Of a stretch of 35,080 nt of DNA, positions 1 through 35,080 are shown piece by piece (the first letter of the stretch is position 1; each line of letters starts with the position of its first letter). The stretch lies in the NCBI GenBank assembly GCA_020058225.1, contig JAGVEJ010000089.1:1-35080 (forward strand), read 5' to 3'. This DNA is from Candidatus Zixiibacteriota bacterium. GTDB lineage: Bacteria; Zixibacteria; MSB-5A5; GN15; PGXB01. The notes beneath the pieces are model-generated. The model had not been told where the DNA came from. It made no database searches and saw nothing but the letters and a program-made list of their open reading frames with translations. Both the position numbers and the translations under genes were made by a program.

Positions 1-1
1 A

Positions 2-1126
2 GGGAAAAAATCCAAAACGACCCAGATGATTGCCAGCATTGTTGACTCGCTTCCTAATCACTATCGCACGATGTTGGTCGCGGCTCCGATTTATCACATG
101 TTTGCGCCTCCGGAAGATGCCTCCCGGATTCTTGGTAATCTGAACAGGCTGAGCATAAATAATTCCGTTCGCTTGGCCAATTTGGGTAAGGTCTATCAGC
201 AGATTGATTCTCTTAATCTGGCGGAAAAAAATTATCGTGAGGCCATAAAAACAGACAAAGCCAATCTCACCGCTATCCTTGGCCTTGTCTCATTGGCGCT
301 TACAACCGGCGGCCCTCAGCAGGCCCTGCAATTTATTGAATCTCTGGATGAGAATATCCGGAACATGCCTGATATAATGAAAGAAAAAATAAATCTCCTC
401 AAGGAATCCGGCGAATATGAGAAGGCTTTGGCCTTAGCCAAGGAATTTTTGGGGCGTGGCGTTCATGATATTGAAAGATATCGTCTGGCTTTGGATTTGA
501 CTTTGACCGGCGACAACTCGCAAGAAGCGGAAAATATAATCAAAACATGCTTAGATGATAACCCTGATAACGCCGATGCGTTTGTGCTTTGTGGAAGGTA
601 TCATTTTCTTACGGGCAAAATAGCCTTAGCTGACAAAGAAGCCGATGGCGCTCTGGCCATTAATTCAGAATATATAGATGGATATATGCTAAAAGCGGAA
701 ATAGATACTCTGCAGGGAAAACGCAAAGAAGCTGAAGCTATCTATGAAAAAGTGCTTCAAATTGATAAGGATTTTGGGCCTGCCCGAGGCGCCTTGGCAT
801 GGCTGATAGCCGATAGAATGGGCGATTATCAATTAGCGACCAATTATGCCATGGCCGCCTTGGCCGCAGAACCATTGAACCCGATGAACTATATCACCCT
901 TGGGTATATTTATTATAGGCAGGCCAAGTTTACCCACGCCCGCGGTAATTTTGAAAAGGGTCTAAAGCATGCGCCGGAAAATCCGGTTGTGAATTATTAT
1001 GTTGGTTTGGGATACTGGAAAGAGGGAAAACCGGATAAGGCGCGGGAATTTCTGCAAAAGGCTTTGGCTTTGGGGCTGTCAGGAAAATTGCGCACGGAAG
1101 CCGAAGCGACGATGAATAAATTGTAA
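2..1126 (+). CDS. TPR-repeat protein, 5' end missing
   Basis: The reading frame is open from the first bases of the window (an in-frame Gly-Lys-Lys-Ser-Lys-Thr-Thr-Gln precedes the first ATG at 26), so the true start lies upstream and this is a partial gene. The visible ~370 residues are mostly helical tetratricopeptide repeats. Recognisable units include one around residues 55-85 from the first ATG (LGKVYQQIDSLNLAEKNYREAI), one near 185-240, and a C-terminal run around 285-355 (YITLGYIYYRQAKFTHARGNFEKGL, then YYVGLGYWKEGKPDKAREFLQKAL). No catalytic domain is visible in this part. Such repeats act as protein-protein scaffolds, and in diderms similar proteins often belong to secretion, exopolysaccharide or outer-membrane assembly systems (for example PEP-CTERM/PrsT-like proteins). 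The partner cannot be told from here. A 93-102 base gap separates it from the membrane protease. Confidence 0.85.
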   Translation, partial: GKKSKTTQMIASIVDSLPNHYRTMLVAAPIYHMFAPPEDASRILGNLNRLSINNSVRLANLGKVYQQIDSLNLAEKNYREAIKTDKANLTAILGLVSLALTTGGPQQALQFIESLDENIRNMPDIMKEKINLLKESGEYEKALALAKEFLGRGVHDIERYRLALDLTLTGDNSQEAENIIKTCLDDNPDNADAFVLCGRYHFLTGKIALADKEADGALAINSEYIDGYMLKAEIDTLQGKRKEAEAIYEKVLQIDKDFGPARGALAWLIADRMGDYQLATNYAMAALAAEPLNPMNYITLGYIYYRQAKFTHARGNFEKGLKHAPENPVVNYYVGLGYWKEGKPDKAREFLQKALALGLSGKLRTEAEATMNKL

Positions 1127-1228
1127 TAATAATGGTTCTCGAAAATATTTTCGTTCTATTTATATTTTATATCGGTTATCTGAAATTGCGCAAGTTACGG
1201 CGGATATGATTTTCGTGGAGTGACGGTT

Positions 1229-2287
1229 TTGACAAACCTTGAACAACTTTCCCGCTCAATTTACTATCAGCTAAGTGATTTGTTCGAAATTTCCGCCATT
1301 TATTATCACGATGGAAGATTGATACTCAGGGCACGCCCCCGCATCAATCAGGCAGAAGCTATCGCCATTATGAATAAAAGGCTAAAATCATTGGGTTTTA
1401 ATGTCAATTTTAAGGATGATGCCGAGGGGCTTTTAATAGCTATCAAACAATCTGTCTCATTTAAAATCCCTATTGTTAATATCATTTTATTTTTGGCCAC
1501 TTTGGCAACAATGTTTCTTGCACCGGCCTTGTTAAGCCTCGATTTTGATTATTTTCGCCGGCCCGGCGCCGTTGCGGAAAGGGCAGAGTTTGCCATCGCT
1601 CTTATGGCCATTCTGCTATTTCATGAGTTCGGACATTATCTCGCGGGGAGACGCCGTGGAGTCTTGATGTCATTGCCGTATTTCATTCCGGCGCCTAATA
1701 TAGTTGGTACCTTCGGGGCCATAATAAAATCGCGTTCGCCGTTTACCAACCGAAGAGATTTAATCGAGGTGGGCGCGGCTGGTCCATTGGCGGGGTTTGT
1801 AATTTCGATTATTGCTCTTTCTATTGGGCTTTATAATTCGGAAATTGTGCCGGTTGGTGTCGACTCAGGGATGAGGCTGGGAGATTCCCTCCTAATAAAA
1901 TTTCTTTCCAGAGTAATTGTTGGACCGATACCGGATGGATTTGATTTTCTTCTCTCGCCGGCCGCCTTTGCCGGTTGGGTGGGTCTGCTTGTCACCATGA
2001 TAAATCTTCTTCCGATGGGACAACTTGATGGCGGGCATATTATCTATGGCTTACTTGGAAAAAGACAGCATAATATTGGAAAATTATTTGTGATAATAAT
2101 GGCCGCGTTAGGATTCTGGTGGCCCGGTTGGTGGTTTTTTGGAGTGATGGTGTTTTTATTCGGACTTAATCATCCGCCGACATATAACGATTCCATGCCA
2201 TTATCAAAGATTTCTCGGGCCATGGGTTTGGCGGCGGTAATTATTTTTATTGTCAGCTTTATTCCCGCGCCGTTTATACTGGATTGA
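1229..2287 (+). CDS. Site-2-protease family (M50) membrane zinc metallopeptidase
   Basis: This is a polytopic membrane protein of about 350 residues. It carries the M50 zinc motif HEFGH (residues 135-139 counted from an alternative GTG at 1220) inside a hydrophobic helix. The second conserved element, NLLPMGQLDGG, supplies the third zinc ligand (Asp at ~270). The segment after HEFGHY (RRRGVLMSLPYFIPAPNIVGTFGAIIKSRSPFTNRRDLIEVGAAGPLAG, split by short loops) matches the bacterial/plant EGY-like S2P branch. Family members cut transmembrane segments of anti-sigma factors or other membrane proteins; the substrate here is unknown. I prefer TTG 1229 as the start because GGAG at 1217-1220 lies 8 bases before it, whereas GTG 1220 has no ribosome site. 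The last 14 bases overlap the convergent HD-GYP gene. Confidence 0.85.
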   Translation: MTNLEQLSRSIYYQLSDLFEISAIYYHDGRLILRARPRINQAEAIAIMNKRLKSLGFNVNFKDDAEGLLIAIKQSVSFKIPIVNIILFLATLATMFLAPALLSLDFDYFRRPGAVAERAEFAIALMAILLFHEFGHYLAGRRRGVLMSLPYFIPAPNIVGTFGAIIKSRSPFTNRRDLIEVGAAGPLAGFVISIIALSIGLYNSEIVPVGVDSGMRLGDSLLIKFLSRVIVGPIPDGFDFLLSPAAFAGWVGLLVTMINLLPMGQLDGGHIIYGLLGKRQHNIGKLFVIIMAALGFWWPGWWFFGVMVFLFGLNHPPTYNDSMPLSKISRAMGLAAVIIFIVSFIPAPFILD

Positions 2288-3764
2288 GAACCATCCTCTT
2301 TTGGCCATTCTTGCCATTGCCATAGACAATAGCTCGACTGATGCTTCCGGCATTATAAGCAGAGATAAAAACATCCACAATATCAGGGTCAAACTGAGTT
2401 CCTTTGAATCTAATCAGCTCATTTAGAGCTTTTTCGACTCCTCCGCCGGGGCGGTACGGGCGATCAGACATGATAGCATCAAAAGTATCGACTACCGATA
2501 GAAGCCGACCCTCAATAGGAATATTTTCGCCGCGAAGACCATAAGGATATCCGGTGCCGTCATATTTTTCATGATGGGCAATGATATATGGCAGAGCCGG
2601 TTCCATAAATGGAATTCCGGATAGAATTTTGACGCCCAGCTCCGGATGCATCTTCATAACTTTCATCTCTTCCTCATCAAGTTGACCTGGCTTATTCAAA
2701 ATGGCATCCGGAACGCCGATTTTGCCGATATCATGCAGGATGCATCCCGATTTAAGCTTAGCCATTTGACTGGCGCCCCATCCCATACGTCGAGCAATGG
2801 TTATGGCTATTCTAAAGACGCGGTCGGTATGGCCGGCAGTGCACACATCACGAGCCTCAATGGCATTGGCTAAAGCTTTAATGGTTAGCATATATGACTT
2901 CTTGAGGTTTCTTTCTTGGAAATTACTTTCCACGGCTGCCGCCGCCGATGCCGCCAAAAGCGAAATTAGCCTTAGCTGACCGGTCGATAGATGTGAGAAA
3001 TGATCAATGCATACCAAATTTAGAATGCCTATTATTTCCCCTCGGGATATAAGAGGAAAGGCGATCATGGAACGCTTGAGCAAGCGACCGTTTGGCTGGA
3101 TTTCATCATTCACAAGATATGGCTGTTTATCTTTTGGATTAATTCCATTTTCAAGATAGCTACCGCGAAGAAAGGCCGAAATCTCCTTATCGACTTCAAT
3201 CTGCGATTGGTGCTGAAGATCAAATCCGCCGGATTTTTTATCCCGGAGTAAAATCGATGCTGACTGGGCCGGAACAACTCTGACAGCGGAATCTACAATG
3301 AGATTGATAAGAGGCTGAAGTTTTATACCTCGGGCAAGAGCATCATTGACTTTCATCAACTCGATTTGCGCCCTCAATTCGACATTTTCCCGCTTGATTC
3401 GCTGATGCTCAAGGCCGCGTCGAATGGTTGCTTTTAAGTCCTCCAGTTTAAATGGTTTGAGGAGATAATCATATCCGCCCTTTCTTAGGACAGAAATGGC
3501 AGTGCGAACTGTAGGATAGCCGGTCATGAGAATCACCACGGTATCCGGATGATTGATTAGGGTCATCTCCAGAATTTTTTCGCCAGAGTGGTTGCCCATA
3601 ACCAAATCTGTTAAAACCAAATCTATGCTATTATTTTCAATAAATTTTATAGCGTGTTCCGGCTCATTGAATTTGGTGATCTTGCAGTCCTTGAATTCAT
3701 CGAGCGCCTCAGCTATGATGTTGCAAATATACTGCTCATCATCGACAACAACAATATTTATCAT
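2274..3764 (-). CDS. Response regulator with REC, GAF and HD-GYP domains (putative cyclic-di-GMP phosphodiesterase)
   Basis: This 496-residue protein has three domains. Residues 1-120 form a receiver with acidic pair D8/D9, phosphoacceptor D53, T81 and K103 all present. Residues ~140-285 look like a GAF sensor domain, preceded by a coiled-coil linker. Residues ~290-470 form an HD-GYP domain with HD at 344-345, HHE at 397-399, GYP at 405-407 and the VVDTFDAIMSDRPYR signature. Active HD-GYP enzymes hydrolyse cyclic di-GMP, so the likely role is phosphorylation-controlled lowering of that messenger. No partner histidine kinase is adjacent. GGTGAGG lies just upstream of the ATG. A possible promoter on this strand, TTGAAA (3939-3944) and TATGTA (3916-3921), has a 17-base spacer. 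The gene ends inside the 3' end of the convergent M50 gene. Confidence 0.93.
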   Translation of the reverse strand: MINIVVVDDEQYICNIIAEALDEFKDCKITKFNEPEHAIKFIENNSIDLVLTDLVMGNHSGEKILEMTLINHPDTVVILMTGYPTVRTAISVLRKGGYDYLLKPFKLEDLKATIRRGLEHQRIKRENVELRAQIELMKVNDALARGIKLQPLINLIVDSAVRVVPAQSASILLRDKKSGGFDLQHQSQIEVDKEISAFLRGSYLENGINPKDKQPYLVNDEIQPNGRLLKRSMIAFPLISRGEIIGILNLVCIDHFSHLSTGQLRLISLLAASAAAAVESNFQERNLKKSYMLTIKALANAIEARDVCTAGHTDRVFRIAITIARRMGWGASQMAKLKSGCILHDIGKIGVPDAILNKPGQLDEEEMKVMKMHPELGVKILSGIPFMEPALPYIIAHHEKYDGTGYPYGLRGENIPIEGRLLSVVDTFDAIMSDRPYRPGGGVEKALNELIRFKGTQFDPDIVDVFISAYNAGSISRAIVYGNGKNGQKRMVLNPV

Positions 3765-4072
3765 ACACCCTCACCTATTTCCCAATGGCCGGTCATAAAC
3801 TTGGCCGGAAAAATCATCTCACTCACTATATCGGTTTTGGTTATACATGAGGAAAGAGGGTAAAAGGCGATTGTATCAAAATTATTCTATATATGGGATG
3901 TTACCTATTGCGAAATACATAATATGAGTGCAAGTTTGTTTCAATATGATAATTTATTGATTCTTAGAGTATTTCATTGCGTTGGATACAATCTTAAATA
4001 TGCAATCGATTTCCACTAAGGCGGGGTGGAGCGTGCGTTTATGGGCTTTTTCACCCTGCCTCCAGAGCTTTG
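3765..4072. other. Intergenic stretch between the HD-GYP gene and the CPBP gene
   Basis: This 308-base A+T-rich gap has no ORF that looks real. It holds the presumed promoter of the minus-strand response regulator (TTGAAA 3939-3944, TATGTA 3916-3921, read on the minus strand) and the 3' flank of the minus-strand CPBP gene. I see no convincing rho-independent terminator; only a weak GGGTGAAAAAGCCC-like fold occurs near 4037-4056. Confidence 0.4.
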
Positions 4073-4867
4073 TTATCTCTGGTAGGGGTAGAAGAGGGCG
4101 GAGAAATCCTGAAAGAAATGCGCAATAATACAGGGCCAGAGAGTCTTGGTTCGCAAAAATAAAAGGGCAAACATGGCGCCATAGATTGAGATAAGAATAA
4201 ATCCTCCGACACCTTGGTAGGCATGCCCCGAGCCAAAAGATAAAGAGGCGATTATAATCGGCAGAATCCAGTTTTTGGTTTTGCCAATTATCTTTATTCT
4301 GGTTATCAGGTATCCACGGAAAGCCGCTTCTTCACAAATACCCGCCGTTAATGAAAGAAATACCCAGAGAATTTGCTCGGCGAATGTCTTGGGAAGAATT
4401 AATTCGATTTCGCCCGGGATTTCAAGGTTGATAGATTTCAAGAGTACGGCCAATAACGATAAAATCAGATTCGATCCCAACAAAAAGGCGATGGCCCAGA
4501 GGAAATCGATGATTCGTATCTTTTTGAAGCCAATATCGCCAAGACCGGTTTGCTCGCGAAAGGTGGTTAAAAAAATAAGGGCAAAAATTAACCACTGAAT
4601 AACAATAGTCGGCAGATAAATAAAATAGATCGGAGATAGGGAAAGCAATTTCAGGGCCTCGGTGGGGTCGCCGACAAACAAGATGGAGCTTGCCGGCCAA
4701 AGAATAACGAGAAAAAAAAGGGTAAAATATGACAGATGGCTCCTGCGAAAGGACATCGGCGGCGGCTCTGCGGATTGAATAATTGTTGATGGTTGGGAAT
4801 CAATTTCCGGTGGCGGGGGCATTTCTTCCCCATCATGTTTATCGGGAATTTCGGACATATCGGTCAT
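4073..4867 (-). CDS. CPBP-family intramembrane glutamic protease (Rce1/CAAX-protease-like)
   Basis: This 264-residue protein begins with a proline-rich, presumably cytoplasmic N-terminus (~1-40), followed by about seven to eight hydrophobic helices. The family motifs are visible: EE at 179-180 with R184 (GICEEAAFRGYL), then H215 (FGSGHAYQGVGG), and a last conserved H250 in the final helix (IIAHFFQDF). Characterised members are Rce1-like intramembrane proteases, and bacterial ones include bacteriocin-immunity and stress-related proteins; the substrate here cannot be told. The stop of the upstream short ORF is only 6 bases before this start, so the two are probably one transcript. No clear ribosome site precedes the ATG, so translation may be coupled to the upstream ORF. 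Confidence 0.85.
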   Translation of the reverse strand: MTDMSEIPDKHDGEEMPPPPEIDSQPSTIIQSAEPPPMSFRRSHLSYFTLFFLVILWPASSILFVGDPTEALKLLSLSPIYFIYLPTIVIQWLIFALIFLTTFREQTGLGDIGFKKIRIIDFLWAIAFLLGSNLILSLLAVLLKSINLEIPGEIELILPKTFAEQILWVFLSLTAGICEEAAFRGYLITRIKIIGKTKNWILPIIIASLSFGSGHAYQGVGGFILISIYGAMFALLFLRTKTLWPCIIAHFFQDFSALFYPYQR

Positions 4868-4873
4868 AAAGAA

Positions 4874-5209
4874 TTACAGAAGGGGTTTGATTTTATCCAA
4901 TAAATCGGCAGTCATGTTTTCCCAAATATGTTCTGAGGCAATTTCCCTGCCTATTTGTTTCATGACATTCTTATCGGCTTCGAGTTGAATTTGAATTGCA
5001 GAAATCCAACTGACGGCATTATTGGATTTTTTTCTCAGGATAGTTGATGCCGGGCATAGTGGGCGGTTTACAGCCACAACAGTCATGCCATACTTCTTTG
5101 AGGACTGAGCCATGGCATAAAGCATCGGTCGTCGCATAAAGAGGGGTAAATCAACCGATAGGAAAATCAGCAGTATTCTGGGGAATGTTTTTTCTTTATA
5201 GGCCATCAT
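4874..5209 (-). CDS. Short ORF, probable internally deleted glycosyltransferase remnant
   Basis: This is a 111-residue ORF. Residues ~10-52 (RILLIFLSVDLPLFMRRPML, then AMAQSSKKYGMTVVAVNRPL) read like the first beta-alpha-beta unit of a GT-B glycosyltransferase of the kind that starts with an RP-Q/M-hold pattern. Residues ~80-111 (NVMKQIGREIASEHIWENMT, then ADLLDKIKPLL) read like the extreme C-terminus of a GT4 enzyme, where an H-x-W-E motif ends the last helices. The roughly 250-300 residues that should lie between, including the sugar-nucleotide-binding domain, are absent. I infer an in-frame internal deletion with the junction near residues 70-80. It could instead be a genuine small protein or an assembly join. 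It lies 6 bases upstream of the CPBP gene. Confidence 0.55.
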   Translation of the reverse strand: MMAYKEKTFPRILLIFLSVDLPLFMRRPMLYAMAQSSKKYGMTVVAVNRPLCPASTILRKKSNNAVSWISAIQIQLEADKNVMKQIGREIASEHIWENMTADLLDKIKPLL

Positions 5210-5396
5210 AAACCAATATCACTTTTGTTGGATTAATTTAGTGCAATATTTGATTATTGGAAAGGAAATATACTTCCCAATGTTTTTTGGATGTTGGTAT
5301 GTGATTCATGTGATATAGTCAGATGATTCTCGCTCATATTTCTGCGATTCCTAAGTTGTAGACAAAATTGCCATTCCCCTTTTCTTTCGGGTAAAA

Positions 5397-5402
5397 AAGG
5401 AG
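5397..5402 (+). promoter_or_regulatory. Strong Shine-Dalgarno for the sigma-like gene
   Basis: AAGGAG lies 6 bases before the ATG at 5409 and fixes that start. The 200-base gap before it (from 5210) is A+T-rich, and I found no convincing -35/-10 pair in it. Confidence 0.7.
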
Positions 5403-5408
5403 AGCCTT

Positions 5409-5933
5409 ATGCCCGAAAGCAAATTTTTGAAAAAGAAACGCCGGTTTGATTCAAATAACGAACATCGGATAGAGCCCCTCTTTTATCAGGACAATTCGGA
5501 CATCCCATATAATCCACGAGTTGAAAGGGCGGTTAGAGATGCTCTTGAAAGATTATCTGGCACAGAACGCGAATTTGTCGAAAGATTTTATTTACAAGGT
5601 CAATCTTATCCCGAAATTGCTGAATCTTTGAATAAAGGGATAGGCAAGGTTGAGGGGTTGCATGAAATCGCAATTAAAAAATTAAGAAAATATTTGGCGG
5701 AGTTTGTTAAGGAAGAATATGATATTGAAATCAAACCAGCCCCAAAATGTATTCTGTGTGCTTCCCCATCATGCAATGAAATCAACCGTTTGATCAGCTC
5801 CAAAAGAGACGGAGACACATGGCAAAAGACAATCAGGATATTAAAGAATAAATATCAAATCATAATAAAATCGCCACAGAGTCTAATAGGGCATAAAAAA
5901 TATCATTTGGAGGATTATAAAGATGAAAAATAA
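5409..5933 (+). CDS. Sigma-70 region-4-like protein with C-terminal Cys/His motif
   Basis: This 174-residue protein has a basic, low-complexity N-terminus (KKKRR at 8-12). Residues ~36-100 resemble sigma-factor region 4: helix AVRDALERLSGTEREFVERF, then the helix-turn-helix YLQGQSYPEIAESLNKGIGKVEGLHEIAIKKLRKYL (as two adjoining pieces). The C-terminal part has C114-x2-C117, C122 and a terminal H162-x3-H166, a pattern like small zinc domains seen in mobile-element proteins. It lacks regions 2 and 3, so it cannot be a complete sigma factor. It is more likely a DNA-binding regulator or a replication/packaging-type accessory protein. It overlaps the next gene by 11 bases. I do not recognise a named family. 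Confidence 0.75.
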   Translation: MPESKFLKKKRRFDSNNEHRIEPLFYQDNSDIPYNPRVERAVRDALERLSGTEREFVERFYLQGQSYPEIAESLNKGIGKVEGLHEIAIKKLRKYLAEFVKEEYDIEIKPAPKCILCASPSCNEINRLISSKRDGDTWQKTIRILKNKYQIIIKSPQSLIGHKKYHLEDYKDEK

Positions 5934-6174
5934 AACCATTACCAAAACGCGAGGCGAGCATTGCTTGAATATTTATATTTCTTTTGAATTAAAGGAAAGA
6001 TTAAGGCTGATATCGGAAAAGTATGATAGAACCACCGCAGATATGGTAAGAGGGATTCTGAAAATTGGAATTCCAATAATGGAAGGAATATCCGAAGCAG
6101 AAGAATCCATGATAAAAGAATATATAGAATTGTTTCGCAAGTTTCGGAAAATGAAAGACCTGAAGGAGATATAA
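5923..6174 (+). CDS. Ribbon-helix-helix (CopG/Arc-like) small DNA-binding protein
   Basis: This 83-residue protein has a predicted beta strand then two helices at residues ~13-50 (HCLNIYISFELKERLRLISE, KYDRTTADMVRGILKIGI), the usual layout of a ribbon-helix-helix DNA-binding domain. A charged helical tail follows. The start lies inside the end of the sigma-like gene, with GGAGG at 5909-5913 nine bases upstream, so the two proteins are made together. RHH proteins commonly autoregulate small operons, and in toxin-antitoxin pairs they are the antitoxin; the upstream partner does not look like a known toxin. The lpxC promoter follows directly, so the pair could influence it, but that is only position. 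Confidence 0.75.
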   Translation: MKNKTITKTRGEHCLNIYISFELKERLRLISEKYDRTTADMVRGILKIGIPIMEGISEAEESMIKEYIELFRKFRKMKDLKEI

Positions 6175-6204
6175 GCATTTACAATTTATGACTGTTTTTT
6201 CTCC

Positions 6205-6233
6205 TTGAAAATGATATATAATATTTGTATAAT
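6205..6233 (+). promoter_or_regulatory. Sigma-70-type promoter of lpxC-fabZ
   Basis: TTGAAA (6205-6210) and TATAAT (6228-6233) are separated by exactly 17 bases. Transcription would start near 6240, giving a leader of about 14 bases before the lpxC ATG at 6254. This makes lpxC-fabZ the likely first gene of the lipid A transcript. Confidence 0.75.
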
Positions 6234-6253
6234 TCATCCTAACAGGATAAGAT

Positions 6254-7645
6254 ATGTTTGAAAAGCAAAGGACCATAAAGCGAGCTATTTCATTAGAGGG
6301 CATTGGATTACATACCGGTAATGCCAGCCGGATAACTTTCAAGCCGGCATCCCCCGATTGCGGCGTCAAATTTATCCGCACCGATATCTCCGGTCAACCT
6401 TCAGTTAAGGCCGATATCGAGCATGTGGTTGATATCTCCCGGGGGACGACTCTGGCCAATGGCGAAGCCCTAGTTTATACCGTGGAGCACGTTTTGGCGG
6501 CAATATCGGGACTCCAAATAGACAATTTGGATATCGAGTTGGACTCCAACGAACCTCCGGTTTGCGATGGCTCAGCTTTGCCTTTCGTGGATAAATTACT
6601 TGAGGCCGGCATTGAAACCCAGGATGCCGATCGGCAGTATCTGGTAATTGATACTCCCATTTCGTATTCTGAGCCGGATCGTTCGGTTGATATGGTGGTA
6701 ACGCCGTCAGATACATTCCGAATTACCTTTTTGATAGATTATAAAAGCCCCGCTCTGGGAACTCAATATACAACGCTTATAGACTTGGATACGGAATTTG
6801 TCAAAGATTATGCGCCAGCACGAACATTTTGTTTCCTTTCTGAAGTTGAGATGCTTAAGAATCATGGATTAATCAAGGGCGGCGGCCTGCAAAATGCAGT
6901 AGTCATTTATGATTCCGATCTCGGGCAGGTTGAAGTTGATCGAATTCGAAACGCCCTAAATCTCAAAGACGAGGCCTTTGTTGGCAAGACGGGGATAATA
7001 AATGATATCCCGCTTCGCTTCTATAACGAACCGGTGCGACACAAGGCCCTGGATTTGATAGGTGATTTGTTTCTAATAGGCGTTCCGATAAAAGGACATA
7101 TTTTGGCCGCACGTTCCGGCCATAAGGCAAATGTGGCGCTGGTGAAAATGATTCGCTCCCTCTACGAAAAGAAAAAAATAGCCGGCAAATATAAAAAAAA
7201 TAGTGGCGGGCCTTTTTTGGATATTGAGGGTATCATGAAAATTATGCCGCATCGATATCCATTTCTTCTCATCGATAGAGTGATTGATTTAGAACCGGAA
7301 AAACGGGTGGTAGCAATAAAGAATGTAACCTTTAATGAACCATTTTTCCAAGGGCATTTCCCCGGAAAGCCGATTATGCCCGGCGTGCTTATAATGGAAG
7401 CTATGGCTCAGGCGGGGGGAATTCTTCTTCTTAAAGCAATCCCTGAGCCGGAGAAGAAGCTGGTCTATTTCATGTCGATGGATAAGGTAAAATTCCGCAA
7501 ACTGGTTGTTCCGGGAGATACTCTTCGCTTTGAACTGGAGATGCTGGTTTTCCGGCGCAATACCTGCAAGATGAAGGGAATGGGATATGTGGGAGAGAAC
7601 CTTGTGGCCGAGGCCGAGTTAATGGCAATGATAGTTGATAGATGA
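6254..7645 (+). CDS. lpxC/fabZ: Bifunctional UDP-3-O-acyl-N-acetylglucosamine deacetylase / 3-hydroxyacyl-ACP dehydratase
   Basis: This 463-residue protein fuses two enzymes. Residues 1-~305 are LpxC, the zinc deacetylase that commits to lipid A synthesis. H79 ([11 protein letters not shown]), H263 and D267 ([10 protein letters not shown]) are the expected zinc ligands, and H290 (ARSGHKAN) the catalytic histidine. After a lysine-rich linker (306-318), residues ~320-463 are FabZ, with H333 in [13 protein letters not shown] and E382 in the [14 protein letters not shown] helix. FabZ dehydrates 3-hydroxyacyl-ACP and competes with LpxA/LpxD for the same acyl-ACP, so fusion may balance membrane phospholipid against lipid A. 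The fusion is known from Bacteroidetes and relatives. The stop overlaps the lpxA start (ATGA at 7642-7645). Confidence 0.96.
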
Positions 7646-8415
7646 ATCAGATACATTACACCGCCATTGTTGACAGTCATGCCGAACTTGGCGACGATAT
7701 TAAAATCGGTCCCAATACAATTGTTGAGGCCGAAGCCATCATTGGCGATAATGTCACCATCGGCGCCAACTGCCTGATTGCATCTTACGCTGAATTAAGA
7801 AATAATGTGACCATTTTCCATGGAGTGGTATTGGGAACGGTACCGCAGGACCTAAAGTTCTCGGGGGAAAAAACCAGACTTGTAATCGGCGAAGGAACCA
7901 CCATCCGCGAATATGCCATGCTCAACCGCGGGACTGCGCAACATGGCGAGTCAACAGTTGGTAAAAATTGCTTCTTAATGGCTTATTCCCATGTGGCCCA
8001 TGACTGTATCATTGGGGATAATGTTATTTTGGCCAACTCCGTAAATTTGGCCGGCCATGTTGAAGTGGGCGATTATGCCATTATTGGCGGATTGGTGCCG
8101 GTGCATCAATTCGTGAAAATCGGCGTTCATTGCATGATTGGCGGCGGATTTAGAGTCCAACAGGATGTATGTCCTTATTCTCTGGTGGCCGGATATCCAT
8201 TGAAAGTTGTTGGGCTAAATAGTATTGGACTGAGTCGTCGCGGTTTCACAAAAGAAACAATCACCCTATTGGATAAAGCATTTAAATATCTATTTTTTTC
8301 AAAACTTAACACTTCTCAGGCGCTTGAAAAAATCAGTTCCGAACTGGATATGATTGATGAAATGAAAATTATTCTCAATTTCATCAAGAGTTCTACCCGT
8401 GGAATGATTAAATAA
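7642..8415 (+). CDS. lpxA: Acyl-[ACP]-UDP-N-acetylglucosamine O-acyltransferase
   Basis: At 257 residues this has normal LpxA length. It is a left-handed beta-helix of hexapeptide repeats (e.g. [20 protein letters not shown]) followed by a C-terminal helical part. The motif SHVAHDC (116-122) aligns with the E. coli HIAHDC segment, making H120 the catalytic base. LpxA puts a 3-hydroxyacyl chain on UDP-GlcNAc, the first step of lipid A assembly in the cytosol. It is translationally coupled to lpxC-fabZ by a 4-base overlap. The neighbouring Gfo/Idh dehydrogenase raises the possibility that the substrate is a 3-amino UDP-sugar (see findings). No lpxD is present in the window. Confidence 0.96.
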
Positions 8416-8474
8416 GTTGCATAGCGCTAATAGAATCTATCATGTAATGGGAATTAATAGGGCTGAGATTCTTT

Positions 8475-9449
8475 ATGGATAAAATAAAAACAGCCGTCAT
8501 TGGGGTCGGAGCTCTGGGAAAACATCATGCGCGATGGTATAAGAATATCAAGGAATCGGAGCTCATTGGCGTCTATGATATTGATAAAACAAAATGCCTA
8601 CAAGTGGCCACCGATTTGGACGTAATTCCGTTCGCCGATTTATCTGACGTCTTTAATAAAGTAGATGCCGTCTCTATCGCCGTTCCGACAGTGAATCATT
8701 TTGAGATAACCTCGGAATTTATCCGAAACAAAATCCACTGTTTGGTTGAGAAGCCTATTGCGGCGTCGTTCGATGAAGCTTCTGCTCTCACGCAGATGTC
8801 CAAAGAATATAACACTACGGTTGCCGTTGGGCATATCGAAAGATTTAATCCGGCCATCAAAGCCTTGCGGGAATATAATATCAAGCCGCGGTTCATCGAG
8901 GCGCATCGATTGGCAATGTTCGATCCTCGCGGTACCGATGTAGCCGTCATTCTTGATTTAATGATACATGATATTGAACTATCGCTTCATCTGACAAAAT
9001 CAAAAGTGAAAAATATTGAAGCATCAGCGGTGGCGGTAATCTCTGATATGGCTGATATCGCCAATGCCCGACTCACTTTTGAAAATGGGGCGGTGGCCAA
9101 CTTGACCGCCAGCCGGATTTCTCTTCGCCCAATGCGTAAGTTGCGCATTTTCCAAAAATCAGGATATTTCTCGCTCGATCTGGCGGAAAGGCAGGCGGAT
9201 ATATATCGCCTTGCCGATGGTAATTCGTCAGATATTGGAATGAGGATACCGCTTGGGAAATCAGGGCGGGATATTGTCTATAATAAAGCCGGCAATAAAG
9301 ACGATGACATGCTCTGTCTGGAATTAACAGATTTTCTTCAGGCAATAATTGAGAATCGGCCGCCTCAGGTTACAGTAGAGTCGGCGGCTGAGGCCCTAAG
9401 GGTCGCCATTGAAATAGAAAAAATTGGCATAAACGCCGCCGGTTTCTGA
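8475..9449 (+). CDS. Gfo/Idh/MocA-family NAD(P)-dependent oxidoreductase in the lipid A cluster
   Basis: This 324-residue enzyme starts with a Rossmann fold (VIGVGALGKHHARWY, residues 8-22) and has the family's EKP motif at 92-94 (CLVEKPIAA). It continues with the alpha/beta substrate domain, including GHIERFNPA and DLMIHDIELS, where the conserved histidine lies. It follows lpxA by 59 bases and precedes lpxB by 72. The family oxidises sugar hydroxyls. In lipid A contexts the characterised relative is GnnA, which makes the 3-keto intermediate of UDP-GlcNAc3N together with the aminotransferase GnnB. No aminotransferase is adjacent here, so the exact reaction is open. Assignment to the superfamily is firm; the substrate is inference. 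Confidence 0.9.
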   Translation: MDKIKTAVIGVGALGKHHARWYKNIKESELIGVYDIDKTKCLQVATDLDVIPFADLSDVFNKVDAVSIAVPTVNHFEITSEFIRNKIHCLVEKPIAASFDEASALTQMSKEYNTTVAVGHIERFNPAIKALREYNIKPRFIEAHRLAMFDPRGTDVAVILDLMIHDIELSLHLTKSKVKNIEASAVAVISDMADIANARLTFENGAVANLTASRISLRPMRKLRIFQKSGYFSLDLAERQADIYRLADGNSSDIGMRIPLGKSGRDIVYNKAGNKDDDMLCLELTDFLQAIIENRPPQVTVESAAEALRVAIEIEKIGINAAGF

Positions 9450-9521
9450 TCTAATACTATTTCAAAAAGATAACTGATTTTCTTTATTCCCTTAACATAT
9501 CTAAATGATTAATTTCAAGGC

Positions 9522-10628
9522 ATGACTGCAATTTTTATTTCCGCCGGAGATCCCTCGGGGGATATTGCCGGTTCGCTATTAATAAAGCAATTAAGATTGA
9601 ATTCCTCGGAATTGCAAATTTCTGGTCTTGGCGGCAGAAGGATGAAAGAGCTTGGGCAAGAACAATTGGCTTCGGGAGATCAACTTGCTGTGCTGGGATT
9701 TTGGGAGGTGGCAAAGAAATATTATTTCTTTAAGCGATTAATGGATAATGCTATATCCTTAATCGAAAGAGAACAGCCAAAGGCGATTGTTTTTATTGAC
9801 TACCCGGGATTTAACCTGCGTTTGGCTAAGAGGGTAAGATCGTTTGGCATACCCATTATATATTATATCTCTCCACAAATTTGGGCTTGGGGTGGGGGAA
9901 GAATTAAAGAGATTGCCCAAAATATAGATTTGATGTTATTGATTCTTCCTTTTGAAGCAGAAATTTACGAAAGAGCGGGGATCAGAAATCAATTTGTTGG
10001 ACATTATCTTCTTGATGATATTGACGCACATCTGGTAAAATCCCCCTACAATATCAATTCCAACCTAATTTCTCTTCTCCCGGGATCACGGCCGCAGGAG
10101 GTGGAAAGAATGTTGCCGGTGATGCTGAAGACTACCGAATTGCTTGCGGTACAGGGGAAATGGCGGTTTGTTGTGGCGGCAATGGAAGGAAATATTGATT
10201 ATGACAGGTATATGAAAAAATTCAAGAGTTCAGTGGATATTGTTGTGGAAAAAACACGCGAGTTGATTGCGCAAAGCAAACTGGTTATAACCTCATCGGG
10301 AACGGCAACCCTTGAGACAGGAATCATAGGCCGGCCGATGATTGTCATTTACAAAACCGGATGGATTACTTATGCCATTGCCAAAAATCTGGTTAAGCTT
10401 GATAAGATAGCCTTGATAAATATTGCCGGCGGGAAAAAAATTGTTCCGGAGTTGATTCAATCCTCTGCGAATCCAAAAAACATCGCCAAAGAGGCATTAC
10501 AGTTTCTTGAGAATGCGGAATTATCCCGAAAGACCACGCTGGAGCTAAATAGTGTGACAGACAGACTTGGAACATGCGGGGCAAGCAAACTGGCCGCCGA
10601 TGCCATTTGGGAGTTTATAAAGTGCTGA
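9522..10628 (+). CDS. lpxB: Lipid-A-disaccharide synthase
   Basis: This 368-residue GT19 glycosyltransferase begins with the LpxB signature ISAGDPSGDIAGSLL (6-20). It continues with FIDYPGFNLRLAKRVRSFGIP, YYISPQIWAWGGGRIKEI and LLPGSRPQEVERMLPVML in conserved order, then the C-terminal STSSGTATLE-like donor site (here ITSSGTATLETGIIGRPMIV). It joins UDP-2,3-diacylglucosamine and lipid X into the lipid A disaccharide at the inner membrane. The ATG at 9522 has only a short AAGG close upstream. The stop overlaps the waaA GTG start by 7 bases. lpxH or an equivalent pyrophosphatase is not in the window. Confidence 0.95.
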   Translation: MTAIFISAGDPSGDIAGSLLIKQLRLNSSELQISGLGGRRMKELGQEQLASGDQLAVLGFWEVAKKYYFFKRLMDNAISLIEREQPKAIVFIDYPGFNLRLAKRVRSFGIPIIYYISPQIWAWGGGRIKEIAQNIDLMLLILPFEAEIYERAGIRNQFVGHYLLDDIDAHLVKSPYNINSNLISLLPGSRPQEVERMLPVMLKTTELLAVQGKWRFVVAAMEGNIDYDRYMKKFKSSVDIVVEKTRELIAQSKLVITSSGTATLETGIIGRPMIVIYKTGWITYAIAKNLVKLDKIALINIAGGKKIVPELIQSSANPKNIAKEALQFLENAELSRKTTLELNSVTDRLGTCGASKLAADAIWEFIKC

Positions 10629-11905
10629 TCATATATAAAATATTTACCTTAATTGTCTATTATTGCACCCTGCCTTATACATTTTGGGCGCATATATTCG
10701 GTTCGAGAAAATGGAAGGATAGACTTGGATATATTAGAGATATTTCGAACAATAAGGATAAAAAGCCGATTTGGATACATGCCTCGTCAATGGGGGAGGT
10801 TAAGGTTCTGTCAATTCTCGCAAACCACTTAAAAAAACAAGATAAGCGAATGATATTTTATATCACGGTCATGACCGAAACCGGTTATCAAAGGGCTTCC
10901 AGTTTTGCTAAAGGAAAAATGCCGGTGAGTTTTATGCCGCTGGATTATGCGGCTCCCTTGAGAAGATTCTTGGAAAGGGTCAAACCATCTGCGGCAATTT
11001 TTATTGAGACGGAAATCTGGCCCAATGCGGCTCTGGAACTGGCAAGGAGAGAAATTCCTCTATTTTTGGCCAACGGAAGATTGTCGGATAAGGCCGGAAA
11101 GAGATATCGCCTATTCAAATCGGGATTGAAGAAGGTTTTCGCCTGTTACAAGCAATTGTTCGTCCAGAGTGAGCAGGATAGAGCCAGATATTTGGCAATA
11201 GGGGCAAAGGAGGATCAAATTCAGGTTATGGGTAGTCTTAAATTTGACGCCCCCATGGAGCCGATTCTGCCGGCCAGAAAAAAACAGCTTCGGGAATTAT
11301 TGCCATTTGCGGACGGTGACAGAATATTCATTGCCGGTTCAACCAGAGAAAAAGAGAACGAGATAATTCTAAATATATTTAAAAAAATTAACTCCGATTT
11401 TGCAAATCTTCGGTTGATTTTGGCGCCGCGTCATCTCGATAAAATAGATGAAATATGCTCAAAGGCAGATGCATTTGGACTACCATATATCAAGTTTTCG
11501 CAGTTACCTTCCCTCAATAAAAAACCGGTTGTCATTGTAGATAAAATGGGGATATTAAATGACCTGTATCATATATCTGATATCGCCTTTGTGGGCGGGA
11601 CATTGGTTGAAATTGGCGGCCATAATATTTTGGAGCCGGTGTGGGCGGGAATACCGGCGTTTTTTGGGAAATCGACCTTTAATGTGACGGACAGTGCGGA
11701 ATATGTTATGGAAAACAATTACGGCGGGGTTGTTAAAGATGAAGATGATTTGATTTTTACCCTTCGTGAATTTCTTTTTGGGAAAAAGCATTTTCGGAAA
11801 AAGGGCATAAATTCAGATGAGCCATCCCGCGCAAGTCATACCGCTAAATTAATATTGGAGCATTTGCGGAATAATGGAAAAGATATGGTTGAAGATAATC
11901 GATAG
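10622..11905 (+). CDS. waaA: 3-deoxy-D-manno-octulosonic acid (Kdo) transferase
   Basis: This Kdo transferase (GT30) attaches Kdo to lipid IVA at the cytoplasmic face of the inner membrane. With the GTG start at 10622 it is 427 residues, the usual length. The frame is open further upstream to an ATG at 10574, but that would add 16 residues that only read through the lpxB end. The N-terminus is a single membrane anchor (IIYKIFTLIVYYCTLPYTFW). HASSMGEV holds the family's catalytic Glu (residue 59 by this start). FIETEIWPN, FVQSEQDRARY and FVGGTLVEIGGHNILEP are characteristic. It overlaps lpxB by 7 bases and lpxK by 32. How many Kdo residues it adds cannot be read from sequence. Confidence 0.95.
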   Translation: MLIIYKIFTLIVYYCTLPYTFWAHIFGSRKWKDRLGYIRDISNNKDKKPIWIHASSMGEVKVLSILANHLKKQDKRMIFYITVMTETGYQRASSFAKGKMPVSFMPLDYAAPLRRFLERVKPSAAIFIETEIWPNAALELARREIPLFLANGRLSDKAGKRYRLFKSGLKKVFACYKQLFVQSEQDRARYLAIGAKEDQIQVMGSLKFDAPMEPILPARKKQLRELLPFADGDRIFIAGSTREKENEIILNIFKKINSDFANLRLILAPRHLDKIDEICSKADAFGLPYIKFSQLPSLNKKPVVIVDKMGILNDLYHISDIAFVGGTLVEIGGHNILEPVWAGIPAFFGKSTFNVTDSAEYVMENNYGGVVKDEDDLIFTLREFLFGKKHFRKKGINSDEPSRASHTAKLILEHLRNNGKDMVEDNR

Positions 11906-12947
11906 CCGGTCAAATCCGCTATACTGGCCATTATTATTTTTGCTCTGGGTAATCTCCCAATTCTATCGGGCAGGACTATTCATTTCTAATTTGGTAACAA
12001 GGGTAAAAATAAGGACTACAGCCCCGCTTGTTTCTATCGGCAATTTGACTGTCGGGGGAAGCGGTAAAACGCCGTTGGTTATGGAAATCGCCCGATATAT
12101 GCTTGGCAAGAAGCTCAAAGTTGCCGTTGTATCCTCCGGCTATGGAAGGAGCAATACCGCCGATATTGATTTCATCGCTGGCCAGATAAATGGGATACAA
12201 ATTGGAGTGGATGATGTTGGCGATGAAGTGAAGATGATGGCCGAGTCATTGCCGGGCGTGATTTTTGGAATTTCCCGCATAAAAGCCGCCGCCGCCGGAA
12301 GAATCGACCGTAATTATAATCCGGATATTATAATTGTTGATGATGCCTTTCAGCATAGGAAGTTGTATCGTGATTTAAATCTTCTGGTAATTGACTCATC
12401 TTTTGATACTAAGCGTGAGCGTTTATTTCCCTTTGGACGGTTGAGAGAACCATTGGGCGCTATCAAGCGGGCCAATACCTTGATAATAACCAAAGCCAAC
12501 TGGGGAAGTGCGGTTGAGATACTCGCATCATTCTTGAAACAGCATTTCAATAAAGAATCGATATTGAAAGTATATTACCTCAATGATGAAATAATATCTT
12601 TGGATAAGCGGTTATCCATTGAAAATATTCAGGATTGCCGAATATATTTTTTTGCGGGAATCGGCAATTTTGGCGCCATGGGAACGCATATTAAAAAGAT
12701 ATTCCCCAACCTCGCAGGATTACGGTCTTTCCCCGATCATTGCCGTTATACGCATTCGGATATTAAGCGTATAAAGGGTGATGTAGAAAAATATCAGGTT
12801 GAATATCTATTGACTACTCTTAAAGATTTTGTCAAGGTCAGGAATTTTGATTTTGGCGTTCCGATATATTATCTTGGCCTGCAATTGGATTTTGGCCTTG
12901 AAGGCGATAAACTGTTTTCGAAACTTGATGGATTGCTAAAGAAATAA
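11874..12947 (+). CDS. lpxK: Tetraacyldisaccharide 4'-kinase
   Basis: This 357-residue protein has an N-terminal hydrophobic segment (~15-40) anchoring it to the inner membrane. A Walker A loop follows, GNLTVGGSGKTPL (57-68), then VSSGYGR, and IIVDDAFQHRKLYRDL with D156/D157 and H161, all typical of LpxK. It phosphorylates the 4' position of the lipid A disaccharide using ATP. The start overlaps the waaA end by 32 bases; GGAA just before the ATG is a weak ribosome site, so translational coupling is likely. In E. coli LpxK acts before WaaA; here the gene order is reversed, which says nothing about reaction order. It ends 2 bases before nadB. Confidence 0.95.
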   Translation: MEKIWLKIIDSRSNPLYWPLLFLLWVISQFYRAGLFISNLVTRVKIRTTAPLVSIGNLTVGGSGKTPLVMEIARYMLGKKLKVAVVSSGYGRSNTADIDFIAGQINGIQIGVDDVGDEVKMMAESLPGVIFGISRIKAAAAGRIDRNYNPDIIIVDDAFQHRKLYRDLNLLVIDSSFDTKRERLFPFGRLREPLGAIKRANTLIITKANWGSAVEILASFLKQHFNKESILKVYYLNDEIISLDKRLSIENIQDCRIYFFAGIGNFGAMGTHIKKIFPNLAGLRSFPDHCRYTHSDIKRIKGDVEKYQVEYLLTTLKDFVKVRNFDFGVPIYYLGLQLDFGLEGDKLFSKLDGLLKK

Positions 12948-12949
12948 TT

Positions 12950-14563
12950 ATGGAAAGAAACTATGACTTTCTGGTTGTCGGTTCAGGCATCGCCGGTTTA
13001 TTTTTTGCCCAGAAGGTTGCCAATTTAATGCCTGAAGCTCAAGTAGCGGTTATTACCAAAAAGAGTGAGACCGATTCCAATACCAACTATGCACAGGGTG
13101 GGATAGCAACCGTCATATCACCCATAGACAGTTTTAATTCGCATATTAAAGATACGTTGGTAGCAGGCGCCGGGTTATGTCATAAGCAGATTGTAGAAAA
13201 GATAGTCCGTTCCGGACCGGGGGTCATAAATAAATTGGTAGAAATCGGGGTGCGGTTTACCGAAGAAAAGGGGAAATATGATCTCGGGCGCGAAGGAGGA
13301 CATTCGACCAATCGGGTGGTGCATGCCGCCGACCTCACCGGACGCGAAATCGAACGGGCGCTTTTGACCTCATGCCGGAGAAAGAAAAATATCGATATAT
13401 ATCGGGATACCATAGGCCTTGATTTGATAACATACCGGTTCCGCGGCAAGAAGCGATGCGGCGGGGTCTATACATTTTCTCAGAATAGAAGGGAATTCAA
13501 CAGCTTTTTTGCACCGGTAATTATGCTGGCCACCGGCGGAACAGGCCAGGTCTATTATAATACAACCAATCCTTCGATTGCCACCGGCGATGGTATCGCT
13601 ATGGCTTATCGGGCCGGGGCGCGAGTTGGGAATGTTGAATTTATACAATTTCATCCAACCACGCTCTATAGTCCCAGTCGCAAGCCATTTCTTATTTCTG
13701 AAGCGGTTCGCGGCGAGGGAGGTATTCTAATAAATTCCACCGGTAAGAGGTTTATGAGAAAATATCATCCTCTTAAGGAACTTGCCCCGCGCGATATTGT
13801 CGCTCGTGCCATCGATAATGAGCTGAAAGAATATGGCGATGATTGCGTTTATCTTGATATCAGTCACCTTCCAAAAGCTTTTGTCAAGCGGAGATTCCCC
13901 AATATCTATAAAGAATGCTACCGCCGAGGATTGAATATCACCAGCGACCCGATTCCGGTAGTGCCATCGGCGCACTATATGTGCGGAGGAGTCGTCGCCA
14001 ACCTTAGCGGTAAAACGGATATTGAAGGTCTGTTTGTTTGCGGCGAGACTGCCTTTACGGGGATGCATGGCGCCAATCGCTTGGCATCAAATTCACTTCT
14101 CGAGGCGGTGGTTATGGCGGATATGGCCGCTGACGCCGCAGTAGATTTTCGAAAAAGTCAGAAATTTCCGGAATTCCCTTCTGCGGAAAAATGGCTCCAC
14201 TCATCAATTATCAGAAAGAAAGAAAAGATAGTTATATCCTATGACAGGTTATTCTTGCGGAAATTAATGTCGGATTTTGTCGGGATAGTCCGCTCGCAGG
14301 ACCGTCTTAAAATGGCGCATGAGCGAGTTAAGATGATTCTTAAATCGATTGAGTCATATTATTTAAGTCAACCGGCGTCTCATGCCATAGTGGAACTGCG
14401 AAATATGGCGTTGGTAGCCGAATTGATTATCCGGTCGGCGTCGCGCCGAAAGGAATCACGCGGCTTGCACTATGTCATTGATTATCCAAAAACCGACGAT
14501 ATTCACTGGAAACGAGATACAATTATAAGACCTCCTTCATACGGACAGGCAGAAAAGCGATAA
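12950..14563 (+). CDS. nadB: L-aspartate oxidase
   Basis: This 537-residue flavoprotein oxidises L-aspartate to iminoaspartate, the first step of de novo NAD synthesis. The N-terminal FAD-binding loop is GSGIAG (11-16). NTNYAQGGIATV, GREGGHSTNRVVHAADLTG and EFIQFHPTTLY follow, then SEAVRGEGGILINSTGKRFM, PRDIVARAID, PSAHYMCGG and HGANRLASNSLLEAVV, the standard succinate dehydrogenase/NadB order. A C-terminal helical domain of ~130 residues with the SRRKESRGLHY motif completes it. The start is 2 bases after lpxK, so it is part of the same transcript. nadA and nadC are not in the window. Confidence 0.95.
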   Translation: MERNYDFLVVGSGIAGLFFAQKVANLMPEAQVAVITKKSETDSNTNYAQGGIATVISPIDSFNSHIKDTLVAGAGLCHKQIVEKIVRSGPGVINKLVEIGVRFTEEKGKYDLGREGGHSTNRVVHAADLTGREIERALLTSCRRKKNIDIYRDTIGLDLITYRFRGKKRCGGVYTFSQNRREFNSFFAPVIMLATGGTGQVYYNTTNPSIATGDGIAMAYRAGARVGNVEFIQFHPTTLYSPSRKPFLISEAVRGEGGILINSTGKRFMRKYHPLKELAPRDIVARAIDNELKEYGDDCVYLDISHLPKAFVKRRFPNIYKECYRRGLNITSDPIPVVPSAHYMCGGVVANLSGKTDIEGLFVCGETAFTGMHGANRLASNSLLEAVVMADMAADAAVDFRKSQKFPEFPSAEKWLHSSIIRKKEKIVISYDRLFLRKLMSDFVGIVRSQDRLKMAHERVKMILKSIESYYLSQPASHAIVELRNMALVAELIIRSASRRKESRGLHYVIDYPKTDDIHWKRDTIIRPPSYGQAEKR

Positions 14564-14581
14564 ATTGGAAAGGATTACTAA

Positions 14582-16123
14582 ATGGCAATTGCGGATGAAA
14601 TGATTCTGGTACTTGATTTTGGTTCCCAATATACCCAGCTGATTGCCCGTCGCGTTCGCGAAGAAAATATCTACTGCGAAATAGCGCCGTATAATACCGA
14701 CCTGTCGCTTTATACCGACCGAAATATCAAAGGATATATTCTCTCCGGAGGTCCGGCGTCGGTAAAGGAATCAGGGTCTCCTCGCTTGGATGAATCATTC
14801 TATACTACGGATAGGCCGATTTTGGGAATATGCTACGGTCTTCAGTTAATTGCGGATATTTTCGGGGGCGAGCTGGTACGCTCTGAAACCCGAGAATATG
14901 GCCCATCGCAGTTGAGCATTATCGCCGACAGCCCGCTATTGAAAAATGTTAAGAACGAAAGCCGGGTCTGGATGAGCCATGGCGATTCAATCAAGCAATT
15001 GCCATCGGGATTTAAATTGATTGCTTCCACGGCGACATTGCCGGCGGCGGCAGTACAATCGAATAATAATAAAATATTCGGCGTGCAGTTTCATCCTGAG
15101 GTGGCGCATACTGCTTTTGGGAAGGAAATCCTGCATAATTTTCTTTTTGATATTTGCGCCTGCAAAGGCGACTGGACCACCGAGTCATTTATTGAATCGA
15201 CCATCCGCAACCTACGGGAGAAACTTAATGATAAAAAGGTGGTTTTGGCGCTATCCGGCGGAGTCGATTCCACCGTTTGTGCGCTTTTGCTAAAAAGGGC
15301 CATTGGCCATAATTTGTATGCCATTTTTGTAGATAATGGCGTTTTGCGGAAAAATGAATTCGCCGATGTCACCATGATGCTTTCTTCGCTCGGATTAAAT
15401 CTTCGCCCAATTGATGCTTCCGCCCGCTTTCTGGAGAAATTGCGGGGAGTTGAAGATCCGGAACAGAAACGGAAAATTATCGGCAATCTTTTTATTGATG
15501 TTTTCGAAGAGGAAGCCCGCATAATCGGGGGGGTGGAATTTCTGGCTCAAGGAACATTGTATCCCGATGTCATCGAGTCTGTCTCATTCAAAGGGCCGTC
15601 GGCAACGATTAAGTCGCATCACAATGTCGGCGGGCTAAAAGAACGAATGCACTTGAAGCTGATTGAACCCTTGAGAGAACTTTTCAAGGATGAAGTTCGT
15701 CGTCTGGGAAGACAACTTGGCCTAAATGAGCAATTTGTGGGGCGACATCCCTTCCCGGGCCCGGGTCTGGCGGTGAGAATTATCGGTGAGATTACTTTGG
15801 AACGGCTGGCAATCTTGCGCGAGGCTGATGCCATCTATATCGAGGAATTGCGCAAGAATGACCAGTATGATAAAATCTGGCAGGCGTTTGCGGTTCTGCT
15901 TCCGGTGAAATCGGTCGGCGTGATGGGCGATGAGCGCACTTATGAGAATGTCATTGCATTACGCGCCGTAACATCCACCGATGGCATGACCGCTGATTGG
16001 GCCAAAATACCACATGAAATACTGGGGCATATATCGAATCGCATCATCAATGAAGTGCGCGGCGTCAACCGGGTGACTTACGATATATCATCGAAACCGC
16101 CGGCGACGATAGAGTGGGAGTGA
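14582..16123 (+). CDS. guaA: GMP synthase (glutamine-hydrolysing)
   Basis: This 513-residue enzyme converts XMP to GMP. The class I glutamine amidotransferase domain spans ~1-195: nucleophile C84 in LGICYGLQL, and H171/E173 in [10 protein letters not shown]. The ATP-pyrophosphatase domain follows with the PP-loop SGGVDS (225-230). The C-terminal dimerisation part has [12 protein letters not shown] and ends in KPPATIEWE, as in complete GuaA proteins. GGAAAGGA is placed about 9 bases before the ATG. It follows nadB by 18 bases and closes the biosynthetic block. A new promoter begins 8 bases after its stop. No guaB or purine operon genes are adjacent, so transcription with lipid A genes is probably incidental or growth-linked. 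Confidence 0.96.
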
Positions 16124-16130
16124 AAAAATA

Positions 16131-16158
16131 TTGACAAATCACCAACATTTGATATAAT
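16131..16158 (+). promoter_or_regulatory. Near-perfect sigma-70-type promoter before the DUF4145 gene
   Basis: TTGACA (16131-16136) and TATAAT (16153-16158) are both full consensus, with a 16-base spacer. It begins 8 bases after the guaA stop. The transcript would start near 16165 and have a ~40-base leader to the ATG at 16206. It is the best-matching promoter in the window, suggesting constitutive or repressor-controlled expression. Confidence 0.82.
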
Positions 16159-16205
16159 AAGGTCACTTTGCTATCGCGAGCGGATTTATTGGGGAAGTAA
16201 GATTA

Positions 16206-16913
16206 ATGAATGTTGAAATTCAAGAGTCATTGCCATATATCAATTCCTTCATTTGTCCACATTGTAACACTAGAGCCCAATTCAATCTAATTTTCCCCCA
16301 AATTGATCGTAAACGACGTGATGAATATGCCGCCAATATGAAAACTGCCATTTTTGTTGAAGATGACAGTGTTACATATACTTATTTAATTTGGAGATGC
16401 CAAGTCTGCGAGAAGCTAGTATTCCGCGCGAGTTCACAATATAGTACTTATGGTGACGCGAAAATTGTGGGGCAGTTCCCCAGCGGCATCAGGATTGATT
16501 CTGCTTTTGTGGACTGTGTTCCTCCTGAAATACTTGTTGACTATGAAAGTGCGCTGAAATGTTACGAATTTGATGAATATAGGCCCTCGGCAGCCATGTG
16601 CAGAAGAGCATTGCAGGCAAGTGTTTTGGAACAGGGTGCAGACCCCAGCAATGATCTTTTTACTCAGATTGATGAATTGAATAAAAAGAATCCGGATAGA
16701 TTTACCAATGATATCAAGGACTGGGCACATAGCATAAGAATATTTGGGAATTGGGGGGCGCATCCCGATAAAGATGGGCTGAAAGATGTGAATAAAGAAA
16801 TAGCAATGGAACTTCTCGAATTTATGAAATCCTATTTTCGCTACGTTTATCAAATGCCAAAAAAGGTTGCAGAAGCCCGGCAAAAGCAGAATCCGCAGAA
16901 GCCATCACCATAA
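16206..16913 (+). CDS. DUF4145-domain protein with N-terminal zinc ribbon
   Basis: This is a 235-residue protein. Two CxxC pairs, C17/C20 (FICPHCNTRAQF) and C65/C68 (IWRCQVCEKLVF), form a probable zinc ribbon. Residues ~115-215 match the DUF4145 pattern: RPSAAMCRRALQASVLEQGA, then IRIFGNWGAHPDKD, then ELLEFMKSYFRYVYQMP. The family's biochemical function is unknown; members are frequent in accessory DNA and near restriction or defence genes, which is suggestive only. The gene has its own consensus promoter and GGGGAAGTAAG before the ATG. It stands between housekeeping guaA and an accessory TPR gene. No nuclease, methylase or helicase is next to it. Confidence 0.82.
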   Translation: MNVEIQESLPYINSFICPHCNTRAQFNLIFPQIDRKRRDEYAANMKTAIFVEDDSVTYTYLIWRCQVCEKLVFRASSQYSTYGDAKIVGQFPSGIRIDSAFVDCVPPEILVDYESALKCYEFDEYRPSAAMCRRALQASVLEQGADPSNDLFTQIDELNKKNPDRFTNDIKDWAHSIRIFGNWGAHPDKDGLKDVNKEIAMELLEFMKSYFRYVYQMPKKVAEARQKQNPQKPSP

Positions 16914-17001
16914 GTGTTTGTAAGTGGCGAATCTCCATATTTTGCCCTGAATCATCTTCTTGGGGTAAACAACGCCCACAATCCCCGTCGCCCAAATTAT
17001 C

Positions 17002-17029
17002 TTGACTTTCCTCTCCCTTCGCATATATT
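17002..17029 (+). promoter_or_regulatory. Promoter of the membrane-anchored TPR gene
   Basis: TTGACT (17002-17007) and TATATT (17024-17029) have a 16-base spacer. The ATG at 17054 lies 24 bases beyond the -10 box, preceded by AGG at 17041-17043. The TPR gene is therefore probably transcribed independently of the DUF4145 gene. Confidence 0.65.
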
Positions 17030-17053
17030 CTACCCTATCAAGGTAGTTCTAAT

Positions 17054-18394
17054 ATGGATATACTTGGATATCACATCAGCGAAGCAGATATTCAAATATT
17101 TTTGGGAGTTTTAGGTGTAATTATTGCTCTGCTCCTCTGGCGATTTGCACGCCGCGCCAAATCAACCAAAGAGACCGAAGCAAGAATATCAAATATCGAG
17201 AAAAACACCGAGCAGATTTTGGAAGTATTGAAGAAGAAGTATCCTGAGCTCTATCTGGACGGACTGGACTCGTCCCCTCCGCCCGTTTTTGACCCATTCG
17301 CAGAGGGAGCCAAGTTGATGGCTGAATATAAGTGGGACGCTGCCATCTCCGAATTTAAGAAATCAATAATATCAGCTACAGGAAGCCAGCGCGTGGCCCT
17401 ATATAACCTTATCGCGATATGCTATTATAGTTCCGGAAGACTTGAGTCTGCCCGCGAAAACCATGAAGAATCAAGAACTCTGGCCCTTGAATGTGGTGAT
17501 ACGACAGGTGAACCTGCCGCTTTGGGCAATCTGGCATTGATATATCACACGCAGGGTGATTTGAAAAAGGCGGAGGAGTATCATCAGGCCGCCTTGAAGA
17601 TTTATAGGCAAATAGGGAATCCGAAAGGCGAAGCCAATGCTTTGGGCAATCTGGGCGTGACATATTGCACGCAGGGGGATTTGAATAAAGCGGAGGAGTA
17701 TCATCGGGTCGCCTTGAAGATTCATAGGAAAATAAGGAATCGGGAAGGCGAAGCCGATCAATTGGGCAACATAGGGCGAATATATTTAGATAGGGGTGAC
17801 CTGGAGCAAGCGCTGAAATATCACCAGAAAGCTCTCAAAATTTACCGTGAGATTGGATGCAAACAAGGTGAAGCCAATCAATTGGCCAACACCGGGCTTA
17901 TATATAAAGTTAAGGGTGACCTGGAAAAGGAGCTTAAATATCATCAGGATGCTCTCAAAATTCACCAAGATATTGGATTCAAAGAAGGCGAAGCAGCTGG
18001 CTTGGGTAACATCGCACGTATATATTTTGCTAAGGGGGACTCGGAGCAGGCGCTAAAATATGTACGGAATTCTCTCAAAATTTACCAAGAGATTGGACAC
18101 AAACAAGGCGAAGCCAATGGATTGGGCAACATAGGGCTTATATATAGAGCTAAGGGTGACCTAGACCAGGCGCTGAAATATCATCAGGATGCTCTCAAAA
18201 TTCACCAAGAGATGGGAGATAGAAAAGGTCAAGCCTTTGACCTGATAAATATCGGGCTTATATATTCAGCTAAGGGCGACCCAGAGCAGGCGCTGAAATA
18301 TCTTCATGATGCTCTCACTATTTTCAAGCAAATCGGGATGAAGGAACAGATTGAAATCGTTGAAAGAAATATTCGCAAATTGAAAGGGGAATAG
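17054..18394 (+). CDS. Membrane-anchored TPR protein of kinesin-light-chain type
   Basis: This is a 446-residue protein. Residues ~13-32 form one transmembrane helix (IQIFLGVLGVIIALLLWRFA), followed by a basic stop-transfer stretch and a short coiled coil (~40-60). A first TPR (~80-140) precedes seven near-regular 40-residue units (~153-432), each with the pattern GEAxxLGNIGLIYxxKGDLxxALKYHQxALKIHQxIG. The rest of the protein is probably cytoplasmic. This long-helix TPR type (as in Rapsyn/LGN/kinesin light chain and bacterial Rap-like or signalling scaffolds) binds peptides or proteins. No enzymatic domain is attached. The DNA repeats with a 120-base period and high identity, so unit number may vary between strains. 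Confidence 0.85.
   Translation: MDILGYHISEADIQIFLGVLGVIIALLLWRFARRAKSTKETEARISNIEKNTEQILEVLKKKYPELYLDGLDSSPPPVFDPFAEGAKLMAEYKWDAAISEFKKSIISATGSQRVALYNLIAICYYSSGRLESARENHEESRTLALECGDTTGEPAALGNLALIYHTQGDLKKAEEYHQAALKIYRQIGNPKGEANALGNLGVTYCTQGDLNKAEEYHRVALKIHRKIRNREGEADQLGNIGRIYLDRGDLEQALKYHQKALKIYREIGCKQGEANQLANTGLIYKVKGDLEKELKYHQDALKIHQDIGFKEGEAAGLGNIARIYFAKGDSEQALKYVRNSLKIYQEIGHKQGEANGLGNIGLIYRAKGDLDQALKYHQDALKIHQEMGDRKGQAFDLINIGLIYSAKGDPEQALKYLHDALTIFKQIGMKEQIEIVERNIRKLKGE
17511..18350 (+). repeat. Seven tandem 120-bp repeats inside the TPR gene
   Basis: Units begin at about 17511, 17631, 17751, 17871, 17991, 18111 and 18231, each exactly 120 bases (40 codons). Segments such as GCGCTGAAATATCA and CATCAGGATGCTCTCAAAA recur identically in several units, so the similarity is at DNA level and not only protein level. 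This suggests recent expansion by unequal recombination or slippage. Confidence 0.85.
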
Positions 18395-18599
18395 GGCGCC
18401 CGAAACTCCACATTCTGCCGTGTTGTGCGCGGCAGCCTCCCCACATCTGCCCGTACACGCCCCTAACCCCCCAAATTCACTACCAAACCGATGGTGATTT
18501 CCCCGCTTCCCCTTATATATGGAGCATAATATGAATCTTTTCGAAAAAAAAACGGTCAAGAGATTTCTTGTGTTTTCTGGAAATAAATTTGGGAGAATT

Positions 18600-18657
18600 C
18601 CGTCAGGAAAGGGTTCCTGACGGCGCATAAAAGAGCGTCAGGAGGGACTCCCGACGC
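18600..18657. repeat. Two adjacent hairpin repeats
   Basis: CCGTCAGGAA/TTCCTGACGG (18600-18623, AGGG loop) is followed by GCGTCAGGAG/CTCCCGACGC (18635-18657, GGA loop, one mismatch). The first is the counterpart of the hairpin at 24195-24218. Confidence 0.72.
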
Positions 18658-18773
18658 CGCTTAAAAGAATTTCGGACAGGATGGTCCGCCGCGGCGGGCC
18701 GCGCACAACCTCCTACAAAAATTTGTAGCGGTACTCTCCGTGTGCCCCATTATTATCCGGGGTACTATTCTTT

Positions 18774-18796
18774 GGGCGCATGCCATGCGCCCCTAC
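18774..18796. repeat. GGGCGCATG palindrome
   Basis: GGGCGCATG and CATGCGCCC flank a single C (18774-18792), followed by CTAC. A partial copy stands just after gyrB (~34925). Confidence 0.65.
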
Positions 18797-18841
18797 CACT
18801 GAAATTTTTTTTAAAAATGAATGAAGAAACTAATCGGATTA

Positions 18842-20146
18842 TCAGGCGGATGCACCGACCCGCTTTATGCTGTCCAGCTGTTGGCGAATCTTGGTCTCAA
18901 TATCCGGAAGATAGGAATCATCATTATACATGGTTGACTCAAAAGTCGCCATTTTCTTGAGCTCATCCAATATCATTGAAACCGTCTCAACGGCTTCGTT
19001 GATCGCCTCCGCGGAAAGCAATCCGACCCCGGTCTTATCAACTATTTCGCCTCGATTGAGGGCTGATTCCAACTGATGGGTTCGTTCCAAAATGACGTTA
19101 TTGGCATTTTCGAGGTGATGACTAAAGATCGCAGAAACCATCTTCAATGATTCTAAAGCCGCTCTTTTGGCCTGATCCCGGGCAATCTGCTGTTGCATTA
19201 TCCGGTTTTCGCGCAAAAGATTTTCCACTGCAATATATTGCTTGAAAAGCAGACGATTCGATTCCTGGAAAATCTCCTCCATACTCCCGATTTCTATTTC
19301 AAGATATCCGGATTCTCTTATAACCTCATTTAATATGCATTCTTCAAATCTTGCCAGAGCGGCATTTGATAATCCGAGATTCGATGTAATCAAATCCCTA
19401 TTTTCCAACATTTTGGATTCAGGGGGAGGCATATTATAAACCCGGAATCGGGAAATCTGGTTGGCAAGATTGACAATCTGCGCCAGCAGATGATCGGCTG
19501 TCTTATCATTTGGCGAAAAAACGGCATGATGGCTTCCTACGGCTTCGCCTATTATGCGGGGGACATTCCATTGCTCAAGCAAAAATTGACCTACTCGGGC
19601 ATGATTGGTACCCCACGTTCGTTCCTCAAGCGCCAATTGGTTTTCGCCGATTTCTACCAATTTCCATATTCTCCTGAACTCAGCCGGGAATGAGGCCTCC
19701 AATACCAGAGTTCCAATTTCATGCAACATTCCAGCGACAAAGGCTTCCTCGGCCGGTTGATATCCTGTTGCTTCGGCAATCATCTTGGCGGCAATGGCCA
19801 CCTCAAGCGAATGACGCCAGAACCTTTTCCTATCAATTGTCGCATTTACCTTATTTATTTTATCATATAAAGAACTGGAAAGTGCAATGGCCGTAACTGT
19901 TCTCAACCCCAATATGACCACGGCCTGATTGACCGTGGTGATTTTGGTTACCGGTCCGTAATGTGGGGAATTGACAATCCGAAGGAGCTTGGCGGTCAAA
20001 GCCGGATCTTTCATAATGATTGCCGCCAAATTTCCTGCTGATGAATTGGGATCCGAGGCAACCTTCAAGACCTCCATCAATACCTGCGGCAACGATGAGA
20101 GTTCCTTGTGGTCGCTGAGAATTTTATTGAATATTTCCTGAGTCAT
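18842..20146 (-). CDS. HDOD-domain signalling protein with histidine-kinase-like helical tail
   Basis: This is a 434-residue protein. Residues ~10-210 form an HDOD domain: SSLPQVLMEVLKVASDPNSS, DPALTAKLLRIVNSPHYG, ILGLRTVTAIALSSSLYD and FVAGMLHEIGTLVLE are typical. HDOD proteins are non-enzymatic relatives of HD hydrolases that act in signalling, often with response regulators. A middle helical region (~220-330) follows. The C-terminal part, AIFSHHLENANNVILERTHQ at 339-358 and a second helix, resembles the dimerisation/phosphoacceptor helices of a histidine kinase (candidate H343 or H344), but there is no ATPase domain after it. It may be a phosphotransfer or docking module. It follows the MBL gene by 200 bases, with a repeat in between. 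Confidence 0.85.
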   Translation of the reverse strand: MTQEIFNKILSDHKELSSLPQVLMEVLKVASDPNSSAGNLAAIIMKDPALTAKLLRIVNSPHYGPVTKITTVNQAVVILGLRTVTAIALSSSLYDKINKVNATIDRKRFWRHSLEVAIAAKMIAEATGYQPAEEAFVAGMLHEIGTLVLEASFPAEFRRIWKLVEIGENQLALEERTWGTNHARVGQFLLEQWNVPRIIGEAVGSHHAVFSPNDKTADHLLAQIVNLANQISRFRVYNMPPPESKMLENRDLITSNLGLSNAALARFEECILNEVIRESGYLEIEIGSMEEIFQESNRLLFKQYIAVENLLRENRIMQQQIARDQAKRAALESLKMVSAIFSHHLENANNVILERTHQLESALNRGEIVDKTGVGLLSAEAINEAVETVSMILDELKKMATFESTMYNDDSYLPDIETKIRQQLDSIKRVGASA

Positions 20147-20215
20147 AATTAGCCTCTTGCCCGCATATACTTTTTATCGGCGGGAAGAGAGAATTTTTTA
20201 TATCCATTTTTGGAC

Positions 20216-20326
20216 TTGTTGAAAAAGCTCGTTTATCGTGGGATATAGGAAGAATGTCAAAACCGCAAGGGGTTTTGACCTACAAAAAATCAATCATTTA
20301 GGGCCAATTGGGGTTTTTTAACCCTC
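20216..20326. repeat. MITE-like palindromic element between the MBL and HDOD genes
   Basis: The left end TTGTTGAAAAAGCTCG (20216-20231) and right end GGGGTTTTTTAACCC (20310-20324) resemble the ends of the element at 31121-31265. Inside is a 9-bp hairpin GTCAAAACC/GGTTTTGAC (20256-20264 and 20271-20279) with a GCAAGG loop, followed by CCTACAAAAAA. It is 111 bases long and non-coding. Confidence 0.6.
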
Positions 20327-20346
20327 ATGTGGCCAGAGGGGTAGTT

Positions 20347-21732
20347 CTACAATTCCACGGTTTGGTCAAGAGAGGGTATCAGACAATCCCACCCTCGCTC
20401 GTCTTTCAGGTGGGCCGCCATGGCTGTGGATTGCGTTAATTCGCCATGGGTCACAAATACTTTTTTCGGTTTGGTTTTGAGCGGTTCCAACCAATGAAGC
20501 AATTCGAAGAAATCGGCATGCCCCGAGAGACCATGAAGGGAGATTATTTTGGCATTTACTCGCGCTAAGGTTTTATGAATATATATTTCCTTCTCGCCAT
20601 CCATCAATCTGCGCCCGGGGGTACCTTCGGCCATAAAGCCGACCAACGCCACAATTACATTTGGATCATGCAAGCGATTCAACATGTGATGCAATATTCT
20701 TCCTCCGGAAAGCATCCCGCTGGCGGAAATTATGATGGCCGGTCCTTTTAATCTATTGAGCTGTTGAGAATCTTTTTTCTCTTTGTGGAAATAAATATTT
20801 CTGCTATTCAGCAGGCTTTCATCGCTGTGTAATTCTTCGGGATCTATGGAATGATATGAAATATATTTTCTGTAAATGTCGGTGGTTGAGATAGCCATTG
20901 GGGAGTCGATATGGATGTCAATTGTAGGGATTCTCTTATGACGAATTAAATGATTGACAAGATAGACTATTTGCTGGGTGCGTCCGACGGCAAAAGCCGG
21001 GATAAGAAGAATCGATTTGCGTTCGATTATTTCGTTAATCATCTTTTCAAATTCAAATTCCGGGTCTTCCGGTGCATGAATGCGCCCGCCATAGGTTGAT
21101 TCGCAGACCAAGTAATCGGTTGCCGGCGGTTCGGCGGGGTTATTGGTAAGCGGGTTGCCATATCGGCCAACATCACCGGAGAAGAAAATGGAAATCTTTT
21201 TTGATCCATCATTCAGTTCAAGTTCCACTCCGGCGGCGCCCAAAATATGTCCGGCATCGTGCAATCTGAACCGTATCTCTTTTCCAAGCGCCATCCATTC
21301 CATATATGAAGCGTCTTCAAAAAAGCGCATGGCTTCTTCGGCATCATCAGTGGTAAAAAGCGGCAGGGCTTTCTCATGGCGAGTTAGCCTCTTCTTATTG
21401 CGGTATTCAGCATCTTCCATCTGCAAATGGGCGGCATCAAGCAGGGAAATATGGCCTATCTCGGCCGTGGGCGGAGTACAATATACCGTTCCCCGAAACC
21501 CCTCTTTGACCAATTTGGGCAGATATCCGATATGATCAATATGACAGTGAGTTAGAATAACATTTTCGACTTCCGATGGGTCAAACGGCAATTGTTGCCA
21601 ATTGCGGAGACGGAGCTCGCGCCCCCCTTGAAACATCCCGCAATCAATCAATATTTTTCGTTTATTGACCGAAATCAAGTATTTGGAGCCGGTTACGGTG
21701 CCGGCGGCGCCATGGAAGGATAACTGAATCAC
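20347..21732 (-). CDS. Beta-CASP metallo-beta-lactamase fold protein (RNase-like, CPSF73/Ysh1 type)
   Basis: This is a 461-residue protein. The zinc motif H62-x-H64-x-D66-H67 (LTHCHIDHIGYLP) heads a metallo-beta-lactamase domain, with further ligands in DAGHILGAAGVEL and FFSGDVGRYGNPL. The beta-CASP insert follows (ILLIPAFAVGRTQQIVYLVN). The C-terminal RNA-metabolising domain contains ISASGMLSGGRILHHMLNRL, GFMAEGTPGRRLMDG and SLHGLSGHADFFELLHWL, with VFVTHGE near the end. Family members are endo/exonucleases acting on RNA; the cellular target here is unknown, and it is a separate lineage from RNase J. It lies 114 bases downstream of tetR on the same strand and could share its transcript. Confidence 0.92.
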   Translation of the reverse strand: MIQLSFHGAAGTVTGSKYLISVNKRKILIDCGMFQGGRELRLRNWQQLPFDPSEVENVILTHCHIDHIGYLPKLVKEGFRGTVYCTPPTAEIGHISLLDAAHLQMEDAEYRNKKRLTRHEKALPLFTTDDAEEAMRFFEDASYMEWMALGKEIRFRLHDAGHILGAAGVELELNDGSKKISIFFSGDVGRYGNPLTNNPAEPPATDYLVCESTYGGRIHAPEDPEFEFEKMINEIIERKSILLIPAFAVGRTQQIVYLVNHLIRHKRIPTIDIHIDSPMAISTTDIYRKYISYHSIDPEELHSDESLLNSRNIYFHKEKKDSQQLNRLKGPAIIISASGMLSGGRILHHMLNRLHDPNVIVALVGFMAEGTPGRRLMDGEKEIYIHKTLARVNAKIISLHGLSGHADFFELLHWLEPLKTKPKKVFVTHGELTQSTAMAAHLKDERGWDCLIPSLDQTVEL

Positions 21733-21846
21733 AAAAATTGAGCCTTTCTGTTGTCAGCATTCAAATATGGGGAATAATCTAAGTGGATGGGGATTGTAGC
21801 GCAATATAATTAATAGAAAGACGGCAGATTTAACAGGTGATGATTT

Positions 21847-22503
21847 TCAAGCGCCAATTCCATCAAACAATAATTCCATTATACTTTTCAGGCGATTCTC
21901 AAGATTTATTCGCGAGCGTGGAGATTTCTGCCAAGCCGGAGATTTCTCTATTATTTCGTTAAGACCGGATAATATCAAAACTATCATAGCCTGCTCCGCA
22001 TCACGCCGAATCTCGCCGGTCTGACTGCCGCGCGCAATGATACTTGCCAAATATTGAGATTGAATTGATGATATAAGATAAGTAAAATCATTTGTAAGCA
22101 GAGAATCATTTTCATGTCGGACTTTGATATAAAATCTGAATGAAATCCGGTTTTCGTCCCAGAAATCCAATTGTGATAAGAAGTAATTGATTATTCTGTC
22201 CTTGGCTCTAATGGCAAATTCCCGAGAAAAATAATCATCCCAATATTTCCTGTAATCATTGGCAAACATTTCCAGCAAAAAAGTGAACAGCTTTTCTTTG
22301 CTGGAGAAATATTGGAACAGGGAGCCTTTGGAAATCCCGGCATTCTCGGCTATTTCATCGAGGGAGACACGGTCAAACACCTTTTCCGAAAAAACGTTTA
22401 TGGCCGCTTGATATATCTGTTCCTTTTTTAAAACGGAGAGCCTGCGGAAGGTGGAAGTTACAATCTTTTGCGTTTCCAATTTTACGATTATATTTTCATC
22501 CAT
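21847..22503 (-). CDS. TetR/AcrR-family transcriptional repressor
   Basis: This is a 218-residue protein. The DNA-binding head lies at ~25-72 with the helix-turn-helix VSLDEIAENAGISKGSLFQYFSSKEKLF, which is the TetR signature. The start also carries an N-terminal extension of about 20 residues. The C-terminal ligand-binding part (~75-218) is helical and not assignable to a ligand; aromatic content suggests a hydrophobic effector such as an acyl chain. Its own promoter contains a long palindrome (22516-22547), so it very likely represses itself. The divergent neighbour is inositol-3-phosphate synthase and the downstream neighbour is the MBL protein; either could be a further target. Confidence 0.92.
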   Translation of the reverse strand: MDENIIVKLETQKIVTSTFRRLSVLKKEQIYQAAINVFSEKVFDRVSLDEIAENAGISKGSLFQYFSSKEKLFTFLLEMFANDYRKYWDDYFSREFAIRAKDRIINYFLSQLDFWDENRISFRFYIKVRHENDSLLTNDFTYLISSIQSQYLASIIARGSQTGEIRRDAEQAMIVLILSGLNEIIEKSPAWQKSPRSRINLENRLKSIMELLFDGIGA

Positions 22504-22515
22504 AAGCTATCCGCC

Positions 22516-22547
22516 TATAATATATGACTATATGGTCACATATTATA
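22516..22547. promoter_or_regulatory. Palindromic operator, probably for the adjacent TetR regulator
   Basis: Half-sites TATAATATATGAC (22516-22528) and GTCACATATTATA (22535-22547) are 13 bp each, complementary at 12 of 13 positions, around a TATATG centre. The right half contains the -10 box of the minus-strand tetR promoter, so a bound dimer would block transcription. The operator lies 13 bases upstream of the tetR ATG. Confidence 0.8.
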
Positions 22548-22570
22548 AACCAATATATTATTAACGTCAA
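22542..22570 (-). promoter_or_regulatory. tetR promoter
   Basis: Read on the minus strand, TTGACG (22570-22565) and TATAAT (22547-22542) are separated by 17 bases. The -10 box lies within the palindromic operator. Confidence 0.78.
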
Positions 22571-22578
22571 TTATTTTC

Positions 22579-22606
22579 TTGACCGGGCGTGAATTATTTA
22601 TACATT
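22579..22606 (+). promoter_or_regulatory. Possible promoter of the inositol-3-phosphate synthase gene
   Basis: TTGACC (22579-22584) and TACATT (22601-22606) have a 16-base spacer; the -10 match is only moderate. The ATG at 22639 is preceded by AAAGGA near 22624-22629. Confidence 0.45.
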
Positions 22607-22638
22607 ACCTCAGAATAAAATAAGAAAGGATTTCTGCC

Positions 22639-23823
22639 ATGGCGAAAGTCAGAGTTGCAATAATTGGAGTTGGGAATTGTGCCTCATCATTTGTGCAAGG
22701 TGTTGAGTTTTATAAAAAGGCCCGCGAGGATGAATCTATTCCCGGCCTTATGCATGTTAATCTTGGCGGATATCATGTAAGCGATATAGAATTTTCCGCC
22801 GCCATTGACATCGATAAAAACAAGGTGGGCAAGGATCTTGCCGAAGCGATTTTCACCAAGCCAAACAATACCTATAAATTTGCATCTGTCCCCAAGACCG
22901 GTATTATTGTTCAGCGCGGTATGACTCATGATGGATTGGGGAAATATCTTTCCGAAATTATCGAGAAAGCCCCCGGCGATACGGTTGATATTGTAAAGCT
23001 ACTCAAAGAGACTAAGACCGATGTGGTAGTGAGTTACCTGCCTGTCGGCTCGGAAGAGGCGACCAAATGGTATGTTGAGCAGATTCTTGATGCCGGATGC
23101 GGATTTATTAATTGTATTCCGGTTTTTATCGGTCGCGAACCCTACTGGCAAAATAGATTTGCCGAGAAGGGGCTTCCGGTAATCGGCGATGATATTAAAT
23201 CACAGGTAGGCGCTACGATTGTGCATCGGGTGCTTACTCGTCTTTTCCGCGACCGCGGGGTCAAGTTGGATAGAACCAGCCAGCTAAATGTTGGCGGAAA
23301 CACCGATTTTCTAAATATGCTGGAACGTTCGCGTCTTGAATCGAAAAAAATCTCCAAGACTAATGCCGTTACCAGTCAACTTGATTATGAAATAGGGAAA
23401 GACAATGTGCATATTGGTCCCTCGGACTATGTCGCCTGGCTGCTCGATAGAAAATGGGCGTATATTCGTATGGAAGGAACTACCTTTGGAAATGTCCCGC
23501 TCAATGTCGAGCTGAAGCTTGAAGTTTGGGATTCTCCTAATTCCGCCGGTGTGGTGATTGATGCTGTTCGGTGCTGTAAGCTTGCTATAGATAACGGACT
23601 GACCGGTACCATGAAAGCCCCGTCCGCATATTTTATGAAATCGCCGCCGGTGCAGTATACCGATGAGGAAGCCCGCCGGATGACCGAGGAATTTATTCTG
23701 AAGTACGGCTGGAAGGGCGATTCCAAGGCGGCCAAGCGAAAAATGGTTATCAAGGGAGCCAAAGAAGAAACGGTTGTCATGCCAAAACGGAAGGTTGTCC
23801 GGAAGACGCTATTGAAGAAGTAA
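22639..23823 (+). CDS. ino1: myo-Inositol-1-phosphate (inositol-3-phosphate) synthase
   Basis: This 394-residue enzyme converts glucose-6-phosphate to inositol phosphate with internally recycled NAD. It resembles the short actinobacterial/archaeal Ino1 type. The Rossmann start is [20 protein letters not shown], followed by [25 protein letters not shown], then [16 protein letters not shown], the catalytic-domain stretch [33 protein letters not shown] and [16 protein letters not shown]. The last 32 residues (363-394) are a lysine/arginine-rich extension ([32 protein letters not shown]) beyond the usual end. Likely products are inositol lipids or compatible solutes; no phosphatidylinositol synthase is adjacent. 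It is divergent from tetR and may be part of its regulon. Confidence 0.93.
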
Positions 23824-23860
23824 AGGCTTTTTTGATGAATGAGAGTATCTACCCTTGCCC

Positions 23861-23944
23861 GGTTCCGACATAGTCGGAATTCACATCTGCCAGTGCTACA
23901 CAATAGCTCAGGGGCAGATGAGGACATCTGCCGCCCACACAACG
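23861..23944. repeat. Palindromic dispersed repeat, copy B
   Basis: The copy begins with GGTTCCGACATAGTCGGAA, itself a 7-bp hairpin, then TTCACATCTGCC, a ~20-base spacer and AGGGGCAGATGAGGAC. It ends with GCCGCCCACACAA. The core words CACATCTGCCA, AGGGGCAGATG and CCGCCCACACA are shared with copy A at 31158-31245, in the same order and at nearly the same spacing. Confidence 0.7.
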
Positions 23945-24037
23945 AAAAAAGATTTGTAATCGTCGGGTCACAATTTTCCGTCAAGAGCCGGATTTACCAA
24001 CAGATTCGCGTTGCGAGTCTGAAACCAGGACCCGACG

Positions 24038-24092
24038 AAACTCTCCCAAGATCAGAAAACTTTCAAAGCCAGAAAACTCTCCCAAAGCCAGA
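24038..24092. repeat. Three short tandem repeats
   Basis: Units AAACTCTCCCAAGATCAGA (24038-24056), AAACTTTCAAAGCCAGA (24057-24073) and AAACTCTCCCAAAGCCAGA (24074-24092) are 17-19 bases long and follow directly on one another. They lie just after the TCGTCGGGTC inverted repeat. Confidence 0.65.
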
Positions 24093-24194
24093 TGGTATCT
24101 TTTTAGTGTCCTGTCCCAGAAATGTATTAACATAAAGGTATGGCTCTCATCGCGGCGTCGTCCGCCGCAGGCGGATTTCCCGACGCAATGAATT

Positions 24195-24218
24195 CCGGCA
24201 GGAAGGGGTTCCTGCCGG
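24195..24218. repeat. Perfect 10-bp hairpin repeat
   Basis: CCGGCAGGAA, loop GGGG, TTCCTGCCGG. The same design with two compensating base changes occurs at 18600-18623 (CCGTCAGGAA, AGGG, TTCCTGACGG). There is no T run after it, so it is not a standard terminator. Confidence 0.75.
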
Positions 24219-24311
24219 GGCATTCCGGTTAACGCTGTAAAGAAGCATTAGGGACACCACATTAGCTTATGAGACAGCGTTGTCTGTCGTTCATATTATT
24301 TATTTTAAATT

Positions 24312-25448
24312 TTACTTGATCCGAGCCAGCATTAATCCCGAAATAAGCGTCAACCCGATCGCCAATATAAATGGCGCCTGTATCCCTATGCTCTCCCATA
24401 GCAAACCTGCCATAAGTGATGCCGGCAAAGCGCAAAGCCCGATCACCATTTGATATCCCCCAAGAGCGCTCGCACGGTACTCCGGCGGAGCCAGCTCCGA
24501 AACAAATGCTTTCTGCACCGCTTCAATCGCTCCCCGATGAGCGCCATACAGCGCAAATGATATTATAAAAGCGACATAGCTATGCGATAAGATAAAGGCA
24601 AGACAGGTTAATCCCCAGAGTATAAATGAAATGATGACAACCACCTTACGGCCGATTTTATCAGACAACCGGCCAAATGGAATTGAAACCAAAAAGGCCA
24701 CGCCGGTAAATAATAGATACATCGCCGGTATGGCGCTAACGCCAATGCCATATTCTTTGGCATAGATAAGAAGAAATGAATAGCTGAATGAGCCAAGCGA
24801 AAATATGGCGCTTAACACCAAAAAGAACCTGAAATTCTTATCAAAGTCCTTAAAACGGACGCCCTTGAATATTTTTTGTCCATCGGTTTTCTTTTCCTTT
24901 ACGGCAACAGCGATAAGTAAAACGGCAATCATCGAGGGAATGGCCGCCAAATAAAAAATAGTTCTAAGGCTTAAAATATTCATGAGAATGATACTGATTA
25001 CAATACCGAATATAGCGCCGAGGTTGTCCATGGCACGAAGCAAACCGAAATTAGCGCCGCGGTTTTCTTTGGTCGATATATCCGCAATAATGGCATCACG
25101 CGGGGCGCTTCTGATTTTGCCGGCCCGGTCGAGGATTCGAATAGGAATGAGATGTTGCCAAACGGTTGAAAGGGCATAGCCGATTCTCGAAAGAGAGCCG
25201 CACATATACCCTATCACAATAAATATTTTTCTTTTTTTGATTTTATCCGACCAATACCCCGATAATGCCTGTGATATGGAGACAATAGCGTCACCCAAGC
25301 CATCAATAAAACCCAGCGCCGCCATGTTAGCGCCGAGTATGGTGGTAACAAAAAGCGGCCAAATGGGATAAATCATGTCGGAGCCAAGGTCATTCAAGAA
25401 AGAAGCCCACGCAAATAACCGGACAGTTTTTTTCTTTGGGTCCTTCAT
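24312..25448 (-). CDS. Major facilitator superfamily transporter
   Basis: This is a 378-residue membrane protein with about 12 hydrophobic helices. The loop motif between helices 2 and 3 is GYWSDKIKKRKIFIVIGY, and its C-half repeat is FGRLSDKIGRKVVVIISF, both standard MFS motif A. ILDRAGKIRSAPRDAIIADI in the N-half resembles a subgroup of MFS proteins of unknown substrate. I choose the ATG at 25448; a TTG directly before it (25451) is also in frame. The receiver gene ends immediately upstream in the same reading frame (stop at 25452-25454), so the two are co-transcribed. The substrate cannot be predicted. Confidence 0.9.
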   Translation of the reverse strand: MKDPKKKTVRLFAWASFLNDLGSDMIYPIWPLFVTTILGANMAALGFIDGLGDAIVSISQALSGYWSDKIKKRKIFIVIGYMCGSLSRIGYALSTVWQHLIPIRILDRAGKIRSAPRDAIIADISTKENRGANFGLLRAMDNLGAIFGIVISIILMNILSLRTIFYLAAIPSMIAVLLIAVAVKEKKTDGQKIFKGVRFKDFDKNFRFFLVLSAIFSLGSFSYSFLLIYAKEYGIGVSAIPAMYLLFTGVAFLVSIPFGRLSDKIGRKVVVIISFILWGLTCLAFILSHSYVAFIISFALYGAHRGAIEAVQKAFVSELAPPEYRASALGGYQMVIGLCALPASLMAGLLWESIGIQAPFILAIGLTLISGLMLARIK

Positions 25449-25451
25449 CAA

Positions 25452-26063
25452 TTAAGGCCTTTTCCAATTAGTTATAATAAATTTGGCTATTCGTCTTATT
25501 TTGCCAAAGACCCCTTTGGATACGGAGCAACATAAGAGAAGCTCGGCAATCCGCTCTTTTTCTCGGTTTGCGGCCTTTTCCAATTGTGCGTATATATCCT
25601 GAGAGGGATCGAGTTTTTCCGGACTGGGTTTTTGGGCGACATAAAGCGCTCCCGCTTTCAGGCAAATTTCGGAATCCTCAAGGGTACCCTTTCTGGTATA
25701 AAAAATCACCGGGACATTTTGATATCCCGATTGAATTTGAGACAGGAGAGCCAAGCCTCCTTTTCGTGATTGACCTATCGATAAAAGGTATGAATTTAAT
25801 TTATTTTGCGCGATTGCAACTTCTTGCTGTAATGATATCATGCGCACCCGCTCTTCTGCAGAGCTCTCTCGTGTTATCGAAAAATAAAGGTCAAGGATAA
25901 AAAGGTTCGGTATTTGGCGGCGCTCCGTAATTGCCTTCTCCGCTGAAATAAAATCGACAGCCGTTATAGTATTGAAATTTTTGCCAAAAACATTTTCAAA
26001 GATTTTTAGTTCCTTGGGGTCATCATCAATAAAACAAACTGTCGGCTTGTCTATTTTATGCAT
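25452..26063 (-). CDS. Receiver-domain protein with an internal insertion
   Basis: This is a 203-residue protein. All receiver residues are present: D13-D15 (CFIDDDPKE), phosphoacceptor D58 (FILDLYF), T123 (VIFYTRKG) and K145 (YVAQKPSPEK). About 40-45 residues (60-103) are inserted just after the phosphoacceptor, where a normal receiver has a short loop; the insert looks helical (SAEERVRMISLQQEVAIAQN). The C-terminus (160-203) is a helix plus a Cys-Cys containing, basic, hydrophobic tail, not a DNA-binding domain. It is therefore a stand-alone signalling module. It is directly upstream of the MFS gene with no spacer, which hints at a joint role. No kinase is nearby. Confidence 0.82.
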   Translation of the reverse strand: MHKIDKPTVCFIDDDPKELKIFENVFGKNFNTITAVDFISAEKAITERRQIPNLFILDLYFSITRESSAEERVRMISLQQEVAIAQNKLNSYLLSIGQSRKGGLALLSQIQSGYQNVPVIFYTRKGTLEDSEICLKAGALYVAQKPSPEKLDPSQDIYAQLEKAANREKERIAELLLCCSVSKGVFGKIRRIAKFIITNWKRP

Positions 26064-26472
26064 AATAAACCATTCTTAGTCCATAAATAAATTTGCTCAG
26101 TCGTAATGAATATAATGATTTTTATATTTTGGTTTCAATTAGCAGATTAGAGAGATTAAATGGCTTATTTATTCTTCATTTTTTAGGGCTTGTGCAATTT
26201 AGAAACAATCTTAAAAAAGAGCTATTCAGCAATATTATTGATGTCGTATATAAAATTTATATAAGAATTTTGAAAAAAAGTATTAGGCAAAATGAGGGCG
26301 AGAGGGAGATAAATACACATAATCTTATGATTATCAATGAGATAGGCGATTTATGGCGGACGTTATATTTTTTACAAGTATGGCCAAAATAGTCCAAATA
26401 AAAGTTGACAAAAAAGGACTCCGCCATATATTAATTGACTTCATAATTACCAAGAGATGGTGAATTTGATAA

Positions 26473-26501
26473 TTGACATTTATGGTCGCCTCTCTTATAT
26501 G
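26473..26501 (+). promoter_or_regulatory. Promoter of the lipoprotein/L,D-transpeptidase cluster
   Basis: TTGACA (26473-26478) is full consensus; TATATG (26496-26501) lies 17 bases on, with an alternative TTATAT at 26495. Transcription would begin near 26508, leaving a long structured leader. Confidence 0.68.
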
Positions 26502-26589
26502 TATGGGAATGTGAAAGAAAATCGCCGGACAAAGACAGTTCGGGATTAGGATTAGAAAGTAGCGTAACAAGGTAACCTAATAAATCGGG

Positions 26590-26628
26590 ATGTGTGCGAA
26601 TCGACAGTTCGCGCGTATCCTTTTTTTT
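26590..26628 (+). terminator. Terminator-like hairpin in the lipoprotein leader (possible attenuator)
   Basis: ATGTGTGCGAA (26590-26600) can pair along its whole length with TTCGCGCGTAT (26608-26618), counting three G-U pairs, around a TCGACAG loop. CC and eight T residues (26621-26628) follow. This is the layout of a rho-independent terminator, placed between promoter and start codon and 35 bases before the ATG. Confidence 0.6.
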
Positions 26629-26663
26629 CGTCCCCCAATAGTGGGACAGAAAGGAATGTCAAC

Positions 26664-27254
26664 ATGTTGAAACGTTTGTCACTCGTATTTGCCGTGCTTG
26701 TACTGATGGCGATTGCGGGTTGCAGCAAACCGCCTGAGGCAGAAATGCAGGCCTCTCAGACCGCTATCGATCAGGCTCGTGCCGCTGAAGCCGAACAGTA
26801 TGTACCGGATGTATTCCGTATTGCCGCTGATACTCTGAATGCGGCCAATGCCGCCAAGCAGGAGCAGGATTCCAAGTTTGCTCTATTCCGCAGCTATGGC
26901 AAATCGAAAGAGATGTTCATCCGCGCCAAAGCTCTTGCCGACAATGCCGCAACCGAAGCGGCCGCCGAGAAAGAGCGTGTCAGAGTGCAGGTCGAGGGTT
27001 TGATTACCCAGGCCCAGGCCGCTATCGATAGCGCCAATGCCGCTCTGGCTAAGGCCCCCAAGGGCAAAGGCAACAAGGCTGAGATCGAACTGATTAAGAA
27101 CGACCTCACCACCCTTGGCGCCCAGTTTGAGGAAGCCAAGAATAATTTCACTGCGGGTAAATATCTTGTCGCCAGATCCAAAGTTGAAGCTGTTATGCAG
27201 AAAGCTAATGGCATCATCAATGAAATCACAATGGCGGCCGCTAAGAAGAAATAA
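26664..27254 (+). CDS. Alanine-rich outer-membrane lipoprotein, DUF4398-like
   Basis: This is a 196-residue protein. It has a signal peptide with lipobox AIAGC (acylated Cys20); Ser at +2 favours outer-membrane sorting. The mature part is almost entirely helical and rich in Ala, Glu, Lys and Gln (ASQTAIDQARAAEAEQYVPD, AANAAKQEQDSKFALFRSYG), as in DUF4398 proteins. It resembles a Braun-lipoprotein-like or OmpA-associated spacer but has no peptidoglycan-binding OmpA domain. AAGGA (26651-26655) eight bases before this ATG fixes the start; the frame is open 24 codons further upstream, but that stretch covers the leader hairpin. Base composition differs from neighbours (more GCC/GCT and C-ending codons), typical of a highly expressed gene. 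It leads the L,D-transpeptidase cluster. Confidence 0.85.
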   Translation: MLKRLSLVFAVLVLMAIAGCSKPPEAEMQASQTAIDQARAAEAEQYVPDVFRIAADTLNAANAAKQEQDSKFALFRSYGKSKEMFIRAKALADNAATEAAAEKERVRVQVEGLITQAQAAIDSANAALAKAPKGKGNKAEIELIKNDLTTLGAQFEEAKNNFTAGKYLVARSKVEAVMQKANGIINEITMAAAKKK

Positions 27255-27290
27255 GTCTATCTGCGGTTAGATTTTTGCACGTCAATTATT

Positions 27291-27335
27291 ACCGCGGGGA
27301 TTGTGTAAACTCAATCCCCGCGGTTGAGTTTACAC
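27291..27335 (+). promoter_or_regulatory. Two overlapping, mutually exclusive hairpins downstream of the lipoprotein gene
   Basis: Hairpin A pairs ACCGCGGGGATTG (27291-27303) with CAATCCCCGCGGT (27312-27324), 13 bp perfect. Hairpin B pairs GTGTAAACTCAA (27303-27314) with TTGAGTTTACAC (27324-27335), 12 bp perfect. They share bases, so only one can form fully. No T run follows, so this is not a standard terminator. It sits 32 bases before the L,D-transpeptidase start and may limit read-through or protect the upstream message. Confidence 0.7.
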
Positions 27336-27366
27336 CTCATTCCTGGATGACCCCCGAAGGCTCGAA

Positions 27367-28449
27367 TTGAAATTATCAGGAAAACTTAAATTATCACTAT
27401 TATTGATAACGGGCTTTATTTTATTATTTGCCGGTTGTCAGGATCCGCCGATTGGCTCGCTTGAAAGAGCCAAGTATGCCCTCAATCAGGCCGGAAAATC
27501 GGGCGCTCTACGGTATTCTGAGAAGACATACCGTGAAGCGGAAGAACTAATGAAGGCCGGATGGATGGAGATGGCACGGCAAAATGGCCGTTTTGCCCCC
27601 TTCCGTGACTATAAAGCCGCTGACTCAATCTTGAATTTGGCTATTACAACCGCACAGAAGGCAACTACCGATGCGCAAACGCAAATTCAGAATCTTCAGG
27701 CCTTAACAAAAGCTGAGAGAGAGGAATTATATAATGATTTGCTGGAATGGCGCGAGGCCCTCAACGGGGCCCTGACAAAATTTCGGGCCGAACATTATTG
27801 GAATTCCGGGGAATTGGCGTATAAGACAAGTGAGAAGCTGATGATGAATGGGGAATATGAGGAAGCCCGAGAGGTTATTGCTGAGGGAAAAGAATCGTTG
27901 AAAAAAATGGGAGCAATACTCGCCGACTATGACAATGATGAAGCCACTAAAATTCATATTTGGAGAAGATGGGTCAAGGAGACATTGGATGATTCGAAAA
28001 ATTCCGGCGGTTATGCGGTTATAGTGGACAAATCAAAACATAAAACTTATCTTATTCAAGCCGGTAAAGTGATTCACACTTATGATTGTGATTTGGGATA
28101 TAATTCGGCGCATCAAAAAATGTTTTCCGGCGACGGCGCCACACCCGAAGGAAAATATATTGTATCCGAAGTCAAGACCAACGGACGAAGCAAGTATTAT
28201 AAGGCTTTGTTGATTAACTACCCCAATGCAACGGATAAAAAGCGATTTCAGGAAAACAAATCGCGGGGAATCATTTCCGGGCGAGCCCGAATCGGCGGGC
28301 TTATTGAAATTCATGGCGAGGGCGGCCGAGGACGAGATTGGACCGAGGGTTGTATCGCTCTTACCAACAAAGAAATGGATCATATAACAAAATATATCGG
28401 CATTGGAACTCCGATAACCATAGTCCGACGTTCCAATAATTGGCCATGA
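27367..28449 (+). CDS. Lipoprotein L,D-transpeptidase (YkuD family)
   Basis: This is a 360-residue protein starting at TTG, with GAAGG (27356-27360) six bases upstream. The signal peptide ends in lipobox LFAGC (Cys24, Gln at +2). Residues ~30-130 are helical and resemble the lipoprotein encoded just upstream (LERAKYALNQAGKSGALRYS, FAPFRDYKAADSILNLA), so it carries a DUF4398-like spacer. The YkuD domain (~215-355) begins AVIVDKSKHKTYLIQAGKVI and carries the active-site H316 and C329 in HGEGGRGRDWTEGCIALTN. Such enzymes form 3-3 peptidoglycan cross-links or attach proteins to peptidoglycan in the periplasm. The stop overlaps the next start (ATGA). Confidence 0.9.
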   Translation: MKLSGKLKLSLLLITGFILLFAGCQDPPIGSLERAKYALNQAGKSGALRYSEKTYREAEELMKAGWMEMARQNGRFAPFRDYKAADSILNLAITTAQKATTDAQTQIQNLQALTKAEREELYNDLLEWREALNGALTKFRAEHYWNSGELAYKTSEKLMMNGEYEEAREVIAEGKESLKKMGAILADYDNDEATKIHIWRRWVKETLDDSKNSGGYAVIVDKSKHKTYLIQAGKVIHTYDCDLGYNSAHQKMFSGDGATPEGKYIVSEVKTNGRSKYYKALLINYPNATDKKRFQENKSRGIISGRARIGGLIEIHGEGGRGRDWTEGCIALTNKEMDHITKYIGIGTPITIVRRSNNWP

Positions 28450-29096
28450 AAAAAATTGTGTTTTTCGTAGTTCTGCCGCTTCTATTAATAATTGTGGCGT
28501 TGTCGGTTTATGTATTAAAAGGCGGAAGAGATATTGATACGCAGGAGGCGTTCTCTGTTCCGATAGATTCTGTACTACATGAACTTCCGACTGATTCGAA
28601 ACTTGCCAAGAAGGAAGTGCAGAAAGTCAAAAAGGCTCTGTCGGCTTTGAAGCCGGCCAAACCATACATTGTTATAGATACTCACGCCAATAGGATTTTT
28701 CTTAGGATTGAAGATTCTATATTGCTTGAAGCCACTTGTTCCGCCGGCTCAGGCGGTGAATTTATTGACAGTACCACCGGCCGGAAATGGGTATTTAATA
28801 CGCCTCGCGGCATATTCAAGGTGGATAGCAAAATTCCTCACCCATGGTGGAGGAAGCCGGATTGGGCTTTTCTTGAAGAGGGAGAACAGATTCCCAATGA
28901 CGATGGTGAGCGACTCGACCCCAATATGATGGGAGACTTTGCTCTTGGCTTTGGAGATGGGTTCTTCATTCACGGCACTATTTATGAAAGACTACTCGGG
29001 GTAAGCGTAACTCACGGGTGTGTTCGAGTCGGCTCGGATGATTTAGAAGTTTTATACAATAAGACTCCAATGGGGACTTATGTTTATATATTCTAA
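28446..29096 (+). CDS. Membrane-anchored L,D-transpeptidase (YkuD family)
   Basis: This is a 216-residue protein with an N-terminal signal anchor (IVFFVVLPLLLIIVALSVYV) and no lipobox Cys. Residues ~73-216 form a compact YkuD domain: PYIVIDTHANRIFLRIEDSI, then FNTPRGIFKVDSK, then active-site H176, H190 and C192 in HGTIYERLLGVSVTHGCVRV. This lies in the periplasm. ATG 28446 overlaps the previous stop by 4 bases and is preferred over an upstream in-frame TTG (28440). The PDWAFLEEGEQIPNDDGERL insertion before the catalytic part is typical of the ErfK/YbiS-like branch. It probably works with the preceding transpeptidase on the same envelope layer. Confidence 0.92.
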   Translation: MKKIVFFVVLPLLLIIVALSVYVLKGGRDIDTQEAFSVPIDSVLHELPTDSKLAKKEVQKVKKALSALKPAKPYIVIDTHANRIFLRIEDSILLEATCSAGSGGEFIDSTTGRKWVFNTPRGIFKVDSKIPHPWWRKPDWAFLEEGEQIPNDDGERLDPNMMGDFALGFGDGFFIHGTIYERLLGVSVTHGCVRVGSDDLEVLYNKTPMGTYVYIF

Positions 29097-29877
29097 GGCG
29101 AAAAGAATTATTGCCGATGCGGGGAAGATTGTCGCTATTCTCATGGCCGGGATTATCCTAATCATCGGAATTAATGCATGCAAGGACAAAAAAGAACCGC
29201 CGGCAAAACAAGGCCGTATCGAAACCAAAAAATGGGATTTCAAAAGCGAGAATTTTGACTTTGCTTTGGCTCAAGCGGAATTGCAACTCGCCGGACTTAA
29301 AAAACCATACCTTGTACTTGATTTTTCCAAGAATAAGCTGATTCTAAAATTAAACGGCGTGGCGGTTTGGGATGTCCCGATGGAAATAACCGCCGATGAA
29401 TCTGATTCCCCCGAAGATTTCACCGAGCGATTTTTCAGCGATAATAATCTTTTGGTAAGACCTCTATTTGATAAGCATCTTTTCGCCGGCAAAGGACAAA
29501 GCTCGGATTCTGTTCTTAAGATAATCAGTGGTGTAGTCAGGGCAAGTGTGGAACTAATGCAACGCGAAGTGCCCGAGAGATTTCAACTTGAATGGGAAAA
29601 CGGCCTTCTAATTGAATTTCGTACAGAAATAATGGGCCAACCAAAATCCAAATTTAAAAATACACTGGTTGAATTACGCCGAACCCTGCAACGCCCATTT
29701 GGAGAATCGGCTATGGTAGTTCGTTTGGATTCCAAACATGCTATTACGCTTTATCGGGTGGCTGAACGAGGCCTGCCGACTTTGATCTACCCGCCTAAAT
29801 ATGGCGGCATTCTCGAGAATATCACCCCATCAAAAGAAGCAAATCAGAAACTGGAACGTAAGGCTTCGCGTAAATAG
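29080..29877 (+). CDS. Membrane-anchored protein related to the L,D-transpeptidases but lacking the active site
   Basis: This 265-residue protein overlaps the previous gene by 17 bases. The N-terminal hydrophobic helix (~17-32) ends at Cys34 (GINACKD), which could be a weak lipobox or simply follow the membrane anchor. Residues ~70-100 (GLKKPYLVLDFSKNKLILKL, NGVAVWDVPM) line up with the first strands of the YkuD domain in the preceding gene (AKPYIVIDTHANRIFLRIED). No H...(S/T)HGC active site follows, and the rest (DSVLKIISGVVRASVELMQR...) is unlike YkuD. I read it as a degenerate or divergent paralogue acting as a partner or regulator. I do not recognise a named family. Confidence 0.75.
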   Translation: MFIYSKAKRIIADAGKIVAILMAGIILIIGINACKDKKEPPAKQGRIETKKWDFKSENFDFALAQAELQLAGLKKPYLVLDFSKNKLILKLNGVAVWDVPMEITADESDSPEDFTERFFSDNNLLVRPLFDKHLFAGKGQSSDSVLKIISGVVRASVELMQREVPERFQLEWENGLLIEFRTEIMGQPKSKFKNTLVELRRTLQRPFGESAMVVRLDSKHAITLYRVAERGLPTLIYPPKYGGILENITPSKEANQKLERKASRK

Positions 29878-29984
29878 GAATTTGATCTCTCCTCGAAAAT
29901 TCTGTACTGAAATTTCCCAAATTTGCATCGCCTCAAACCAATTTTCTTGCTTTAGCGCATTGTATTTCGTTTGATAATCATAGG

Positions 29985-31010
29985 ATGTTTTATGTTTTTC
30001 TCGCACTTCTTTCGGCCGCTTTATTCGGGGCCGCAACTCCGCTGAGTAAGGCGCTTCTAGCGTCATTCAGCGCTTTTCAGCTCGCTGGGCTTCTCTATAT
30101 TGGTGCGGCCTTAGGTGTTGCCGTTGTAGCCTTCAAAAAGGGCCAAACACAGCCTTGGCGCATGGACAGGAAAAACATGGTTCGACTGTCAGGTGCAATA
30201 CTGTTCGGCGGAGTCATGGCACCGTTGTTTCTCCTACTCAGCCTCAAAGTAGCATTGGCAGCCTCAGTATCTCTTTGGCTTCCACTCGAACTGGTGGTCA
30301 CAGCCATTTTGGGTCGCCTACTCTTTCGAGATCATTTGGGAGTGTTCGGCTGGCTGGGCATGCTCGGAGTCGTAGCGGCCAGTGTTCTGCTCAGTGTGGG
30401 CGAGGGTACAGCCGGAATCAAGGCCGGGCTTCTTGTCATGATTGCCTGCGTTTGCTGGGGATTTGATAATAACTTCACTGCCCTTATCGATGGCATAACG
30501 CCTGCTCAGAGCACATTCTGGAAGGGATTGGTGGCCGGGGTCATCAACCTTGGAGTCGGTTTATCAACACAGGATTTCGGTGGAACGATGGCGACGACTG
30601 CCGGAGCGCTGGGAGTCGGTATAGTTTCATACGGAGCAAGCATTTTACTTTACATTACCGCCGCCCAAAACATTGGTGCGGCTCGAGGCCAGATATTTTT
30701 CGCAAGCAGTCCGTTTTTCGGAGTTATACTCGCCGCGGTTTTCCTCGGCGAAACCATTTCCACAATACAGCTGGTGGCTGTGGCCGGCCTCAGTGTTTCT
30801 CTTGTGATGGTTTTCCGCGATAGACACGACCACCAACATCTGCACGAGGAATTGGATCATGAACATAGCCATCGGCATGACGATGAACATCACGATCATG
30901 TACAGCCGGAAGACCATAGGACGAATCGCCACACTCATCGACACCGCCACATCCCGATCGCGCATACGCATCCCCATTGGCCAGATTTGCACCATCGACA
31001 CAACCACTGA
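29985..31010 (+). CDS. EamA/DMT-family transporter with histidine-rich C-terminal tail
   Basis: This is a 341-residue protein. About ten hydrophobic helices (residues ~1-275) form two EamA repeats: LFGAATPLSKALLASFSAFQ at the start, and WGFDNNFTALIDGITPAQST in the second half. The last 64 residues (278-341) contain 23 histidines with many Asp/Glu, a probable metal-binding tail, ending in HTHPHWPDLHHRHNH. DMT proteins export or import small metabolites; the tail suggests that transport is linked to a divalent metal such as Ni, Co or Zn, or senses it. Codon choice looks richer in G+C than flanking genes and it lies next to a repeat, so recent acquisition is plausible. AGG is close before the ATG. 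Confidence 0.88.
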   Translation: MFYVFLALLSAALFGAATPLSKALLASFSAFQLAGLLYIGAALGVAVVAFKKGQTQPWRMDRKNMVRLSGAILFGGVMAPLFLLLSLKVALAASVSLWLPLELVVTAILGRLLFRDHLGVFGWLGMLGVVAASVLLSVGEGTAGIKAGLLVMIACVCWGFDNNFTALIDGITPAQSTFWKGLVAGVINLGVGLSTQDFGGTMATTAGALGVGIVSYGASILLYITAAQNIGAARGQIFFASSPFFGVILAAVFLGETISTIQLVAVAGLSVSLVMVFRDRHDHQHLHEELDHEHSHRHDDEHHDHVQPEDHRTNRHTHRHRHIPIAHTHPHWPDLHHRHNH

Positions 31011-31520
31011 GTTTTGACCTCATCTCGAAAGGTGTGGATTTTCAGATGTCAGGTTCATCTCACCTGATTGCTCTCCAACTGATTCCATCGACAAGGGTAT
31101 AGCGTAGCCGCACTTCATGAGCCTGTTGAAAAAGCCGGGTGTATCGTATCCGTGCATGGTTCGCCATGGCGAATCCACATCTGCCAATGTGCGACAACAA
31201 CTTAGGGGCAGATGTGGATTCGCCTGCGGCGAACCGCCCACACATTGGGGGGTTTTCAACAGCCCTTCAGGAAAGGGTGAAGTTTCAATCGGAGTTTAGG
31301 TTATCCCATACATATAGGATTTTTTCCATAAATTGCATATTCAGTGATATCAATCGGGATTGGTCAAAAGTTCAAGTCTTGAACATTTTCTCGGTGTTTC
31401 CCCTTATCTATCAATGAGATAGCTTGTGCCGCAATAATTTATCTTCCGGCGGCATCGTCATTGCAAAAACCTTTCTTGGGAATGAATGAGGCCATCAAAA
31501 AAGAAAGGCGGGAAGGCAGA
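31011..31520. other. Intergenic region with MITE-like repeat and short inverted repeats
   Basis: This stretch of about 510 bases lies after the DMT gene. 31121-31265 is a palindromic element (listed separately). Beyond it are a perfect 7-bp inverted repeat GTTCAAG/CTTGAAC (31370-31384) and CTATC/GATAG nearby, possible operator-like sites. A weak TTGAAC/TTATCT pair near 31379-31409 has a 19-base spacer. No other gene is supported. Confidence 0.5.
31121..31265. repeat. MITE-like element with long inner palindrome, copy A
   Basis: The ends are inverted: TGTTGAAAAAGCC (left, 31124-31136) and GGTTTTCAACAGCCC (right, 31251-31265). Inside, GGTTCGCCATGGCGAATC... (31158-31185) pairs with the complementary arm at 31207-31235, about 28 bp with one small bulge, around a ~21-base loop. 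It encodes no protein. Related pieces occur at 20216-20326 (ends) and 23861-23944 (inner part). Confidence 0.72.
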
Positions 31521-31739
31521 ATGAAAGTCAAATTTACTTTAACCATGGATGATGTTACGGTTGAAGGTCGCGCCATTGACAGCATTGTTCTTGACTGGGT
31601 TTCCGAGGTAGATAGTAGCGAGGTTCTTACTATTTCGCATCAATGGATGACCTCACAGAATTTTCTTACCCAGAGAATGTCTGGACTTAGTCGGGTGGGG
31701 GAATCATCGCTAACCATCGAACCGCTGGAAGAATTATAA
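31521..31739 (+). CDS. Small hypothetical protein
   Basis: This is a 72-residue protein (MKVKFTLTMDDVTVEGRAID...) with a beta-rich start and an acidic, leucine-ending tail (IEPLEEL). GAAGG lies just upstream of this ATG, so I prefer it over the in-frame ATGs at 31461 and 31482, which would add 20 or 13 residues. I recognise no family. It precedes a small membrane protein by 20 bases and is probably co-transcribed with it. Confidence 0.6.
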   Translation: MKVKFTLTMDDVTVEGRAIDSIVLDWVSEVDSSEVLTISHQWMTSQNFLTQRMSGLSRVGESSLTIEPLEEL

Positions 31740-31759
31740 GTCGGTGTCAAAGGAGAAAT

Positions 31760-32062
31760 ATGCAGGAGCTTGTCCAACAAAGTATGATTATTGATTCAAC
31801 CAGTCTAATTTATTCCGGGACCAAATTCATCCAAAATAATTTTGGAGTTCCCGGACTGATAGCGGCTCTAATACTATTATTGAGTTTAACCGTTCTGCTG
31901 ATTGCGAGAATTTTACGAATTGCCTTTGATGTATTTCGATTTGTGATTATCCCATCGGTTGCAGTGACTTTTATTGCAACTTATTTTTTGCCTTATTCAT
32001 TTACCTATATTTTGCCGGTAACCATGGCGCTTTTCTCAGTAGTTTTGATTTTCAAATCATAG
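31760..32062 (+). CDS. Small membrane protein of unknown function
   Basis: This is a 100-residue protein with two to three hydrophobic helices: ~30-50 (GLIAALILLLSLTVLLIARI), ~60-78 and ~80-98. AAAGGAGA lies a few bases before the ATG, a strong ribosome site. No catalytic residues or known motif are visible. It lies between two other unknown small genes upstream of dciA-gyrB. Confidence 0.7.
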   Translation: MQELVQQSMIIDSTSLIYSGTKFIQNNFGVPGLIAALILLLSLTVLLIARILRIAFDVFRFVIIPSVAVTFIATYFLPYSFTYILPVTMALFSVVLIFKS

Positions 32063-32080
32063 CTGATTCGGGGTTTATTT

Positions 32081-32515
32081 ATGGCTCATAATCATCGTTA
32101 TTATGAAGATACGGAAAAAGGGTTACCCTCTGCTCGAGATGATGTAGTATTTCCGTTTATCGAGGATTCTCCAATAGATATTCAAAGCGAGACGCCATTC
32201 GATGATAAGGTATTTATTGAATGCCCGGGCGCTACCATATATGAATCCGGCACGCGGAATATAATTGCCGGAGTTAGATTCTTTGACGAGCACGATCCTA
32301 CCTCGGGGTATGAAATTGTCTCCCATCCGGTTTATGCCACTGAGCATCGCAGAAAACGACTGGTGAAAAAGGAAGATGCTCATTCTATCAGAAGATGTCA
32401 GGCCTGTCAGGATCTTACTATCCGCATGATGCGTCGTGAAGGGCCGGATTTTTATATCCCCAATCCCCGTTTCCCCAATAAAAAGCGCCTCAAACCGGTG
32501 GAAAAGCACTGGTAA
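32081..32515 (+). CDS. Hypothetical protein with C-terminal CxxC
   Basis: This is a 144-residue soluble protein, acidic at the N-terminus and basic at the C-terminus. A single C106-x2-C109 pair (RRCQACQDLTIRMMRREG) lies near the end and could bind metal as a dimer or be redox active. The end (YIPNPRFPNKKRLKPVEKHW) is rich in Pro and Lys. No family is recognised. It is 18 bases after the small membrane protein gene, so probably in the same transcript, and 121 bases before dciA. Confidence 0.65.
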   Translation: MAHNHRYYEDTEKGLPSARDDVVFPFIEDSPIDIQSETPFDDKVFIECPGATIYESGTRNIIAGVRFFDEHDPTSGYEIVSHPVYATEHRRKRLVKKEDAHSIRRCQACQDLTIRMMRREGPDFYIPNPRFPNKKRLKPVEKHW

Positions 32516-32599
32516 TTAAAAGTCCCATTTTTCTTGTAACCCCCCCTCATTCTTATTATAACTTATTGATTTTTAACAATTTAATAGCAAACTTTTCAC

Positions 32600-32628
32600 T
32601 TGCCGCTCGGTTTAAATATGTGTATATT
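32600..32628 (+). promoter_or_regulatory. Promoter of dciA-gyrB, possibly giving a leaderless message
   Basis: TTGCCG (32600-32605) and TATATT (32623-32628) have a 17-base spacer. The ATG at 32637 is only 8 bases beyond the -10 box and no ribosome site precedes it. The mRNA may therefore begin at or next to the start codon. Confidence 0.55.
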
Positions 32629-32636
32629 TCGAAGTT

Positions 32637-32951
32637 ATGAATGTGACAGCATCAAAGAAAGATAAAAAATCGGTATCCCATCTTGGTTCCTTATTGGACC
32701 AGATTCTTTCCCAATTTGGCCTTTCATATAAACTTGGCGGTTGGCGGGTAGTTATGAATTGGCCAAATATAGTTGGTGACAAAATCGCGAGTGTCTCTCG
32801 TGCCTTGAGATATGAAAATGATACCCTGCTTGTATCGGTGCCGGATTCCGTTTGGCGTCAGCAGTTATCTTTGGAAGTTGACATCATTCTTGAAAAAATA
32901 CACGCCCTCCCCGGTGGAAAGGCGGTTAAAAGAATCCATTTTGTTTCATGA
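32637..32951 (+). CDS. dciA: DUF721 protein, DciA-like helicase-loading factor
   Basis: This is a 104-residue protein. Residues ~15-103 match the DUF721/DciA pattern: LGSLLDQILSQFGLSYKLGG, then WPNIVGDKIASVSRAL, LLVSVPDSVWRQQLSLE and a final ILEKIHALPGGKAVKRIHFV. DciA is the ancestral loader of the replicative helicase DnaB. Its place directly before gyrB (21 bases) is the arrangement seen in dnaA-dnaN-recF-dciA-gyrB regions of many bacteria, but dnaA, dnaN and recF are not in the preceding sequence here. There is no ribosome site before the ATG (see promoter entry). Confidence 0.85.
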   Translation: MNVTASKKDKKSVSHLGSLLDQILSQFGLSYKLGGWRVVMNWPNIVGDKIASVSRALRYENDTLLVSVPDSVWRQQLSLEVDIILEKIHALPGGKAVKRIHFVS

Positions 32952-32957
32952 GATTGA

Positions 32958-34916
<1,959 letters not shown>

Positions 34917-35080
34917 CGAGCAAGGGCGCATGCCATGCGGCACATAAAGATTGATCCATCATTTTTGTAGGGGCGACCCTTGCGTGTTTGTTGTCAAGAG
35001 ATAGTTTACACATGTTATCAGGACATGGTTTACACCTTTATTATTATTAATATTTTTATTCATTTGTTATTCTTGGGGGG
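34917..35080. repeat. Repeat remnants at the window end, possible insertion-sequence terminus
   Basis: GGGCGCATGCCATGCGGC at about 34925 matches the palindrome at 18774-18792. TTTTTGTAGGGGCGACCCTT (~34962-34981) belongs to the TTTGTAGG-headed hairpin family. From 34991, TTGTCAAGAGATAGTTTACA and then CATGTTATCAGGACATGGTT follow, containing GTTTACAC twice; from memory this resembles ends of IS481-type elements, unverified. The window ends in six G residues. Confidence 0.45.

Follow-up and report, generated by a model that had tools for sequence, protein, structure and literature searches.

A conserved four-gene cluster of Zixiibacteriota as a candidate operon for attaching and detaching an outer-membrane lipoprotein

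The four genes described here, called g1 to g4 in their order on the DNA, have their closest described counterpart in the Lpp-LdtA/B/C-DpaA system of E. coli, which likewise comprises an outer-membrane lipoprotein, attaching YkuD enzymes and a detaching YkuD-fold hydrolase. The E. coli genes lie apart in the stretches examined, with lpp adjoining ldtE, whereas here they form one operon; the E. coli system has no g4, its Lpp shows no relation to g1 when judged by PF04728, its DpaA has no counterpart of the DUF4398-fold domain of g2, and no comparable RNA leader is known in E. coli. The LD-carboxypeptidases Csd6, Pgp2 and Bd1075 are like g2 in structural alignment, but have a Trp in the D-Ala pocket where g2 has a Glu. 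The DUF4398 protein PA2901 (PDB 4FM3) resembles the helical domain of g2, but is a 96-residue chain with no YkuD domain. A precedent for an internal lysine as the site of attachment is provided by the tethered lipoprotein LimB27 of Coxiella (PMC12729407). No account of this four-gene system was found in a literature search from which subscription journals were mostly absent.

The window, which is the whole stretch of DNA analysed, comprises 35,080 nucleotides of a contig from a Candidatus Zixiibacteriota bacterium. A preliminary description had placed a cluster of four genes in it, with the second, third and fourth overlapping by 4 and 17 bases; the open reading frames and both overlaps (28446-28449 for g2/g3 and 29080-29096 for g3/g4) were found on the forward strand, together with several non-coding elements:

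26405..26432, + strand: TTGACA-16-TATATT ahead of g1, a sigma-70-like promoter match with 11/12 consensus positions
26582..26666, + strand: g1 leader, a structured RNA with a long hairpin and a U8 tract; covariance model 66.3 bits, the window leader belonging to the training set of the model
26664-27254, + strand: g1, 196 aa (P0001), helical lipoprotein with lipobox MAIAGC
27291..27335, + strand: two inverted repeats in the g1-g2 gap, with arms of 16 nt and 12 nt, of which only one can form at a time; fold z -3.3
27367-28449, + strand: g2, 360 aa (P0002), TTG start, lipobox LLFAGC
28446-29096, + strand: g3, 216 aa (P0003), motif FIHGT...VTHGCVR
29080-29877, + strand: g4, 265 aa (P0004), lipobox-like N-terminus

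The YkuD family PF03734 has two matches genome-wide, g2 and g3, both inside the cluster.

The four genes have been kept together as one block. The order g1-g2-g3-g4 was found in 37 of the 41 regions from Zixiibacteriota and in 68 of the 80 named loci, from records labelled as many phyla; the dedicated cluster that had been proposed is therefore kept in relatives and not scattered. The two sets partly overlap, with contigs common to both, and the named loci are the best 80 of 195 scanned, picked by similarity to Zixiibacteriota g3 and not by a phylum-by-phylum survey; the phylum labels are deposited record titles, those of Ignavibacterium L144, Clostridiales L220 and Gammaproteobacteria L185 being doubtful. 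Gene-order counts, and also the residue, tree, lipobox, Lys-tail and K135 counts given below, were made on sequences that differ from one another within the final 150 residues. Loci deviating from the block order are mostly at contig edges. One exception is L142, where g3 and g4 are naturally fused, g2 is missing and g1 is adjoining, and detachment is therefore not needed in every case. The flanking genes are variable, the commonest flank family occurring at 17 of the 118 loci with flanks. Within the family, all four genes co-occur in the same 8 of 15 genomes, and none of g1, g2, g4 or any YkuD was found in the other 7 (six of which are <90% complete, so that the absence there is provisional); this conservation of the four genes together excludes a chance arrangement. 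A g4 match is missing from 90 of 132 Zixiibacteriota genomes, and the system is therefore dispensable.

The first gene encodes the lipoprotein, with a lipobox in all 79 scored homologues. Its N-terminal half is DUF4398-like, PF14346 matching 14 of 33 g1 proteins at E<=1e-3, with P0001 itself below the Pfam cut-off (17.6 vs 27.9 bits); one g1 alignment was built from 32 of 63 rows. Two sets of lysines stand out. In an internal loop, APxGKG, K135 is retained in 84 of 86 sequences. The C-terminal lysines seen earlier in the window protein (AAAKKK) belong to a Lys-rich tail, 68 of 85 g1 proteins having a Lys in at least one of the three C-terminal positions, where internal composition predicts a fraction of 0.33; the corresponding counts are 0/96 for g3, 26/92 for g2 and 14/89 for g4. 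The final residue is Lys in only 48/85, while the loop lysine is almost always kept, and the terminal AAAKKK lysines are therefore uncertain as the attachment point. In other systems Lys-Lys and Lys-Thr C-termini, and also internal Lys, serve as attachment points (PMC12729407). With a lipobox and a lysine available for attachment, g1 has a sequence appropriate to an Lpp-like tether. That it is a true Lpp was ruled out: it scores 19.7 vs 43 bits with NF040598, and PF04728 (Lpp) was detected in 0/132 Zixiibacteriota genomes and in the E. coli positive control.

The third gene had been described as a membrane-anchored enzyme with an intact HG...THGC site, and its FIHGT...VTHGCVR motif was indeed seen. 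It scores 67.4 bits with PF03734 against a cut-off of 23.4, and a lipobox is present in only 3/93 sequences. An Arg two residues past the catalytic Cys is a transpeptidase signature (PMC8263019), and all 96 distinct g3 sequences have HGC[VI]R, i.e. Arg at Cys+2; g3 carries the signature of an L,D-transpeptidase and is predicted to be membrane-anchored.

The architecture of g2 is a helical DUF4398-fold domain together with a YkuD domain of DpaA/LD-carboxypeptidase type. The lipobox and the g1-like helical N-terminus that the preliminary description assigned to it are both present, the latter matching g1 by BLASTP with E 3e-10. The helical domain (residues 26-130) aligns with all 96 of the 96 residues of PDB 4FM3 (VIA Z 13.1, rmsd 2.3), and P0002 is below the DUF4398 (PF14346) cut-off, at 15.8 vs 27.9 bits. 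The YkuD domain passes the PF03734 cut-off, its HG...GC active site is intact (EIHG...DWTEGCIA), and the catalytic cysteine motif is kept in all sequences scored, one 53-residue fragment having been left out. The g2 alignment holds 65 of 77 rows, truncated or duplicate rows being omitted.

The same description took g2 for a second transpeptidase, and this part is not borne out by the active-site residues and nearest relatives of the protein. The NCBIfam model of DpaA, the Lpp-detaching amidase, matches 64 of 66 g2 proteins at E <= 1e-3, P0002 being far under the NF040599 equivalog cut-off (31.4 vs 365 bits). The nearest solved sequences are DpaA (PDB 8IKR), which also ranks first with Foldseek, and Bd1075, Csd6 and Pgp2. 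With VIA-align the top Z, 15.6, belongs to transpeptidases and the LD-carboxypeptidases reach 13.2-14.8, the longest structural alignments being those with Csd6, Pgp2 and Bd1075 (128-129 residues). At Cys+2 the 93 g2 sequences have Ala (72), Ser (10), Gly (8) or Met (3), and never Arg. DpaA shares this non-Arg residue, and its K83 is matched by Lys in 92/93 g2 sequences (the other having a gap) and its Y109 by Tyr or Phe in 92/93; in the DpaA study, K83A and Y109A lose all or almost all activity (PMC10653827). Judged by sequence, g2 aligns with DpaA and the LD-carboxypeptidases and not with transpeptidase-type enzymes. Further, in a tree of 29 g2 and 29 g3 sequences sampled at random, E. coli DpaA groups with g2 and LdtA-E with g3, the DpaA and LdtD branches being very long. 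It could still be argued that g2 and g3 are two transpeptidases that both attach the lipoprotein, with g4 as a dead regulatory relative, as both pass the YkuD cut-off and keep the catalytic cysteine motif where scored; however, g2 has the DpaA/LD-carboxypeptidase signature without the transpeptidase Arg, and the E. coli transpeptidases cluster with g3 only, which makes such an arrangement very improbable. Given the DpaA-like signature of g2 and the transpeptidase Arg of g3, the pair therefore looks like one detaching and one attaching enzyme.

Nor is g2 identical to DpaA. Unlike 8IKR it has the added helical domain, a longer loop preceding the cysteine, a Glu at the M133 position, and no Y131; this loop L3 tyrosine (Y131A keeps 4% activity) is replaced by Leu in 65/93, Tyr being outside the eight commonest residues, and K130 is mostly Gly (n=93). 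The M133 position is that of the D-Ala pocket Trp of LD-carboxypeptidases (Csd6 W158), and with Glu there in 90/93 g2 sequences an LD-carboxypeptidase-like D-Ala pocket is unlikely. This residue bears on a different role for g1, as an outer-membrane adaptor or activator and not a substrate, which would recruit or activate g3/g4 for 3-3 cross-linking and g2 for stem trimming. Lipoprotein activators acting across the periplasm exist for other wall enzymes; a g1-like helical domain also within g2 would suit a docking module, the terminal Lys of g1 is not strictly kept, and the longest structural alignments of g2 are with LD-carboxypeptidases. The adaptor role is nevertheless less likely than the tether, as those enzymes have Trp where g2 has Glu, the Lys tail of g1 is far above composition and the K135 loop is near-invariant.

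Alternatively, the wall might be remodelled with no protein tether, g3 making 3-3 cross-links, g2 trimming stems, g4 binding peptidoglycan and g1 being merely a co-expressed structural lipoprotein. Such activities are known for both enzyme types in other bacteria (PMC12729407; PMC10653827). This would, however, leave unexplained a lipoprotein with a conserved Lys loop that stands first in the operon across records, and also the position of g1 beside the g3-g4 fusion of L142 despite the loss of g2, and we regard it as improbable.

For g4 it had been claimed that the opening YkuD strands are kept and that the catalytic His and Cys are lost. Both statements hold: BLASTP aligns it with g3 over 39 columns (E 8e-4), and the His/Cys motif is absent from the domain in 91/91 distinct homologues, two string matches falling N-terminal to it (one in a lipobox, one in an upstream ORF extension). 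By hhalign, g4 and g3 match with a probability of 93% (E 3.5e-7, P0003 65-216 with P0004 68-237), and the profile resemblance extends to the C-terminus; the g4 alignment holds 72 of 73 rows, truncated or duplicate rows having been left out. An AlphaFold2 model of g4 (mean pLDDT 86.4) was compared with known structures. The 50 listed Foldseek matches are all YkuD-fold (best E 3.2e-5, TM-scores near 0.3), as are the 50 listed VIA-align rows, with Z 6.6-8.5, near the level that the tool calls middling, over 93-108 residues (rmsd 2.8-4.2); the match is trusted since every row listed is a YkuD-fold protein and the sequence profiles concur. A g4 sequence profile found no YkuD chain in the PDB (best E 0.31, unrelated), and Pfam and NCBIfam gave no convincing name. 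On its predicted structure, which matches L,D-transpeptidases, g4 is a degenerate YkuD fold, its YkuD origin coming from profile-profile and fold comparison, and the kinship to YkuD proposed at the outset is upheld; it is probably a helper of g3. A lipobox occurs in 32/90 g4 and 51/86 g2 sequences, and the membrane to which each belongs is therefore uncertain.

Upstream of the lipoprotein gene the analysis unexpectedly found a dedicated, covarying RNA leader, of which each genome of the family that bears the operon has one copy. For the alignment 27 of 76 extracted leaders were chosen by eye and 24 aligned; their covariation score was reached by 0/500 shuffles, which ignore relatedness, and by no slid control. 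In the leaders of relatives the apical loop pairs with bases right before the ribosome-binding site, forming a pseudoknot; the window leader has a local hairpin in its place, and close relatives are also without the pseudoknot. The helix between the loop and the downstream bases was also scored in a wider, unpicked set, namely every leader that has a T-run and a hairpin that can be scored (35 in all); the mean was 12.1, whereas mismatched partners gave 9.7 +/- 0.4 and did not exceed 10.7 over 300 permutations. An Rfam search of 26000-30100 returned a single match, of E 0.95, taken as chance. The region has 8 promoter-like sites, against 7.3 +/- 3.1 in shuffles, and TTGACA-16-TATATT is therefore a consensus match only. 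Hairpins in the g1-g2 gap have z below -2 in 37 of 69 scored gaps; the idea that they mark surplus g1 expression was dropped, as they are absent from most loci outside Zixiibacteriota.

Taken together, we give about an even chance to the cluster being a self-contained operon that both makes and breaks a covalent tether between outer membrane and peptidoglycan in bacteria without Lpp. The tether would be g1, its lipid end in the outer membrane and a lysine, either K135 of the loop or one of those at the C-terminus, linked covalently to the meso-diaminopimelate in the stem peptide. The g3 transpeptidase, anchored in the inner membrane, would form the bond between g1 and peptidoglycan, and g4, the dead copy of its fold, may bind it as a partner or specificity subunit. 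With its g1-like helical domain and DpaA-type hydrolase domain, g2 would cut the bond during envelope remodelling, and the structured leader RNA may set the amount of g1. A broader proposal is more tentative: that a cassette of tethered lipoprotein, attacher, dedicated pseudo-enzyme subunit and detacher serves many diderm lineages without Lpp, with attachment at the Lys of the GKG loop, not at the C-terminus, and, in Zixiibacteriota, synthesis of the lipoprotein set by a pseudoknot leader RNA.

A DpaA-like enzyme here shares its conserved operon with an attaching enzyme and a lipoprotein, which puts forward the latter as a candidate substrate and opens the substrate question to a direct test. 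If the proposal is true, g1 would be the missing substrate for DpaA-like enzymes in bacteria without Lpp, the YkuD family would gain a conserved pseudo-enzyme, and the control of a tether protein would involve a structured RNA.

The four open reading frames lie exactly where the preliminary description placed them, and the overlaps of 4 bases (g2-g3) and 17 bases (g3-g4) were confirmed in the window. The whole genome contains two YkuD matches, both within this four-gene cluster. The features of the operon are as follows:

26582-26666, + strand: leader RNA of g1, a long hairpin and U tract ahead of the ribosome-binding site
26664-27254, + strand: g1, signal peptide ending in a lipobox
27291-27335, between g1 and g2: overlapping inverted repeats, arms 16 and 12 nt, pairings mutually exclusive
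27367-28449, + strand: g2, signal peptide ending in a lipobox
28446-29096, + strand: g3, N-terminal membrane anchor without cysteine
29080-29877, + strand: g4, weaker lipobox-like sequence (INAC)

Strong folds recur in the g1-g2 gap among Zixiibacteriota. The gene after the operon (29985-31010) encodes a transporter-like membrane protein with a very histidine-rich C-terminus.

The g4 profile matches 42/132 genomes of the phylum, and YkuD is present in 53/132. Gene order was examined around the 41 g4-profile matches other than the window; g1-g2-g3-g4 occur on one strand in 37 of these regions, the exceptions being three cut by contig ends (L081, L082, L135) and L142, where g3 and g4 are fused. 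Within the window's family, 8 of 15 genomes have g1, g2, g4 and the YkuD pair together; none of g1, g2, g4 or any YkuD was found in the remaining 7, of which a single genome reaches 90% completeness. Searching named genomes with the g3 alignment gave 195 relatives, the best 80 of which were kept. The titles of these 80 name Zixibacteria/Zixiibacteriota (21), Aminicenantes (12), Acidobacteria/Acidobacteriota (9), Nitrospirae/Nitrospirota/Nitrospira (8), Syntrophales/Syntrophaceae (3), Proteobacteria (3), Desulfobacterales/-aceae, Deltaproteobacteria, Calditrichaeota and Krumholzibacteriia (2 each), and Caldithrix, Eisenbacteria, Gemmatimonadetes, Vicinamibacteria, Gammaproteobacteria, Ignavibacterium and Clostridiales (1 each), with 9 unspecified. 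Sixty-eight of the 80 loci end in g1-g2-g3-g4; eleven others start with g2 or g3 near a contig end, and in the twelfth (L199) g2 is a 53-residue piece only and the locus stops just after g3. The window's neighbour genes have relatives in at most 4 fetched regions, and 17 of the 118 loci for which flanks were available carry the commonest flank family. Since the order is conserved and the neighbourhoods differ, the four genes are preserved as one block, in agreement with the dedicated cluster first proposed. Tandem duplications were seen in a Deltaproteobacteria record (L208:3294-7094, g1) and a Nitrospirota record (L223:2-5592, an extra g1-g2 pair). Some Zixiibacteriota genomes have separate YkuD matches elsewhere, within far longer open frames of 558-594 codons (G098:C117, G108:C54, G008:C31, G011:C26).

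Both g2 and g3 had been described as L,D-transpeptidases. For g3 the residues and profiles indicate the transpeptidase kind: all 19 members scanned match the models of L,D-transpeptidases from E. coli, 4LZH, itself an L,D-transpeptidase, ranks first among PDB sequences, and there is a family-specific stretch, WWRKPDWAF. For g2 the assignment was not borne out; the NCBIfam model of DpaA, the amidase that detaches Braun's lipoprotein Lpp from peptidoglycan, is matched by 64/66 g2 proteins (E <= 1e-3), and the residue at Cys+2 is Arg in 0/93 distinct g2 proteins (A331 in the window) as against 96/96 g3 proteins. The best PDB sequences for the g2 profile are DpaA, Bd1075, Csd6 and Pgp2, and DpaA is the first Foldseek match of the AlphaFold2 model (mean pLDDT 91.1). 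With VIA-align, transpeptidases have the top Z scores (15.6; those listed cover about 102-119 residues at 16-24% identity), whereas LD-carboxypeptidases align over 128-129 residues (Z 13.2-14.8, 24-28% identity), and therefore the fold alone is not decisive.

It is the residues, unlike the fold, that decide the kind of g2, and judged by them it is of the hydrolase kind. Published work shows K83 and Y109 of DpaA to be essential or nearly so (PMC10653827) and the transpeptidase Arg at Cys+2 to be Ala in DpaA (PMC10653827; PMC8263019). The equivalent of K83, K251, is Lys in 92/93 distinct g2 proteins (1 gap), and that of Y109, Y277, is Tyr in 67 and Phe in 25 of the 93. The tryptophan of the LD-carboxypeptidase D-Ala pocket is Glu in 90/93. 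In a tree of 64 domains, which carried long-branch warnings, E. coli DpaA groups with g2, and LdtA-E fall on the g3 side (split 99/97). Two observations speak against naming g2 DpaA outright: residues Y131 and K130 of DpaA are not conserved, and g2 falls far below the NCBIfam equivalog cut-off. The N-terminal helical part of g2 is related to g1 (E 3e-10), as had been noticed earlier.

Profile scans gave no convincing Pfam or NCBIfam family for g4. Its profile aligns with that of g3 all the way between the first strand and the C-terminus (probability 93%, E 3.5e-7), and the predicted structure (mean pLDDT 86.4, pTM 0.70) retrieved YkuD-fold proteins in the rows listed by both Foldseek (best E 3.2e-5, TM-scores near 0.3) and VIA (Z up to 8.5, 96 residues, 2.8 Å). 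The catalytic motif is absent from this domain in all 91 distinct g4 proteins, which upholds the view of a catalytically dead relative. Because g4 has invariant or near-invariant residues of its own in Zixiibacteriota (H133, D143, Q161, R162, P165, G186), it is maintained, not decaying. Outside the phylum (e.g. L189, L213, L219) the first and last YkuD strands agree and the middle is quite unlike the Zixiibacteriota form.

The fusion at L142 is as follows:

L142:5514-6572, - strand: natural fusion of active transpeptidase g3 with dead g4, one 352-residue ORF

The second half is without the g4 membrane segment, evidence of a genuine fusion rather than the loss of a stop codon. The locus also lacks g2, and its genome (G124, table completeness 100%) has a single YkuD match. 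This fusion is the strongest sign of g4 working with g3, and also of g2 being the dispensable one of the four.

A lipobox was scored, after dropping rows that begin at a locus edge, in 79/79 g1, 51/86 g2, 3/93 g3 and 32/90 g4 proteins; therefore g1 alone is always lipidated. The varied enzyme anchors and constant lipidation of g1 would fit enzymes that sit on the inner-membrane side and an outer-membrane location for the lipoprotein. Lys makes up 41% of the last six residues of g1 (12% elsewhere), occurs within the last three in 68/85 (expected 33%) and is the final residue in 48/85. The APxGKG loop in the middle of the protein hardly varies (K135 in 84/86), and g2 lacks this motif. Both the C-terminal lysines and the K135 loop are candidate attachment points, and g1 is the likely tether. 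Lpp was found in 0/132 genomes of the phylum. The window genome encodes six OmpA-type domains, and therefore other, non-covalent links exist.

Ahead of the g1 leader, the nearest gene of any size (25452-26063) runs on the - strand, and hence no + strand transcript that could be terminated here is apparent. Zixiibacteriota relatives show complementarity between the apical loop, usually GCCGG, and the stretch immediately ahead of the ribosome-binding site, usually CCGGC, which gives a pseudoknot. Across 24 leaders this structure is 86.9% paired, with both-side changes in 14/19 pairs; the covariation score was reached by 0/500 shuffles, and pairing in slid versions does not exceed 53.7%. Examples of the covarying hairpin, U tract and pseudoknot are:

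L148:2449-2534: leader
L152:3269-3355: leader

With a covariance model, every one of the 8 family genomes that carry the operon has one strong site, always adjoining g1 (E <= 1.7e-12; 6 of the 8 sites belong to the model's training set), and the other 7 have none, the next best match across all 15 having E 0.014. No Rfam family gave a match in the window. The leader may serve as an attenuator, a translational switch or a stabiliser. In L148 the model also matches about 160 bases ahead of the g1 leader (2210-2290, a second strong copy, E 3.5e-9); further matches lie in L152 (3026-3113, weaker, E 0.012) and, away from the operon, in L160 (9940-10029, E 1.8e-4). At 26543-26580 the leader of the window contains GTAACAAGGTAACC, a string of the 16S rRNA 3' end; it is in 0/75 other extracted leaders and is probably there by chance.

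Among known systems, Lpp with LdtA-C and DpaA comes closest. Its parts are separated from one another in the E. coli stretches examined; here, in contrast, an unrelated lipoprotein and a pseudo-enzyme are encoded within a single operon that also has a leader RNA. The main text of an L,D-transpeptidase review (PMC12729407) mentions neither pseudoenzyme nor Nitrospir or Acidobacter. Beyond the conservation, domain kinds, residues and RNA observed here, we infer that g1 is the substrate and that g3 and g4 make contact. We give even chances to the operon being an attach-and-detach tether system, in which g3 with g4 would attach g1 and g2 would release it.
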